A stretch of 45,574 nucleotides of DNA from Oscillospiraceae bacterium (lineage in GTDB: Bacteria; Bacillota; Clostridia; Oscillospirales; CAG-272), in the NCBI GenBank assembly GCA_015065135.1, contig SVQY01000016.1, positions 1-45,574 of the forward strand, read 5' to 3'. Under the pieces are notes generated by a model. It saw nothing but the letters and a program-made list of their open reading frames with translations. It ran no database searches and had not been told where the DNA came from. This document shows, piece by piece, positions 1-45,574 of the stretch. The number at the start of each line of letters is the position of its first letter. Position 1 is the stretch's first letter. Position numbers and translations under genes: made by a program.

Positions 1-324
1 ATGCCATTTCTCGGCGGAAAGCTCGGTGAAGGGGGTAAACTCCCGCCAGAGCGCCGCGTTGTTCACCAGAATGTCGATCCTGCCGAAGTGCGCCATGGCG
101 GTGGCGATCACATCGTTTACCTTGGCCTCGTCGCTGATGTCGCAGACAAAGCTCTGCGCATCCCGTCCGAGGGCGGCACACTCCGCCTTGACGGCGTTCA
201 GCTTTTCTTCGTTGATATCCAGCAATATCACGTCCGCGCCCCGCTCTGCCAGCTGCAGCGCCGTGGCTCTGCCAATGCCTACGGCAGCACCGGTCACCAG
301 GGCGACCTTGTTACTAAAATCCAT
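1..324 (-). CDS. SDR family oxidoreductase (C-terminus outside window)
   Basis: Short-chain dehydrogenase/reductase, expected to oxidise or reduce a hydroxyl/keto group with NAD(P). Only the first 108 residues are present, because the gene runs off the left edge. The Rossmann signature TGAAVGIG lies at about residues 11-18, the acidic residue favouring NAD (LLDIN) at the end of beta 2, the CDIS strand near residue 63, and the NNAA motif near residue 90. The start ATG at 324 follows a GGAGAC ribosome binding site. It is the last visible gene of a three-gene minus-strand operon, 15 bases after the dehydroquinase-like gene. The catalytic Ser-Tyr-Lys residues are beyond the window, so activity cannot be judged. 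Substrate unknown. Confidence 0.88.
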   Translation of the reverse strand, partial: MDFSNKVALVTGAAVGIGRATALQLAERGADVILLDINEEKLNAVKAECAALGRDAQSFVCDISDEAKVNDVIATAMAHFGRIDILVNNAALWREFTPFTELSAEKWH

Positions 325-339
325 GCACGTGTCTCCTTT

Positions 340-1125
340 TTAAAGTCTTTCCTTTGGCAAATAGTCAAAATTATCCAGTACCGCACGGGCGGCGCGGAGC
401 AGGGGCTGATCCTTGGAGGAGCGCGCATCGTACTGCTGCACGCAAAGCCCCATCACGCAGCCCAGCGCAGGGCCGATCATACGGTGGAAGCGGCAATGGG
501 TGCCTCCCGAGAGAAAGAGGAAGGGGATATCCAGCTCTTTTTTCAGCAGCGTTGTGATGCGCAGATTTTCCATTTCCTCCTCTACCGAGTTGCCCGCAGT
601 GACGATCTTCACAACGTCCGCGCCGCGCTTTTGCTGCTCAAAGGCGATGCGCAGCACCTCCTCGGCAGGGGTGTATTTCAGCACGTGCGAGGACATCAGC
701 ACCTCGCCCCCCGCCTCGTGGATGCGGTCGATGAGGCGGCGCTGCTTGTCAATGGCGGCGGCATCCATAGTGAGCTCGTTTTCCTCGCGATGATAATAGT
801 CGCCCATCACATCGCAAAGTGTGGCACCCCATTTTGCAAGATCCACCAGCTCGTCGCCCAATTGCTCGTCGCTTTTTTCCTTGTTGAAGCCGTGGCGATA
901 GTTGGTCATATAAACGGGGCGATTTCCCATATAGCGCAGTACGCGCTTGATCTCCTCCTCAGAGCGCTGGGTGGGATCCATGCGGCAGATCTGATAGCCG
1001 TAGGCATCCGCCCCCTCAAAGGCGGCGTTGCGGGCGGTGATGATCGCCTGATCCGCTGTCTCGGTGATCACCATGCAGCAGAGCAGGGGCTTGTTCTGTC
1101 CCAGAAATGTCGGCTTTTGTTGCAT
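340..1125 (-). CDS. Type I 3-dehydroquinate dehydratase-like protein (Schiff-base TIM barrel)
   Basis: 261 residues, the right length for class I (AroD-type) dehydroquinases, which form a lysine Schiff base. The probable Schiff-base lysine is Lys173 (ADVVKIVTA) and the general acid/base histidine His147 (MSSHVLKYTP). Arg48 (ICRMD) and Arg77 (TNYRHG) match the substrate-binding arginines. The glutamate normally two residues before the first arginine is not evident, and the C-terminal substrate loop is also divergent (CRFHR, KDQPL). ATG at 1125 is preferred over a GTG at 1137 because GTGAGGG just upstream works as ribosome binding site. It begins 8 bases after the stop of the upstream SDR. The position between two dehydrogenases, away from shikimate genes, suggests a catabolic dehydratase or aldolase rather than aromatic biosynthesis. 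That role is inferred. Confidence 0.72.
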   Translation of the reverse strand: MQQKPTFLGQNKPLLCCMVITETADQAIITARNAAFEGADAYGYQICRMDPTQRSEEEIKRVLRYMGNRPVYMTNYRHGFNKEKSDEQLGDELVDLAKWGATLCDVMGDYYHREENELTMDAAAIDKQRRLIDRIHEAGGEVLMSSHVLKYTPAEEVLRIAFEQQKRGADVVKIVTAGNSVEEEMENLRITTLLKKELDIPFLFLSGGTHCRFHRMIGPALGCVMGLCVQQYDARSSKDQPLLRAARAVLDNFDYLPKERL

Positions 1126-1133
1126 ACGTACCC

Positions 1134-1904
1134 TCACTTTTCGTATTTCAGACGCTGCATCGCGTCACGTCCGCCGTCGATGAGCAGGTTGGTGCCGTTG
1201 ATAAACTGCCCCTTGTCGGAGGCGACGAACAACACCAGATCAATGATCTCCTGCGGGTCGGCGGCACGGTTCAGCATGGTGCGCATATTGGCCATGGCGG
1301 CTCTTGTCAGCACGGGGCCGGGGGAGATGCACACGCAGCGCACGCCGTAGCGAGCGCCCGCCTGCGCCACCGACTTGGTAAAGCCGTTCATCAGGGCGGA
1401 TTTGGCGGTGGGATAGTCCACACCGATGCGATCCCCCTCAATACCCGAGATCGAGCCGATGTTGATGATCAGACCGCTTTTCTGCTCTCGCATCTGGGAC
1501 AGCACGGCGTGGGCGAAATAAAAGGGCCCCTTGAGATTGACGTCCAGTCCCCATTCGTACACGTCGATGGGCACGTCGCAAAAGTCCTTGCCCTTGGTGT
1601 CGGCCTTCAGCATACGGACGGCAGTACCCCCCGCAAAATTGGCCATCACGTCAATGCGCCCAAAGGCGTTGACGGCGGCGTCTCGGGCGGCAACCACCTG
1701 GGTGTAATCCCGCACGTCGCAATGGATGCCAAGCGCCTTTCCAACGCCCTTGGCGTTGATCTCATCTACTTTTTCCTGCAAAACGGTGTCGTTGACGTCG
1801 CACATCAGCACGCTTCCGCCCTCGGCGGCAAAGCACTGCGCAAACAGCAGCCCCATGCCCGAAGCGGCACCGGTGGAAATGGCGACCTGTCCTTCAAATC
1901 TCAT
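1134..1904 (-). CDS. SDR family oxidoreductase
   Basis: 256 residues, a typical classical SDR. The cofactor loop TGAASGMG is at residues 11-18, Asp36 (MCDVN) suggests NAD preference, the NFAGG motif is near 89-93, and the catalytic residues are a serine in the GSISG loop (151/153), Tyr164 and Lys168 (DYPTAK). The C-terminal INGTNLLIDGG motif is standard. It is the first gene of the minus-strand operon, with ribosome binding site GAAGGAG before ATG 1904 and a promoter at 1943-1971. It lies divergent from an AraC regulator that probably controls it. The substrate is most likely a sugar, sugar acid or polyol given the surroundings, but this is inference. Confidence 0.9.
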   Translation of the reverse strand: MRFEGQVAISTGAASGMGLLFAQCFAAEGGSVLMCDVNDTVLQEKVDEINAKGVGKALGIHCDVRDYTQVVAARDAAVNAFGRIDVMANFAGGTAVRMLKADTKGKDFCDVPIDVYEWGLDVNLKGPFYFAHAVLSQMREQKSGLIINIGSISGIEGDRIGVDYPTAKSALMNGFTKSVAQAGARYGVRCVCISPGPVLTRAAMANMRTMLNRAADPQEIIDLVLFVASDKGQFINGTNLLIDGGRDAMQRLKYEK

Positions 1905-1942
1905 ATGTATACTCCTTCTCGTGTTAAATAGATCTTTCCTTC

Positions 1943-1971
1943 ACTTTACTACACCCCTGCCGTAAAGTCAA
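1943..1971 (-). promoter_or_regulatory. Promoter of the SDR/dehydroquinase-like operon
   Basis: On the minus strand TTGACT (1966-1971) is separated by 17 bases from TAAAGT (1943-1948). It sits about 40 bases upstream of the SDR start at 1904. Confidence 0.6.
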
Positions 1972-2023
1972 TAACCAAAAACGATAGTTTTTGCACTTTC
2001 CGATGGAAAACGGCAAAAAAGTC

Positions 2024-2052
2024 TTGCGATGCTTGCTCTTTTTTGCTATAAT
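2024..2052 (+). promoter_or_regulatory. Promoter of the AraC regulator gene
   Basis: TTGCGA (2024-2029), a 17-base spacer, and a perfect TATAAT (2047-2052). The predicted transcription start leaves a 5' leader of only about 13 bases before the ATG at 2072, so the GGAGAGGTGAT ribosome binding site lies almost at the mRNA end. Confidence 0.75.
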
Positions 2053-2071
2053 GCAGGGGAGAGGTGATAGT

Positions 2072-2836
2072 ATGGCCGATCTGCGCACACTGACCCCCAC
2101 CGAGGTGGTGGAGGTGGTTACCGTCCATTCGGAAAAGGGGCGGTATTTAAAAATAGAGAACAGATCTCACTACGGGCTCTCCTTTTGCCGGGAGGGGGAG
2201 ATCATCTATACCCAGAACGGCAAGTGCACCCGCTCTGATGCGAATTGTGCGGTGATCCTGCCGCAGGGCGGCTGCTACGAGCTGGAGGGCACACGGACGG
2301 GGGAGTTCCCGTTGATCAATTTCCGTTGTGCCGAGGAGGCCGCTCTTCCCGGCTTTTTGCGCATTCCGCTGCGCAGTCCCGAGACCTATTGGCGTGAGTT
2401 TGAGGCATTGCGTGAACAAATGCTGTTGGGGCGCAGTCGATACGCGGTCATGAGTCGGTTTTATGCTATCCTTCACCGCCTGGTGCAGGAGAGCGAGATG
2501 CAAAACGATGCCCTCGCCTCCATCGTGAGCTATCTGGAGGAGCACTACGCCGATCCCGCGCTCTCCAACACGCAGCTGGCAGAGCGAGGGGGCATCAGCG
2601 AGGTCTATATGCGCCAGCTCTTCCGTGAGCGGTTTGGCACCTCCCCCAAGCAGTATGTGTTGGAGCTGCGGATGCAGAAGGCAAGGCAGCTGCTTTGCGA
2701 GAGCGGCGCCCCTGTGGGAGAGATCGCCGCCGCCTGCGGCTTTACCGCTATCTATCACTTCTGTCGCGTTTTCAAAAGCGCGGTGGGGCAGACCCCTACC
2801 GACTACCGCCGCGAAAATCGCAAAACGGTACTGTAA
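2072..2836 (+). CDS. AraC family transcriptional regulator
   Basis: 254 residues. The C-terminal half carries two helix-turn-helix motifs of the AraC/XylS DNA-binding domain: SNTQLAERGGISEVYMRQLF, and a second after GEIAAACGF with the family signature FCRVFKSAVGQTPTDYR. The N-terminal ~130 residues form a cupin-like sensor domain. The start ATG at 2072 follows GGAGAGGTGAT; an earlier TTG in the same frame at 1991 would place the promoter inside the gene, so it is rejected. It lies divergent from the SDR/dehydroquinase-like operon and probably regulates it. A bidirectional terminator follows. Confidence 0.9.
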   Translation: MADLRTLTPTEVVEVVTVHSEKGRYLKIENRSHYGLSFCREGEIIYTQNGKCTRSDANCAVILPQGGCYELEGTRTGEFPLINFRCAEEAALPGFLRIPLRSPETYWREFEALREQMLLGRSRYAVMSRFYAILHRLVQESEMQNDALASIVSYLEEHYADPALSNTQLAERGGISEVYMRQLFRERFGTSPKQYVLELRMQKARQLLCESGAPVGEIAAACGFTAIYHFCRVFKSAVGQTPTDYRRENRKTVL

Positions 2837-2840
2837 AACA

Positions 2841-2875
2841 AAAGCAGCAGCCACAACCGTGGCTGCTGCTTTTTG
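2841..2875. terminator. Bidirectional terminator between the AraC gene and the antiporter
   Basis: A 14-base perfect stem AAAGCAGCAGCCAC / GTGGCTGCTGCTTT with a 4-base loop and T-tracts on both strands. It serves the two convergent genes. Confidence 0.9.
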
Positions 2876-2885
2876 ATGATTTGAT

Positions 2886-4247
2886 TTACTTCACGCCGAC
2901 CTCGTTCTTGACCTGCTCGGCGTTCTCGGGGGCGAGAGCCTCCTTTTGTACGGGAGCACTGCTTGCCAGCATTTCCGCGTCGGATTTTCTTGCGCTGGTC
3001 TTGCCCTCGGGCTTGATCTCACCCGCCTTCTGGAGGGAGATCTTGGTCAGCGCAGGACCCACGATCTCGTAGATCAGTACTGCAAACAGGGTGATCTGCG
3101 CCACAATGGCGCCGCCGTCGGCAAGGTTCTGTGCCTTCATGGCCATGCCCAAGGCCACACCCGCCTGAGGGAAGAGCGTGATGCCCAGGTATTTCACGAT
3201 GTTGTCGTTGCACTTCATCATCTTGGCGCTGGAGAAGGCGCCGCTGTATTTGCCTGCGCAGCGAGCCAGCACGTAAACGACACCGATCACCACGATCGCC
3301 CAGTCGGTGAATACCGAAAGCTCCAGCTCCGCGCCGCTGAGCACAAAGAACAGGATGAACAGGGGACCCGTCCAGCGGTCCAGACGGTCCATCAGCTCCT
3401 CCGAGAAGTCACACACGTTGCAGAAGATGGTGCCCAGCATCATGCAGGAGAGCAGAGGGGAGAACGCCACGTGAACGGCGCCCACGTGGAAGCTCAGATT
3501 GGAGAGGGCCACCGTCAGCAGCACGAAGGCCACCGACATGGAAAGGCGCTTGGAGCGCGAATGGAAGAAGCGCTCGCAGAAGGTGAAGATAAAGCCCATC
3601 GCGGTGCCGAGGAGCAGCGAGAGCACCACCTCCAGAATCGGCTCCAGCACGATGGAAAGAATGCTGACCTGGCCGACCGAAATGGCGTTGGCAATGCCGA
3701 AGGAAACGGCGAACAGCACCAGACCCACCGCGTCGTCCAGGGCGACCACGGGGAGCAGGGTGGAGGTGACGGGGCCCTTTGCCTTGTACTGTCGCACTAC
3801 CATCAACGTGGCAGCAGGGGCGGTAGCGGAGGCTACGGCGCCTAGCACGATGGCGGCAGGGAGAGATAGCTTATCCGGTATCAGGAAATGCAGACCGATC
3901 AGCACGCCGTCCACCAGCAGGGTGGTGACCACAGCCTGCAGGATGCCGATGACGGTGGCCTGCTTGCCGGTGTGCTTCAGCTCGGAGAGACGGAACTCAT
4001 TGCCGATCGAGAAGGCAATAAAGCCGAGCGCAATATCGCAAAGGATCGAGAAGCTCTCTACCTGCTCCATATTGTTAAATCCAAGTCCCTGCACGCCAAT
4101 GAGGCCGAGGCAGTAAGGACCCACCAGAATACCGGCCACCAGATAGGCGGTCACCGCAGGCAGATTCAATAGCTTTGCGAGACGGGAAAGCATCAGGCCC
4201 GCAAAGAGTGCAATAGAGAGAGAAAGCAGTATTTGTGTCAAAGGCAT
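2886..4247 (-). CDS. Cation:proton antiporter (CPA2/KefB-like membrane protein)
   Basis: 453 residues with about twelve hydrophobic segments covering residues 1-390, beginning with QILLSLSIALFAGLMLSRL and followed by the NLPAVTAYLVAGILVGPY motif of CPA-family sodium or potassium/proton exchangers. Segments with ALDDAVGLVLFA include the paired aspartates expected in the ion-binding site. The last ~60 residues are hydrophilic (Lys, Glu, Ala rich) and lack a recognisable TrkA-N domain. Expected role: exchange of Na+ or K+ for protons across the cytoplasmic membrane. ATG 4247 follows GAGGAGAT. It is monocistronic, with its own promoter at 4287-4315 and the terminator at 2841-2875. The ion is not predictable from sequence alone. 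Confidence 0.88.
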   Translation of the reverse strand: MPLTQILLSLSIALFAGLMLSRLAKLLNLPAVTAYLVAGILVGPYCLGLIGVQGLGFNNMEQVESFSILCDIALGFIAFSIGNEFRLSELKHTGKQATVIGILQAVVTTLLVDGVLIGLHFLIPDKLSLPAAIVLGAVASATAPAATLMVVRQYKAKGPVTSTLLPVVALDDAVGLVLFAVSFGIANAISVGQVSILSIVLEPILEVVLSLLLGTAMGFIFTFCERFFHSRSKRLSMSVAFVLLTVALSNLSFHVGAVHVAFSPLLSCMMLGTIFCNVCDFSEELMDRLDRWTGPLFILFFVLSGAELELSVFTDWAIVVIGVVYVLARCAGKYSGAFSSAKMMKCNDNIVKYLGITLFPQAGVALGMAMKAQNLADGGAIVAQITLFAVLIYEIVGPALTKISLQKAGEIKPEGKTSARKSDAEMLASSAPVQKEALAPENAEQVKNEVGVK

Positions 4248-4286
4248 GATCAGATCTCCTCATAATAATTAGAAAGTCCGAATAGC

Positions 4287-4315
4287 ATCATACCACTTTT
4301 GTGTGGCAAAGTCAA
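4287..4315 (-). promoter_or_regulatory. Promoter of the antiporter gene
   Basis: Minus-strand TTGACT (4310-4315), 17-base spacer, TATGAT (4287-4292), about 40 bases upstream of the start codon. The spacer contains a CCAC...GTGG inverted repeat that could bind a regulator. Confidence 0.65.
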
Positions 4316-4331
4316 GGCATTTTTCAAAAGA

Positions 4332-4964
4332 TCATTGATCTTTTGCGATATCCTGCTCGCACTCGTCCAAGTAGGCGGCAATTTCCGCTGCTCCCACGGC
4401 GCAGCAGCCCAGGGGAACATAGTCGTGAGATGCGAGAATGCACCGCAGCGGCAGGGTGCGTAAACGGGAGATGCTTTGCAGGTAAAGTGCCGGATAACGA
4501 ACACCGTTCACGTACTTATCCACGCCGCGCTGTTGCAGACAGTCTCCTGAAATAAGCGTGGCTGAGGGCAGGTGAAGATACCCGACCGATCGGCGCGTGT
4601 GCCCGGGCAGATGCAGGACCTGCAAGCGATCAAAAAGCAGGTCACCCTCTCCGATTTCCAGGTACGGTAGTGATTTTGGCGGCTCGGCAGCATAGATCGG
4701 CATAGTGGGGAAATGCTCCTGCAGTCTTGCCGCTCCGCCTGCGTGATCGCCGTGATTATGGGTGAGCAGCAGGGCGCGGGGCGGATCGGCAAAGCCGAGC
4801 TCGCGCAATGCGGGCAGGATATGCGTGTCCACGTCCTCGGCGGTGGTGGCGCAGTCTATCAGCAGATACCCCTCCGCCAGCCTCACCGCAAATACCGCGG
4901 TATAGATGCGCTCAAAGGGCACCTCAATTTTGAAAATGCCGTTGATCGGCTCGGTGATCTTCAT
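4332..4964 (-). CDS. Metallo-beta-lactamase fold hydrolase
   Basis: 210 residues. The zinc-binding motif THNHGDH lies at residues 68-74, followed by LPGHTRRS (third metal histidine) and SGDC (bridging aspartate) around residue 140, then a late histidine in ASHDYVP. The fold is that of glyoxalase II-type and quorum-quenching hydrolases, so hydrolysis of a thioester, lactone or phosphoester in the cytoplasm is expected. The start ATG overlaps the stop of the upstream AraC gene by four bases (ATGA), which indicates translational coupling. Together with the divergent GH4/serine hydrolase genes it may act on a sugar lactone, but that is only an inference from context. Confidence 0.85.
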   Translation of the reverse strand: MKITEPINGIFKIEVPFERIYTAVFAVRLAEGYLLIDCATTAEDVDTHILPALRELGFADPPRALLLTHNHGDHAGGAARLQEHFPTMPIYAAEPPKSLPYLEIGEGDLLFDRLQVLHLPGHTRRSVGYLHLPSATLISGDCLQQRGVDKYVNGVRYPALYLQSISRLRTLPLRCILASHDYVPLGCCAVGAAEIAAYLDECEQDIAKDQ

Positions 4965-5776
4965 GATATCCCCCTATACGTGTCGCTTTTTTGCCGCAAT
5001 TTGATGGGCGAAAAGCCATACACCCTTTTGAATTTTTCCGAAAAATAATTACTGTCGTTAAAGCCGCAGGCAAATGCCACGGCAGAGATCTTCAGGTGCG
5101 GCTCGCTTTTCAGCATCGCCTCCGCTCGCTGCAGGCGGAGCATGGTGAGATATTCCGAAAAGCCAAAGCCGGTCTCCTTTTTAAAAAGGCGCGAGAGATG
5201 CTCCGGACTCACCGAAATGATCCTTGCCGTATCGGAGAGGGTCACGGACTCGGCATAATGCGCCTTGATATGCGCCACCGCTTGCTCGATGTAGGGGGGA
5301 AGGGGAGAGATGGAAAGACAGCCCTCGGCGTGGCGGACCAGCGTGTAAAAAAGCAGATGCAGCTGCGCGGTCAGCACACTTTCGGAGAGAGCATCAGGGT
5401 GCCTGTATTCCTCACGGATCTGCCCGAGCAGCGCACGCAGCTGCGGCACAAGGGTAGGATTGCGATAGAGATGAAGCAGCGGTGGTAGCTTATCCATCAC
5501 ATCTGCGGGAATGTAATGGCGCGAGCAGTTGATCAACGTGCGCGCCCGCCTTTTTTCGGGATAGACCGTCTTGTGCAGGGTGCCCTCCGGGATCAGCACC
5601 AGGTCTCCCGCCTCCACGTGATAGAGCTTGTTGTCTATGAAGTAGTGGCATTCGCCTTCCTCTAAAAAATATAGCTCAAAGGTGTTGTGATAGTGCTTGG
5701 AGCCTGCCATGCTTTTGGCGTTGATCAGATCCTCAAAGAAAAAATATCTGCCCTCAGTAGCAAGCGCTTTTGACAT
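4961..5776 (-). CDS. AraC family transcriptional regulator
   Basis: 271 residues. The N-terminal cupin sensor domain (SKHYHNTFELYFLEEGE, then DLVLIPEGTLHK) is followed by the C-terminal AraC DNA-binding domain: first helix-turn-helix SDTARIISVSPEHLSRLFKK, second around AVAFACGFNDSNYFSEKFKR, ending YGFSPIKLR. ATG 5776 follows GGGGTGAAG; an upstream in-frame start at 5809 has no better site. It is transcribed divergently from the GH4 gene 5921 and is the likely regulator of both directions. It is cotranscribed with the metallo-hydrolase. Confidence 0.9.
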   Translation of the reverse strand: MSKALATEGRYFFFEDLINAKSMAGSKHYHNTFELYFLEEGECHYFIDNKLYHVEAGDLVLIPEGTLHKTVYPEKRRARTLINCSRHYIPADVMDKLPPLLHLYRNPTLVPQLRALLGQIREEYRHPDALSESVLTAQLHLLFYTLVRHAEGCLSISPLPPYIEQAVAHIKAHYAESVTLSDTARIISVSPEHLSRLFKKETGFGFSEYLTMLRLQRAEAMLKSEPHLKISAVAFACGFNDSNYFSEKFKRVYGFSPIKLRQKSDTYRGIS

Positions 5777-5799
5777 GGCTTCACCCCCCCTTTGCGGCC

Positions 5800-5828
5800 A
5801 TTGTAGCACAAAATATCAAAAAAATCAA
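5800..5828 (-). promoter_or_regulatory. Promoter of the AraC/metallo-hydrolase operon
   Basis: Minus-strand TTGATT (5823-5828), 17-base spacer, TACAAT (5800-5805), 24 bases upstream of the AraC start. Confidence 0.65.
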
Positions 5829-5850
5829 GATTTTTGCATCAAAAAGTCAA

Positions 5851-5887
5851 ATTGATGAAGGAAACATTGATAAATTTGATTTATAAT
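5851..5887 (+). promoter_or_regulatory. Candidate activator-dependent promoter of the GH4 operon
   Basis: A perfect TATAAT at 5882-5887 has no acceptable -35 hexamer at 16-18 bases (the sequence there is AGGAAA). The upstream stretch instead repeats ATTGAT (5851-5856, 5866-5871) and TTTGAT (5875-5880). This pattern fits a promoter that needs the divergent AraC protein for activation. Confidence 0.5.
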
Positions 5888-5920
5888 GAAGGCGAAAACA
5901 GCCAAAGGAGGCGTTAAAAT

Positions 5921-7318
5921 ATGAAATATACCGAAAAGGGTGTGGAGGAGCTGCGCATTGCTTACGTGGGCGGCGGCTCACGCGGATGGGCGTGGGGGCT
6001 GATGAGCGACCTTGTTTCCGCTGCGGATATCAGCGGCGAGGTGCGTCTTTTTGACATCGATAAGCAGGCGGCGGAGCATAATGTGATCATCGGTGAGAAG
6101 TTCAATGCCGCCACAGGGGCGAAGTCCCATTGGAGCTACCACGCCTATGATACGCTCGGCGAGGCGCTGGATGGGGCGGATTTTGTAGTGATTTCCATCC
6201 TGCCGGGCACCTTTGACGAGATGGAAAGCGACGTGCATACCCCCGAAAAGTACGGCATCTACCAGTCGGTGGGTGATACCAGCGGTCCCGGTGGTATTGT
6301 CCGCGCTCTGCGCGCGATCCCCATGTTCGAGGAGATCGCCCTTGCCATCAAGGAGCATTGCCCCAAGGCGTGGGTCATCAATTATACCAATCCCATGACA
6401 GTGCTGGTACGCACCTTGTACCGCGTGTTTCCCGAGATCAAGGCCTTCGGCTGCTGTCACGAGGTGTTCGGAACCCAGAAGCTGCTTGCCTCCATGGTGA
6501 CCGATAAGTACGGCATTGAGAATATCCCCCGTGACGAGATCAAGGTCACGGTAACGGGCGTGAACCATTTTACCTGGCTGACGGGTGCGAAATACCGCAA
6601 TATGGATCTGATGCCCCTTTATGCGGAATACGCGAAACGGTATGCGGAAACCGGCTTTGCGCGCATCGGCAGCCATGACGATAACTGGATGAACAACGTG
6701 TTCGCCTGCAATCACCGCGTAAAGTTTGACCTGTTCAACCGCTACGGTGCCATTGCAGCCGCAGGGGATCGCCATCTGGCAGAGTTTTGCCCCGGCAAAT
6801 GGTACCTTTCCTCTCCCGAGGCGGTGGCGGAATGGCACTTTGGGCTCACCCCCGTCTCCTGGCGCAAGGAGGATCTGGGCAAGCGCCTGCGCAAGAGCAA
6901 GCGCCGCCTTTCGGGGGAGGAGGAGATCACCCTGCGCCCCACGGGAGAGGACGGCGTCAATCAGATCCGCGCCCTGCTCGGGCTGCATACTATGGTCACC
7001 AATGTGAATCTGCCCAACGTGGGCCAGGTGCCGAACCTGCCTATGGGCGCGGTGGTGGAGACCAACGCGGTATTTGAATCGGATCGCGTGACCCCCGTGA
7101 TGGCAGGTCCTCTGCCGCAGCGGATCTATCCTCTGATCTCTCGCATTGTGGGCGAACAGGAGATGGTGGTAGAAGCGGCGCTGACCCGCGATATCGAGCT
7201 TGCCTTCAACGCCTTTGCAAATGATCCGCTGGTGACGGTGGATGCGGCAACGGCACGCGAGATGTTTGACGAAATGCTTGAAAAAACCAAAACGTATCTG
7301 AAAATGTACGACATTTAA
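5921..7318 (+). CDS. Glycoside hydrolase family 4, alpha-galacturonidase (LplD)-like
   Basis: 465 residues, the usual GH4 length. The N-terminal Rossmann loop IAYVGGGSRGWAWG binds NAD, which GH4 enzymes use in a redox-assisted glycoside cleavage. Family motifs follow in order: GDTSGPGGIVRALR (about 121-134), INYTNPM, GCCHEVFGTQK with the metal-ligand cysteine and histidine, and VNHFTWL with the second histidine. The GCCHEVFGTQK segment and the aspartate-type DTSGPGG loop resemble the LplD branch that cleaves galacturonides, as opposed to the 6-phospho-glucosidase branch. There is no signal peptide, so it acts in the cytoplasm, probably on pectin-derived oligogalacturonides. AAAGGAGG precedes the ATG. 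The serine hydrolase follows 11 bases after the stop. Confidence 0.82.
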   Translation: MKYTEKGVEELRIAYVGGGSRGWAWGLMSDLVSAADISGEVRLFDIDKQAAEHNVIIGEKFNAATGAKSHWSYHAYDTLGEALDGADFVVISILPGTFDEMESDVHTPEKYGIYQSVGDTSGPGGIVRALRAIPMFEEIALAIKEHCPKAWVINYTNPMTVLVRTLYRVFPEIKAFGCCHEVFGTQKLLASMVTDKYGIENIPRDEIKVTVTGVNHFTWLTGAKYRNMDLMPLYAEYAKRYAETGFARIGSHDDNWMNNVFACNHRVKFDLFNRYGAIAAAGDRHLAEFCPGKWYLSSPEAVAEWHFGLTPVSWRKEDLGKRLRKSKRRLSGEEEITLRPTGEDGVNQIRALLGLHTMVTNVNLPNVGQVPNLPMGAVVETNAVFESDRVTPVMAGPLPQRIYPLISRIVGEQEMVVEAALTRDIELAFNAFANDPLVTVDAATAREMFDEMLEKTKTYLKMYDI

Positions 7319-7329
7319 GGAGAAACAGT

Positions 7330-8790
7330 ATGAAATACTGCACACCCGAGCAGGCGGGGATCTCCTCCGCGCACGTGTCCGCCTTCGTTAAGAGGTTGGA
7401 GACGTATAACCTTTCCACCCACAGTATTCTGATGGCACGTGGCAACGATATCTTCTTCGAGTGCTACTACGCCCCCTTTCACAAGGATTTCAAGCACAGG
7501 ATGTACTCGGTCTCCAAAAGCTTCGTGTCGGTGGCCGTGGGCTTTTGCGAGCAGGAGGGACTGCTTTCCTTGGATGACCCCATGCTGAAATACTTTCCCG
7601 CATACGCGGGGGAGGGCGCACCCAACGCCACCATACGCGAGATGCTGATGATGGAGAGTGCCGAGGAGAGTCAGGCGAAAAGCTGGTTCCGCACCGTGAC
7701 CGACGACCGTGTGGCGTGCTACTTCAAGCCCTTTGTAAAAAAATATCCCCATACTCTTTTCTCCTACGACAGTGCAGGCTCTTATATGCTGGGCGTGATC
7801 GTGGAGAAGGTCACAGGCAAGCCCTTTCTGCGCTATTTGCAGGAAAAGGTGCTGGACGGTATCGGTTTTTCGAAGGATGCCTACTGCTTGCAGGCGCCCG
7901 GCGGCTACTCCTGGGGAGACTCGGGGGTCATGTGCACCGCCAAGGATCTGATGCTGTTTGCCCGCTTTGTGCTGAACAGGGGCAGCTGGGAGGGGAAGCA
8001 ATACCTGAACCGCGCCTATCTGGAGGCGGCCACCTCTTTGCAGGTCAGCAACGGGGATTACGGCTTTTATGCACACGATGCCCATGGCTACGGCTACCAG
8101 TTCTGGATGGCGCCCCAAGGGTGCTTTGCGATGCTTGGTATGGGCAATCAGATCGCCCTTTGCGATCCCGTTCACGACTTTATCTTTGTGATCAACTCGG
8201 ATAATCAGGGCAACAGCTACGGCTATGAGCATATCTTTTTTGCCCTGTATGAGGAGATCATCCCCCACCTCGGCGCGCCGTTGTCGGCGGACAAGGCCGC
8301 TCACGCTGCGCTGCTGGCAGAGACCTCCGCTCTGCAGCTTTTTTCGCTAAAGGGTGCTGCGTGCAGCGATTTTGCCGCCCAGATCGACGGTAAGACCTTT
8401 ACCTGCGATGAAAATCCTATGGGTATCAAGTGGCTGCGGCTGAGCTTTGAGGGGAACGAGGGCGTGCTGTATTATCAAAACGCCCAAGGAGAAAAGGCCT
8501 TGCGCTTTGGCCTTGGCAGGAACGTGTTCGGTAAATTTCCGCAGGAGGGATATGCGGATCTGGTCGGCACGGTGCCCACCAAGGGGCATTATTACGACTG
8601 TGCCGTCAGCGCCGATTGGCCCGAGCCCCAAAAGCTGCGCATCCGCGTGCAGATCATCGATAAATATTTCGGCAATCTTGCCATTGTGATCGGCTTCCGG
8701 GATGCGAAACACCTTTCCTTGCGTATGACCAAAAAGGCGGAATACTTCCTCACCGAATACGAGGGGATTCTGAACGCCTCTGCCGAATAA
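7330..8790 (+). CDS. Serine hydrolase of the beta-lactamase/class C family
   Basis: 486 residues. The catalytic SxxK tetrad is Ser60-Val-Ser-Lys63 (MYSVSKSF), and Tyr146 in YDSAGSY supplies the second motif (YxS), as in PF00144 esterases and DD-peptidases. Residues from about 345 to the end form an extra domain absent from minimal family members. There is no signal peptide, so a cytoplasmic esterase or deacylase is more likely than a cell-wall peptidase. It follows the GH4 gene by 11 bases with GGAGAAACAGT as ribosome binding site, so the two form an operon. Removal of an ester substituent from pectic sugars before GH4 cleavage is an attractive but unproven role. Confidence 0.82.
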   Translation: MKYCTPEQAGISSAHVSAFVKRLETYNLSTHSILMARGNDIFFECYYAPFHKDFKHRMYSVSKSFVSVAVGFCEQEGLLSLDDPMLKYFPAYAGEGAPNATIREMLMMESAEESQAKSWFRTVTDDRVACYFKPFVKKYPHTLFSYDSAGSYMLGVIVEKVTGKPFLRYLQEKVLDGIGFSKDAYCLQAPGGYSWGDSGVMCTAKDLMLFARFVLNRGSWEGKQYLNRAYLEAATSLQVSNGDYGFYAHDAHGYGYQFWMAPQGCFAMLGMGNQIALCDPVHDFIFVINSDNQGNSYGYEHIFFALYEEIIPHLGAPLSADKAAHAALLAETSALQLFSLKGAACSDFAAQIDGKTFTCDENPMGIKWLRLSFEGNEGVLYYQNAQGEKALRFGLGRNVFGKFPQEGYADLVGTVPTKGHYYDCAVSADWPEPQKLRIRVQIIDKYFGNLAIVIGFRDAKHLSLRMTKKAEYFLTEYEGILNASAE

Positions 8791-8805
8791 CCCGTAAACG
8801 GTATT

Positions 8806-8848
8806 AAAAAACCGCTCCGTTGACTTTTGTCAACGGAGCGGTTTTTTT
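8806..8848. terminator. Bidirectional terminator
   Basis: A long perfect stem AAAAAACCGCTCCGTTGAC / GTCAACGGAGCGGTTTTTT with a TTTT loop. It separates the plus-strand GH4 operon from the convergent surface-protein gene. Confidence 0.92.
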
Positions 8849-8854
8849 GATACG

Positions 8855-11728
8855 TTATGCTTTTTTCTTCTTTTTGATCACCACAAGGGCGGCTGCGCCG
8901 CCACCGAAGCCGACAACACCGAGAACGGCGGCAACGATCACGATGATCAGGGTGGAGGAGCCGTTCTTTACGGCAGGCTCCGGCGTCGGTGCAGGATCCA
9001 GATAAGCGAATGCGTAAACGGTATTGAAGTCATCGGTCTCCAGCGTCAGCGTCTGTGCCGTGGCGTCGTAGGTGGCCTCGGCCGCCGTCGCCTCGCCGTT
9101 GCGGAGCGCGATCAGCTTGTATTGGCGCTCGCTGCTGCGAAGCTCCTCGGGGATCTGTAGCGTTACAGCCAGCTTGGCAGCGGTGCTATCCAGCTTTACT
9201 GCCGTGGTGCTGCCGACCTGCTTGAAAAGGGAAACCGTCAGCTTTGGGCCTGCGGTATAGCCGTTCAACAGCGCTTCCAATGCGGCCTGCTCGGTCTCGG
9301 TCAGCTGGCCGCCGGTGGTCTGCAGATAGACACTTACATTCTCACCCAGCTCCATCTCGGCACGGTCGCCATCGGTGATCACGTCCTCCCAGCCGTTGCC
9401 GGTCAAGGTGGCAGCCTGCCCCTCGGTGGTGTTGCTGGCGGTGCCCGCAGGGTTCTTGGTATAAACGGGGGTCACGGTCAGATCGGATAGCACCGTGTCA
9501 AGCGCTGCGCTCCAGACGGCGGGAGTCTTGTCATAGCCTCGCTTGACAGGGATCTCGGGGATGTCGGTCACCGCAGAGCCGTGGGTCACGGTGCGGGTCA
9601 CGTCTGCCTCTCCCTCTACCCTGAAGGTGACGGTATAACGGTTGATGGTGTATTTGGCGGTCACGGTCATGCTCTCCCGCATGTCGCTGAAAACGGCGAC
9701 CGTATTGCCGCTCATCCAGACGGGAGCTACCTTGTCATAGCCTTTTTTGGCAGGGACGGTGGGGATACTGCTTAACGTGTTGCCCCAGTCCACCTCGACT
9801 GTTTTATACGTTTGTCCATCCACCTTGAAGGTGACGGTCAGCGTTTTGTCCGCCGCCACCGTCAGCACCAGAGGTGCGGAGGCATGGTGATTGTCGTCCG
9901 CTGCCGCATAGCGCAGGTAGTAGCTGCCCGATGCAAGGGCGGAAAGATCTCCCGTGGCGGGAAGATAGGTCATCCCGTCGGTGCTGTATTCCATAGCGGC
10001 GGTCAGCCCTGTGATGCTGCCGTCTGCCTTGCCCTTGACACTCTCGTTCTTGACGGTGAAAAGGGAAGCGGCAGGGGAGGGCACGGATGCCTTTTCGATG
10101 GTAAAGAAAAGCGTTGCGGTGACACCGTGGCAGGTGGCACTTGCGGTGGCGGTGCCCGCGTTTAGGTTGTTTGCGTAAGAAACGGCGGAAAGAGGCTCGC
10201 CCAACCAGCCGGATCCGTAGGAGATCCGTACGTTTTTGATGGCGGAGCCGGTATATACGGCGTTGGAGGCGGTGGCAAGCGTGGCGGTGGCGCTGTGAGC
10301 GGTGGCGGCGATCGTGGCAGCGGAGGCATCCGCATCGTGCCCTTGACCGCTGCAGCTTTGGGTGATCACCGCGCCGGCGGCGGCGTAGGTCAGGGTATGG
10401 ATCTCATCCGCGGCGGTGGCGACGGTTTCCATGATCTTTTTCATCGTGGTGTCCAGCGCCTTCAGCTTGCTGCCCTGGTAGCTGCCGAGGAAGATCAGGG
10501 TGGACTTCTCGTCGGCAGTCGGGATCGCGCCGGTGCTGTTGTGAACGGAAAGTCGGCTGCGGGCGTAAAGCGCGCGGTCGTTATCGGTATTGAGTGCCAG
10601 GTTGGCGGCATCGCTGATGATGACGGTGATGCTGCCGTAGACCTGATAGGTAGAGGACCAGGTGCCGTATCTGCCGGCAAGAATGTTCATCCAATCATTC
10701 AAGCCGTAATTTGCAAAATTATTGTAGCAGCCGCCGTAAATACGTCTGGCCACTGTGCCGCCCAGCACCGTCACGTTGACGTCAACGGGCCTTGCCGCCG
10801 TACCGAAGTGAGCGCCGTTGCTGGCGCCGAAGATCTGATCCACGGTGCCGCCGGTCATCAGCACGTTACCTGCCGTGGCGGTATTGGCGCCGCTGTTATG
10901 GGCGCCGTAAATGCTCATCAGAGTGCCGCCGGTGAAGCTCACGTTGGTGGTGCCACCCACCTTGCTGCTACCCCCGTGAGAGCCGCCGTAGGCGTAGATC
11001 AATCGGGCATTATCCTGCACGGTGAGGTAGGTGCTGCCGGTGATGTTGTCGTCCCAGCCGCCGCCGTAGGCGTTGTAGTTGGTGTCATGGTTGGAGATGA
11101 CGGCGGTGGCGTTCACGTTGCCGCCCACCGTTACGTGAGTGCTGCCGTTGACGGTGCCGCCGTGACCGCCGCCAAAGATGTAGGTATACCAGCCTGCCAG
11201 CACGGTCAGATCGGTGTCACCGTTCACGGTGCCGCCCTTGCTGCCGCCGAACAGACAGACGTTGGTGTTGTAGGTCTGTCCCTCGGTAAAGGTGACGTCT
11301 GCGGCAATGGTCAGGTCATAGCCGTTGGCGTAGATGTTGGTGCGGGGAAATATGCCGTTGCTTTTCGCGTCGGCACCGTCGTTATTCTCCGCGTTCCAAT
11401 CAATGATGGCAAACTTCAGCTCGATCTCCGTAAAGGTCACGTTGTCTCTGATGTGAAAATGACCGTTGTTGCCGAAATTGGTAAAGTCCAACACACCGCC
11501 CGTAACGGTCACGGTCTTGTTGTGTGCTGTCCAGTTAAAGTCGGCGGGGATGGTATAGGTATCTTCGATTTTGACTGTGCCGCCGTCAGGCACCAGGCTC
11601 AATGCATCGGCTAGAGTGGTGCTACCGTTGACGGTTACCGTGTTATCTGTGGCGCCGATCTGAAGCGAGAGGGAAAGGGTCAGTGCCAGTAGCATGCAAA
11701 GTGTGGTAAGGAGCAGGAGCTTTTTCAT
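8855..11728 (-). CDS. Large secreted, membrane-anchored surface protein with beta-solenoid and InlB-type repeats
   Basis: About 957 residues. The N-terminus is a Sec signal peptide (MKKLLLLTTLCMLLALTL, cleavage after about residue 26). Residues ~30-400 contain degenerate short repeats with GGTVNG, IYGG and IFGA cores and alternating hydrophobic residues, as in a right-handed beta-helix. Next come an Ig-like/MBG-type segment (AVYTGSAIKNV...), two InlB B-type repeats (GYDKVAPVW... and GYDKTPAVW..., each preceded by a YxVTFxV strand), and a globular region. The protein ends with TLIIVIVAAVLGVVGF, about 10 more hydrophobic residues and KKKKK: a C-terminal anchor without an LPXTG motif. TTG at 11734 is an alternative start better spaced from AAAGGA. 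It is probably an adhesin or glycan-binding surface protein. No catalytic motif is recognised. Confidence 0.82.
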   Translation of the reverse strand: MKKLLLLTTLCMLLALTLSLSLQIGATDNTVTVNGSTTLADALSLVPDGGTVKIEDTYTIPADFNWTAHNKTVTVTGGVLDFTNFGNNGHFHIRDNVTFTEIELKFAIIDWNAENNDGADAKSNGIFPRTNIYANGYDLTIAADVTFTEGQTYNTNVCLFGGSKGGTVNGDTDLTVLAGWYTYIFGGGHGGTVNGSTHVTVGGNVNATAVISNHDTNYNAYGGGWDDNITGSTYLTVQDNARLIYAYGGSHGGSSKVGGTTNVSFTGGTLMSIYGAHNSGANTATAGNVLMTGGTVDQIFGASNGAHFGTAARPVDVNVTVLGGTVARRIYGGCYNNFANYGLNDWMNILAGRYGTWSSTYQVYGSITVIISDAANLALNTDNDRALYARSRLSVHNSTGAIPTADEKSTLIFLGSYQGSKLKALDTTMKKIMETVATAADEIHTLTYAAAGAVITQSCSGQGHDADASAATIAATAHSATATLATASNAVYTGSAIKNVRISYGSGWLGEPLSAVSYANNLNAGTATASATCHGVTATLFFTIEKASVPSPAASLFTVKNESVKGKADGSITGLTAAMEYSTDGMTYLPATGDLSALASGSYYLRYAAADDNHHASAPLVLTVAADKTLTVTFKVDGQTYKTVEVDWGNTLSSIPTVPAKKGYDKVAPVWMSGNTVAVFSDMRESMTVTAKYTINRYTVTFRVEGEADVTRTVTHGSAVTDIPEIPVKRGYDKTPAVWSAALDTVLSDLTVTPVYTKNPAGTASNTTEGQAATLTGNGWEDVITDGDRAEMELGENVSVYLQTTGGQLTETEQAALEALLNGYTAGPKLTVSLFKQVGSTTAVKLDSTAAKLAVTLQIPEELRSSERQYKLIALRNGEATAAEATYDATAQTLTLETDDFNTVYAFAYLDPAPTPEPAVKNGSSTLIIVIVAAVLGVVGFGGGAAALVVIKKKKKA

Positions 11729-11782
11729 AAGCAAGGCTTTCCTTTCAAGGCGAAAATTGTTGTCAAAAAAATTAACACACCT

Positions 11783-11811
11783 ATTATATCATATGCGCTG
11801 CAAAAAAGCAA
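11783..11811 (-). promoter_or_regulatory. Promoter of the surface-protein gene
   Basis: Minus-strand TTGCTT (11806-11811), 17-base spacer, TATAAT (11783-11788), located between the AraC stop and the surface-protein start. No terminator separates the two genes, so read-through from the AraC gene is also possible. Confidence 0.55.
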
Positions 11812-11816
11812 TAGGG

Positions 11817-12659
11817 TCAGCGATCGATATAGTCGGTCGGCCGCTTGCCCGTCACGTGATAAAAGGATTTGTAGAAATTAGAGGAGCTGGAAAAGCCGCA
11901 CTGTGCCGCGATCTCCAGCTTGGAAAGGGTAGTGGTCTTCAGCATCTCCACCGCACGCTCCACCCGCTTGATGGTGATGTACTCCCAGGGGGAAACGCCG
12001 TTAAAGCGCTTGAATACTGCCGAAAAGTAAGTGGGGGTCATGCAGGCGACCTCGGCGATCTCTTTTAGTGTCAGAGGCGTCTCCAGATGCTCGTTGATAT
12101 AGCGGATGGCACGGGAAAGGCTATCGGTGGTGGCGGTGCGGATGCTGAGGGGCAGCGGATCCACGTAATCGTAGCGGCGCAGGATATGGACGAGTGCGGA
12201 AAAGAGCAGGCACTTGACCTGCACCGCCTGCCCCACCGCCCGGTGGGCGTTTTCCCGTTCCATTTCCAGCAGGATGCGGTTCAGCTCCTCATCACCCCTT
12301 GCAATGCGATGACTGTACTGCTTGCTGCGGTGGGTGAAAAGGGAAAGCAGCTCGGTGTTCTCGGGGTGCTCCCACAGCAATCGCGGCTCAAACTGAAAGT
12401 TCAGCAGGTCAAGTCCCTCGGTGATCTCGGTGATGCAATGGGCCTCGTTGCTGCCGAACAAAAATACGTCTCCGGCGGAAAAGGTGTATTCCCGACCGTC
12501 CACGGCATAGATGCCGCTGCCCGAGAGCAGCAGGGAAAGCTCACACTCGGTGTGGTGATGCTCCCGGTGTCCTCGCTTGCTCGGCTCCACGGTGGAGTGG
12601 AAGGAGCGCAGGATGGGCAATCCTGAGGCATCGGTCAGCAGATGTTCAGAAAATCGCAT
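11817..12659 (-). CDS. AraC family transcriptional regulator
   Basis: 280 residues. The N-terminal cupin sensor (HHHTECELSLLLSGSGIYAV, GDVFLFGSNEAHC) is followed by the AraC DNA-binding domain with helix-turn-helix LKEIAEVACMTPTYFSAVFK and a second around AAQCGFSSSSNFYKSF, ending VTGKRPTDYI. ATG 12659 is chosen because AAGGAGG lies six bases upstream; ATG 12665 would touch the ribosome binding site, and earlier in-frame codons would overlap the divergent gene and its promoter. It lies head-to-head with the enolase-superfamily operon, whose promoter carries tandem repeats typical of AraC activator sites. The large surface-protein gene is next downstream on the same strand. Confidence 0.9.
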   Translation of the reverse strand: MRFSEHLLTDASGLPILRSFHSTVEPSKRGHREHHHTECELSLLLSGSGIYAVDGREYTFSAGDVFLFGSNEAHCITEITEGLDLLNFQFEPRLLWEHPENTELLSLFTHRSKQYSHRIARGDEELNRILLEMERENAHRAVGQAVQVKCLLFSALVHILRRYDYVDPLPLSIRTATTDSLSRAIRYINEHLETPLTLKEIAEVACMTPTYFSAVFKRFNGVSPWEYITIKRVERAVEMLKTTTLSKLEIAAQCGFSSSSNFYKSFYHVTGKRPTDYIDR

Positions 12660-12680
12660 AGGCATCCTCCTTGATTTCGT

Positions 12681-12710
12681 AAAATAGTGGAGAAAAAACA
12701 CAAAATAGTG
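12681..12710 (+). promoter_or_regulatory. Tandem AraC-type binding site
   Basis: The 9-mer AAAATAGTG occurs twice in direct orientation, at 12681-12689 and 12702-12710. The 21-base period is two helical turns, and the second copy touches the -35 box at 12711. This is the geometry of AraC-family activator sites. Confidence 0.6.
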
Positions 12711-12740
12711 TTGGCATTGCCATTGTCGCTGTGTTATACT
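12711..12740 (+). promoter_or_regulatory. Promoter of the enolase/SDR/xylanase/RraA operon
   Basis: TTGGCA (12711-12716), 18-base spacer, TATACT (12735-12740), directly downstream of the tandem repeats. It is 55 bases upstream of the first start codon. Confidence 0.6.
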
Positions 12741-12795
12741 GAAAGTACAGAAAATTATACCACACATCAGAAAAAAGTCAAGGAGAAAAGAAAAA

Positions 12796-14163
12796 ATGGA
12801 TGATTTGAAAGCCAAAATCTCCGAAAATGTCAATGTTTGCTCCTCTCCCTCCGATTTAAAAATAACGGATATTCGCGTGACAAATATCACGGGCGCGCCC
12901 AAGCATTGTCCGCTGATCAAGGTCTATACCAATCAGGGGATTGTGGGCTACGGCGAGGTGCGTGATGCCTCCAGCGCCACCTATGCGCTGATGCTGAAAT
13001 CCCGTCTCATCGGGGAGAACCCCTGCAACGTGGATAAGCTTTTCCGCCGTATCAGGCAGTTCGGTGGCCCCTCTCGTCAGGGTGGCGGTGTCAGCGGCCT
13101 GGAGATCGCCTTTTGGGATCTGGCGGGAAAAGCGTGGGGCGTACCTCTTTGGCAGATGCTGGGCGGTAAGTTCCGTGATAAGGTCCGCGTTTACGGTGAC
13201 ACCGACGTGGACGGCAAGCATACCGGCACCGACATGGGCAGAGCCATTCAAAAGCGCATCGACATGGGCTTTTCCATCGTCAAGATGGATCTTGGCATCG
13301 AGCTGCTCTACGACGAGCCGGGCACCCTGAACGCCCCCCTTGGGATGCTGGAGGAGATGCAGAAATATTCCATGAAGGCGATCCAGCACCAGAGCGGCTC
13401 TATCGATATGGATATGATGCTGGGCAAGAACTATGAGGTCTTTACCATTCCGCACTACGCCACCGGCATCCGTATCACCGAAAAGGGCATGGATATGCTG
13501 GAGGACTACGTAAAGCAGGTACGTGACGTGGTGGGCTATGAGGTGCCCCTTGCCATCGATCATTTCGGCCACGTGGCTATTGAGGATTGCATCAAATTTG
13601 CCAAGCGTCTGGAAAAATACAATATCGCCTGGCTGGAGGATATCCAGCCCTGGCATCTGACCGACCACTACGTGCGCATTGCGGAAAGCTGCAACGTGCC
13701 CCTTGCCACCGGTGAGGATATCTATCTTGCCGAGAATTTCCGCCCCCTCATGGAGAAGCACGGCGTTTCCCTGGTGCATCCCGACCTGCTGACCATCGGC
13801 GGTGCCCTGGAGACCAAGAAGCTGGGAGATATGTGCGAGCAGTACGGTGTGGGCATGGCCATCCATATGGCAGAAAGTCCTATCGCCTGCATGGCGGCGG
13901 TGCATACCGCAGCCGCTATTCAGAACGTGATGGCGGTGGAGTTCCACTCGGTGGATATTCCTTGGTGGAACGATCTTGCGAACGGCATTGCCAACCCGCT
14001 TTTTCAAAACGGCTTCGTAGAGGTGCCGAACACCCCCGGTCTTGGCATCGAGAGCCTCAACGAGGAGCTGATCGCGCAGCACATCCATCCCAAATATCCC
14101 GGTCAGTGGGAGCCTACCACCGCGTGGGATAAGGAATGGGCGAATGACCGCGAGTGGAGCTGA
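12796..14163 (+). CDS. Enolase-superfamily (mandelate racemase/RspA-like) sugar-acid dehydratase
   Basis: 455 residues. After a ~20-residue leader comes the capping domain (ITDIRVTNITG, GEVRDASS), then the barrel domain starting at GLEIAFWDLAGKAWG. Metal ligands are Asp255 (AIDHFGHV), Glu281 (AWLEDIQPW) and Glu307 (TGEDIY); His357 (AIHMAES) is the candidate general base and Lys163 (VKMDLG) the barrel strand-2 residue. The family abstracts the proton alpha to a carboxylate; RspA-like members dehydrate mannonate, gluconate or other aldonates to 2-keto-3-deoxy acids. It is the first gene of an operon with an SDR, a xylanase and an RraA-like protein, so a pentonate dehydratase role is plausible. 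Substrate not determinable from sequence. AAGGAGAAAAG precedes the ATG. Confidence 0.82.
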   Translation: MDDLKAKISENVNVCSSPSDLKITDIRVTNITGAPKHCPLIKVYTNQGIVGYGEVRDASSATYALMLKSRLIGENPCNVDKLFRRIRQFGGPSRQGGGVSGLEIAFWDLAGKAWGVPLWQMLGGKFRDKVRVYGDTDVDGKHTGTDMGRAIQKRIDMGFSIVKMDLGIELLYDEPGTLNAPLGMLEEMQKYSMKAIQHQSGSIDMDMMLGKNYEVFTIPHYATGIRITEKGMDMLEDYVKQVRDVVGYEVPLAIDHFGHVAIEDCIKFAKRLEKYNIAWLEDIQPWHLTDHYVRIAESCNVPLATGEDIYLAENFRPLMEKHGVSLVHPDLLTIGGALETKKLGDMCEQYGVGMAIHMAESPIACMAAVHTAAAIQNVMAVEFHSVDIPWWNDLANGIANPLFQNGFVEVPNTPGLGIESLNEELIAQHIHPKYPGQWEPTTAWDKEWANDREWS

Positions 14164-14197
14164 TAACCCCCACAACGGTATGAAAAGGAGGGATTTT

Positions 14198-14929
14198 ATG
14201 TTTGATCTGACGGGCAGGACTGCCCTTGTTACGGGTGCCACACAGGGCATTGGCTTTGAGATCGCCGCGCAGCTTGCAGCGCAGGGCGCCAAGGTCTTTG
14301 TGAACGGCGTCAGCAGCGCGGCAAAATGCGCCGCTGCGGCCGAAAAAATACCGAATGCCGCACCCGTTTGCGCGGATATCACCACCGCCGAGGGGCGGGA
14401 TCGGCTTTACGCTGTCACGGGTGACGTGGATATTCTGGTGCTGAACGCCTCGGTCCAGTATAAGCGCGCGTGGGATGAGTTTTCTGAGGCGGAATACGAC
14501 GCGCAGATGGATTGCAACCTGAAAAGCAGCTATTTCCTCATCAAAAAGTACGCAGACGGTATGAAAAAACGCGGTTTTGGGCGTATTGTGACCGTCGGCA
14601 GCGTCAATCAGTACAATCAGCACCCCGAGCTGAGCCTTTACGGCGTCACCAAGGCGGCGCAGCTGAAATTGGTGCAAAATATCGCTCCCGCGCTTGCGCC
14701 CTTCGGCGTTACGGTCAATAACGTGGCACCCGGTGCGATCAACACACCTCGCAACGAGGCGGTCCTCAGCGATCCCGATGCGCTGCGTGCCGTGGAGGCC
14801 AAGATCCCCTGCGGCAGGGTGGGCACGCCTGCGGATATCGCCCCTGCGGTGCTGTTGCTTTGCTCCGAGGAGGGCGGATATATCACGGGTGCCGAGCTTC
14901 GTATCGACGGCGGCATGGCGCTGAAATAA
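14198..14929 (+). CDS. SDR family oxidoreductase, candidate aldose 1-dehydrogenase or sugar-acid reductase
   Basis: 243 residues. The Rossmann loop TGATQGIG is at 12-19, the catalytic triad Ser135 (TVGSVNQ), Tyr148 and Lys152 (LYGVTK), and the C-terminal ITGAELRIDGG is typical. The NAG motif after strand beta 4 reads NAS (VLNASVQ). The start is ATG 14198, seven bases after AAAGGAGGG. The gene begins 34 bases after the dehydratase and precedes the GH10 gene by 19 bases. In this context oxidation of a pentose to its lactone/aldonate, or of a downstream keto acid, is the likely job. That is inference from the operon. Confidence 0.88.
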   Translation: MFDLTGRTALVTGATQGIGFEIAAQLAAQGAKVFVNGVSSAAKCAAAAEKIPNAAPVCADITTAEGRDRLYAVTGDVDILVLNASVQYKRAWDEFSEAEYDAQMDCNLKSSYFLIKKYADGMKKRGFGRIVTVGSVNQYNQHPELSLYGVTKAAQLKLVQNIAPALAPFGVTVNNVAPGAINTPRNEAVLSDPDALRAVEAKIPCGRVGTPADIAPAVLLLCSEEGGYITGAELRIDGGMALK

Positions 14930-14948
14930 CGAAAGAGAGGTCACAAAA

Positions 14949-16295
14949 ATGTCGGAACGTAAACGAGTTTTGGAGTTATTTGAGGAATATAAGGACTATA
15001 CCGCAGATCGCGTGAAGAACGGCATCGAGCTTTACCGCAAGGGCTACGCCTTCCTTACCGTAAAGGACGAAAACGGTGAGGTGGTGGAGGGCGCGAAGAT
15101 CACCGTGAAGCAAAAGAGCCACGAGTTCCGCTTCGGCGCAAACCTTTTCATGCTGGACGAGCTGGAAACGCCCGAGAAGAACGAGGCATACAAAAAGCAC
15201 TTTGCCGAGACCTTCAATATGGCGACTCTGCCTTTTTATTGGGATGCCACCGAGCCCGAGGAGGGCAAGACCCGCTATCACAAGGATGCTCCCCCTATGT
15301 ACCGTCGTCCCCCTATTGATCGCTGCATGGCGTTTTGCGAGCAGCACGATATCGAGCCCCGTGAGCACGCCCTTGCTTACGACCAGTTCTTTCCCAAGTG
15401 GCTGTATGACGCCTCCATCCCCAAGATCAAGCAGGCGCTTGACAAGCGCTGCCGTGAGATCGCGGAGCGCTACGCCACCCGTATCAACACCATCGAGGTG
15501 ACCAACGAGATGGAATGGGGCATCGGCAAGGGCAGAACTGCCTTCTATGAGGAGCCCGACTACGTGGAATTCTGCTTCAAGCTGGCGGAAAGGTATTTTC
15601 CCGCCAATCAGTTGGTCATCAATGAGCATACGGGGCTTTGCTGGGGAGATCGTTGCCGCCCCAGCGACAAGTATTATGCTTACATCAAAAATGCCATCGA
15701 CGCAGGCGCCCGCATCGACGCCATCGGTATGCAGTATCACCAATTCAAAAAGCGTGAGGTGGAATATGAAAAGACCCGCGTGACCTACGACCCCGTACAG
15801 CTTTACAAGCATATGGATCTGTACGCGCAGTTCGGCAAGCCGCTGCAGGTCACCGAGGTAACAGTCCCCGCCTACTCCCCGGAAGCCGAGGACGAGGAGA
15901 TCCAGGCAGAGATCCTCAAAAATCTGTACGCCATCTGGTTTTCCCACCCCGCGATGGAGCAGATCGTCTATTGGAATCTGGTGGACGGCTACGCTCACGT
16001 GTGGGATCCCGACCTCGAAAAGATCCGTGCGAGCCAAGGGAATATGACCCTTGGCGAAAACTACTACCACGGCGGTCTTTTGCGCTTTGATATGACCCCC
16101 AAGCCTGCCTTCTTTGCTATCAAGGACTTGATCGAAAGGGAATGGCACACCGAGACCGAAACGGCCACCAACGGTATGGGAAAAGCGCAATTCAAGGGCT
16201 TTTTCGGCAAGTACGAGATCACCGTGGAAAAGGATGGCAAGACGGTAACGAAAGAGATAGATCTTTCCAAAAGGGCAGACAGAAATTCGAGCTGA
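14949..16295 (+). CDS. Glycoside hydrolase family 10 endo-beta-1,4-xylanase, intracellular
   Basis: 448 residues. A small N-terminal beta-sandwich (FLTVKDENGEVVEGAKITVK) precedes the GH10 barrel, recognised by FRFGANLFMLDE, PFYWDATEPEEG, REHALAYDQFFPKWL and the catalytic glutamates Glu187 (EVTNEMEW, acid/base) and Glu303 (QVTEVTVP, nucleophile), followed by VYWNLVDGYAHVW. A short beta-rich tail (KAQFKGFFGKYEITVEKDG) ends the protein. There is no signal peptide, so it should act in the cytoplasm on imported xylo-oligosaccharides, unlike most secreted GH10 xylanases. The ribosome binding site is AAAGAGAGG. Neighbouring dehydratase, dehydrogenase and aldolase-like genes suggest a coupled oxidative xylose or arabinose pathway. 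Confidence 0.88.
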   Translation: MSERKRVLELFEEYKDYTADRVKNGIELYRKGYAFLTVKDENGEVVEGAKITVKQKSHEFRFGANLFMLDELETPEKNEAYKKHFAETFNMATLPFYWDATEPEEGKTRYHKDAPPMYRRPPIDRCMAFCEQHDIEPREHALAYDQFFPKWLYDASIPKIKQALDKRCREIAERYATRINTIEVTNEMEWGIGKGRTAFYEEPDYVEFCFKLAERYFPANQLVINEHTGLCWGDRCRPSDKYYAYIKNAIDAGARIDAIGMQYHQFKKREVEYEKTRVTYDPVQLYKHMDLYAQFGKPLQVTEVTVPAYSPEAEDEEIQAEILKNLYAIWFSHPAMEQIVYWNLVDGYAHVWDPDLEKIRASQGNMTLGENYYHGGLLRFDMTPKPAFFAIKDLIEREWHTETETATNGMGKAQFKGFFGKYEITVEKDGKTVTKEIDLSKRADRNSS

Positions 16296-16314
16296 CGATA
16301 TAAGGAGAAGGACG

Positions 16315-17223
16315 ATGAATTTTAATTGCAGAGATGAGATCATCGCGCTGACCCCACAGTGGAAGGGGGAGCGTCTTCCAGACGGGCGCCCCAAGGTGGC
16401 GGAAAAGTATCTGAAGGCGCTCCGCACACTTACCCTGGAGGAGGTCTGGAAGCCGATCTTCGTTAAGGGCTACGAGAGTCAATTTGAGGGGAGACTCCAC
16501 ACCCTGCACAATGACGGCAGAAAGCTGATCGGCAGAGCCGTCACCGCCACCTATTGCCCCTACCGTCCCGACCTTGACGAGGTGACCAAGAATGTCGGTC
16601 GCAGCGAGGGGCGCACAGGCACCTACAATCAATGGGTCATTGACAATCTGCTGGAATACGACGTGCCCGTGATCGATATGTACGACAAGATCTATAAGGG
16701 CACCTTCCTCGGTGGTAATCTGACCACAGCTCTCAAGAACAAGACCAAGAATGAGAACGGCGGTGCCGTGATCTGGGGAGGCATCCGCGATACAGAGCAG
16801 ATGCAAAAGGTAGAGAACACCCAGGTCTATTACCGCGGCATCGATCCCACCCCCATCCGCGATTTCATCATGACGGGCTATAACACCGTTACCCGTATCG
16901 GCAACGCGGTCTGCCTGCCCGGTGACGTGGTGTTCGGTGCGGGGGGCGGCGTGCTGTTCATCCCCGCGCACCTGGTGGAGGAGGTGGTCGGCGGCGCTGC
17001 CAAAACGCAGGTGAAGGATATCTTCGGCTTTGAGATGATCAGCCAGAACAAATTCACCACCGCCCAGATCGATCGCAACACCTGGACAAAGGAGATGCTG
17101 GACCTGCTTATGGACTTCATCAGGACCGACGACCGCGCGGCGGCCTACCGTGATCTGGACTGGTCGCACGAGTATGATCTCGCCATCAACGGTGATCCCA
17201 CCGACACCCAGTCTTCGTTGTAA
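16315..17223 (+). CDS. RraA-like protein, candidate 2-keto-acid (HMG/CHA-type) aldolase
   Basis: 302 residues, longer than RNase E regulator RraA (~160) because of N- and C-terminal extensions, as in the RraA-like enzymes annotated in sugar-acid operons. The core motif GGIRDTEQ has Arg158-Asp159, the Arg-Asp pair that binds metal and pyruvate enolate in 4-hydroxy-4-methyl-2-oxoglutarate aldolases; GDVVFGAGGGVLFIP follows. The acidic residue expected about 20 residues earlier in the aldolase motif may be Asn135 (GGNL), so activity is uncertain. As the last operon gene after a dehydratase and a dehydrogenase, cleavage of a 2-keto-3-deoxy sugar acid to pyruvate plus an aldehyde is the best guess. 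The start follows AAGGAGAAGG. Confidence 0.75.
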   Translation: MNFNCRDEIIALTPQWKGERLPDGRPKVAEKYLKALRTLTLEEVWKPIFVKGYESQFEGRLHTLHNDGRKLIGRAVTATYCPYRPDLDEVTKNVGRSEGRTGTYNQWVIDNLLEYDVPVIDMYDKIYKGTFLGGNLTTALKNKTKNENGGAVIWGGIRDTEQMQKVENTQVYYRGIDPTPIRDFIMTGYNTVTRIGNAVCLPGDVVFGAGGGVLFIPAHLVEEVVGGAAKTQVKDIFGFEMISQNKFTTAQIDRNTWTKEMLDLLMDFIRTDDRAAAYRDLDWSHEYDLAINGDPTDTQSSL

Positions 17224-17266
17224 GCAAGCAAAAAAGCACCCCAACGGGGTGCTTTTTTGCTTGCTT
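17223..17266. terminator. Bidirectional terminator between the xylanase operon and hpf
   Basis: A very long nearly perfect stem, AGCAAGCAAAAAAGCACCCC / GGGGTGCTTTTTTGCTTGCT, with loop AAC. T-tracts lie on both strands. Confidence 0.92.
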
Positions 17267-17270
17267 TGCT

Positions 17271-17789
17271 TTATTCGGCGATGATCAGACCGTAGTCGCC
17301 CGCCTTGCGGCGATAGACCACGCAGGGCTCATTGGTCTCGGCATCGCGGAACACAAAGAACTGGTGGCCCAGCAGCTCCATTTGCAAAATGGCCTCCTCT
17401 ACCGACATGGGCTTGATGGGGAAGGACTTGGTGCGGATCTGAAACTCGCCCTCCTCCTCGTCCGCATCGTCGGGCAGGACGGTATCAAAGGCGCCGGTGC
17501 GCAGTCTCTTTTCCAAACGGGTCTTGTTTTTGCGGATCTGGCGCTCCAGCGATTCGATCGCCTCGTCAATGGCGTTCTGGAAGCTTTCTGCACCCTCCTC
17601 GCTGCGGAAAAAGGTGCCGTTGTAATCAATGGTGATCTCAATATATTGCAGATCATGTCTGCAGCTGTAGACAACGAATGCCTCAGCATCGTCGCCAAAG
17701 AAACGATCAAATTTGGCCAGCTTTTTTTCGGTCAATTCCTTCAGAGATGGGCGAACAGTCATTTGCTTTCCACTAACAGTAATTTTCAT
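17271..17789 (-). CDS. hpf: Ribosome hibernation promoting factor, long form
   Basis: 172 residues. The N-terminal ~100 residues form the ribosome-binding S30AE domain (MKITVSGKQMTVRPSLKELT, KLAKFDRFFG). An acidic linker (PDDADEEEGEFQ) leads to the C-terminal dimerisation domain (MSVEEAILQMELLGHQFFVF, VVYRRKAGDYGLI) that pairs 70S ribosomes into 100S dimers in Gram-positive bacteria. ATG 17789 follows AAAGGCGG; an in-frame GTG at 17843 overlaps a GAGGAGG sequence and would add 18 unrelated residues. A TATAAT on the minus strand at 17864-17869 is the probable -10 box, which gives a ~70-base leader. Single gene, convergent with the xylanase operon. Confidence 0.95.
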   Translation of the reverse strand: MKITVSGKQMTVRPSLKELTEKKLAKFDRFFGDDAEAFVVYSCRHDLQYIEITIDYNGTFFRSEEGAESFQNAIDEAIESLERQIRKNKTRLEKRLRTGAFDTVLPDDADEEEGEFQIRTKSFPIKPMSVEEAILQMELLGHQFFVFRDAETNEPCVVYRRKAGDYGLIIAE

Positions 17790-17863
17790 CGCAATTCCGC
17801 CTTTCTGTAACCGTAGGGTGCCGCGAGTGGGTCGTGCGGACACCTCCTCGGGTTTACACTCTC

Positions 17864-17869
17864 ATTATA
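17864..17869 (-). promoter_or_regulatory. -10 box of the hpf promoter
   Basis: A perfect TATAAT on the minus strand, with no convincing -35 hexamer (TTATTT at the 17-base spacing). The leader between here and the hpf start is GC-rich and contains a GAGGAGGTG sequence with no productive start. Confidence 0.45.
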
Positions 17870-17944
17870 GCACATTCTTTGTGAAAAATAAATAGGTTTT
17901 CAGAAAAAAATAAGAAAAATTTGTGAAAAATTTCGCTATTTTTG

Positions 17945-17980
17945 TCAAAAAAGCGCCCTGCATGCCGCAAGGCGCTTTTT
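17945..17980 (-). terminator. Terminator of the LacI/esterase operon
   Basis: Minus-strand stem AAAAAAGCGCC / GGCGCTTTTTT with an inner GCATGC segment and a T6 tail, immediately after the esterase stop at 17983. Confidence 0.85.
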
Positions 17981-17982
17981 TA

Positions 17983-18777
17983 TCAAAGCTCTTTTGCCCA
18001 CTTGATGGCAAGCTCGACCCAGCATGCGCAATGGGGGTTCAGCATACGGGTCTGCTCATTGCAAAGGGCGAGACCGTGAGGGCCGTCGGGGAAGATATGC
18101 AGCTCAAAGGGAACCTTTGCCTTGGTCATGGCCTCGGCCATCAGCAGCGCGTTCTGTACCGGTACGCAGCCGTCGTTGAAGGTGTGCCAGATAAAGGCAG
18201 GTGGGGTAGTCTCATTTACGTGCAGCTCCAGCGAGAAGCGATCCATCTCCTCCTGCGTGGCCTCCTTGCTGCCGCAAAGCTTATGGATGCTGCCCTTGTG
18301 CGCCCATTCGCCAGCGCTGATAACGGGGTAGCAGAGGATCATACCCGTGGGGCGGTTGATGCCCTCGGGGGCATCCTTCAGGACCTCCGCAAGTGCGGGA
18401 TGATTCCAGAGCACGCCGGCGCTGGCGGCAAGGTGACCGCCTGCGGAAAAGCCGCAGGTGAAAACGTAAGCAGGGTCCACGTTGAACTCCTCTGCATGCT
18501 CACGGACGTAGCGGACCGCCAGTGCCACCTGCTTTAAGGGGGCATAGTCCTTGGCTTCCTCCTTGATGCCGTAGCGTAGGATAAAGGTAGCAAATCCGGC
18601 CGCCAGGAACTGGGTGGCGATCGGCTCGGCTTCACGGTCGGAGAGCGCACCGTAGCCGCCGCCGGGGCAAACGATCACGGCGCGGCGCGGGGTCTGCCGC
18701 AGCTCCGCGGTGTTGGAAATACAGATGGGGGTCAGAGTGGCGTTGTCGTGCCCGAGTGGAATGGTTTCGTAAAGCAT
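17983..18777 (-). CDS. Alpha/beta hydrolase, acetylxylan esterase/BD-FAE-like
   Basis: 264 residues. The oxyanion-hole motif CPGGGY is at 37-42, the nucleophile elbow GFSAGGH centres on Ser111, Asp202 (TFNDGCVPV) and His234 (GPHG) complete the triad. This layout is typical of the bifunctional acetylxylan/feruloyl esterase group of the COG0657 family found in gut bacteria. There is no signal peptide, so it probably removes acetyl or feruloyl groups from imported xylo-oligosaccharides in the cytoplasm. It lies 12 bases downstream of a LacI-type regulator and is probably controlled by it. The start follows AAGGAGAACC. Confidence 0.85.
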   Translation of the reverse strand: MLYETIPLGHDNATLTPICISNTAELRQTPRRAVIVCPGGGYGALSDREAEPIATQFLAAGFATFILRYGIKEEAKDYAPLKQVALAVRYVREHAEEFNVDPAYVFTCGFSAGGHLAASAGVLWNHPALAEVLKDAPEGINRPTGMILCYPVISAGEWAHKGSIHKLCGSKEATQEEMDRFSLELHVNETTPPAFIWHTFNDGCVPVQNALLMAEAMTKAKVPFELHIFPDGPHGLALCNEQTRMLNPHCACWVELAIKWAKEL

Positions 18778-18789
18778 GATTGGTTCTCC

Positions 18790-19788
18790 TTACATATTTT
18801 TTACGGTGCGGCGCTCGATCAGCTTGGTAGGCAGAACGATCTGTGCGCTTTGTTCAGCCTTGCCGTTGATCTTGCTCCACAGCAGCTCTGCGGCTGCCGT
18901 TGCCATTGTTTTTTTGGAAACGCTGATAGAGGAAAGGGCAGGGGAAAAGGAAAAATCCGAGCAGATGTTGTCAAAGCCCACCACCGAGAGGGCGGCAGGA
19001 ACCGTCCTTCCCATCTCCTCCAGCACCGAGATGGCCTCAAAGGCCAGCAGATCGCTGAAGGCGATCAGCGCGGTGACCTCGTGGTGAGTCTCGAAAAAAC
19101 GGCGTATCCGTGCGCGGTTACTGCCGTCGGTCTTGACCGAAAGCGAGAGCACATGGTCGTCGTCTAACGGTATCTGCCGTTCCTTGTGGGCGCGGCGGAT
19201 GCCCTCCAGTCGCTCGCTTGCTGCCGAAATGCGCCCCTCACCGTTGAAATAGGCCAGCTGCCGATGCCCGGCGTCAAACAGATGCGTCGCCGCCAGATAG
19301 CCGCCCAGCGCATCGTCGCAGATCACGTAATCTGCGTCATCCGCGCGTCTGCCGATGAGGCAGAAGGGCACGCCGGTGCTTTTCAGCAGAGCAAGGTTTG
19401 CCTCGTCGTCGGCGGTAGGGCAGAGGATGATGCCGTCTGCATTCTGTGCCAGCGCCGCGCGGATGGCATCCAGCTCGATCTCTTTGTTTTCATCGGTGTT
19501 CAGCACGAAAACGGTGTAGGATTTCTGCCTGAAAAAGGCCTCAATGCCGCGAAACATAATGATAAAGTTGGGGTTTGCCACGTCGGGCAGGATCAGCGCG
19601 ATGGTACGGCTGCGCCCGGAGCGCAGACCGCTGGCGGCGGTGTTGCGGATGTAGCCCATCTCGTCTGCCACGCGGCAGATCTCCTCACGCGTGAGAGGTG
19701 ATATGTCGGTTTTGCCGGAGAGAGCGTGCGACACGGTGTTGATGGAATAGCCGGTGCGTGTAGCAATATCCTTTAACGTGACCTTCAT
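18790..19788 (-). CDS. LacI family transcriptional regulator
   Basis: 332 residues, the usual LacI/GalR length. The N-terminal helix-turn-helix and hinge read VTLKDIATRTGYSINTVSHA, followed by LSGKTDISPLTREEI and a periplasmic-binding-protein-like sugar-sensing domain (TIALILPDVANPNF, LIGRRADDADYVICDD, SVVGFDNI). Ribosome binding site GGAGGGAGATG precedes ATG 19788. It is the first gene of an operon with the esterase. A 13-base palindrome over its own -35 region suggests autoregulation. The inducer is probably a sugar released from xylan or pectin, but cannot be named. Confidence 0.92.
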   Translation of the reverse strand: MKVTLKDIATRTGYSINTVSHALSGKTDISPLTREEICRVADEMGYIRNTAASGLRSGRSRTIALILPDVANPNFIIMFRGIEAFFRQKSYTVFVLNTDENKEIELDAIRAALAQNADGIILCPTADDEANLALLKSTGVPFCLIGRRADDADYVICDDALGGYLAATHLFDAGHRQLAYFNGEGRISAASERLEGIRRAHKERQIPLDDDHVLSLSVKTDGSNRARIRRFFETHHEVTALIAFSDLLAFEAISVLEEMGRTVPAALSVVGFDNICSDFSFSPALSSISVSKKTMATAAAELLWSKINGKAEQSAQIVLPTKLIERRTVKNM

Positions 19789-19800
19789 AGCATCTCCCTC

Positions 19801-19847
19801 CTTGTTTGATCAGCATCATTGTAACACATTCCTTCTTGTTTGACAAG
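19801..19847 (-). promoter_or_regulatory. LacI-gene promoter with candidate operator
   Basis: Minus-strand TTGTCA (19841-19846), 17-base spacer, TACAAT (19818-19823). The palindrome CTTGTTTGACAAG (19835-19847) covers the -35 box, and its left half CTTGTTTGA recurs at 19801-19809. Both are suited to repression by the LacI-type protein. Confidence 0.55.
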
Positions 19848-19864
19848 ATTTTTTTGCGAAACCC

Positions 19865-19892
19865 TTGACTTTTATAGGGAAGGTGATATAAT
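19865..19892 (+). promoter_or_regulatory. Promoter of the folT-folC transcript
   Basis: TTGACT (19865-19870), 16-base spacer, TATAAT (19887-19892). Transcription would start about ten bases before the riboswitch aptamer. Confidence 0.75.
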
Positions 19893-19903
19893 GAAACTAT
19901 CTT

Positions 19904-20008
19904 GAAGAGTAAGAGTTGTGGCGTCAAGTGCCGATGGGACGGGGAGTTGCCGGTCGGACGAAGGGCAAGATATACTTGCACCGCGGTCACCGCTCTGCAT
20001 CCCGCTTC
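19904..20008 (+). ncRNA. Tetrahydrofolate (THF-I) riboswitch aptamer
   Basis: The leader contains the conserved THF-I blocks in order: GAAGAGTA, GCGTCAAGTG, GATGGGACG...GTTGCC, CGAAGGGC, ACCGCGGTCACC and CTCTGCATCCCGCTTC. The closing helix pairs GAAG (19904-19907) with CTTC (20005-20008), and AGAG..GTGG pairs with the CCGCTCT region. It lies between a promoter and a gene for the folate transporter subunit, the classic target of this riboswitch. Binding of reduced folate is expected to lower expression of the downstream gene. Confidence 0.85.
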
Positions 20009-20031
20009 ATTTACAGAAAAGAGCGTATCGC

Positions 20032-20071
20032 CCTCCTTTTGTCGATGAATTTCGGGAAAAGGAGGTTTTTT
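20032..20071 (+). promoter_or_regulatory. Riboswitch expression platform: hairpin that hides the folT ribosome binding site and can act as terminator
   Basis: CCTCCTTTT (20032-20040) pairs perfectly with AAAAGGAGG (20057-20065), and the right arm is the ribosome binding site for ATG 20074. Six T residues (20066-20071) follow, so the same hairpin can sequester the ribosome binding site or terminate transcription. Confidence 0.75.
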
Positions 20072-20073
20072 GT

Positions 20074-21954
20074 ATGTCAAAAGAACAGGAAAAATTCAAA
20101 AAGAATGCACCCTTCAGCCTTGGCCGGCGATTGCGCCGTGATCTGGCGGTCTTTGGTAATCTGCGGGTGCTTTGCCTTGCCGCTATGCTGGCTGCGATGG
20201 GTGTGGTACTCGGCTATCTGGCCAAGCTCCTCTTTGGCACAGGGCCGTTGCGTATCACCTTTGAGAATCTGCCCATCATATTCGGCGGCATCACCTTCGG
20301 CCCCTTTATGGGGGCGATGATCGCTGTCATCTCCGATCTTTGCAGCTGCCTGTTTTCAGGGCAGGGACCCAATCCGCTCATTGCGGTGGGCTCGGTATCT
20401 ATCGGCTTTTTCTCCGGCTTTTTCGGAAATTATCTGTTTCGCCGCCGTCGCTTTTTTCATCTTTTTCTGGTAGAGGAGCTGACGCATCTCATTGGCTCGG
20501 TAACGATCAAGTCGCTGGCCCTTTATACCATGGGCTACGCGTGGCCGCTGCTGCTGCCCAGGCTTCCTATTTACATTGCCATTGCCTGTTGTGAGGCGGC
20601 GATGCTGCGCGTGCTGCTGCAAAGCCGACATCTGAACGAGCTCCTGGAGCGCATACTGCCCACTCCCAAGGAGGAGAGAACGATGACCTATGAAGAAGCC
20701 TTGGCCTATATCCATTCGGTGGTCTGGAAGGGGAGTCGCCCCGGCCTGGAGCGTATCACCGAGCTTTTGGAAAAGCTGGGCAATCCGCAGGATAAGCTGC
20801 GCTTTATCCACGTGGCGGGCACCAACGGCAAGGGGTCCTTTTGCTCGATGACAGAATCGGTCCTGCGCGCCGCAGGCTATAAGACCGGCCTGTTCGTTTC
20901 GCCCTATATCAAGCATTTCAACGAGCGTATCTGCGTTTCCGGCGTTCCCATTGATAATGAGGCGTTGGCCAGAGCCACCGCTGCGGTCAAGCCGATCGCC
21001 GACAGTATGGCGGATGCCCCCACCGAGTTTGAATTGATCACGGCCATCGGCTTTGTCCATTTTGTGGAATGCGGATGCGATATCGTGGTGCTGGAGACGG
21101 GTATGGGAGGCAGACTGGATTCCACCAACGTGATCAAGGATCCGCTCTTTACCGTCATTACCGGCATCGCTATGGATCATACCGCTTTTCTCGGTGATAC
21201 GGTAGAAAAGATCGCTGCCGAAAAGGCAGGGATCATCAAAAGGGGCGCACCTGTGCTGTGGGGTGGGCGTGACGCCGCCGCCAGAGCGGTGATCGCCGCC
21301 AAAGCCGAGGAGCTGGGCGTGCCGATGCTTGCCACCGAGGATCAGCCGCTGACGGTACGAAAAATGACGCTGAACGGTACCGTGGCAGATTACGGCGCGT
21401 GGCAGAACGTGCGCATCTCGCTGCTTGGTAGCTATCAGCCGCGCAACCTTGCCAACGTGCTGGCAGCCGTTCCGCTGATGCGGGAGGCAGGGCTGAATAT
21501 CCCGGACGAGGCGGTCTATCAGGGGCTTGCCGCCGCCCGTTGGCCCGGGCGCTTTGAAAAGCTTTCGGATCAGCCGCTGATCCTTTCCGACGGTGCCCAC
21601 AACCCCGAGGGCGTGGATGCGGCGGTGGAGAGCATCAAGGCGTATTTCCCCAACGAAAAGGTGCTGCTTTTGTCGGGCGTGATGGCAGATAAGGATTATC
21701 GCGGCATGGTGGAGACCCTTGCTCCCATCGCTGCCGAGGCCTTTACCCTGACACCGGATAATCCCCGTTCGCTTCCTGCTGCGGATTTTGCCGAGGCCTT
21801 CAAGGAGGGTGGCGTTCCCGCCACTGCCTATGATACCGTTGCCGCGGCGGTCGCTGCGGCCGTGGCAAGGGCAAGGGAGACCGGCAAGCCGCTTGTTTCG
21901 CTCGGTTCTCTGTATATGTATTGCGAGGTCACAAACGCCTTGGAAAATCTATGA
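20074..21954 (+). CDS. FolT-FolC fusion: ECF folate transporter S component joined to folylpolyglutamate synthase
   Basis: 626 residues in one open frame. Residues 1-203 match FolT, the membrane S component of ECF folate transporters: AAMLAAMGVVLGYLAKLLF, RITFENLPIIFGGITFGP, five or six hydrophobic helices, ending LNELLERILPTPKEERT. Residues 204-626 are a complete FolC: MTYEEALAYIHSVVWKGSRP, the P-loop HVAGTNGKGSF, the folate loop FVSPYIKHFNERI, MGGRLDSTNVI, AEKAGIIK and SDGAHNPEG. FolC adds glutamates to folate in the cytoplasm and so traps it. ATG 20074 uses AAAAGGAGG. Inside the frame, AAGGAGG at 20668-20674 lies eight bases before ATG 20683 (Met204), so free FolC could also be made. The A and T components are not in the window. 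Confidence 0.88.
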   Translation: MSKEQEKFKKNAPFSLGRRLRRDLAVFGNLRVLCLAAMLAAMGVVLGYLAKLLFGTGPLRITFENLPIIFGGITFGPFMGAMIAVISDLCSCLFSGQGPNPLIAVGSVSIGFFSGFFGNYLFRRRRFFHLFLVEELTHLIGSVTIKSLALYTMGYAWPLLLPRLPIYIAIACCEAAMLRVLLQSRHLNELLERILPTPKEERTMTYEEALAYIHSVVWKGSRPGLERITELLEKLGNPQDKLRFIHVAGTNGKGSFCSMTESVLRAAGYKTGLFVSPYIKHFNERICVSGVPIDNEALARATAAVKPIADSMADAPTEFELITAIGFVHFVECGCDIVVLETGMGGRLDSTNVIKDPLFTVITGIAMDHTAFLGDTVEKIAAEKAGIIKRGAPVLWGGRDAAARAVIAAKAEELGVPMLATEDQPLTVRKMTLNGTVADYGAWQNVRISLLGSYQPRNLANVLAAVPLMREAGLNIPDEAVYQGLAAARWPGRFEKLSDQPLILSDGAHNPEGVDAAVESIKAYFPNEKVLLLSGVMADKDYRGMVETLAPIAAEAFTLTPDNPRSLPAADFAEAFKEGGVPATAYDTVAAAVAAAVARARETGKPLVSLGSLYMYCEVTNALENL

Positions 21955-21994
21955 AAAAAGCGTGCATCCGCCATGGCGGATGCACGCTTTTTTT
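21954..21994 (+). terminator. Terminator of the folT-folC transcript
   Basis: A perfect stem AAAAAAGCGTGCATCCGCC / GGCGGATGCACGCTTTTTT with a 3-base ATG loop and a T-tail, starting on the last base of the stop codon. Confidence 0.92.
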
Positions 21995-22005
21995 GAATGC
22001 GCCGG

Positions 22006-22037
22006 TTGACGACAAATGATCCTCCACGTGTTATAAT
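22006..22037 (+). promoter_or_regulatory. Promoter of the phage-tail-like gene pair
   Basis: Perfect TATAAT (22032-22037) with an extended -10 TGT immediately upstream. A TTGACG (22006-22011) is 20 bases away, longer than optimal, so the extended -10 is probably decisive. Confidence 0.6.
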
Positions 22038-22062
22038 GGGTATCGGGAAAGGCTCCCGAATG

Positions 22063-22091
22063 GCACGTGTGCGCCAAAAACGCGCATACGT
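22063..22091 (+). other. 5' leader hairpin upstream of the phage-tail-like genes
   Basis: ACGTGTGCGC pairs with GCGCATACGT (ten pairs, one G-T) around a CAAAAAC loop. No T-tract follows, so it is not a terminator; it may stabilise the mRNA or regulate translation. A smaller CGGGA/TCCCG hairpin precedes it. Confidence 0.45.
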
Positions 22092-22123
22092 GTACGAAAA
22101 AACAAGAAAAAAGGAGGATTTTT

Positions 22124-22906
22124 ATGCCACAGATCGTGTGCAATATTTCTTTGGATGTCTCGGTGGATCACACCGAGCAGACCTTTGCCGCAAAGCAGGG
22201 GGATTCGCAGAGCCGATTGCTTTGCGTGACCTTTACCGATTGCGGTAAGCCGCTGCCCATTGAGCGCCAAGCGGTGGTGCTGCTGAACGTCAAGAAGGGG
22301 GAGGAGACCGCCTCCTTTGAGGGAGCGGTTACCGAGGAGGGAAAGGCACTTTTCGTCATCCCGGATTTCGTGCTGGCCGAGGCCGGTCGCGTGCGTTGTG
22401 ATGTTTCTGCCATCGGCCGCACGGGCGGCCGCTTGACGACCGCGGATTTTGTGATCGCGGTGGAGGAGACCGTGGCGCCCGGCGGTGAGCTTGGCAGCGA
22501 CGCGGCCATTTCGGATCTGGCTGCGGAATTTATCGCGTCGCAGCGGCTTTTGCCGCTCCTTCCCACAGTAGAAGGGGAGGGCTATCTGCTTTCGCCTGCC
22601 GTTAATCACAAATATACGCTGGATCTTTCGGATAGCAGCTACGCGCCGGAAGGCGTTTGGAAGCCGTTTCGTCTTGTGCTGCCTCGGCCGCAGGATGCAG
22701 CAAGAGAAAACTGGATCCTGATCTACTGCCACGCGCCATTGACTGCTGGTGGAGATGCGCTGCAGATCACGCTTGACGAGAGCTGCCTTTTGGCCGACGG
22801 CGTGCAGCCGTCGATCTCTTTTGCGGATTTTGACCTACTCTGCACCTACTCCGCAGGAGCCGGTGCGTGGCAGATCGGCTTTGTGCAATATCAGAAAAAG
22901 GGGTAA
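22124..22906 (+). CDS. BppU-like phage baseplate upper protein
   Basis: 260 residues. The N-terminal ~125 residues follow the BppU family pattern: a beta-strand start (IVCNISLDVSV), the AAKQGDSQSRLLCVTFTD motif, AVVLLNVKKGEE, ALFVIPDFVLAEAGRVRCDV and TADFVIAVEETV. In lactococcal and related phages this domain joins the receptor-binding tip to the baseplate. The C-terminal half (LLPTVEGEGYLLSPAV...) is a beta-rich domain not recognised. The start is ATG 22124 after AAAGGAGG; an upstream ATG at 22067 lies inside the leader hairpin. The gene is paired with the next one, seven bases apart. No head, tail-tube, lysis or integrase genes are nearby, which is odd for a phage gene. Confidence 0.72.
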   Translation: MPQIVCNISLDVSVDHTEQTFAAKQGDSQSRLLCVTFTDCGKPLPIERQAVVLLNVKKGEETASFEGAVTEEGKALFVIPDFVLAEAGRVRCDVSAIGRTGGRLTTADFVIAVEETVAPGGELGSDAAISDLAAEFIASQRLLPLLPTVEGEGYLLSPAVNHKYTLDLSDSSYAPEGVWKPFRLVLPRPQDAARENWILIYCHAPLTAGGDALQITLDESCLLADGVQPSISFADFDLLCTYSAGAGAWQIGFVQYQKKG

Positions 22907-22912
22907 GACGGT

Positions 22913-24115
22913 ATGAGTTTTTCCATCAAACAGCATAGTTTGCTGCGAGAAAGCCGCCGTCCGCGCGCCTATACCGTCCTTTTTCCGGACCCCGCATCGC
23001 CCAAGGGCGTGCGCTGCGATCTGGCAGCAGGGATGGTCGCCAACGTGGCAGTTGGCGCAGGCGTGACGGTGCGCAATGATTTTGATGACGTGCCGATCTT
23101 TCAGCGCCCCATCTTCAATGCCACCTGGGATGCCGCAAGCGGTCGCTGGACCGATCTTGTGGCCATAGGAGATGAGGCGTTCCGTTGGCATCCCTTTAGG
23201 GATTATCGGGAGGTCGTCTATCGCTGCACGCCCTTCTGGTACCGTATAGTGCCACGCAGCGAAACAGGCCCGGCGCTGGTGTCGGTCGCTGACAGTCCTC
23301 TGGAGGGCTATACGCTGGCACCGATGTTTCGTAACGGGCAGGATTACGTTTACCGTCCCGTTTTTGAGCTGGCCAAGGATAGCGACGGCCTGCCGCATTC
23401 CCGATCCGGCTTGAAGCCGATCTGCGATATCGGTACCACTGTGGTGATGCCGTTGGCACGTAGCTACGATGCCAGAGCCCGTGTGGAAAGCGTTTTCGAT
23501 TGGTTCAGCGACAGTCTTTTGCAGCTTGTTGAGTTTGCCACCTGGGATCTGCATTCTCTGATGAGCGGCCAGAAAAGTACGTATGCCAATACCGGCAGCT
23601 GCATCCCGAAGCTTTCGGCCAGCTCCGGGTGCCTTGGCGACGGATTGGCGATGGCGTGGCGCGGCAAAGAGAATGCGTGGAAGAACACCTGCTCCTTCCT
23701 GTGTGATATCCTGATCCAAAAGCATATCGCCGACGATGGCAGCTATACCACCACCATCTGTCATCTGCCCGATATGCAATATTTCGACGGCCTCATCAAC
23801 GAGCATTACGTAGAGATCGCACCCTACTTCTCCAACGTGGTCAGCGCTCAGTTTGCCGTGGGGGGATTCGCGATGAAGAACGGTGTGTTTTACCCGTGCG
23901 CGGAGGCAAAGGAGGGAACAGCGCCCAAGGCGTATGCGTATCTTAATAGTCAGTTGGCCGAAAAGTATCCCATTATGGTGGGCGTTGGCGGCAATACGAT
24001 GACCAATATGCTTACCTCTGCCACGCCCTCCTCCCCCTTCCATTGGGAGGCGGTGCAGCGGATGCAGGGACGTGAGACCAATTTCGGCGGCAGATTGATC
24101 CTGGACGAGGCGTAA
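22913..24115 (+). CDS. Unrecognised protein, probable phage tail-fibre or receptor-binding partner of the BppU-like protein
   Basis: 400 residues, not matched to a specific family. The sequence is rich in aromatic residues, Gly, Ser and Asp, with beta-type segments (RRPRAYTVLFPDPA, VYRCTPFWYRIVPRS). A central stretch, FDWFSDSLLQLVEFATWDLH and then a CSFLCDILIQK block after ENAWKN, is followed by repeats of hydrophobic strands, ending FGGRLILDEA, which resembles the GGRL end of phage C-type-lectin-fold tail proteins. No signal peptide or membrane segment is seen. It follows the BppU-like gene by seven bases, with GGGGTAAGACGGT before the ATG, so the two are cotranscribed. A receptor- or glycan-binding role is inferred from the partner only. 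Confidence 0.5.
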   Translation: MSFSIKQHSLLRESRRPRAYTVLFPDPASPKGVRCDLAAGMVANVAVGAGVTVRNDFDDVPIFQRPIFNATWDAASGRWTDLVAIGDEAFRWHPFRDYREVVYRCTPFWYRIVPRSETGPALVSVADSPLEGYTLAPMFRNGQDYVYRPVFELAKDSDGLPHSRSGLKPICDIGTTVVMPLARSYDARARVESVFDWFSDSLLQLVEFATWDLHSLMSGQKSTYANTGSCIPKLSASSGCLGDGLAMAWRGKENAWKNTCSFLCDILIQKHIADDGSYTTTICHLPDMQYFDGLINEHYVEIAPYFSNVVSAQFAVGGFAMKNGVFYPCAEAKEGTAPKAYAYLNSQLAEKYPIMVGVGGNTMTNMLTSATPSSPFHWEAVQRMQGRETNFGGRLILDEA

Positions 24116-24144
24116 AAAAAGGGGGGCGTTTTCAAAACGCCCCC
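24113..24144 (-). terminator. Terminator of typA
   Basis: Minus-strand stem GGGGGCGTTTT / AAAACGCCCCC followed by T7. On the plus strand it has no T-tract but could still slow transcription from the phage-like pair. Confidence 0.8.
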
Positions 24145-24164
24145 GAACGGGATGAGAAATCGAC

Positions 24165-26003
24165 TTATTTCGCCTGGTTTGCGCGGCGGATACGCATGGT
24201 CTCCTTCATACGCAGCTCGGTGTTCAGGATCTTTTTGCGCAGACGGATCGACTTGGGGGTGACCTCGATCAGCTCATCGTCTGTAATGAACTCGATGGCC
24301 TCCTCCAGCGAGAAGATCACAGGCGGGGTCAGCAGCAGCTTTTCGTCCGCGCCCTTGGAGCGGATGGCAGTCAGCTTCTTCTCGTCGCAGGGGTTCAGAG
24401 CAATATCGTCGTTCTTGGGATTCTCGCCCACGATCATGCCCTCATAGACCTCGGTCTGGGGGCCAACGAACATATTGCCGCGCTCCTGACAGTGGAAAAG
24501 ACCGTAACGGGTGGTCACGCCTGCCTTAGAGGCCACCAGTGCGCCGGTAAAGCGCATGGGGATCTCACCGCGGTAAGGCTGGTAGCTATCAAAAATGGTG
24601 TTGATCACACCCTCGCCGTGGGTAGCGGTCATAAACTCAGAGCGGTAACCGATAAGACAACGGGAGGGGATCAGATACTCGATACGGGTGCGGTCACCGA
24701 TGGGGTTCATCTCTAAGAGATCGCCCTTGCGTTGACCCAATTTCTCTACGACGGGTCCCACAAATTCCTGCGGTACGTCCAGCAGCACACGCTCAAAGGG
24801 CTCACACTTCACGCCGTCGATCTCACGGAAGAGCACACGGGGGTTGGAGCAGCAGAGCTCGTAGCCCTCGCGGCGCATATTCTCAATAAGAATGGAAAGG
24901 TGCATTTCGCCACGGCCTGCTACCTGAAACTCATCGGTGGTATCGCCGTCGGATACGCGCAGCGACATATCGCGCAGCGTCTCGCGGTACAAGCGCTCGC
25001 GGAGCTGACGGGAGGTCACGAACTTACCCTCCTTGCCGGCAAGCGGACTGGTGTTTACAGCAAAGGTCATCTCCATGGTGGGCTCGCTGACCTTGACGAA
25101 CTCCAGAGGCTCGGGGCAGGTGGTGGAGGTCACCGTGTCGCCGATGGAAATATCACCGGCACCGGAGAAGCAAACGATGTCGCCCATTTTGGCGCTTTCT
25201 ACGGGAACGCGCACCAGACCGTCGATCTGATAGATCGAAACGATCTTGGTCAGCTTGGGGGCAACGTTCGAATGATAGTTGCAGATCATGGCGGTCTGGT
25301 TCTGCTTCAGAGTGCCGCGCTCAATGCGACCGATGCCGATACGGCCCACATAATCGTTGTAGTCGATGGAGGAGACCAGCAGCTGCAGCTCGCCCTCCTC
25401 ATCGCCCTCGGGGCAGGGCATATAGTCCAGGATAGTATCAAAGAGGGGGGTCAGATCCACGCCCTCCTCGTCAGCCGAGCGAGTAGCGGTGCCGGCACGG
25501 CCGGAGCAATAGAGCATAGGGCTATCCAACTGCTCGTCGGTGGCATTCAGATCCATCAGAAGCTCCAGGATCTCGTCCTCCACCTCGCCAAGGCGAGCAT
25601 CGGGCTTGTCGATCTTGTTGATCACCACGATCACGCGGTGATTCAGCTCCAGTGCGCGCTGCAGCACGAAACGGGTCTGAGGCATAGGGCCCTCTGCGGC
25701 ATCCACCAGCAGAATAACGCCGTTGACCATCTTGAGGATGCGCTCCACCTCGCCGCCAAAATCGGCGTGGCCGGGAGTGTCGATGATGTTGATCTTGACG
25801 TCCTTATAATGCACGGCGGTGTTCTTTGCCAAAATGGTAATGCCGCGCTCCTTCTCAATGTCGCCCGAGTCCATAACACGGGTCACGGTCTCTTGGTTTT
25901 CACGGTAGATGCCGCCCTGCTTCAGCATTTGGTCCACAAGGGTGGTCTTGCCGTGGTCAACGTGGGCGATGATCGCCACATTACGCAGATCCTCTCTCAA
26001 CAT
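24165..26003 (-). CDS. typA: Translational GTPase TypA/BipA
   Basis: 612 residues, the standard length. GTPase motifs are [10 protein letters not shown] (G1), RGITI (G2), DTPGHADF (G3) and NKIDKP (G4) within residues 1-200, followed by domain II, EF-G-like domains III and V, and the TypA-specific C-terminal domain ([29 protein letters not shown]). The protein binds the 70S ribosome in place of EF-G and supports 50S assembly and stress adaptation. The start ATG 26003 lies after GAGGTATGT, a weak site. It has its own promoter at 26048-26076 and is convergent with the phage-tail-like pair. Confidence 0.97.
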
Positions 26004-26047
26004 AATACATACCTCACATTTTCGCGAAATTCTTTACACAAAAATAT

Positions 26048-26076
26048 ATTATATCACTTTTTGGACGTCTTGCCAA
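26048..26076 (-). promoter_or_regulatory. Promoter of typA
   Basis: Minus-strand TTGGCA (26071-26076), 17-base spacer, TATAAT (26048-26053), 45 bases upstream of the start. Confidence 0.7.
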
Positions 26077-26134
26077 TAGAGAGAGCGACGATTTTTGAAA
26101 AAAACCGTAATTTTTTGTTGTTGCATTTGACGAG

Positions 26135-26169
26135 AAAACGGGTCTGCCGTGCGGCAGACCCGTTTTTTT
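26135..26169 (-). terminator. Terminator after the 54-residue protein gene
   Basis: A perfect stem AAAACGGGTCTGCC / GGCAGACCCGTTTT with a 4-base loop, overlapping the stop codon of the small gene. T-tracts lie on both strands. Confidence 0.88.
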
Positions 26170-26332
26170 ATGAATTGGTGTCAGTATCCTGCTTTTTCTT
26201 GCGAGGCTGGCGTTTTTGCGCTTCCTTGATGCGCAGAATACGCGCCAGCTCCTTGGTGGCCTTTACAAGCTGCTCGGCACCGCTTGGCTCAATGATGGGC
26301 TCCTCGTTTTTGGTACGTGGCTTTCGCGTCAT
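26168..26332 (-). CDS. Small basic protein of 54 residues, function unknown
   Basis: The frame runs from ATG 26332 (sequence MTRKPRTKNEEPIIEPSGAE at the start) to TAA 26168, and ends KKQDTDTNS. It is strongly basic at both ends (TRKPRTK, KRQPRKKK) around a predicted amphipathic helix (EQLVKATKELARILRIKEAQ). The evidence that it is a gene is a GGAGGAG ribosome binding site, a consensus promoter (26367-26395) at the right distance and a strong terminator at its stop. There is no signal peptide. A nucleic-acid- or ribosome-binding role is possible from the charge pattern, but no family is recognised. Confidence 0.75.
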   Translation of the reverse strand: MTRKPRTKNEEPIIEPSGAEQLVKATKELARILRIKEAQKRQPRKKKQDTDTNS

Positions 26333-26366
26333 TTTTGCTCCTCCATAGGGTTCGGTTTCTGTTGCT

Positions 26367-26395
26367 ATTATACTCTTTTGTCACCGGACAGTCAA
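26367..26395 (-). promoter_or_regulatory. Promoter of the 54-residue protein gene
   Basis: Minus-strand TTGACT (26390-26395), exact 17-base spacer, perfect TATAAT (26367-26372), 34 bases upstream of ATG 26332. Confidence 0.75.
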
Positions 26396-26482
26396 TGCCT
26401 TTGCGGAAAAGTTACAAAACCTTCTCATTTCTTACAAAATGGGTGATTTGTAAAGAAAAGGTTGCCCAAATACAATTTTTGA

Positions 26483-26511
26483 TTGACAAAAAAAGCTTTT
26501 TATGGTATAAT
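26483..26511 (+). promoter_or_regulatory. Consensus promoter of the glycyl radical enzyme operon
   Basis: Perfect TTGACA (26483-26488), 17-base spacer and perfect TATAAT (26506-26511). A promoter this strong for a catabolic operon implies tight repression. Confidence 0.85.
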
Positions 26512-26529
26512 AACATTATCGTTAATGTT
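26512..26529 (+). promoter_or_regulatory. Operator-like palindrome at the transcription start of the glycyl radical operon
   Basis: AACATTA and TAATGTT form a perfect 7-base inverted repeat with a 4-base centre, directly after the -10 box and over the predicted start of transcription. This is the usual position for a repressor operator. Confidence 0.6.
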
Positions 26530-26569
26530 CGCAATGAAAACACAGTTTTCTGCGAGAAAGGGGAATAAT

Positions 26570-28543
26570 ATGAACGACAAGCTGTATTCCTTTATTTTAC
26601 ATAAGAAGCATCACGCCTACCGCCGCGAGGTGACAGAGGATTTTGCCGCCGCATATGCTGCAGCCGGCACACCCTTTGCCGAGCGCATGACCGCCCGCTT
26701 TGAAAAGCTGATGGCGATGCAGGAGCCGCATATTCTGGAGGGGGAGCAGATCGTTCTTCTGCGCACGACGGGCAAGCCCTCCGATGTTCTGACCGAGCAG
26801 GAGTGGGCGGCTTACCGCGCCGAACACGGCTACGTCCACGAGTTGGGCTATACCTCTAATTTGTGTGGCGATTACGCCCGTATCATCGCGATGGGGCTTG
26901 ATGCGCTCCGCGCGCAGACCGACGACTACGGTAAGCGAGAGATCGATGCGATCCTGGATCTGTGTGACCGTTACCGCTCCGAGGCCGAGCGCGTGGGACG
27001 CGATGACGTTGCCGCAGTGCTGACCAATGTGCCGCGCAAGGGGGCTACGACCCTGCGTGAGGCGCTGCAGTTCTTCCGCATTCTGCATTTTGCGCTTTGG
27101 CTGGAGGGCTGCTATCACAATACCGTCGGTCGCTTTGATCAGTATATGTACCCCTACTTTGCGGGGGATCTTGCCGCAGGCCGTCTTACCGAGGCGGAGG
27201 CTGAATCGCTGATCGAGGATTTCTTCCTCTCCTTCAATAAGGATAGCGATCTTTATCCCGGCGTGCAGCAGGGTGATAACGGCCAGAGCATGGTGCTGGG
27301 CGGCTGCAATGCGGCAGGCGAGGATTGCTTCAACGCCCTTTCCGCGATCTGCCTGCGCGCCAGTAAGAAGCTGCTGATGATCGATCCCAAGATCAATCTG
27401 CGCGTATCGAAAAAGACCCCCATCGAGGTCTATCGGTTGGGCAGCGAGCTGACCAAGGCAGGCCTTGGCTTCCCTCAGTACAGCAACGATGATGTGGTGA
27501 TCCCGGCGCTGGAGGCGATGGGCTATGCCCACGAGGATGCCTGCAACTACGTGGTCGCCGCTTGCTGGGAGTTCATCATTCCGGGCTGCGGCTATGATAT
27601 CGTCAATGCGGGTGCGCTCAATTTCCCTGCAGTAGTCAATAAAACGGTCGCCACCAAGCTGGCAGATGCCGCAAGCTTTGAGGCATTTATGGATGAGGTG
27701 GATACTGCCGTAAAGGCAGAGGCTACAGCCATGACTGCTATGAAGTCGGCCGCACCCTTCCTGCCCTCGCCTCTGATGGATATGCTGATCCCCGAGCGCC
27801 GTTACCGCAATTTCGGCTTCCACGGTACAGGCATTGCCTCTGCTGCGGATGCGCTGGCGGCTATCAAGGTGCACGTGTTCGATAAAAAGAATGTTACCCC
27901 TGCTCGCCTATTGGCAGGCCTTGACAACGATTTTGCCACCGATCCCGAGCTGCTGCATCTCCTGCGCTACGAGGCACCCAAGATGGGCTGCGATGACGAT
28001 GAGGTAGATGCACTTGCCGTCCGCCTGCTGGATGACTATGCTGACGGTCTGGCAGGGCATAAGAACGCCTACGGCGGTATCTACCGTGCCGGCACGGGTA
28101 CGGCAATGTATTACCTCTGGCATGCCGCCGAGGTGGGCGCCACCGCAGACGGTCGCCGCAAGGGCGAGCCCTTTGGCACCAATTTCTCTCCCAATTTGTT
28201 TGCTAAGATCGACGGTCCCGTTTCGGTGATCCGCTCCTTCACCAAGCCCCACACCGATCGCGTTTGCAATGGCGGTCCGTTGACGCTGGAGTTCGCTTCC
28301 TCTATGTTCAACGCCCCCGATAGCATCGACAAGCTGGCCGAGCTGGTACGCTTCTTTGTGCAAAAGGGAGGTCATCAGATGCAGCTGAACGCCGTCAATG
28401 CCGACAAGATGAAGGCCGCGCAGGCAGACCCCGAGCAGTACGCGCAGCTGGTGGTCCGCATCTGGGGCTGGAGCGCTTACTTTGTGGAGCTGGATAAGGA
28501 ATATCAGGACCACGTGATCGCCCGTCAGGAATACACCGTTTGA
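26570..28543 (+). CDS. Glycyl radical enzyme of the pyruvate formate-lyase family, unknown substrate
   Basis: 657 residues, about 100 shorter than most family members (750-850). The thiyl-radical cysteine is probably Cys332 in AACWEF; the Cys-x-Glu arrangement (Glu334) is that of dehydratase-type members (diol, glycerol, choline, hydroxyproline) and not of pyruvate formate-lyase. The radical glycine is Gly633 in VRIWGWSAYFVELD, 25 residues from the end as in the family, but the usual RVSGY/F loop reads RIWGW. Other family motifs are GATADGRRKGEPF and NAVNADKM. The activase follows 9 bases later. ATG 26570 is chosen because an upstream in-frame start lies in the promoter. Probably an anaerobic dehydratase or lyase for a sugar-derived compound; the substrate cannot be assigned. 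Confidence 0.85.
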   Translation: MNDKLYSFILHKKHHAYRREVTEDFAAAYAAAGTPFAERMTARFEKLMAMQEPHILEGEQIVLLRTTGKPSDVLTEQEWAAYRAEHGYVHELGYTSNLCGDYARIIAMGLDALRAQTDDYGKREIDAILDLCDRYRSEAERVGRDDVAAVLTNVPRKGATTLREALQFFRILHFALWLEGCYHNTVGRFDQYMYPYFAGDLAAGRLTEAEAESLIEDFFLSFNKDSDLYPGVQQGDNGQSMVLGGCNAAGEDCFNALSAICLRASKKLLMIDPKINLRVSKKTPIEVYRLGSELTKAGLGFPQYSNDDVVIPALEAMGYAHEDACNYVVAACWEFIIPGCGYDIVNAGALNFPAVVNKTVATKLADAASFEAFMDEVDTAVKAEATAMTAMKSAAPFLPSPLMDMLIPERRYRNFGFHGTGIASAADALAAIKVHVFDKKNVTPARLLAGLDNDFATDPELLHLLRYEAPKMGCDDDEVDALAVRLLDDYADGLAGHKNAYGGIYRAGTGTAMYYLWHAAEVGATADGRRKGEPFGTNFSPNLFAKIDGPVSVIRSFTKPHTDRVCNGGPLTLEFASSMFNAPDSIDKLAELVRFFVQKGGHQMQLNAVNADKMKAAQADPEQYAQLVVRIWGWSAYFVELDKEYQDHVIARQEYTV

Positions 28544-28552
28544 TCGAAAAGT

Positions 28553-29383
28553 ATGATAACGGGTCACATTTTTGATATCAAAGAGTTCTCGGTCAACGAC
28601 GGACCGGGGGTGCGCACCACCGTCTTTTTCAAGGGCTGTCCCTTGCGCTGCATCTGGTGCCATAATCCCGAGGGTCTGGAGCCGGGCAGAGGCATCCTGC
28701 TGCGGCAAAAGGGCTGCCTGCATTGCGGCAGGTGTCAGCAGAAATGCGATCACCCCGACTGTATCGGCCTTGGTCGCTGCCTCCACGCCTGTCCTATGGG
28801 GCTGGTGGAGGAGATCGGCAGGGTCTGGGATGCCGATACGTTGGCCAAGCGCTTGCTGCGCGATGCGGATCTCTTTGAAAGTTCCGGCGGTGGCGTGACG
28901 CTTTCGGGCGGTGAGCCACTGCTGCAGCATGAATTTGCCGCCGCGCTGCTGGAAAGATTGCCGGTGCATAAGGCCATTGAGACCTCCGGCTTTGCTACGG
29001 GTGCGGTGTTTGAAAAAATACTTGCGCTGGTGGATTACGTGATGCTGGATATCAAGCTGATCGACAAGGATGCCCACCGCCGCTATACCGGCGTGGATAA
29101 CGCACCCATACTGGAAAATTTTGCTCGCTTGCGCCAAAGCGGTAAGCCTTATCTTATCCGTGTTCCCCTGATTCCGGGCATTACCGATACCGAAGAAAAT
29201 TTGCGGAAAATCGCTACCGTTGTGGGGGATTCTCCCGTAGAGCTGCTGCCCTACAACCGTATGGCGGGGGCGAAATATCCTTCGGTCGGCAAGACCTTTA
29301 CCGATCTCATCACACAAGAAAAGAACAACGAGATCGACCTTTCGTTGTTTCAAAACGCGACCTTGCGCCGTGACGCGCATTAA
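28553..29383 (+). CDS. Glycyl radical enzyme activating enzyme (radical SAM)
   Basis: 276 residues. The radical-SAM cluster motif is CPLRCIWC (CxxxCxxC) in a KGCPLRCIWCHNPEG context, preceded by SVNDGPGVRTTVFF as in PflA-type activases. A cysteine-rich insert (CLHCGRCQQKCDHPDC and GRCLHACPMG) should hold two extra 4Fe-4S clusters, as in activases of dehydratase-type glycyl radical enzymes. GGVTLSGGEPL (SAM contact) and DIKLIDKDAHRRYTGVDN follow. It cuts SAM to a 5'-deoxyadenosyl radical and installs the glycyl radical on the enzyme encoded just upstream. No strong ribosome binding site is visible before ATG 28553, so translational coupling is likely. Frame and composition are normal. Confidence 0.93.
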   Translation: MITGHIFDIKEFSVNDGPGVRTTVFFKGCPLRCIWCHNPEGLEPGRGILLRQKGCLHCGRCQQKCDHPDCIGLGRCLHACPMGLVEEIGRVWDADTLAKRLLRDADLFESSGGGVTLSGGEPLLQHEFAAALLERLPVHKAIETSGFATGAVFEKILALVDYVMLDIKLIDKDAHRRYTGVDNAPILENFARLRQSGKPYLIRVPLIPGITDTEENLRKIATVVGDSPVELLPYNRMAGAKYPSVGKTFTDLITQEKNNEIDLSLFQNATLRRDAH

Positions 29384-29392
29384 GGAGGAGCT

Positions 29393-30073
29393 ATGAAAAA
29401 GGCAGTTATTTTTGATTTCAACGGCACGCTCTTTGCGGATTCCGACAAGCATCGCGAGGGCTGGAAGCGTTTTTTGGCCAAGTACGGTCTGGACGTGGAT
29501 GACGAGGAGCTGCGCACACACTATCTGGGGCGCACCAATCCCTATATCTTAAAGCGTGTGTTTGGTGAGGATCTTGCCCCTGAGCTGATCGCGGAGCGCA
29601 CTCTTGAAAAGGAGGCGACCTACCGCCAGTGCTGCATGGAGGATCCCGCCAGCTTCCACCTGATCGCAGGCGCCGTGGCGTTTCTGGATTATTTGAAGGA
29701 GAACGGTGTGGATTTCACCATCGCCACCGGCTCCGAATACTCCAACGTGGATTTCTATTTTGATAAATTTGAGCTGGGCCGTTGGTTTGACCGCTCTCGT
29801 GTAGTCCTGGATGACGGCAGCTTTCCCGGCAAGCCCGCACCCGACGGCTATCTTCGCGCCGCCAAGGTGTTGGGGCGCGATCCTGCCGACTGCATCGTCT
29901 TTGAGGACTCTATCTCGGGTGTGCGTGCCGCCCACGCAGCGGGTATTGGCCAAACGGTAGCCATCACCACCGAGGTCAGCGCCGAGCGGCTGCTCTCTTA
30001 TCCCGGTGTCGTGATCGCCGAGCCGGATTTCTCCGATATGATCCGCATTTTTGAGGAGGTCCTATCCAAATGA
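29393..30073 (+). CDS. HAD family phosphatase/beta-phosphoglucomutase-like hydrolase
   Basis: 226 residues. Motif 1 is FDFNGTL with nucleophile Asp8, but the usual second aspartate (general acid/base) is Asn10. Motif 2 is ATGSE, motif 3 lysine lies in GKPAPDGY, motif 4 reads FEDSISGVRAA, and the four-helix cap sits between motifs 1 and 2. It matches the PGMB-like subfamily that dephosphorylates or isomerises sugar phosphates. The stop overlaps the next start (ATGA), which shows tight coupling with the GH36-like gene. AAGGAGG precedes ATG 29393. The Asp-to-Asn change recurs in some HAD clades and may alter mechanism or turnover. Substrate unknown. Confidence 0.85.
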   Translation: MKKAVIFDFNGTLFADSDKHREGWKRFLAKYGLDVDDEELRTHYLGRTNPYILKRVFGEDLAPELIAERTLEKEATYRQCCMEDPASFHLIAGAVAFLDYLKENGVDFTIATGSEYSNVDFYFDKFELGRWFDRSRVVLDDGSFPGKPAPDGYLRAAKVLGRDPADCIVFEDSISGVRAAHAAGIGQTVAITTEVSAERLLSYPGVVIAEPDFSDMIRIFEEVLSK

Positions 30074-32103
30074 TCCTGCAGAGCATGAGGGTGGCGGTAA
30101 AAACCGCAAACGGTAACGAAATTTCGTTACATAAAAGCAAGAACGGCTATACCTGCCGTCTGGCGGACGTGGATCTGTACTACCGCAATTTTGAGGGCGG
30201 CTACGTGCTGTATGCCGCTGCAGCTCTGAAAAAGGAAAAGGATACCTTTGACGCGGAGGATGCCATTAAAGTTCGCTTCGCCCAAAATAACGTTCCTTAT
30301 CTTGCTTATTATATGCGTTGCTCCTACTGGTGCCGTCCTGCCTTTGGCGAGGATCTGACCGCCATCCCGAAGCGCACGCAAGCACTCCTTTACAAGGAAG
30401 GGAATACATGGCGGGTGCTGTGGTCTCTTTGCGGTGACGTATTCAACTGCACGCTGCAGGGCGGTGAGCAGGGTCTGGAGGCCCGCATCGCTCCTTGGGC
30501 TGATGGCGAGCGGACCCTTACGGAAATGCCTGCTTTGCTGCATTTCTCGGGCAAAAACCCCCACACGGTATTAGAAAAGACCGCAAAGGCGGCCGCAAAG
30601 CTGCTGAACGGCAGAGTAAAAACGATTGATGAAAAGCCTTTTCCCGAGATCTTTGAATATCTGGGCTGGTGCTCCTGGGATGCTATGCGCGTGCATATCA
30701 GCGAGGAGAAGCTGATGACCAAGGCGGCGGAGCTCAAAGCCAAAAGCATTCCCGTCCGTTGGTGTATTCTGGATGATATGTGGGCGCACGTTAAGGAGAT
30801 CAAGGGCCTGCCTGAGGAGATGACCACTCACGATATGGTCAAGATCATGCACCAAAGCACTCTGTATGCTATGGAGGCAGATCCCGATCGTTTTCCGAAT
30901 GGGCTGAAGGGTGCCATTGAGAAGCTGCATCACAAGGGCTTCAAGGTCGGTGTGTGGTATCCCACCACCGGCTATTGGAAGGGGGTTGATCCCAAGGGGC
31001 CTCTTGCCGCCGAGCTTGCCGACAGCCTGGAAATGCTTCCCAACGAAAATCTCCTGGTAAAGCCCACCGCCGAGGCGACACACCGCTTCCATACCGCGAT
31101 GCAGGATATGCTGAAGGAGGCGGGTGCCGATTTCATCAAGGTGGATAATCAGACCCATTATAAAAACAAATACAGCCCCGTTTATCCCGTGGGTGTTGTG
31201 GCAAAGGCGGTTCAGAATGCTATTGAGGATGTGACCGAGGCGCACTTTGGTGACGGCCTTATCAATTGCATGGGCATGGGCAACGAGTCCATGTGGAATC
31301 GCCGCAGAAGCGCCGTTTCCCGTTGCTCGGGCGATTTTCAGCCCGAAAATCGGGCGTGGTTTGCCAAGCACATTCAGCAGTGTGCCTATAACTCGCTGTT
31401 TCAGGGGCAGTTCCACTACAGCGACTGGGATATGTGGTGGACGGATGACGAGCAGGCAGGGAAGAACAGCGTCTGCCACGCTATCTCGGGCGGTCCTATT
31501 TATGTGAGCGATAAGATCGACCGTTCCCGCGCGGAGGTGCTGCAGCCCCTTTGCTTTGCCGACGGTCGCATCCTCCGCGCCGATGGGCAGGCCACCCCCA
31601 TTGCACGCTGCTTGCTGCAAGAGCCTACTGCCTCTGACGAGCCCCTGTTCGTGTTCAATAAGGCAAACGGCTGCGGACTGGTGGCGGCCTTTAATATCAA
31701 CGCAGAAAACAAGCCGCAGCAGGGTTATCTGACCCCGGCGGATCTGCAGCTGCCGGCAGGTCGTTATCTGGTGCGCGAGCAGCTGAGCGGTGAGATCTGC
31801 GTGCTGGAGAGGGGAGAGCGGCTGCCCGTTACGCTTGCCGATAACGATGACCTCCGGATGTACGTTTTCTATTCGCTGAAGGGGAATGTAACGCCCCTTG
31901 GCCGCATTGATAAGCTGGCAGCGCCCAAGGCGCTGCTGCGCCGCAGCTCCAAGGGTGTGAAGCTCTATGAGGGCGGCCCCGTGGCCTTTGTGGGCGTGGA
32001 TGCGATCGCTACCAATCTCCGTGCGCGCGTAGAGGGTGTAAAGCAGGGTGAGATCGCCGTGTTTGACCTTGCTCCCGAGGAGACCGATGTTACATATTTG
32101 TGA
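30070..32103 (+). CDS. GH36-type alpha-galactosidase/raffinose synthase (Sip1) homologue
   Basis: 677 residues. After an N-terminal beta domain the barrel begins at YLGWCSWDAM (about 197-206). VRWCILDDMWAHVK, KVGVWYPTTGYW and the nucleophile Asp359 in DFIKVDNQ follow; FHYSDWDMWWTDDEQ holds the acid/base candidate Asp452 or 454, as in plant raffinose synthases (DWDM). AISGGPIYVSDK and a C-terminal beta domain finish it. No signal peptide, so cytoplasmic. The family hydrolyses or transfers alpha-galactosyl groups. The gene starts inside the HAD stop codon (ATGA) in an operon with a glycyl radical enzyme and an arabinofuranosidase, so another alpha-linked sugar cannot be excluded. Confidence 0.82.
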   Translation: MILQSMRVAVKTANGNEISLHKSKNGYTCRLADVDLYYRNFEGGYVLYAAAALKKEKDTFDAEDAIKVRFAQNNVPYLAYYMRCSYWCRPAFGEDLTAIPKRTQALLYKEGNTWRVLWSLCGDVFNCTLQGGEQGLEARIAPWADGERTLTEMPALLHFSGKNPHTVLEKTAKAAAKLLNGRVKTIDEKPFPEIFEYLGWCSWDAMRVHISEEKLMTKAAELKAKSIPVRWCILDDMWAHVKEIKGLPEEMTTHDMVKIMHQSTLYAMEADPDRFPNGLKGAIEKLHHKGFKVGVWYPTTGYWKGVDPKGPLAAELADSLEMLPNENLLVKPTAEATHRFHTAMQDMLKEAGADFIKVDNQTHYKNKYSPVYPVGVVAKAVQNAIEDVTEAHFGDGLINCMGMGNESMWNRRRSAVSRCSGDFQPENRAWFAKHIQQCAYNSLFQGQFHYSDWDMWWTDDEQAGKNSVCHAISGGPIYVSDKIDRSRAEVLQPLCFADGRILRADGQATPIARCLLQEPTASDEPLFVFNKANGCGLVAAFNINAENKPQQGYLTPADLQLPAGRYLVREQLSGEICVLERGERLPVTLADNDDLRMYVFYSLKGNVTPLGRIDKLAAPKALLRRSSKGVKLYEGGPVAFVGVDAIATNLRARVEGVKQGEIAVFDLAPEETDVTYL

Positions 32104-32152
32104 TCAAAATCTCAACACGTATCATATTTTTTGACAAAAAAGGAGAGAAACC

Positions 32153-33673
32153 ATGAAAAAACTGTATGCGATGCTCCCCGAGGAGCTTGGCACCATCAAC
32201 CCCGATATCTACGGCCATTTTTCCGAGCATATCGGCGGTGTGTTCTACGACGGCCTTTGGGTCGGTGAGGATTCCGATGTGCCCAACATCAAGGGCTTCC
32301 GTAAGGAGGCTATTGAAAAGCTGCGCGCCATCAAGATCCCCGTGCTCCGTTGGCCGGGCGGTTGCTTTGCCGAGGTCTATAACTGGCGCGATGGCATCGG
32401 CCCTCGCGATCAGCGTCCCGTTCGCCACAACTGGTGGGATTATGAGGATGGCCGTCTGGAGAGCAATCAGGTGGGCACGCACGAGTTTATCGATCTCTGC
32501 CGTCTGATCGGCGCGGAGCCTTATTTCGCCGCCAACATCACCTCTATGACTCCTATGGATATCCGCGATTGGATGGATTACTGTAACTCTCCCCGCGGTA
32601 CCACCACGCTGGCGCTGGAGCGCGAGAAGAACGGCTCTCCCGAGCCCTTCAACGTGAAATACTGGGGCGTTGGCAACGAGACCTGGGGCGGCGGCGGTGA
32701 GATGACCCCCGAGGTCTATGCACACGAATATCGCAAGTACGCCGCCGTGCTCTACAATCTGACCCGCTTTATGGGCGGCGAGCTCTTTTTCTCCGGCGCT
32801 AACGGCACCGACAGTATCGAGTGGACCAAACGCGCCCTTGGTGAGATGAAGAACGTTCACTACAGCAAGATGGCAGGCTATACGCTGCACTATTACTGCG
32901 GCGGTATGGAGTGCCGCGGCTTTAACACCGACGAGTGGTACGAGCAGTTCCGCCGCGCCGATAAAATGCAGCAGGTCATTGACAAGGCCTGGGGCTTTAT
33001 CGTGGGCTACGGTATGCAGGATCAAGCGAAGCTGGTCATTGATGAGTGGGGCGCATGGCACCGTCGCGGCAGACCCTCCCAGGGTGGCAGCGGCCCCTCC
33101 AACGGTATGAATCTCTACGAGCAGCAATGCACTATGCGTGATGCCATTGTAGTGGGTCTCAACCTGAATATGTTCAATAACAACTGTGAGAAGATCCGTA
33201 TGACCAACGTGGCGCAGCTGATGAACAACATCCAGAGCCTGTTCCTGGCGGGCGGCGAGCACTGCATCACCACCCCTGCTTATCACGTGTTTGATATGTT
33301 CAAGGGCCATATGGGCGGCACGGCTATCCGCACCGCCATCGAGAACCCCTCCATTACCTTCAAGAGCCCCAAGGACGGCAAGGAGGCTTCCGTCAAGCAG
33401 TTCACCACCTCAGCCAGCGTCAAGGACGGCGTGATGACCGTCACGCTGACCAACGCCGATCTGAAGAAGGACGAGACCATCAGTCTGGAGATCGTTGGCG
33501 GCAAGGCTGCAGGCAATGCCATGGTGACGGTGCTGCACACCGAGGATCCCGATACCGTCAATACCTTTGAGGAGCCCGACAAGGTGGTTCCCGCCGCAGC
33601 GGTGGAGATGCCCCTGCGCTACATCAAGGTGCCCCGCGCCTCTGTTGTGACCGTTGAGGTCAAGCTGGCGTAA
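32153..33673 (+). CDS. abfA: GH51 alpha-L-arabinofuranosidase
   Basis: 506 residues, the usual GH51 length. Family motifs: IYGHFSEHIGGVFYDGLWVG, LRWPGGCFAEVYNWRDGIGP, the acid/base Glu176 in GVGNETWGGGG and the nucleophile Glu298 in VIDEWGAWH, then a C-terminal beta-sandwich. It releases arabinofuranose from arabinoxylan, arabinan or arabino-oligosaccharides in the cytoplasm (no signal peptide). It starts 49 bases after the GH36-like gene with AAAGGAGAG as ribosome binding site, and there is no convincing promoter in the gap, so it belongs to the same transcript. A strong terminator follows. Confidence 0.94.
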   Translation: MKKLYAMLPEELGTINPDIYGHFSEHIGGVFYDGLWVGEDSDVPNIKGFRKEAIEKLRAIKIPVLRWPGGCFAEVYNWRDGIGPRDQRPVRHNWWDYEDGRLESNQVGTHEFIDLCRLIGAEPYFAANITSMTPMDIRDWMDYCNSPRGTTTLALEREKNGSPEPFNVKYWGVGNETWGGGGEMTPEVYAHEYRKYAAVLYNLTRFMGGELFFSGANGTDSIEWTKRALGEMKNVHYSKMAGYTLHYYCGGMECRGFNTDEWYEQFRRADKMQQVIDKAWGFIVGYGMQDQAKLVIDEWGAWHRRGRPSQGGSGPSNGMNLYEQQCTMRDAIVVGLNLNMFNNNCEKIRMTNVAQLMNNIQSLFLAGGEHCITTPAYHVFDMFKGHMGGTAIRTAIENPSITFKSPKDGKEASVKQFTTSASVKDGVMTVTLTNADLKKDETISLEIVGGKAAGNAMVTVLHTEDPDTVNTFEEPDKVVPAAAVEMPLRYIKVPRASVVTVEVKLA

Positions 33674-33677
33674 AGTA

Positions 33678-33715
33678 AAGAAAAAAGGCTGAGCACTGCT
33701 CAGCCTTTTTTCTTT
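33678..33715. terminator. Bidirectional terminator after the arabinofuranosidase
   Basis: A perfect stem AAAAAAGGCTGAGC / GCTCAGCCTTTTTT with an ACT loop, flanked by T-tracts on both strands. It separates the convergent abfA and beta-helix genes. Confidence 0.92.
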
Positions 33716-33721
33716 GTTTTC

Positions 33722-34984
33722 TCATACCGTTTTCGGGCTTTTGTCGATTTTCACCGTTTTGATCTCGCCCTCGTTCACAAGCATTTCATCCTCGCCGCAA
33801 TCCACGTTTGAAAGGGAAAGATAAGCGATGCTGCCCTTGTTGTGCAGAAAGGTCATTGGCTCATCGGTGCCGTTTTCGGTGGTGGCGTTCTCAATGATCA
33901 GCCGATCTACCGTGGTGTTCTCGCCAACGAAGACCGTGTCGCGGGGCAGGGTGCTTTCATGCCGATGCAGATCGCGGAGGGTCAAGGTACCGACCGCCGT
34001 ATTCCCCTGCACCCATATGAGGGGATAGGTCTGCTCCACTTTTTTGGGATGCTGAAAATCTCCCTTGCGCACAGGCAAGGCCTTGGCGGCGTAGATGTTA
34101 TCCAGGGTGATGCCGTCATATTTCCCGGTGGTCTTGCCGGGGTAGAATTTGCTGATACCGACACAGTACTGATAGTAGGTGCCAAAGACGTTGGAAATGT
34201 GGATATTCTCCACCCGTTCCCCCACTAAAAGCAAGCGCACGGCGCTGTGACATTCCTCGGCATAAATGCCGTCGATCCGAATGTTGGTGATCGGCCCTCT
34301 GCTGCCCTCGTGAGCGTTAAGGGCGATGAGATCGTCGTAGCAGGTGCCCCGCAGATCGCGGAAGGTGCCGTAATGGCAGTTGCCGTCCAGATGCACGCCG
34401 TCCATATTCAGCGGATAGGGGTTGCCCTTGTTGAAATCAAAGGTGATATCCTCCACCGTGAAGTAGGAAACGGTTGCCATGGTGATGGCGTACCTGGTGG
34501 GATCCTTGAGGGTCATATGAGAGAGCTTCAGCCCCTTCACGTTATAAAAAAGCATACCGTATCCGCAAAATTCGCGCACCGAGTAGTCCTTGGAGAAGGT
34601 TTGATTGGGGATCTGCCCCATGTTGTTGCAATTCCAGATGCCGCCGCAGATCTCGATATCACGGCAGGGGTGATCGGGGGAATAGTCGTCCACATAGCCC
34701 CACAAATGGGCGGTCAGCGGATCTGCGTAAGCATCCTCCGCCAAGCGGCGCGCGTGGTCGTAGACCACCTTGTTGCGTACCATCACGCAGTTGGCACCGT
34801 CCGCCAGACGGATCTCCGCAAAGCGCGGAAGCACCAGCCGAAAGCGGGAGGGAAGCTCCAGCGGATGGGAGATCAGATAAAATGCCTTGGGAGCGGGGAG
34901 AGAAAGCTCACAGGCGCCGCTGTCGATCCGCTCTTGAATGGCAAGAGTGTCATCGTGGATGCCGTCACCGTATAGTTGCTGCAT
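33722..34984 (-). CDS. Parallel beta-helix protein, polygalacturonase/pectate-lyase-like
   Basis: 420 residues. The N-terminus YGDGIHDDTLAIQERI is the conserved entry motif of pectate-lyase-3/GH28-type beta-helices. Repeating helix turns follow (IEICGGIWNCNNMG, LKLSHMTLKDPTRYAITMAT, FTVEDITFDFN). NMDGVHLDGNCHYG and CYDDLIALNAHEGSRGP resemble the GH28 NTDG and DD catalytic motifs, but with changes, so GH28 activity is probable rather than certain. No signal peptide. It follows the metallo-hydrolase by 30 bases, with AAAAGGAGT before ATG 34984. Substrate is probably a pectin fragment. Confidence 0.75.
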   Translation of the reverse strand: MQQLYGDGIHDDTLAIQERIDSGACELSLPAPKAFYLISHPLELPSRFRLVLPRFAEIRLADGANCVMVRNKVVYDHARRLAEDAYADPLTAHLWGYVDDYSPDHPCRDIEICGGIWNCNNMGQIPNQTFSKDYSVREFCGYGMLFYNVKGLKLSHMTLKDPTRYAITMATVSYFTVEDITFDFNKGNPYPLNMDGVHLDGNCHYGTFRDLRGTCYDDLIALNAHEGSRGPITNIRIDGIYAEECHSAVRLLLVGERVENIHISNVFGTYYQYCVGISKFYPGKTTGKYDGITLDNIYAAKALPVRKGDFQHPKKVEQTYPLIWVQGNTAVGTLTLRDLHRHESTLPRDTVFVGENTTVDRLIIENATTENGTDEPMTFLHNKGSIAYLSLSNVDCGEDEMLVNEGEIKTVKIDKSPKTV

Positions 34985-35014
34985 AATAACTCCTTTTCCG
35001 ATCCCGTTCCGGGG

Positions 35015-35803
35015 TTAAAATTCTACCGTCAGTCCGTCCTTTGCCACGATCATACCAAGCTCTGTGAGCAGACCGTAGTCTCCTTTTTTCAGTGCGTCGT
35101 AAGGGGGGACGCCGATATGATCGGCGATCAGGGTCGCATCTCTGGGGAGCACGCCGTTTTCGCGCATGGCGGTGAGCAGCAGGCGCAGCATAGGGATGGT
35201 GTTGTGCTCGCCGATGCGGAAATTGCCGGGCAGCTCGCCAACGGTTGCCTCCAGGATCATCGCGGTGAAGACAATGCGCTTTCTGTAAAGATACTGCCAA
35301 GTATCACAGCGGAACCAGCCGCCGTCGCAGCCGTAGAACAGCACCTGCTCATCCTTTTCAAAAATGTAATGCACGGGCTGCTCATCGGGACCTGCCACGT
35401 GGTTGGCGGGCAAAGCGGTCACGGTCATACCGGCAGTCTCAAATTTTTGCATATTCTTAACGGTGCAAAGATTGATCTTTGCCGCCTCCTCCTCGGTGAG
35501 GTGCAGGTAGGGAACGGCGGTCTCATGGCACCAGAAATTGATCTTTTGTGTTGCCGCCTCGGCATACTGCATCAGGGTCGCCTTGCAGTAATGGTCACCG
35601 TGGGTGTGGGAAAGGAAAATGTCGGTCACGGCAGAGGTGTCCTTGCCAAGCTCGGTGGCGTAGTCAAAGGATTGCAGTGCGATGTCGACCACAACGGATC
35701 CGTCGATCATCATTGAGGAGCAGCGGCGCTGCCCGGGCTTGATCTCCGCATTGGGGGTCTTGATGGCGCCTGCGGCACCGGTTCCGAGAAATAAGAGCTT
35801 CAT
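35015..35803 (-). CDS. Metallo-beta-lactamase fold hydrolase (PhnP/RNase Z-like branch)
   Basis: 262 residues. It begins LLFLGTGAA, as in the RNase Z/PhnP branch, with the metal motif SHTHGDH at 65-71, a later histidine in PANHVAG, an aspartate in YGCDGGW, and a C-terminal histidine in IADHIG. ATG 35803 is preferred over an in-frame TTG at 35809 because AAGGAGG then lies nine bases upstream. It is the first gene of a two-gene operon with the beta-helix protein, divergent from an SGNH esterase. Likely a phosphodiesterase or other esterase in the cytoplasm; the substrate is unknown. Confidence 0.85.
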   Translation of the reverse strand: MKLLFLGTGAAGAIKTPNAEIKPGQRRCSSMMIDGSVVVDIALQSFDYATELGKDTSAVTDIFLSHTHGDHYCKATLMQYAEAATQKINFWCHETAVPYLHLTEEEAAKINLCTVKNMQKFETAGMTVTALPANHVAGPDEQPVHYIFEKDEQVLFYGCDGGWFRCDTWQYLYRKRIVFTAMILEATVGELPGNFRIGEHNTIPMLRLLLTAMRENGVLPRDATLIADHIGVPPYDALKKGDYGLLTELGMIVAKDGLTVEF

Positions 35804-35838
35804 TCGCAAAATCCTCCTTACAGCTGGATGGTAATTGC

Positions 35839-35868
35839 ATTATAGCACAGAAAAAGCGGCAAAGTCAA
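35839..35868 (-). promoter_or_regulatory. Promoter of the metallo-hydrolase/beta-helix operon
   Basis: Minus-strand TTGACT (35863-35868), 18-base spacer, TATAAT (35839-35844). Confidence 0.65.
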
Positions 35869-35884
35869 TATTTTCCGGATTTTA

Positions 35885-35913
35885 TTGCATTTTATAAAAC
35901 GGTGTGATACAAT
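35885..35913 (+). promoter_or_regulatory. Promoter of the SGNH esterase gene
   Basis: TTGCAT (35885-35890), 17-base spacer, TACAAT (35908-35913), 30 bases before the start codon. Confidence 0.6.
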
Positions 35914-35943
35914 ACAGGTGATCCCCCTGAAAGGAGACGAAAT

Positions 35944-36747
35944 ATGGACGTTACCAAATATATGAAGATCGAGGGCGAGCAGCCTCTGGACAACATCGTG
36001 CAAAACGGCGGGCTTTGCGGCATTTTCCGCAAGATCGCCTGCATCGGCGACAGCCTTTCCTCGGGCGAGTTTCAGTCCTACGAAAACGGCGCCCACGGCT
36101 TTCACGACTATTATGAGTATTCCTGGGGGCAGTACATGGCACGCGATGCGGGCTGTACCGTTTATAATTTTTCCAAGGGTGGTATGACCGCCAAGGATTA
36201 CGATCGCTTTGCCAGAGATAAGGGCTTTTTTGATGATGAGTATAAGGCACAGGCATACATCATCGCACTGGGCGTCAACGATGTGAGCCGCGTGCTGGGA
36301 GGTGAGCTGGAGTTCGGCTCTCTTGAAGATGTTAACTTGGAGGATTATGCCAAAAACGCCGCGACGTTCGTGGGATATTACGCCAAGATCATTGCCAAGT
36401 ATCAAGCGATCCAGCCCAAGGCCAAATTCTTCCTTGTGACCGCACCCCGTGACGGTAGCACGAGCGAGCGGCAGGAGTACTACGATAAGCATGCCGAGAT
36501 CCTGCACGGCCTTGCGCAGATGTTTGCCAACTGCTACGTGATCGATCTGCGCAAATACGCTCCTGTTTACGATGCGGAGTTCAAGCGCAGCTTCTTTCTG
36601 AGCGGTCACATGAATGCCGCAGGCTACCGCCTGACGGCGCTGATGATGGAAAGCTACATTGACTATTTCATCCGCCATAATCCCGAGGATTTCACGCAGG
36701 TCAGCTTTATCGGCACCCCCTATCACAATGCCAACGCCAAATGGTAA
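35944..36747 (+). CDS. SGNH/GDSL hydrolase (esterase)
   Basis: 267 residues. Block I is ACIGDSLSSGEF with nucleophile Ser37, block III LGVNDVS (Gly-x-Asn-Asp), and block V SGHMNAAGY holds the catalytic histidine, where the usual DxxH appears as a variant. No signal peptide is present. Such enzymes remove acetyl or other acyl groups from polysaccharides, which suits the divergent pectin-type operon. AAAGGAGACG precedes ATG 35944. It is a single gene with its own promoter and terminator. Confidence 0.88.
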   Translation: MDVTKYMKIEGEQPLDNIVQNGGLCGIFRKIACIGDSLSSGEFQSYENGAHGFHDYYEYSWGQYMARDAGCTVYNFSKGGMTAKDYDRFARDKGFFDDEYKAQAYIIALGVNDVSRVLGGELEFGSLEDVNLEDYAKNAATFVGYYAKIIAKYQAIQPKAKFFLVTAPRDGSTSERQEYYDKHAEILHGLAQMFANCYVIDLRKYAPVYDAEFKRSFFLSGHMNAAGYRLTALMMESYIDYFIRHNPEDFTQVSFIGTPYHNANAKW

Positions 36748-36750
36748 ACA

Positions 36751-36790
36751 GAAAAAAGGCGGCACGGAACATTCCGTGTCGCCTTTTTTT
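36751..36790. terminator. Bidirectional terminator
   Basis: A stem AAAAAAGGCGGCACGGAA / TTCCGTGTCGCCTTTTTT with one G-T pair. It separates the esterase gene from the convergent membrane-protein gene. Confidence 0.88.
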
Positions 36791-36810
36791 CTTTCGTGGA
36801 AAAATCCGTT

Positions 36811-38091
36811 CTATTTTTCAATACAATCCCGTTCCAATGCATTGAGAAAGGCGCTGCCTGCAAAGACCTTGTAGGGCCCCACGCGCTCCCCGTTATCAAT
36901 GGGCTGCGCGTGCTTTTCGGTGCCGGCAAAAAGCGCATAGGGAACAGGATTGACGATCAGTACCCGCTGCCCCTCGCCCTCAAAGGAGAAGTCAGTCTTG
37001 GTGGTGAAACGGAACAGTTCCATGTGGGTGTACCACCTTGCGCCACCAAGCACATTGCGTGCACCGCCTAAAAATTCGGCGGAGAGATGCATACCGCGCC
37101 CCGGCCGGATGCGCAGACCGATCACGTGGATCACGTAGGCGATCCCCTCGGGCGAGAGAGCCATAGCATTGCCGCGAGAGGGCGCTGCCAGCAGCTTGCA
37201 GGGGTAGGTCTTACCGTTGGCCGTTACCGTGAAATCAGCACCGCCGCGAATGCGCAGGACCGAGCGGTAGGGGCGGCGGATGGAGGAGAGCGAAAAGCCG
37301 CATTTCTCGCACCGTTGCCGCAGATTTTTTAAAAATGTGCGGCGGATCCGGAGTGCGCGGAGATAGCGGAGCAGTACGAGCAGCAGCACGAGAGCTGCGA
37401 TGACCGCACCAACCAGCGAAAAGCTGATACCGGCAAGAAAGGAGAAGGCTGCCAGCAGGGCGGTAAGCACGGGAGGCAGCAGGAGCAAGCAAAGCAGATA
37501 AAAGCCGCTGACACCCAGCAGTGGCAGCGGAAAGCTGCGGTCGGGGCGTCGTGCCATCTCATCGGCCTGCCAGGTGTAAAAGGCGGCGGTCTGTTGCCAG
37601 AGCGAAATACCCAGCAGCATAGGGATCAGACAGGCGATCAGAATGGCCTTTTTTGCCATATGTGGCAGAACGGTGTGCGAAAACAGGAAATGTAGGGGGT
37701 AGAAGCCGATCTCCATAGGGAGCGCGCAAAGCAGCAACGCGAGCGTGCCTAGCTGGATCCAGAAATAGCGGCACGTGACCACGGAGCGCAGGATCTGCTT
37801 CGGAGACCCCAGATGCTCCGCACCCGGATAAAGCGTTTTCTTGATCAGCGTATCGCGTTCCGCGAAAAGGCGGATCAGACTGCCCAGCAAAAAGGGAGTA
37901 ACGGCGGTTTGGATGATGAATGGATATTGAAACATCGCAAGCTCTAACTGATCTCCTAAGGGGCGGTCGGTCAGCGAATAACTGAAGAAGACCGTGAAAA
38001 GGAGCGAAAGAGAAGTGACTGCCGCAAAGATCAGATAGATCATAACGGCTCGGAAGACACGCATGGCGACAGAAAGAGCTTTGGGTTGCAT
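36811..38091 (-). CDS. Predicted polytopic membrane protein, function unknown
   Basis: 426 residues. Six or so hydrophobic helices occupy residues 10-250 (VMIYLIFAAVTSLSLLFTVF, TLALLLCALPMEIGF, AILIACLIPMLLGISLW, GFYLLCLLLLPPVLTALLAA, LVGAVIAALVLLLVLL). A basic segment with a Cys-x-x-Cys (RCEKCGFS) follows, then a cytoplasmic domain with FTVTANGKTYPCKLLAAPSR. No family is recognised. ATG 38091 with AAAGGAGG is the start; an earlier ATG at 38124 overlaps the stop of glycerate kinase and has no such site. It is the second gene of the glycerate-kinase operon, with a 29-base gap. Confidence 0.72.
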   Translation of the reverse strand: MQPKALSVAMRVFRAVMIYLIFAAVTSLSLLFTVFFSYSLTDRPLGDQLELAMFQYPFIIQTAVTPFLLGSLIRLFAERDTLIKKTLYPGAEHLGSPKQILRSVVTCRYFWIQLGTLALLLCALPMEIGFYPLHFLFSHTVLPHMAKKAILIACLIPMLLGISLWQQTAAFYTWQADEMARRPDRSFPLPLLGVSGFYLLCLLLLPPVLTALLAAFSFLAGISFSLVGAVIAALVLLLVLLRYLRALRIRRTFLKNLRQRCEKCGFSLSSIRRPYRSVLRIRGGADFTVTANGKTYPCKLLAAPSRGNAMALSPEGIAYVIHVIGLRIRPGRGMHLSAEFLGGARNVLGGARWYTHMELFRFTTKTDFSFEGEGQRVLIVNPVPYALFAGTEKHAQPIDNGERVGPYKVFAGSAFLNALERDCIEK

Positions 38092-38120
38092 GGCAGTCCT
38101 CCTTTCGTTTTCGTATTCGG

Positions 38121-39242
38121 TCAAAGCGACATCGTGGTGGCAAGCTTTTCCAGCAGCTCGTCCGCGTGGGTCATGGAATAGGCCGCATCGGGGGCGATAT
38201 CGCCGATGGCAAGAATATCGGCAAGCCCCATTTTCAGCAGCTCGTTTTTATCGTCACCGATACAGCCGACAAGGCAAAAAACGGGAACGTTCGCCTTTTT
38301 TGCTGCATTTGCGACACCGCTGATAGCTTTTCCGTAAAGGCTCTGACGGTCGATCTTGCCCTCGCCGGTGATCACCGCGTCGGCGCCCTGCAGCAATGCG
38401 TCAAAGCGCACCGCCTCCAGCACCGCATCGATGCCGGAGCGGATGGTGGCGTTGCAGAAGGCCAGCAGAGGAGCGGAGATGCCGCCGCCGGCACCGCAGC
38501 CGGGGGTGGCTGCCACGTTTAGACCGCAGGTCTTTTCCAGTACGGTGGCATAGTGGCTCATACCCTTCTCCATCTCGGGCAGCCAGCTGTCGTGACAGCC
38601 CTTTTGCTTGGCGTAAACATAGGTGGCGCCCTCCGGCCCAAGCAGCGGGTTCTTGACGTCGGTGGCAATGGTAAAGCGACACTCCTTCAAGCGGGGATCA
38701 AGCTTTTCGGTGTCAATGTAGGCGATCTGCTTCAGCGTAGCGCCTGCGGGCGTAAAGGAAACACCGTCGTCGGTGACAAAATCCGCGCCAAGTGCAGCCA
38801 GCATGCCGCAGCCGCCATCGTTGGTGCCGCTCCCACCCACGGTCAGCAAAATATCGCGGAAGCCACGATCCAGCGCATCCCGGATCAGCTCGCCTACGCC
38901 AACGGTGGTCGCGTAAGGAACAAAGCGATCCTTTTCTGCTACCAGCGTGAGGCCTGCGGCACGCGCCATTTCGATAATGGCAGTCTTTTCAATGTAACCG
39001 TAGGCGGCATCCACCGGCTGGCCGTTGGTGCCGTGTACCGCTACGGTGATCTGTCGCTCGGCCGGTACCAGGGCGGAAAGCGTGCCCTCGCCGCCGTCGG
39101 CGATCGGAACACAGATCAGCTCCGGGTCGGTGAGTGCGGCGTTTTGGGAAAGGCCGTGCGCGATCGCGGCGGCGGCATCCTCAGCGGAAATGCTGCCCTT
39201 AAAGGAATCGGGGGCGATCAGGATCTTGCGTTTACTTTGCAT
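38121..39242 (-). CDS. Glycerate 2-kinase
   Basis: 373 residues, the usual GarK/GlxK length. Family motifs are IAPDSFKGSISAEDAA at the N-terminus, PIADGGEGTL, TVGGSGTNDGGCG and LLEAVRFD-type segments near 290 followed by VITGEGKIDRQS. The enzyme phosphorylates D-glycerate to 2-phosphoglycerate, which feeds glycolysis. Glycerate arises from tartronate semialdehyde after aldol cleavage of sugar acids, which fits the aldolase-like and dehydrogenase genes elsewhere in the window. It begins 11 bases after GGGAGAC and has a plausible promoter at 39276-39304. Confidence 0.92.
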   Translation of the reverse strand: MQSKRKILIAPDSFKGSISAEDAAAAIAHGLSQNAALTDPELICVPIADGGEGTLSALVPAERQITVAVHGTNGQPVDAAYGYIEKTAIIEMARAAGLTLVAEKDRFVPYATTVGVGELIRDALDRGFRDILLTVGGSGTNDGGCGMLAALGADFVTDDGVSFTPAGATLKQIAYIDTEKLDPRLKECRFTIATDVKNPLLGPEGATYVYAKQKGCHDSWLPEMEKGMSHYATVLEKTCGLNVAATPGCGAGGGISAPLLAFCNATIRSGIDAVLEAVRFDALLQGADAVITGEGKIDRQSLYGKAISGVANAAKKANVPVFCLVGCIGDDKNELLKMGLADILAIGDIAPDAAYSMTHADELLEKLATTMSL

Positions 39243-39275
39243 AAAATGTCTCCCTTGCTATGCATTGTTGCTTTC

Positions 39276-39304
39276 AGTTTACCATATTTTGCAAGGAAAA
39301 GCAA
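39276..39304 (-). promoter_or_regulatory. Candidate promoter of the glycerate kinase operon
   Basis: Minus-strand TTGCTT (39299-39304), 17-base spacer, TAAACT (39276-39281). Confidence 0.45.
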
Positions 39305-39417
39305 GGGTTGCCTTTCATAAAAAGAGGAATTTCTTTGTAAAATCAAACAGAAAACCGCAAGCGACTTGCTGAATTTTTATGCAAAAAAGAAAAAATCGAA
39401 TTTTGGCAAAAAAGATA

Positions 39418-39446
39418 TTGACGAAACGCCGTGCATTTATTATAAT
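39418..39446 (+). promoter_or_regulatory. Promoter of the leucine/valine biosynthesis operon
   Basis: TTGACG (39418-39423), 17-base spacer, perfect TATAAT (39441-39446). The transcript starts near 39453 and carries a leader of about 330 bases. Confidence 0.78.
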
Positions 39447-39454
39447 ATTAACAA

Positions 39455-39741
39455 TAAGAAAAGCGATGACAGGAAACAAATCTTGCGGCGCAGCAAAGAG
39501 AGTTGCCGGTTGGTGTAAGGCAATATGCAAGGCAGGGAATAACTCATCCTCGAGCTGTCGGTCCAAAGGCGCGAGCCAAGTAGAACCGAACGGGATCTCC
39601 CGTTACAGAGAAGTCGTGTGCAGGCATGACGCCAAGTGGGTGCATCGCACCAAGCAGAGTGGTACCGCGGGGAGAAGTCTTCGTCTCTTTTATGCAAAGC
39701 AAACGTTCTGTGCTGTTGCGTAAAAGGGGCTTTTTGTTTTT
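39455..39741 (+). ncRNA. T-box leader, leucine-specific, with antiterminator and terminator
   Basis: The T-box core TGGTACCGCGG is at 39660-39670, preceded by the AGAG arm of the antiterminator. In Stem I the candidate specifier codon is CTC (39543-39545, in AATAACTCATC), a Leu codon. The terminator pairs CTCTTTTATGC (39685-39695) with GCGTAAAAGGG (39718-39728) over all eleven positions and is followed by T5-G-T5. The antiterminator needs GTCTCT around 39684-39689, so the two structures exclude one another. Uncharged tRNA-Leu should allow read-through into leuA. Confidence 0.9.
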
Positions 39742-39780
39742 CATAGCCCCTTACCACGGCCACAAGGAAAGGAAAAAATT

Positions 39781-41448
39781 ATGCAAAACTGTGCCAAGTA
39801 CGAAAAGCAATATTTCATGCCCAAGGGTGTGACCATGGACTGGATGTTCAAGGACGCGGTCGAAAAGCCGCCCATCTGGTGCTCGGTCGACCTGCGTGAC
39901 GGCAATCAGGCTCTGGTCACCCCGATGAGTCTGGAGGAGAAGCTCAGCTTCTTCAAGCTGCTGTGCAAGCTGGGCTTCAAGGAGATCGAGATCGGCTTTC
40001 CCGCCGCCTCCGAGACCGAGTATGAATTCTGCCGCACTATTATCGAGCAGGACCTGATCCCCGATGACGTGACCATTCAGGTGCTGACTCAGTCCCGTGA
40101 GCATATCATTGCAAAGACCTTTGAGGCGCTGCGCGGCGCCAAGCACGCTATCGTGCATCTGTATAACTCCACCTCCGTGGCACAGCGCGAGCAGGTATTC
40201 CGCCGCTCCAAGGAGGAGATCGTTGAGATCGCGGAGCTGGGTGCGCGCCTTTGCAAGGAATACAGAGAAAAGACCGAGGGACATTTTACCTTTGAGTATT
40301 CTCCCGAGAGCTTTACCGGCACCGAGCCCGAGTTTGCCGCCGAGATCTGTAACAAGGTGCTGGATATCTGGCAGCCCACTCCCGAGGATAAGGTCATCAT
40401 CAACCTGCCCGTTACCGTGTCGCACTCGATGCCTCACGTTTACGGTGCGCAGGTGGAGTATATGTGCAAGAATCTGAAGGGCAGAGAAAATCTGATCATC
40501 TCTCTGCATCCTCACAACGATCGCGGCTGTGCCGTGGCGGATAGCGAGATCGGCTTGCTGGCAGGCGGTGACCGCATCGAGGGTACCCTGTTCGGCAACG
40601 GTGAGCGCACCGGCAATGTGGATATCATCACCCTGGCGTTGAACCTGTATTCCCAGGGCATCGATCCCGGCCTTGATTTCAGCGACCTGCCTGCCATTAC
40701 CGAGGTCTATGAGCGTGTGACGGGTATGAAGGTCTATGACCGTCAGCCCTATAGCGGCAAGCTGGTGTTTGCGGCCTTCAGCGGCTCTCACCAGGATGCT
40801 ATCGCAAAGGGTATGAAGTTCCGTGAGACAAAGGGCGGCGGTGTCTGGAACGTGCCTTACCTGCCCATCGATCCCTGCGACGTGGGGCGTGTTTACGAGG
40901 CTGACGTCATCCGCATCAATTCCCAGTCGGGCAAGGGCGGCATCGGCTATATCCTGGAGACCAATTATCATCACGTCCTCCCGCCCAAGATGCGCGAGGC
41001 CTTCGGCTACCACGTCAAGAGCATTTCGGATCACGAGCATCGTGAGCTGATGCCCGCCGAGGTCTATGACATCTTCGTTCGTGATTTCGTGAATAAGGAC
41101 CACGCGCTTTCGGTGGAAAAGGCCACCTACGTGGAGACCGATACCGGCGTGCTGGCCATTGCGAGATTGCGTGTCCGCGGCGATGCCGTGGAGGTCACCG
41201 CATCGGGTAACGGCCGTCTGGATGCCATCAACAATGCCATTCGCAAGGTGCTTGGCACCGAGTATGTGCTGGAGCATTACGCACAGCACGCGTTGGAGGA
41301 GAAGTCCACCTCTCAGGCAGCGGCCTACGTCGGCATCCGCCTTGGCGGTAAGAGCTACTGGGGCGCCGGTATCGATAGCGATATCATCGAGTCCTCTGTG
41401 CGCGCGTTGGTCAGCGCCGTAAACGGCTTGCTGGCCGATCAGAAGTAA
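39781..41448 (+). CDS. leuA: 2-isopropylmalate synthase (LeuA, long type)
   Basis: 555 residues, matching the longer LeuA type that starts with a YMPKGVTMDW-like segment. The catalytic barrel has SVDLRDGNQALVTPM, GFKEIEIGFPAAS, the metal-binding HPHNDRGCA and GNGERTGNVDI. The C-terminal regulatory domain (residues ~430-555) should bind leucine for feedback inhibition. It condenses acetyl-CoA with 2-ketoisovalerate, the first committed step to leucine. AAGGAAAGG precedes ATG 39781. The T-box leader controls the transcript, and ilvB follows 19 bases after the stop. Confidence 0.95.
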   Translation: MQNCAKYEKQYFMPKGVTMDWMFKDAVEKPPIWCSVDLRDGNQALVTPMSLEEKLSFFKLLCKLGFKEIEIGFPAASETEYEFCRTIIEQDLIPDDVTIQVLTQSREHIIAKTFEALRGAKHAIVHLYNSTSVAQREQVFRRSKEEIVEIAELGARLCKEYREKTEGHFTFEYSPESFTGTEPEFAAEICNKVLDIWQPTPEDKVIINLPVTVSHSMPHVYGAQVEYMCKNLKGRENLIISLHPHNDRGCAVADSEIGLLAGGDRIEGTLFGNGERTGNVDIITLALNLYSQGIDPGLDFSDLPAITEVYERVTGMKVYDRQPYSGKLVFAAFSGSHQDAIAKGMKFRETKGGGVWNVPYLPIDPCDVGRVYEADVIRINSQSGKGGIGYILETNYHHVLPPKMREAFGYHVKSISDHEHRELMPAEVYDIFVRDFVNKDHALSVEKATYVETDTGVLAIARLRVRGDAVEVTASGNGRLDAINNAIRKVLGTEYVLEHYAQHALEEKSTSQAAAYVGIRLGGKSYWGAGIDSDIIESSVRALVSAVNGLLADQK

Positions 41449-41467
41449 CATTTGTCAGGAGAGAATA

Positions 41468-43171
41468 ATGAAATTAACCGGAGCAGAAATTATCATCCGC
41501 ACTCTCATTGAGCAGGGTGTGACCGACGTGTTCGGCTACCCCGGCGGACAGGTCATCAATATTTACGATGCGCTTTATAAGTACCGTGATGAGATCAATC
41601 ACGTGTTGACCGCACACGAGCAGGGAGCCTCCCACGCGGCGGACGGCTATTCCCGTGCCACCGGCAAGGTGGGTGTTTGTATCGCCACCTCCGGCCCCGG
41701 TGCCACCAACCTGGTCACCGGTATCGCTACCGCGATGCTGGATTCCATCCCCTTGGTCGCTATCACCGGCAACGTGCCTTGCTCGCTCATCGGCAAGGAC
41801 AGCTTCCAGGAGATCGATATCACCGGCATCACGCTGCCGATCACCAAGCACAACTACTTCGTCAACGATGTCAGCAAGCTGGCTGACAGCATCCGCGAGG
41901 CCTTCCGCATCGCCAGATCCGGCCGTCCCGGCCCCGTGCTGGTGGACGTGCCTAAGGATGTGCAGGTGGCGACCTTTGAGTTTGAGGAGCAGCCCATTCC
42001 CGAAAAGTTCCCGTTGCCCATCGCAGAGCAGGCGCAGATCGATGAGGCTATTGCCATGCTGAATGCTGCCAAGCGCCCCTATATCTACATCGGCGGCGGC
42101 GCTGCGGGTCTGAGCCTTGGCAAGGAGATCATTGCCTTGGCTGAGAAGATGGATGCCTATATCGGCTGCACCTTTATGGGGCTTTCCGCCGTAAATGGCG
42201 ACTGTGACCGCTTCCTTGGCATGCAGGGCATGCACGGCCACTACGCCTCCTCCATGGCGCAGAAGGATGCGGATCTTATCCTTGGCGTCGGCGTGCGCTT
42301 CTCCGACCGTGCCACCGGCAATGTAAAGAAGTATGCGAGGGGCACCAAGGTGATCCAGCTGGATCCCGATTTTTCCGAGATCAATAAGAACGTGCTGGTG
42401 GATATCGGTATCGTGGCAGACGTGAAGGATGCCTTTACCCGTATCGCCGCAGGCGTTTCCCGTCAGGAGCACGCCGAATGGCGCGAGGTGGTGGAAAAAT
42501 ACCGCGCACGCGAGGCGCAGTTTGACAGAGAGCAGCGGGAGCAGGCAGGCGACAAGCTGGTGCCGCGCCGTCTGTTTGACATCATCAATGCCCACAAGCT
42601 GCCCGCTACGGTGATCGCCACAGACGTGGGTCAGCATCAGATGTGGACGGCACAGTACGCAAGCTTTGATATGCCGCGCCGCTTCGTTTCCAGCGGCGGC
42701 CTCGGTACTATGGGCTTTGGCCTCGGTGCCGCCATCGGCGCACAGGTCGCCACCAAGGATCCCGTCGTGCTGATCACGGGTGACGGCAGCTTTGGTATGA
42801 ACCTCAACGAGCTCGCCACCGCCGTTTCCTATCAGATCCCGCTGGTGATCGTCATCGTCAACAACGGCGTGCTGGGCATGGTGCGCCAGTGGCAGACACT
42901 CTTCTTCGGCGGCCGTTATTCCAATACGGTGCTGGAGCGCAAGACCGATTTTGTAAAGCTGGCAGAGGCATTCGGCGCCGTCGGCATGACCGCCACCACG
43001 CCTGTAGAGTTTGAGGCGGCCTTTACAAAGGCGCTGACCGTTAAGGGACCCGTGGTGATCGACACCTACATCGATAAGGATGAGTTCGTGCTGCCGATGC
43101 TGCCGCCCGGCGGTTCCATTGAGGATATCATCACCAAGGCAAGGGCAAAGGGGGAAAAGGACAATGGCTAA
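41468..43171 (+). CDS. ilvB: Acetolactate synthase large (catalytic) subunit
   Basis: 567 residues. The thiamine-diphosphate glutamate is Glu51 (AHEQGASHAADGY), FGYPGGQVINIYDAL and SGPGATNLVTGIA are typical, and the ThDP-binding block is GDGSFGMNLNELAT...NNGVLGMVRQWQ. FAD-binding RFSDRATGN lies mid-protein. It joins two pyruvates (or pyruvate and 2-ketobutyrate) to acetolactate for valine, leucine and isoleucine. The stop overlaps the ilvN start by 8 bases. AGGAGAG precedes the ATG. Confidence 0.97.
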   Translation: MKLTGAEIIIRTLIEQGVTDVFGYPGGQVINIYDALYKYRDEINHVLTAHEQGASHAADGYSRATGKVGVCIATSGPGATNLVTGIATAMLDSIPLVAITGNVPCSLIGKDSFQEIDITGITLPITKHNYFVNDVSKLADSIREAFRIARSGRPGPVLVDVPKDVQVATFEFEEQPIPEKFPLPIAEQAQIDEAIAMLNAAKRPYIYIGGGAAGLSLGKEIIALAEKMDAYIGCTFMGLSAVNGDCDRFLGMQGMHGHYASSMAQKDADLILGVGVRFSDRATGNVKKYARGTKVIQLDPDFSEINKNVLVDIGIVADVKDAFTRIAAGVSRQEHAEWREVVEKYRAREAQFDREQREQAGDKLVPRRLFDIINAHKLPATVIATDVGQHQMWTAQYASFDMPRRFVSSGGLGTMGFGLGAAIGAQVATKDPVVLITGDGSFGMNLNELATAVSYQIPLVIVIVNNGVLGMVRQWQTLFFGGRYSNTVLERKTDFVKLAEAFGAVGMTATTPVEFEAAFTKALTVKGPVVIDTYIDKDEFVLPMLPPGGSIEDIITKARAKGEKDNG

Positions 43172-43667
43172 AAACAAATTTGTAATTGCCGTTTACGTAG
43201 ATAACCAGTACGGCGTTCTGACCCGTGTGACCAGTATGTTTACCCGTCGTGGCTTCAACATCGATGCCCTGACGGTAGGCGAGACCGAGGATCCCGCCTA
43301 TTCCCGCATCACCATCTCTCTTTCGGGTGACGGATATGCGAGAGAGCAGCTCATCAACCAGATGAAAAAGCTGTTCAATGTGAAAAAGGTAGAGGTGCTG
43401 GAGGATAGCGAGTGCATCAAGCGCGAGCTGATGCTGATCAAGATCGCCAACAAGCCCGAGAACCGCTCGGATATTCATTTCGCCGTGGATACCTATCGCG
43501 CTAAGGTGGTGGATTACACCACCGACGGTATGTGCATCGAGGTCACCGGCGACCCTACCAAGATCGATGCCTTCGTGAAGCTGATGAAGCCCTTCGGCAT
43601 CATTGAGATCTGCCGCACCGGTATCGTAGCGCTGGAGCGCGGTACCACGTCTCTTCTTTCCAAGTAA
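43164..43667 (+). CDS. ilvN: Acetolactate synthase small (regulatory) subunit
   Basis: 167 residues. The N-terminal ACT domain reads FVIAVYVDNQYGVLTRVTSM with FNIDALTVGETEDP, the valine-binding part. The second domain (SDIHFAVDTYRAKVVDYTTD) is the usual C-terminal region that contacts IlvB. ATG 43164 lies six bases after GGGGAAAAGGA and overlaps the ilvB stop. Translational coupling should give equal subunits. Expected feedback control by valine. Confidence 0.96.
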   Translation: MAKNKFVIAVYVDNQYGVLTRVTSMFTRRGFNIDALTVGETEDPAYSRITISLSGDGYAREQLINQMKKLFNVKKVEVLEDSECIKRELMLIKIANKPENRSDIHFAVDTYRAKVVDYTTDGMCIEVTGDPTKIDAFVKLMKPFGIIEICRTGIVALERGTTSLLSK

Positions 43668-44729
<1,062 letters not shown>

Positions 44730-44732
44730 GGC

Positions 44733-44778
44733 GTAGCGAAGGCTACCGTAAAGGCACACGAGCCGCGGCTCGTGTGCC
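44733..44778 (+). repeat. Two intercistronic palindromes between ilvC and ilvD
   Basis: GTAGC-GAAG-GCTAC (44733-44746) is followed by a perfect 12-base palindrome GGCACACGAGCC-GC-GGCTCGTGTGCC (44753-44778). No T-tract follows, so transcription should continue. The hairpins probably protect the upstream ilvC mRNA or slow exonucleases. Confidence 0.65.
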
Positions 44779-44820
44779 CCATACAGTAACTTTCTATCTA
44801 TGATACAGGAGGGAATTGCT

Positions 44821-45574
44821 ATGATTAAAGATACCATTGTAAACGGTTGCGATAATGCACCTCACCGTTCGCTCTATAATGCGCTGGGTCTGACCAATGA
44901 GGAGCTGCAAAAGCCGCTCATCGGCATCGTTTGCTCCTATAACGAGATCGTGCCCGGCCATATGAACCTGGATAAGATCGCAGATGCGGTCAAGATCGGT
45001 GTTGCCCTTGCGGGCGGTACCCCCATCATGTTCCCGGCCATCGCCGTTTGCGATGGTATTGCTATGGGTCATGAGGGCATGAAATACTCGCTGGTCACCC
45101 GTGATCTGATCGCCGACTCCACCGAGGCCATGGTAAAGGCACACGGCTTTGACGGCCTGGTGATGATCCCCAACTGCGACAAGAACGTGCCCGGCCTGCT
45201 GATGGCTGCGGCTCGTCTCAATATCCCCACCGTATTTGTCAGCGGCGGCCCGATGCTTGCCGGTCGCGTGGGTGGCAAAAAGACCAGCCTTTCCTCCATG
45301 TTTGAGGCAGTCGGTGCTTACCATGCAGGCAGGATCGACGATGACAAGCTGAATGAATTCGAGTGCAAGACCTGTCCCTCCTGCGGCTCCTGCTCGGGTA
45401 TGTATACCGCCAATTCCATGAACTGCCTTACCGAGGTGCTGGGCATGGGTCTGCGCGGCAACGGCACCATTCCCGCGCCCTATTCCGCACGCATTCAGCT
45501 GGCAAAGCACGCGGGTATGCAGGTCATGGATCTGGTGAAAAAGAACATCCGTCCCCGCGATATCATGACGGCAG
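44821..45574 (+). CDS. ilvD: Dihydroxy-acid dehydratase (C-terminus outside window)
   Basis: The first 251 residues are present; the gene runs off the right edge. Conserved features: [50 protein letters not shown], the Fe-S cysteine in PNCDKNVPG and the [20 protein letters not shown] block that holds two further cluster cysteines. It dehydrates dihydroxyisovalerate to 2-ketoisovalerate. ATG 44821 follows CAGGAGGGAATTG. Last visible gene of the T-box-controlled operon. Confidence 0.95.

Follow-up and report, generated by a model that had tools for sequence, protein, structure and literature searches.

We found a gene in an Oscillospiraceae bacterium (GenBank assembly GCA_015065135.1) in which a FolT-family ECF S component and a full FolC are encoded by a single uninterrupted frame of 626 codons (Table 1). 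The window, the 45,574-nucleotide stretch of contig SVQY01000016.1 analysed here, carries this gene on the forward strand. Our preferred reading, to which we give a probability of about 0.7, is a bifunctional salvage protein controlled by a THF riboswitch, in which a FolT-tethered folylpolyglutamate synthase would trap imported folate. The recurrent fusion of these two known families, a transporter and an enzyme, is real and possibly undescribed. The earlier note on this DNA had suspected as much, and no description of a FolT-FolC fusion was recognised among the papers listed by literature searches; one may be recorded in subscription papers or in protein-database architecture listings.

Table 1. 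Features of the fusion gene and its flanks (window positions)
Feature	Position	Strand	Details and basis
Promoter-like site	19865..19892	+	TTGACT - 16 - TATAAT, TG before second hexamer; 11/12 consensus matches; consensus match only
THF class-I riboswitch aptamer (RF01831)	19903..20009	+	74.8 bits against a gathering score of 36; covers the whole model (1-99)
Leader hairpin	20032..20065	+	CCUCCUUUU (20032-20040) paired with fusion-ORF Shine-Dalgarno AAAAGGAGG (20057-20065); predicted fold
folT-folC fusion gene	20074..21954	+	626 aa; ORF and family profiles
FolT part with linker	20074..20682	+	Residues 1-203, six helices in residues 30-183; profile and model
Internal Shine-Dalgarno	20668..20674	+	AAGGAGG, 8 nt before FolC ATG (20683); sequence and anti-SD duplex
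FolC part	20683..21954	+	Residues 204-626, own ATG start; profile and fold comparison
Terminator-like stem	21954..21993	+	18 pairs, directly 3' of stop codon; sequence and terminator scan

The fused gene and its two halves

The earlier note had read the frame as a complete S component followed by a complete FolC, and both halves indeed score over their family cut-offs. The FolT half reached 81.4 bits against TIGR04518 (cut-off 60), and 85.2 bits in a search of its own genome, where the fusion is the only FolT over that cut-off. A predicted model of the fusion places all six helices within the FolT part, with the fold comparison dominated by FolC/Mur-ligase matches. In the first helix, the alanines of an AxxxA motif (A37 and A41) were invariant across eight FolT sequences; passages of PMC11109136 tie this motif to ECF assembly. 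The pocket residues of E. faecalis FolT, as named in passages of PMC4525288, are partly preserved. In a profile alignment read by eye, D64, R142 and K36 (as R) are kept and R26 is probably K, whilst F80, T81 and K145 are not kept.

The closest solved structure to the FolT profile was 4z7f (6.2e-8); the single FolT sequence matched only RibU in the PDB (0.0018). The solved FolT chains (E. faecalis 4z7f, L. brevis 4huq and L. delbrueckii 5d3m/5d0y, species as given in parts of PMC4525288 and PMC4820897) are 174-199 residues long and stand alone, whereas the FolT described here has 423 FolC residues appended and a partly different pocket. A gene for EcfT (PF02361) was found on a separate contig of the same genome (G000:C44, 158.3 bits), and EcfT was present in 12 of 13 same-genus genomes including this one, two of the 12 being partial matches. 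A motor encoded apart from its S component is what marks group II ECF transporters, and EcfT was the motor subunit searched for here.

The FolC half scored 375 bits against TIGR01499 (cut-off 162.65) and carries the Mur-ligase middle and C-terminal domains (PF08245 and PF02875), the P-loop GTNGKGS and the DGAHN motif. The model matched the FolC fold, and the nearest solved FolC was L. casei FPGS (2.7e-82). Solved FolC proteins are single and soluble. Compared with L. casei FPGS (1fgs/2gca) and E. coli FolC (1w78), the fused FolC is instead tethered behind six membrane helices. This half would most likely act as a folylpolyglutamate synthase in folate salvage.

The fusion gene is probably transcribed alone. 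The stem behind its stop codon is symmetrical, so that the scan called it on the reverse strand, although the forward strand also has a T run. The region held five terminator-like sites (shuffle mean 2.8) and four promoter-like sites (shuffle mean 1.4). Downstream of the fusion lie two consecutive ORFs of 279 and 400 aa (22067-22906 and 22913-24115), neither with a Pfam match at 1e-5. Elsewhere in the window, a T-box leader (RF00230, 104.3 bits) occupies 39457-39691.

Distribution and origin of the fusion

The search for other FolT-FolC proteins that the earlier note proposed covered 98 relatives, 395 family genomes, 197 order genomes and 199 phylum genomes, and 136 genomes (135 of the family and one of the order) were searched again for complete rows. 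A profile check of 148 fetched loci with 134 distinct FolC genes yielded at least 24 distinct fusions, one ORF each. Of the 395 family genomes sampled, at least 22, from 11 genera, carried a fusion; at least one fusion (G502) occurred among 184 order genomes of other families, and one more was found on a named contig (L034). All eight divergent fusions scanned passed both curated cut-offs, FolT and FolC. The counts are minima, since the matches for the order and phylum samples were listed only up to a limit and a strongly diverged FolT would have escaped being linked to its FolC. In the sample of 199 phylum genomes, among the matches listed, only that of the window's own genome (G000) spans both parts without a stop. 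Of 110 plasmid records with a match, not one contained 80% of the query at a single location. The named relatives with matches were MAGs assigned to Oscillospiraceae or Clostridia, and the labels of some give roe deer caecum.

The 24 distinct fusions rule out a fusion unique to one strain. Other candidates with long open frames (G338, G173, G186, G291, G251 and G283 among them) were rejected, as FolT and FolC lay in different frames or were separated by a stop in the fetched DNA. Several loci had further peculiarities. The only fused genome found outside the family (G502; L089, L141) also has a second, stand-alone FolC. Beside the far end of the fused gene at L112 (G188) lies a second FolT-like frame of 56 bits on the same strand. 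At L082 (G232:C65) a tandem pair of FolC genes follows a single FolT. In L090 and L094, of family f78, FolC occupies an unusually long frame of 738-827 codons, and the FolT profile has no match there.

Two separate genes in all related strains would, according to the earlier note, refute the fusion, and this is not what the relatives show. Of the 20 genomes of the genus with a folC match, 4 carry the fusion and the other 16 have two adjacent or overlapping genes; another genome of the genus (G007, 52% complete) gave only a weak folC match. The two-gene units of the genus and family have the same genes, order and strand and the same THF riboswitch (all 16 loci tested), but they comprise two frames with two products, whereas the fusion is one frame with no stop.

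Little change would be needed to join the genes. Among 113 loci with adjacent or fused folT-folC pairs, a set enriched for fusions by the choice of loci, 42 pairs overlap (29 by ATGA), 35 are 0-20 nt apart, 12 are further apart and 24 are fused. In 16 of the 89 unfused pairs the two genes already share one frame; at L010, for example, the folT stop touches the FolC ATG. Joining thus needs little, since pairs are so often overlapping, close or in a shared frame.

The fused state is scattered over the gene trees. By parsimony the state changes 17 times on a FolC tree of 133 rows and 16 times on a FolT tree of 111 rows; these counts do not tell gain from loss, both trees were quick ones, and the loci had been chosen to include fusions. 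Shuffling the labels on the FolC tree 200 times gave 18-24 changes (mean 21.8), so the observed 17 indicate only some clustering of the fused state. With 16-17 changes, a single old fusion inherited by all can be rejected, and joining seems to have happened many times. In a careful tree of 21 genus-level rows (20 genus genomes plus L034), a single fused clade was rejected by FolC (p-AU 6.8e-8) and not by FolT (p 0.078).

The two halves also differ in their histories. In the genus set (L001-L025, L034) the two gene trees disagree, and there are two deep FolT types, with fusions in 5 of 10 rows of one and none of 11 of the other. With G006, G003 and G004, respectively, the protein described here shares 84, 82 and 78% identity in FolC, whereas in FolT it shares only 47, 45 and 47%. 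Going by these trees and identities, the two halves probably came to have separate histories through recombination at the folT/folC junction.

Linkers in the fusions are 5-19 residues long. In the closest relative, G017, at 84% identity, the fusion recurs and its linker is of equal length and aligns without gaps; the 14 linker codons differ at 6, 6 and 10 sites at codon positions 1, 2 and 3, respectively. By this comparison the linker is unconstrained between the closest pair. As it changes freely, there is no sign of selection on the joining of the halves.

A rival reading is a neutral loss of the folT stop, in which a close gene pair was joined by a small change and the product still works as two separate proteins, with free FolC dominant where it is made and no coupling. 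The closeness of the pairs, the genes already in one frame, the scatter of the fused state and the free linker fit this account, and we regard it as a genuine possibility, if not the probable one. The state of the FolC start across the fusions, described below, bears on it in both directions.

Signals for expression of the two halves

The FolC start within the fusion survives in the window, a point missed by the earlier note. Its Shine-Dalgarno forms a predicted anti-SD duplex of -11.4 kcal/mol. Of 2859 ATG, GTG and TTG codons lying in frame within FolC genes, taken as background, only about 0.1% reach this value, and the mean over 102 FolC starts from unfused genes was -6.94 kcal/mol. A predicted local fold pairs part of this site, yet is weaker than that of shuffled sequence. 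Because the FolC ATG survives with a strong Shine-Dalgarno, free FolC is probably made as a second product in the window's species, and membrane-bound FolC is hence probably not its sole product. A good internal FolC start is also kept in G017, G018, G209 and G311 (-7.9 to -8.9). Such strong internal sites are as expected if the stop was lost neutrally.

The usual FolC start codon (ATG/GTG/TTG) is replaced in 8 of 24 fusions (AAG in G040, TCA in G183, AAA in G261, CTG in G131, ACC in G502, GGT in G129, AAC in G188 and CCG in G431), the start column having been extrapolated beyond the profile match in G502, G129, G188 and G431. Four of the 24 (G183, G261, G502 and G431) have no ATG, GTG or TTG within eight codons either side of that column, and G040 has nearby just a TTG without a Shine-Dalgarno. 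In G131 an ATG with a good Shine-Dalgarno (-8.2) lies six codons past the replaced start, and G129 and G188 have other candidate FolC starts nearby. A further four loci (L041, L042, L022 and L044) keep the ATG without a good Shine-Dalgarno. The replaced start is common to the three g21 species.

It therefore seems that FolC persists as a fusion in several lineages, the start being absent or the ATG lacking a good Shine-Dalgarno, and in four or five fusions there appears to be little scope for making FolC by itself. The absent starts, the ATG codons without a good Shine-Dalgarno and the replacement common to the g21 species count against a joining that is neutral throughout, and a membrane anchor on an essential enzyme would not obviously be cost-free.

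The leader of the fusion gene contains a predicted hairpin that would hide the upstream Shine-Dalgarno. The fold of positions 20010-20090 has a predicted energy of -25.3 kcal/mol (z -3.57), and the hairpin also appears in the fold of the whole leader. In the model, this hairpin may be the expression platform, acting by hiding the Shine-Dalgarno or as a terminator, and one element could serve both; termination comes into question because a U run directly follows the hairpin (20032-20073). A THF riboswitch was found upstream of 23 of 24 fusions, and the remaining locus, L005, has almost no upstream DNA.

The leader could in principle split expression of the two halves, whether the joining is functional or neutral. 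At high THF the hairpin would block the upstream start only, such that the transporter stops whilst free FolC continues to be made. The predicted hiding of the upstream site, with the internal one outside the control of the hairpin, would permit this. On the other hand, the hairpin and U run could be a terminator that shuts off both products, and the arrangement is impossible in fusions without an internal start. We consider split expression unlikely.

Finally, a sequencing or assembly indel joining two truly separate genes is exceedingly improbable as the cause of the fusion, for although the source is a draft genome (88 contigs, 84% complete), G017 carries the same fusion and 22 further distinct fusions occur in other assemblies, so that independent assemblies agree.

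Folate salvage and the role of the tether

Next, the folate physiology of the fused organisms was considered. DHPS (TIGR01496) was over its cut-off in none of 23 fused genomes (that of L034 being outside the set) and in none of 21 same-genus genomes. Of the 23 fused genomes 7 had weak DHPS matches, as did 6 of the 21; these lie in frames of about 790-970 codons and are probably methionine synthase. DHFR of the PF00186 type was found in none of the 13 same-genus genomes searched. Since the window's genome is 84% complete, single absences are weak; the pattern nonetheless holds across relatives. By gene content the fused organisms seem to live by salvaging folate, perhaps in reduced form, and FolC would be their FPGS. 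The role of trapping enzyme that the earlier note gave to FolC fits these absences. Passages of PMC1971073 predict a monofunctional FPGS for folate salvagers, and also argue that an organism using folate needs some DHFR activity even where no DHFR can be recognised. That argument speaks against a diet of reduced folate alone.

Polyglutamylation retains folate in cells. In the salvage protein we favour, the FolT part would be the folate-binding S component, borrowing the separate ECF motor, and would deliver folate, probably reduced folate, into the cell. FolC, joined to the cytosolic end of FolT by a short floppy linker, would then add glutamates so that the folate cannot leave. The helix count and positive N-terminus, read in the usual way, would put FolC on the cytosolic side. 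In the window's species the internal ribosome site would probably yield free FolC as well, whilst in some relatives that have lost the FolC start the enzyme may be made mainly or only as the fusion. We infer that both halves are active, that FolC is cytosolic and also made free, and that tethering aids trapping or coordinates the two activities. Against this best explanation, close relatives manage with two separate genes.

A stronger version would be a recurrently evolved, coupled import-and-trap device, with the S component passing reduced folate directly, on the inner side of the membrane, to the glutamylating enzyme that it carries. The earlier note had proposed such transport-coupled polyglutamylation. 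The real and recurrent fusion on which the proposal was built stands, but the unconstrained linker and the strong internal Shine-Dalgarno do not favour coupling, and we consider the device rather doubtful. Passages of PMC4820897 and PMC10368641 describe FolT as toppling, as releasing its folate when it docks to EcfT, and as being expelled on ATP binding. If the coupled device is true, the ECF cycle must cope with about 46 kDa of cytosolic protein attached to its toppling component, and uptake and retention of an essential vitamin would become one linked act.

The 5TMR sensor kinases, as described in passages of PMC11109136, are a related case, in that S-component-like membrane domains of the same fold carry cytosolic domains. 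Those proteins are receptors with signalling domains, whereas the protein described here carries a metabolic enzyme acting on its presumed cargo. The terms 'Mur ligase' and 'folylpolyglutamate' are absent from the main text of that paper.

Should the two halves function together, the fusion would be an unusual example of a vitamin transporter with a trapping enzyme of its own, one that arose repeatedly in apparent folate non-makers. It would then offer a natural test of whether a toppling ECF S component can bear so large an attachment, and of whether folate uptake is limited by polyglutamylation. Even under neutral joining, the series of overlapping pair, fusion with an internal start and fusion without one shows how transporter-enzyme fusions arise.
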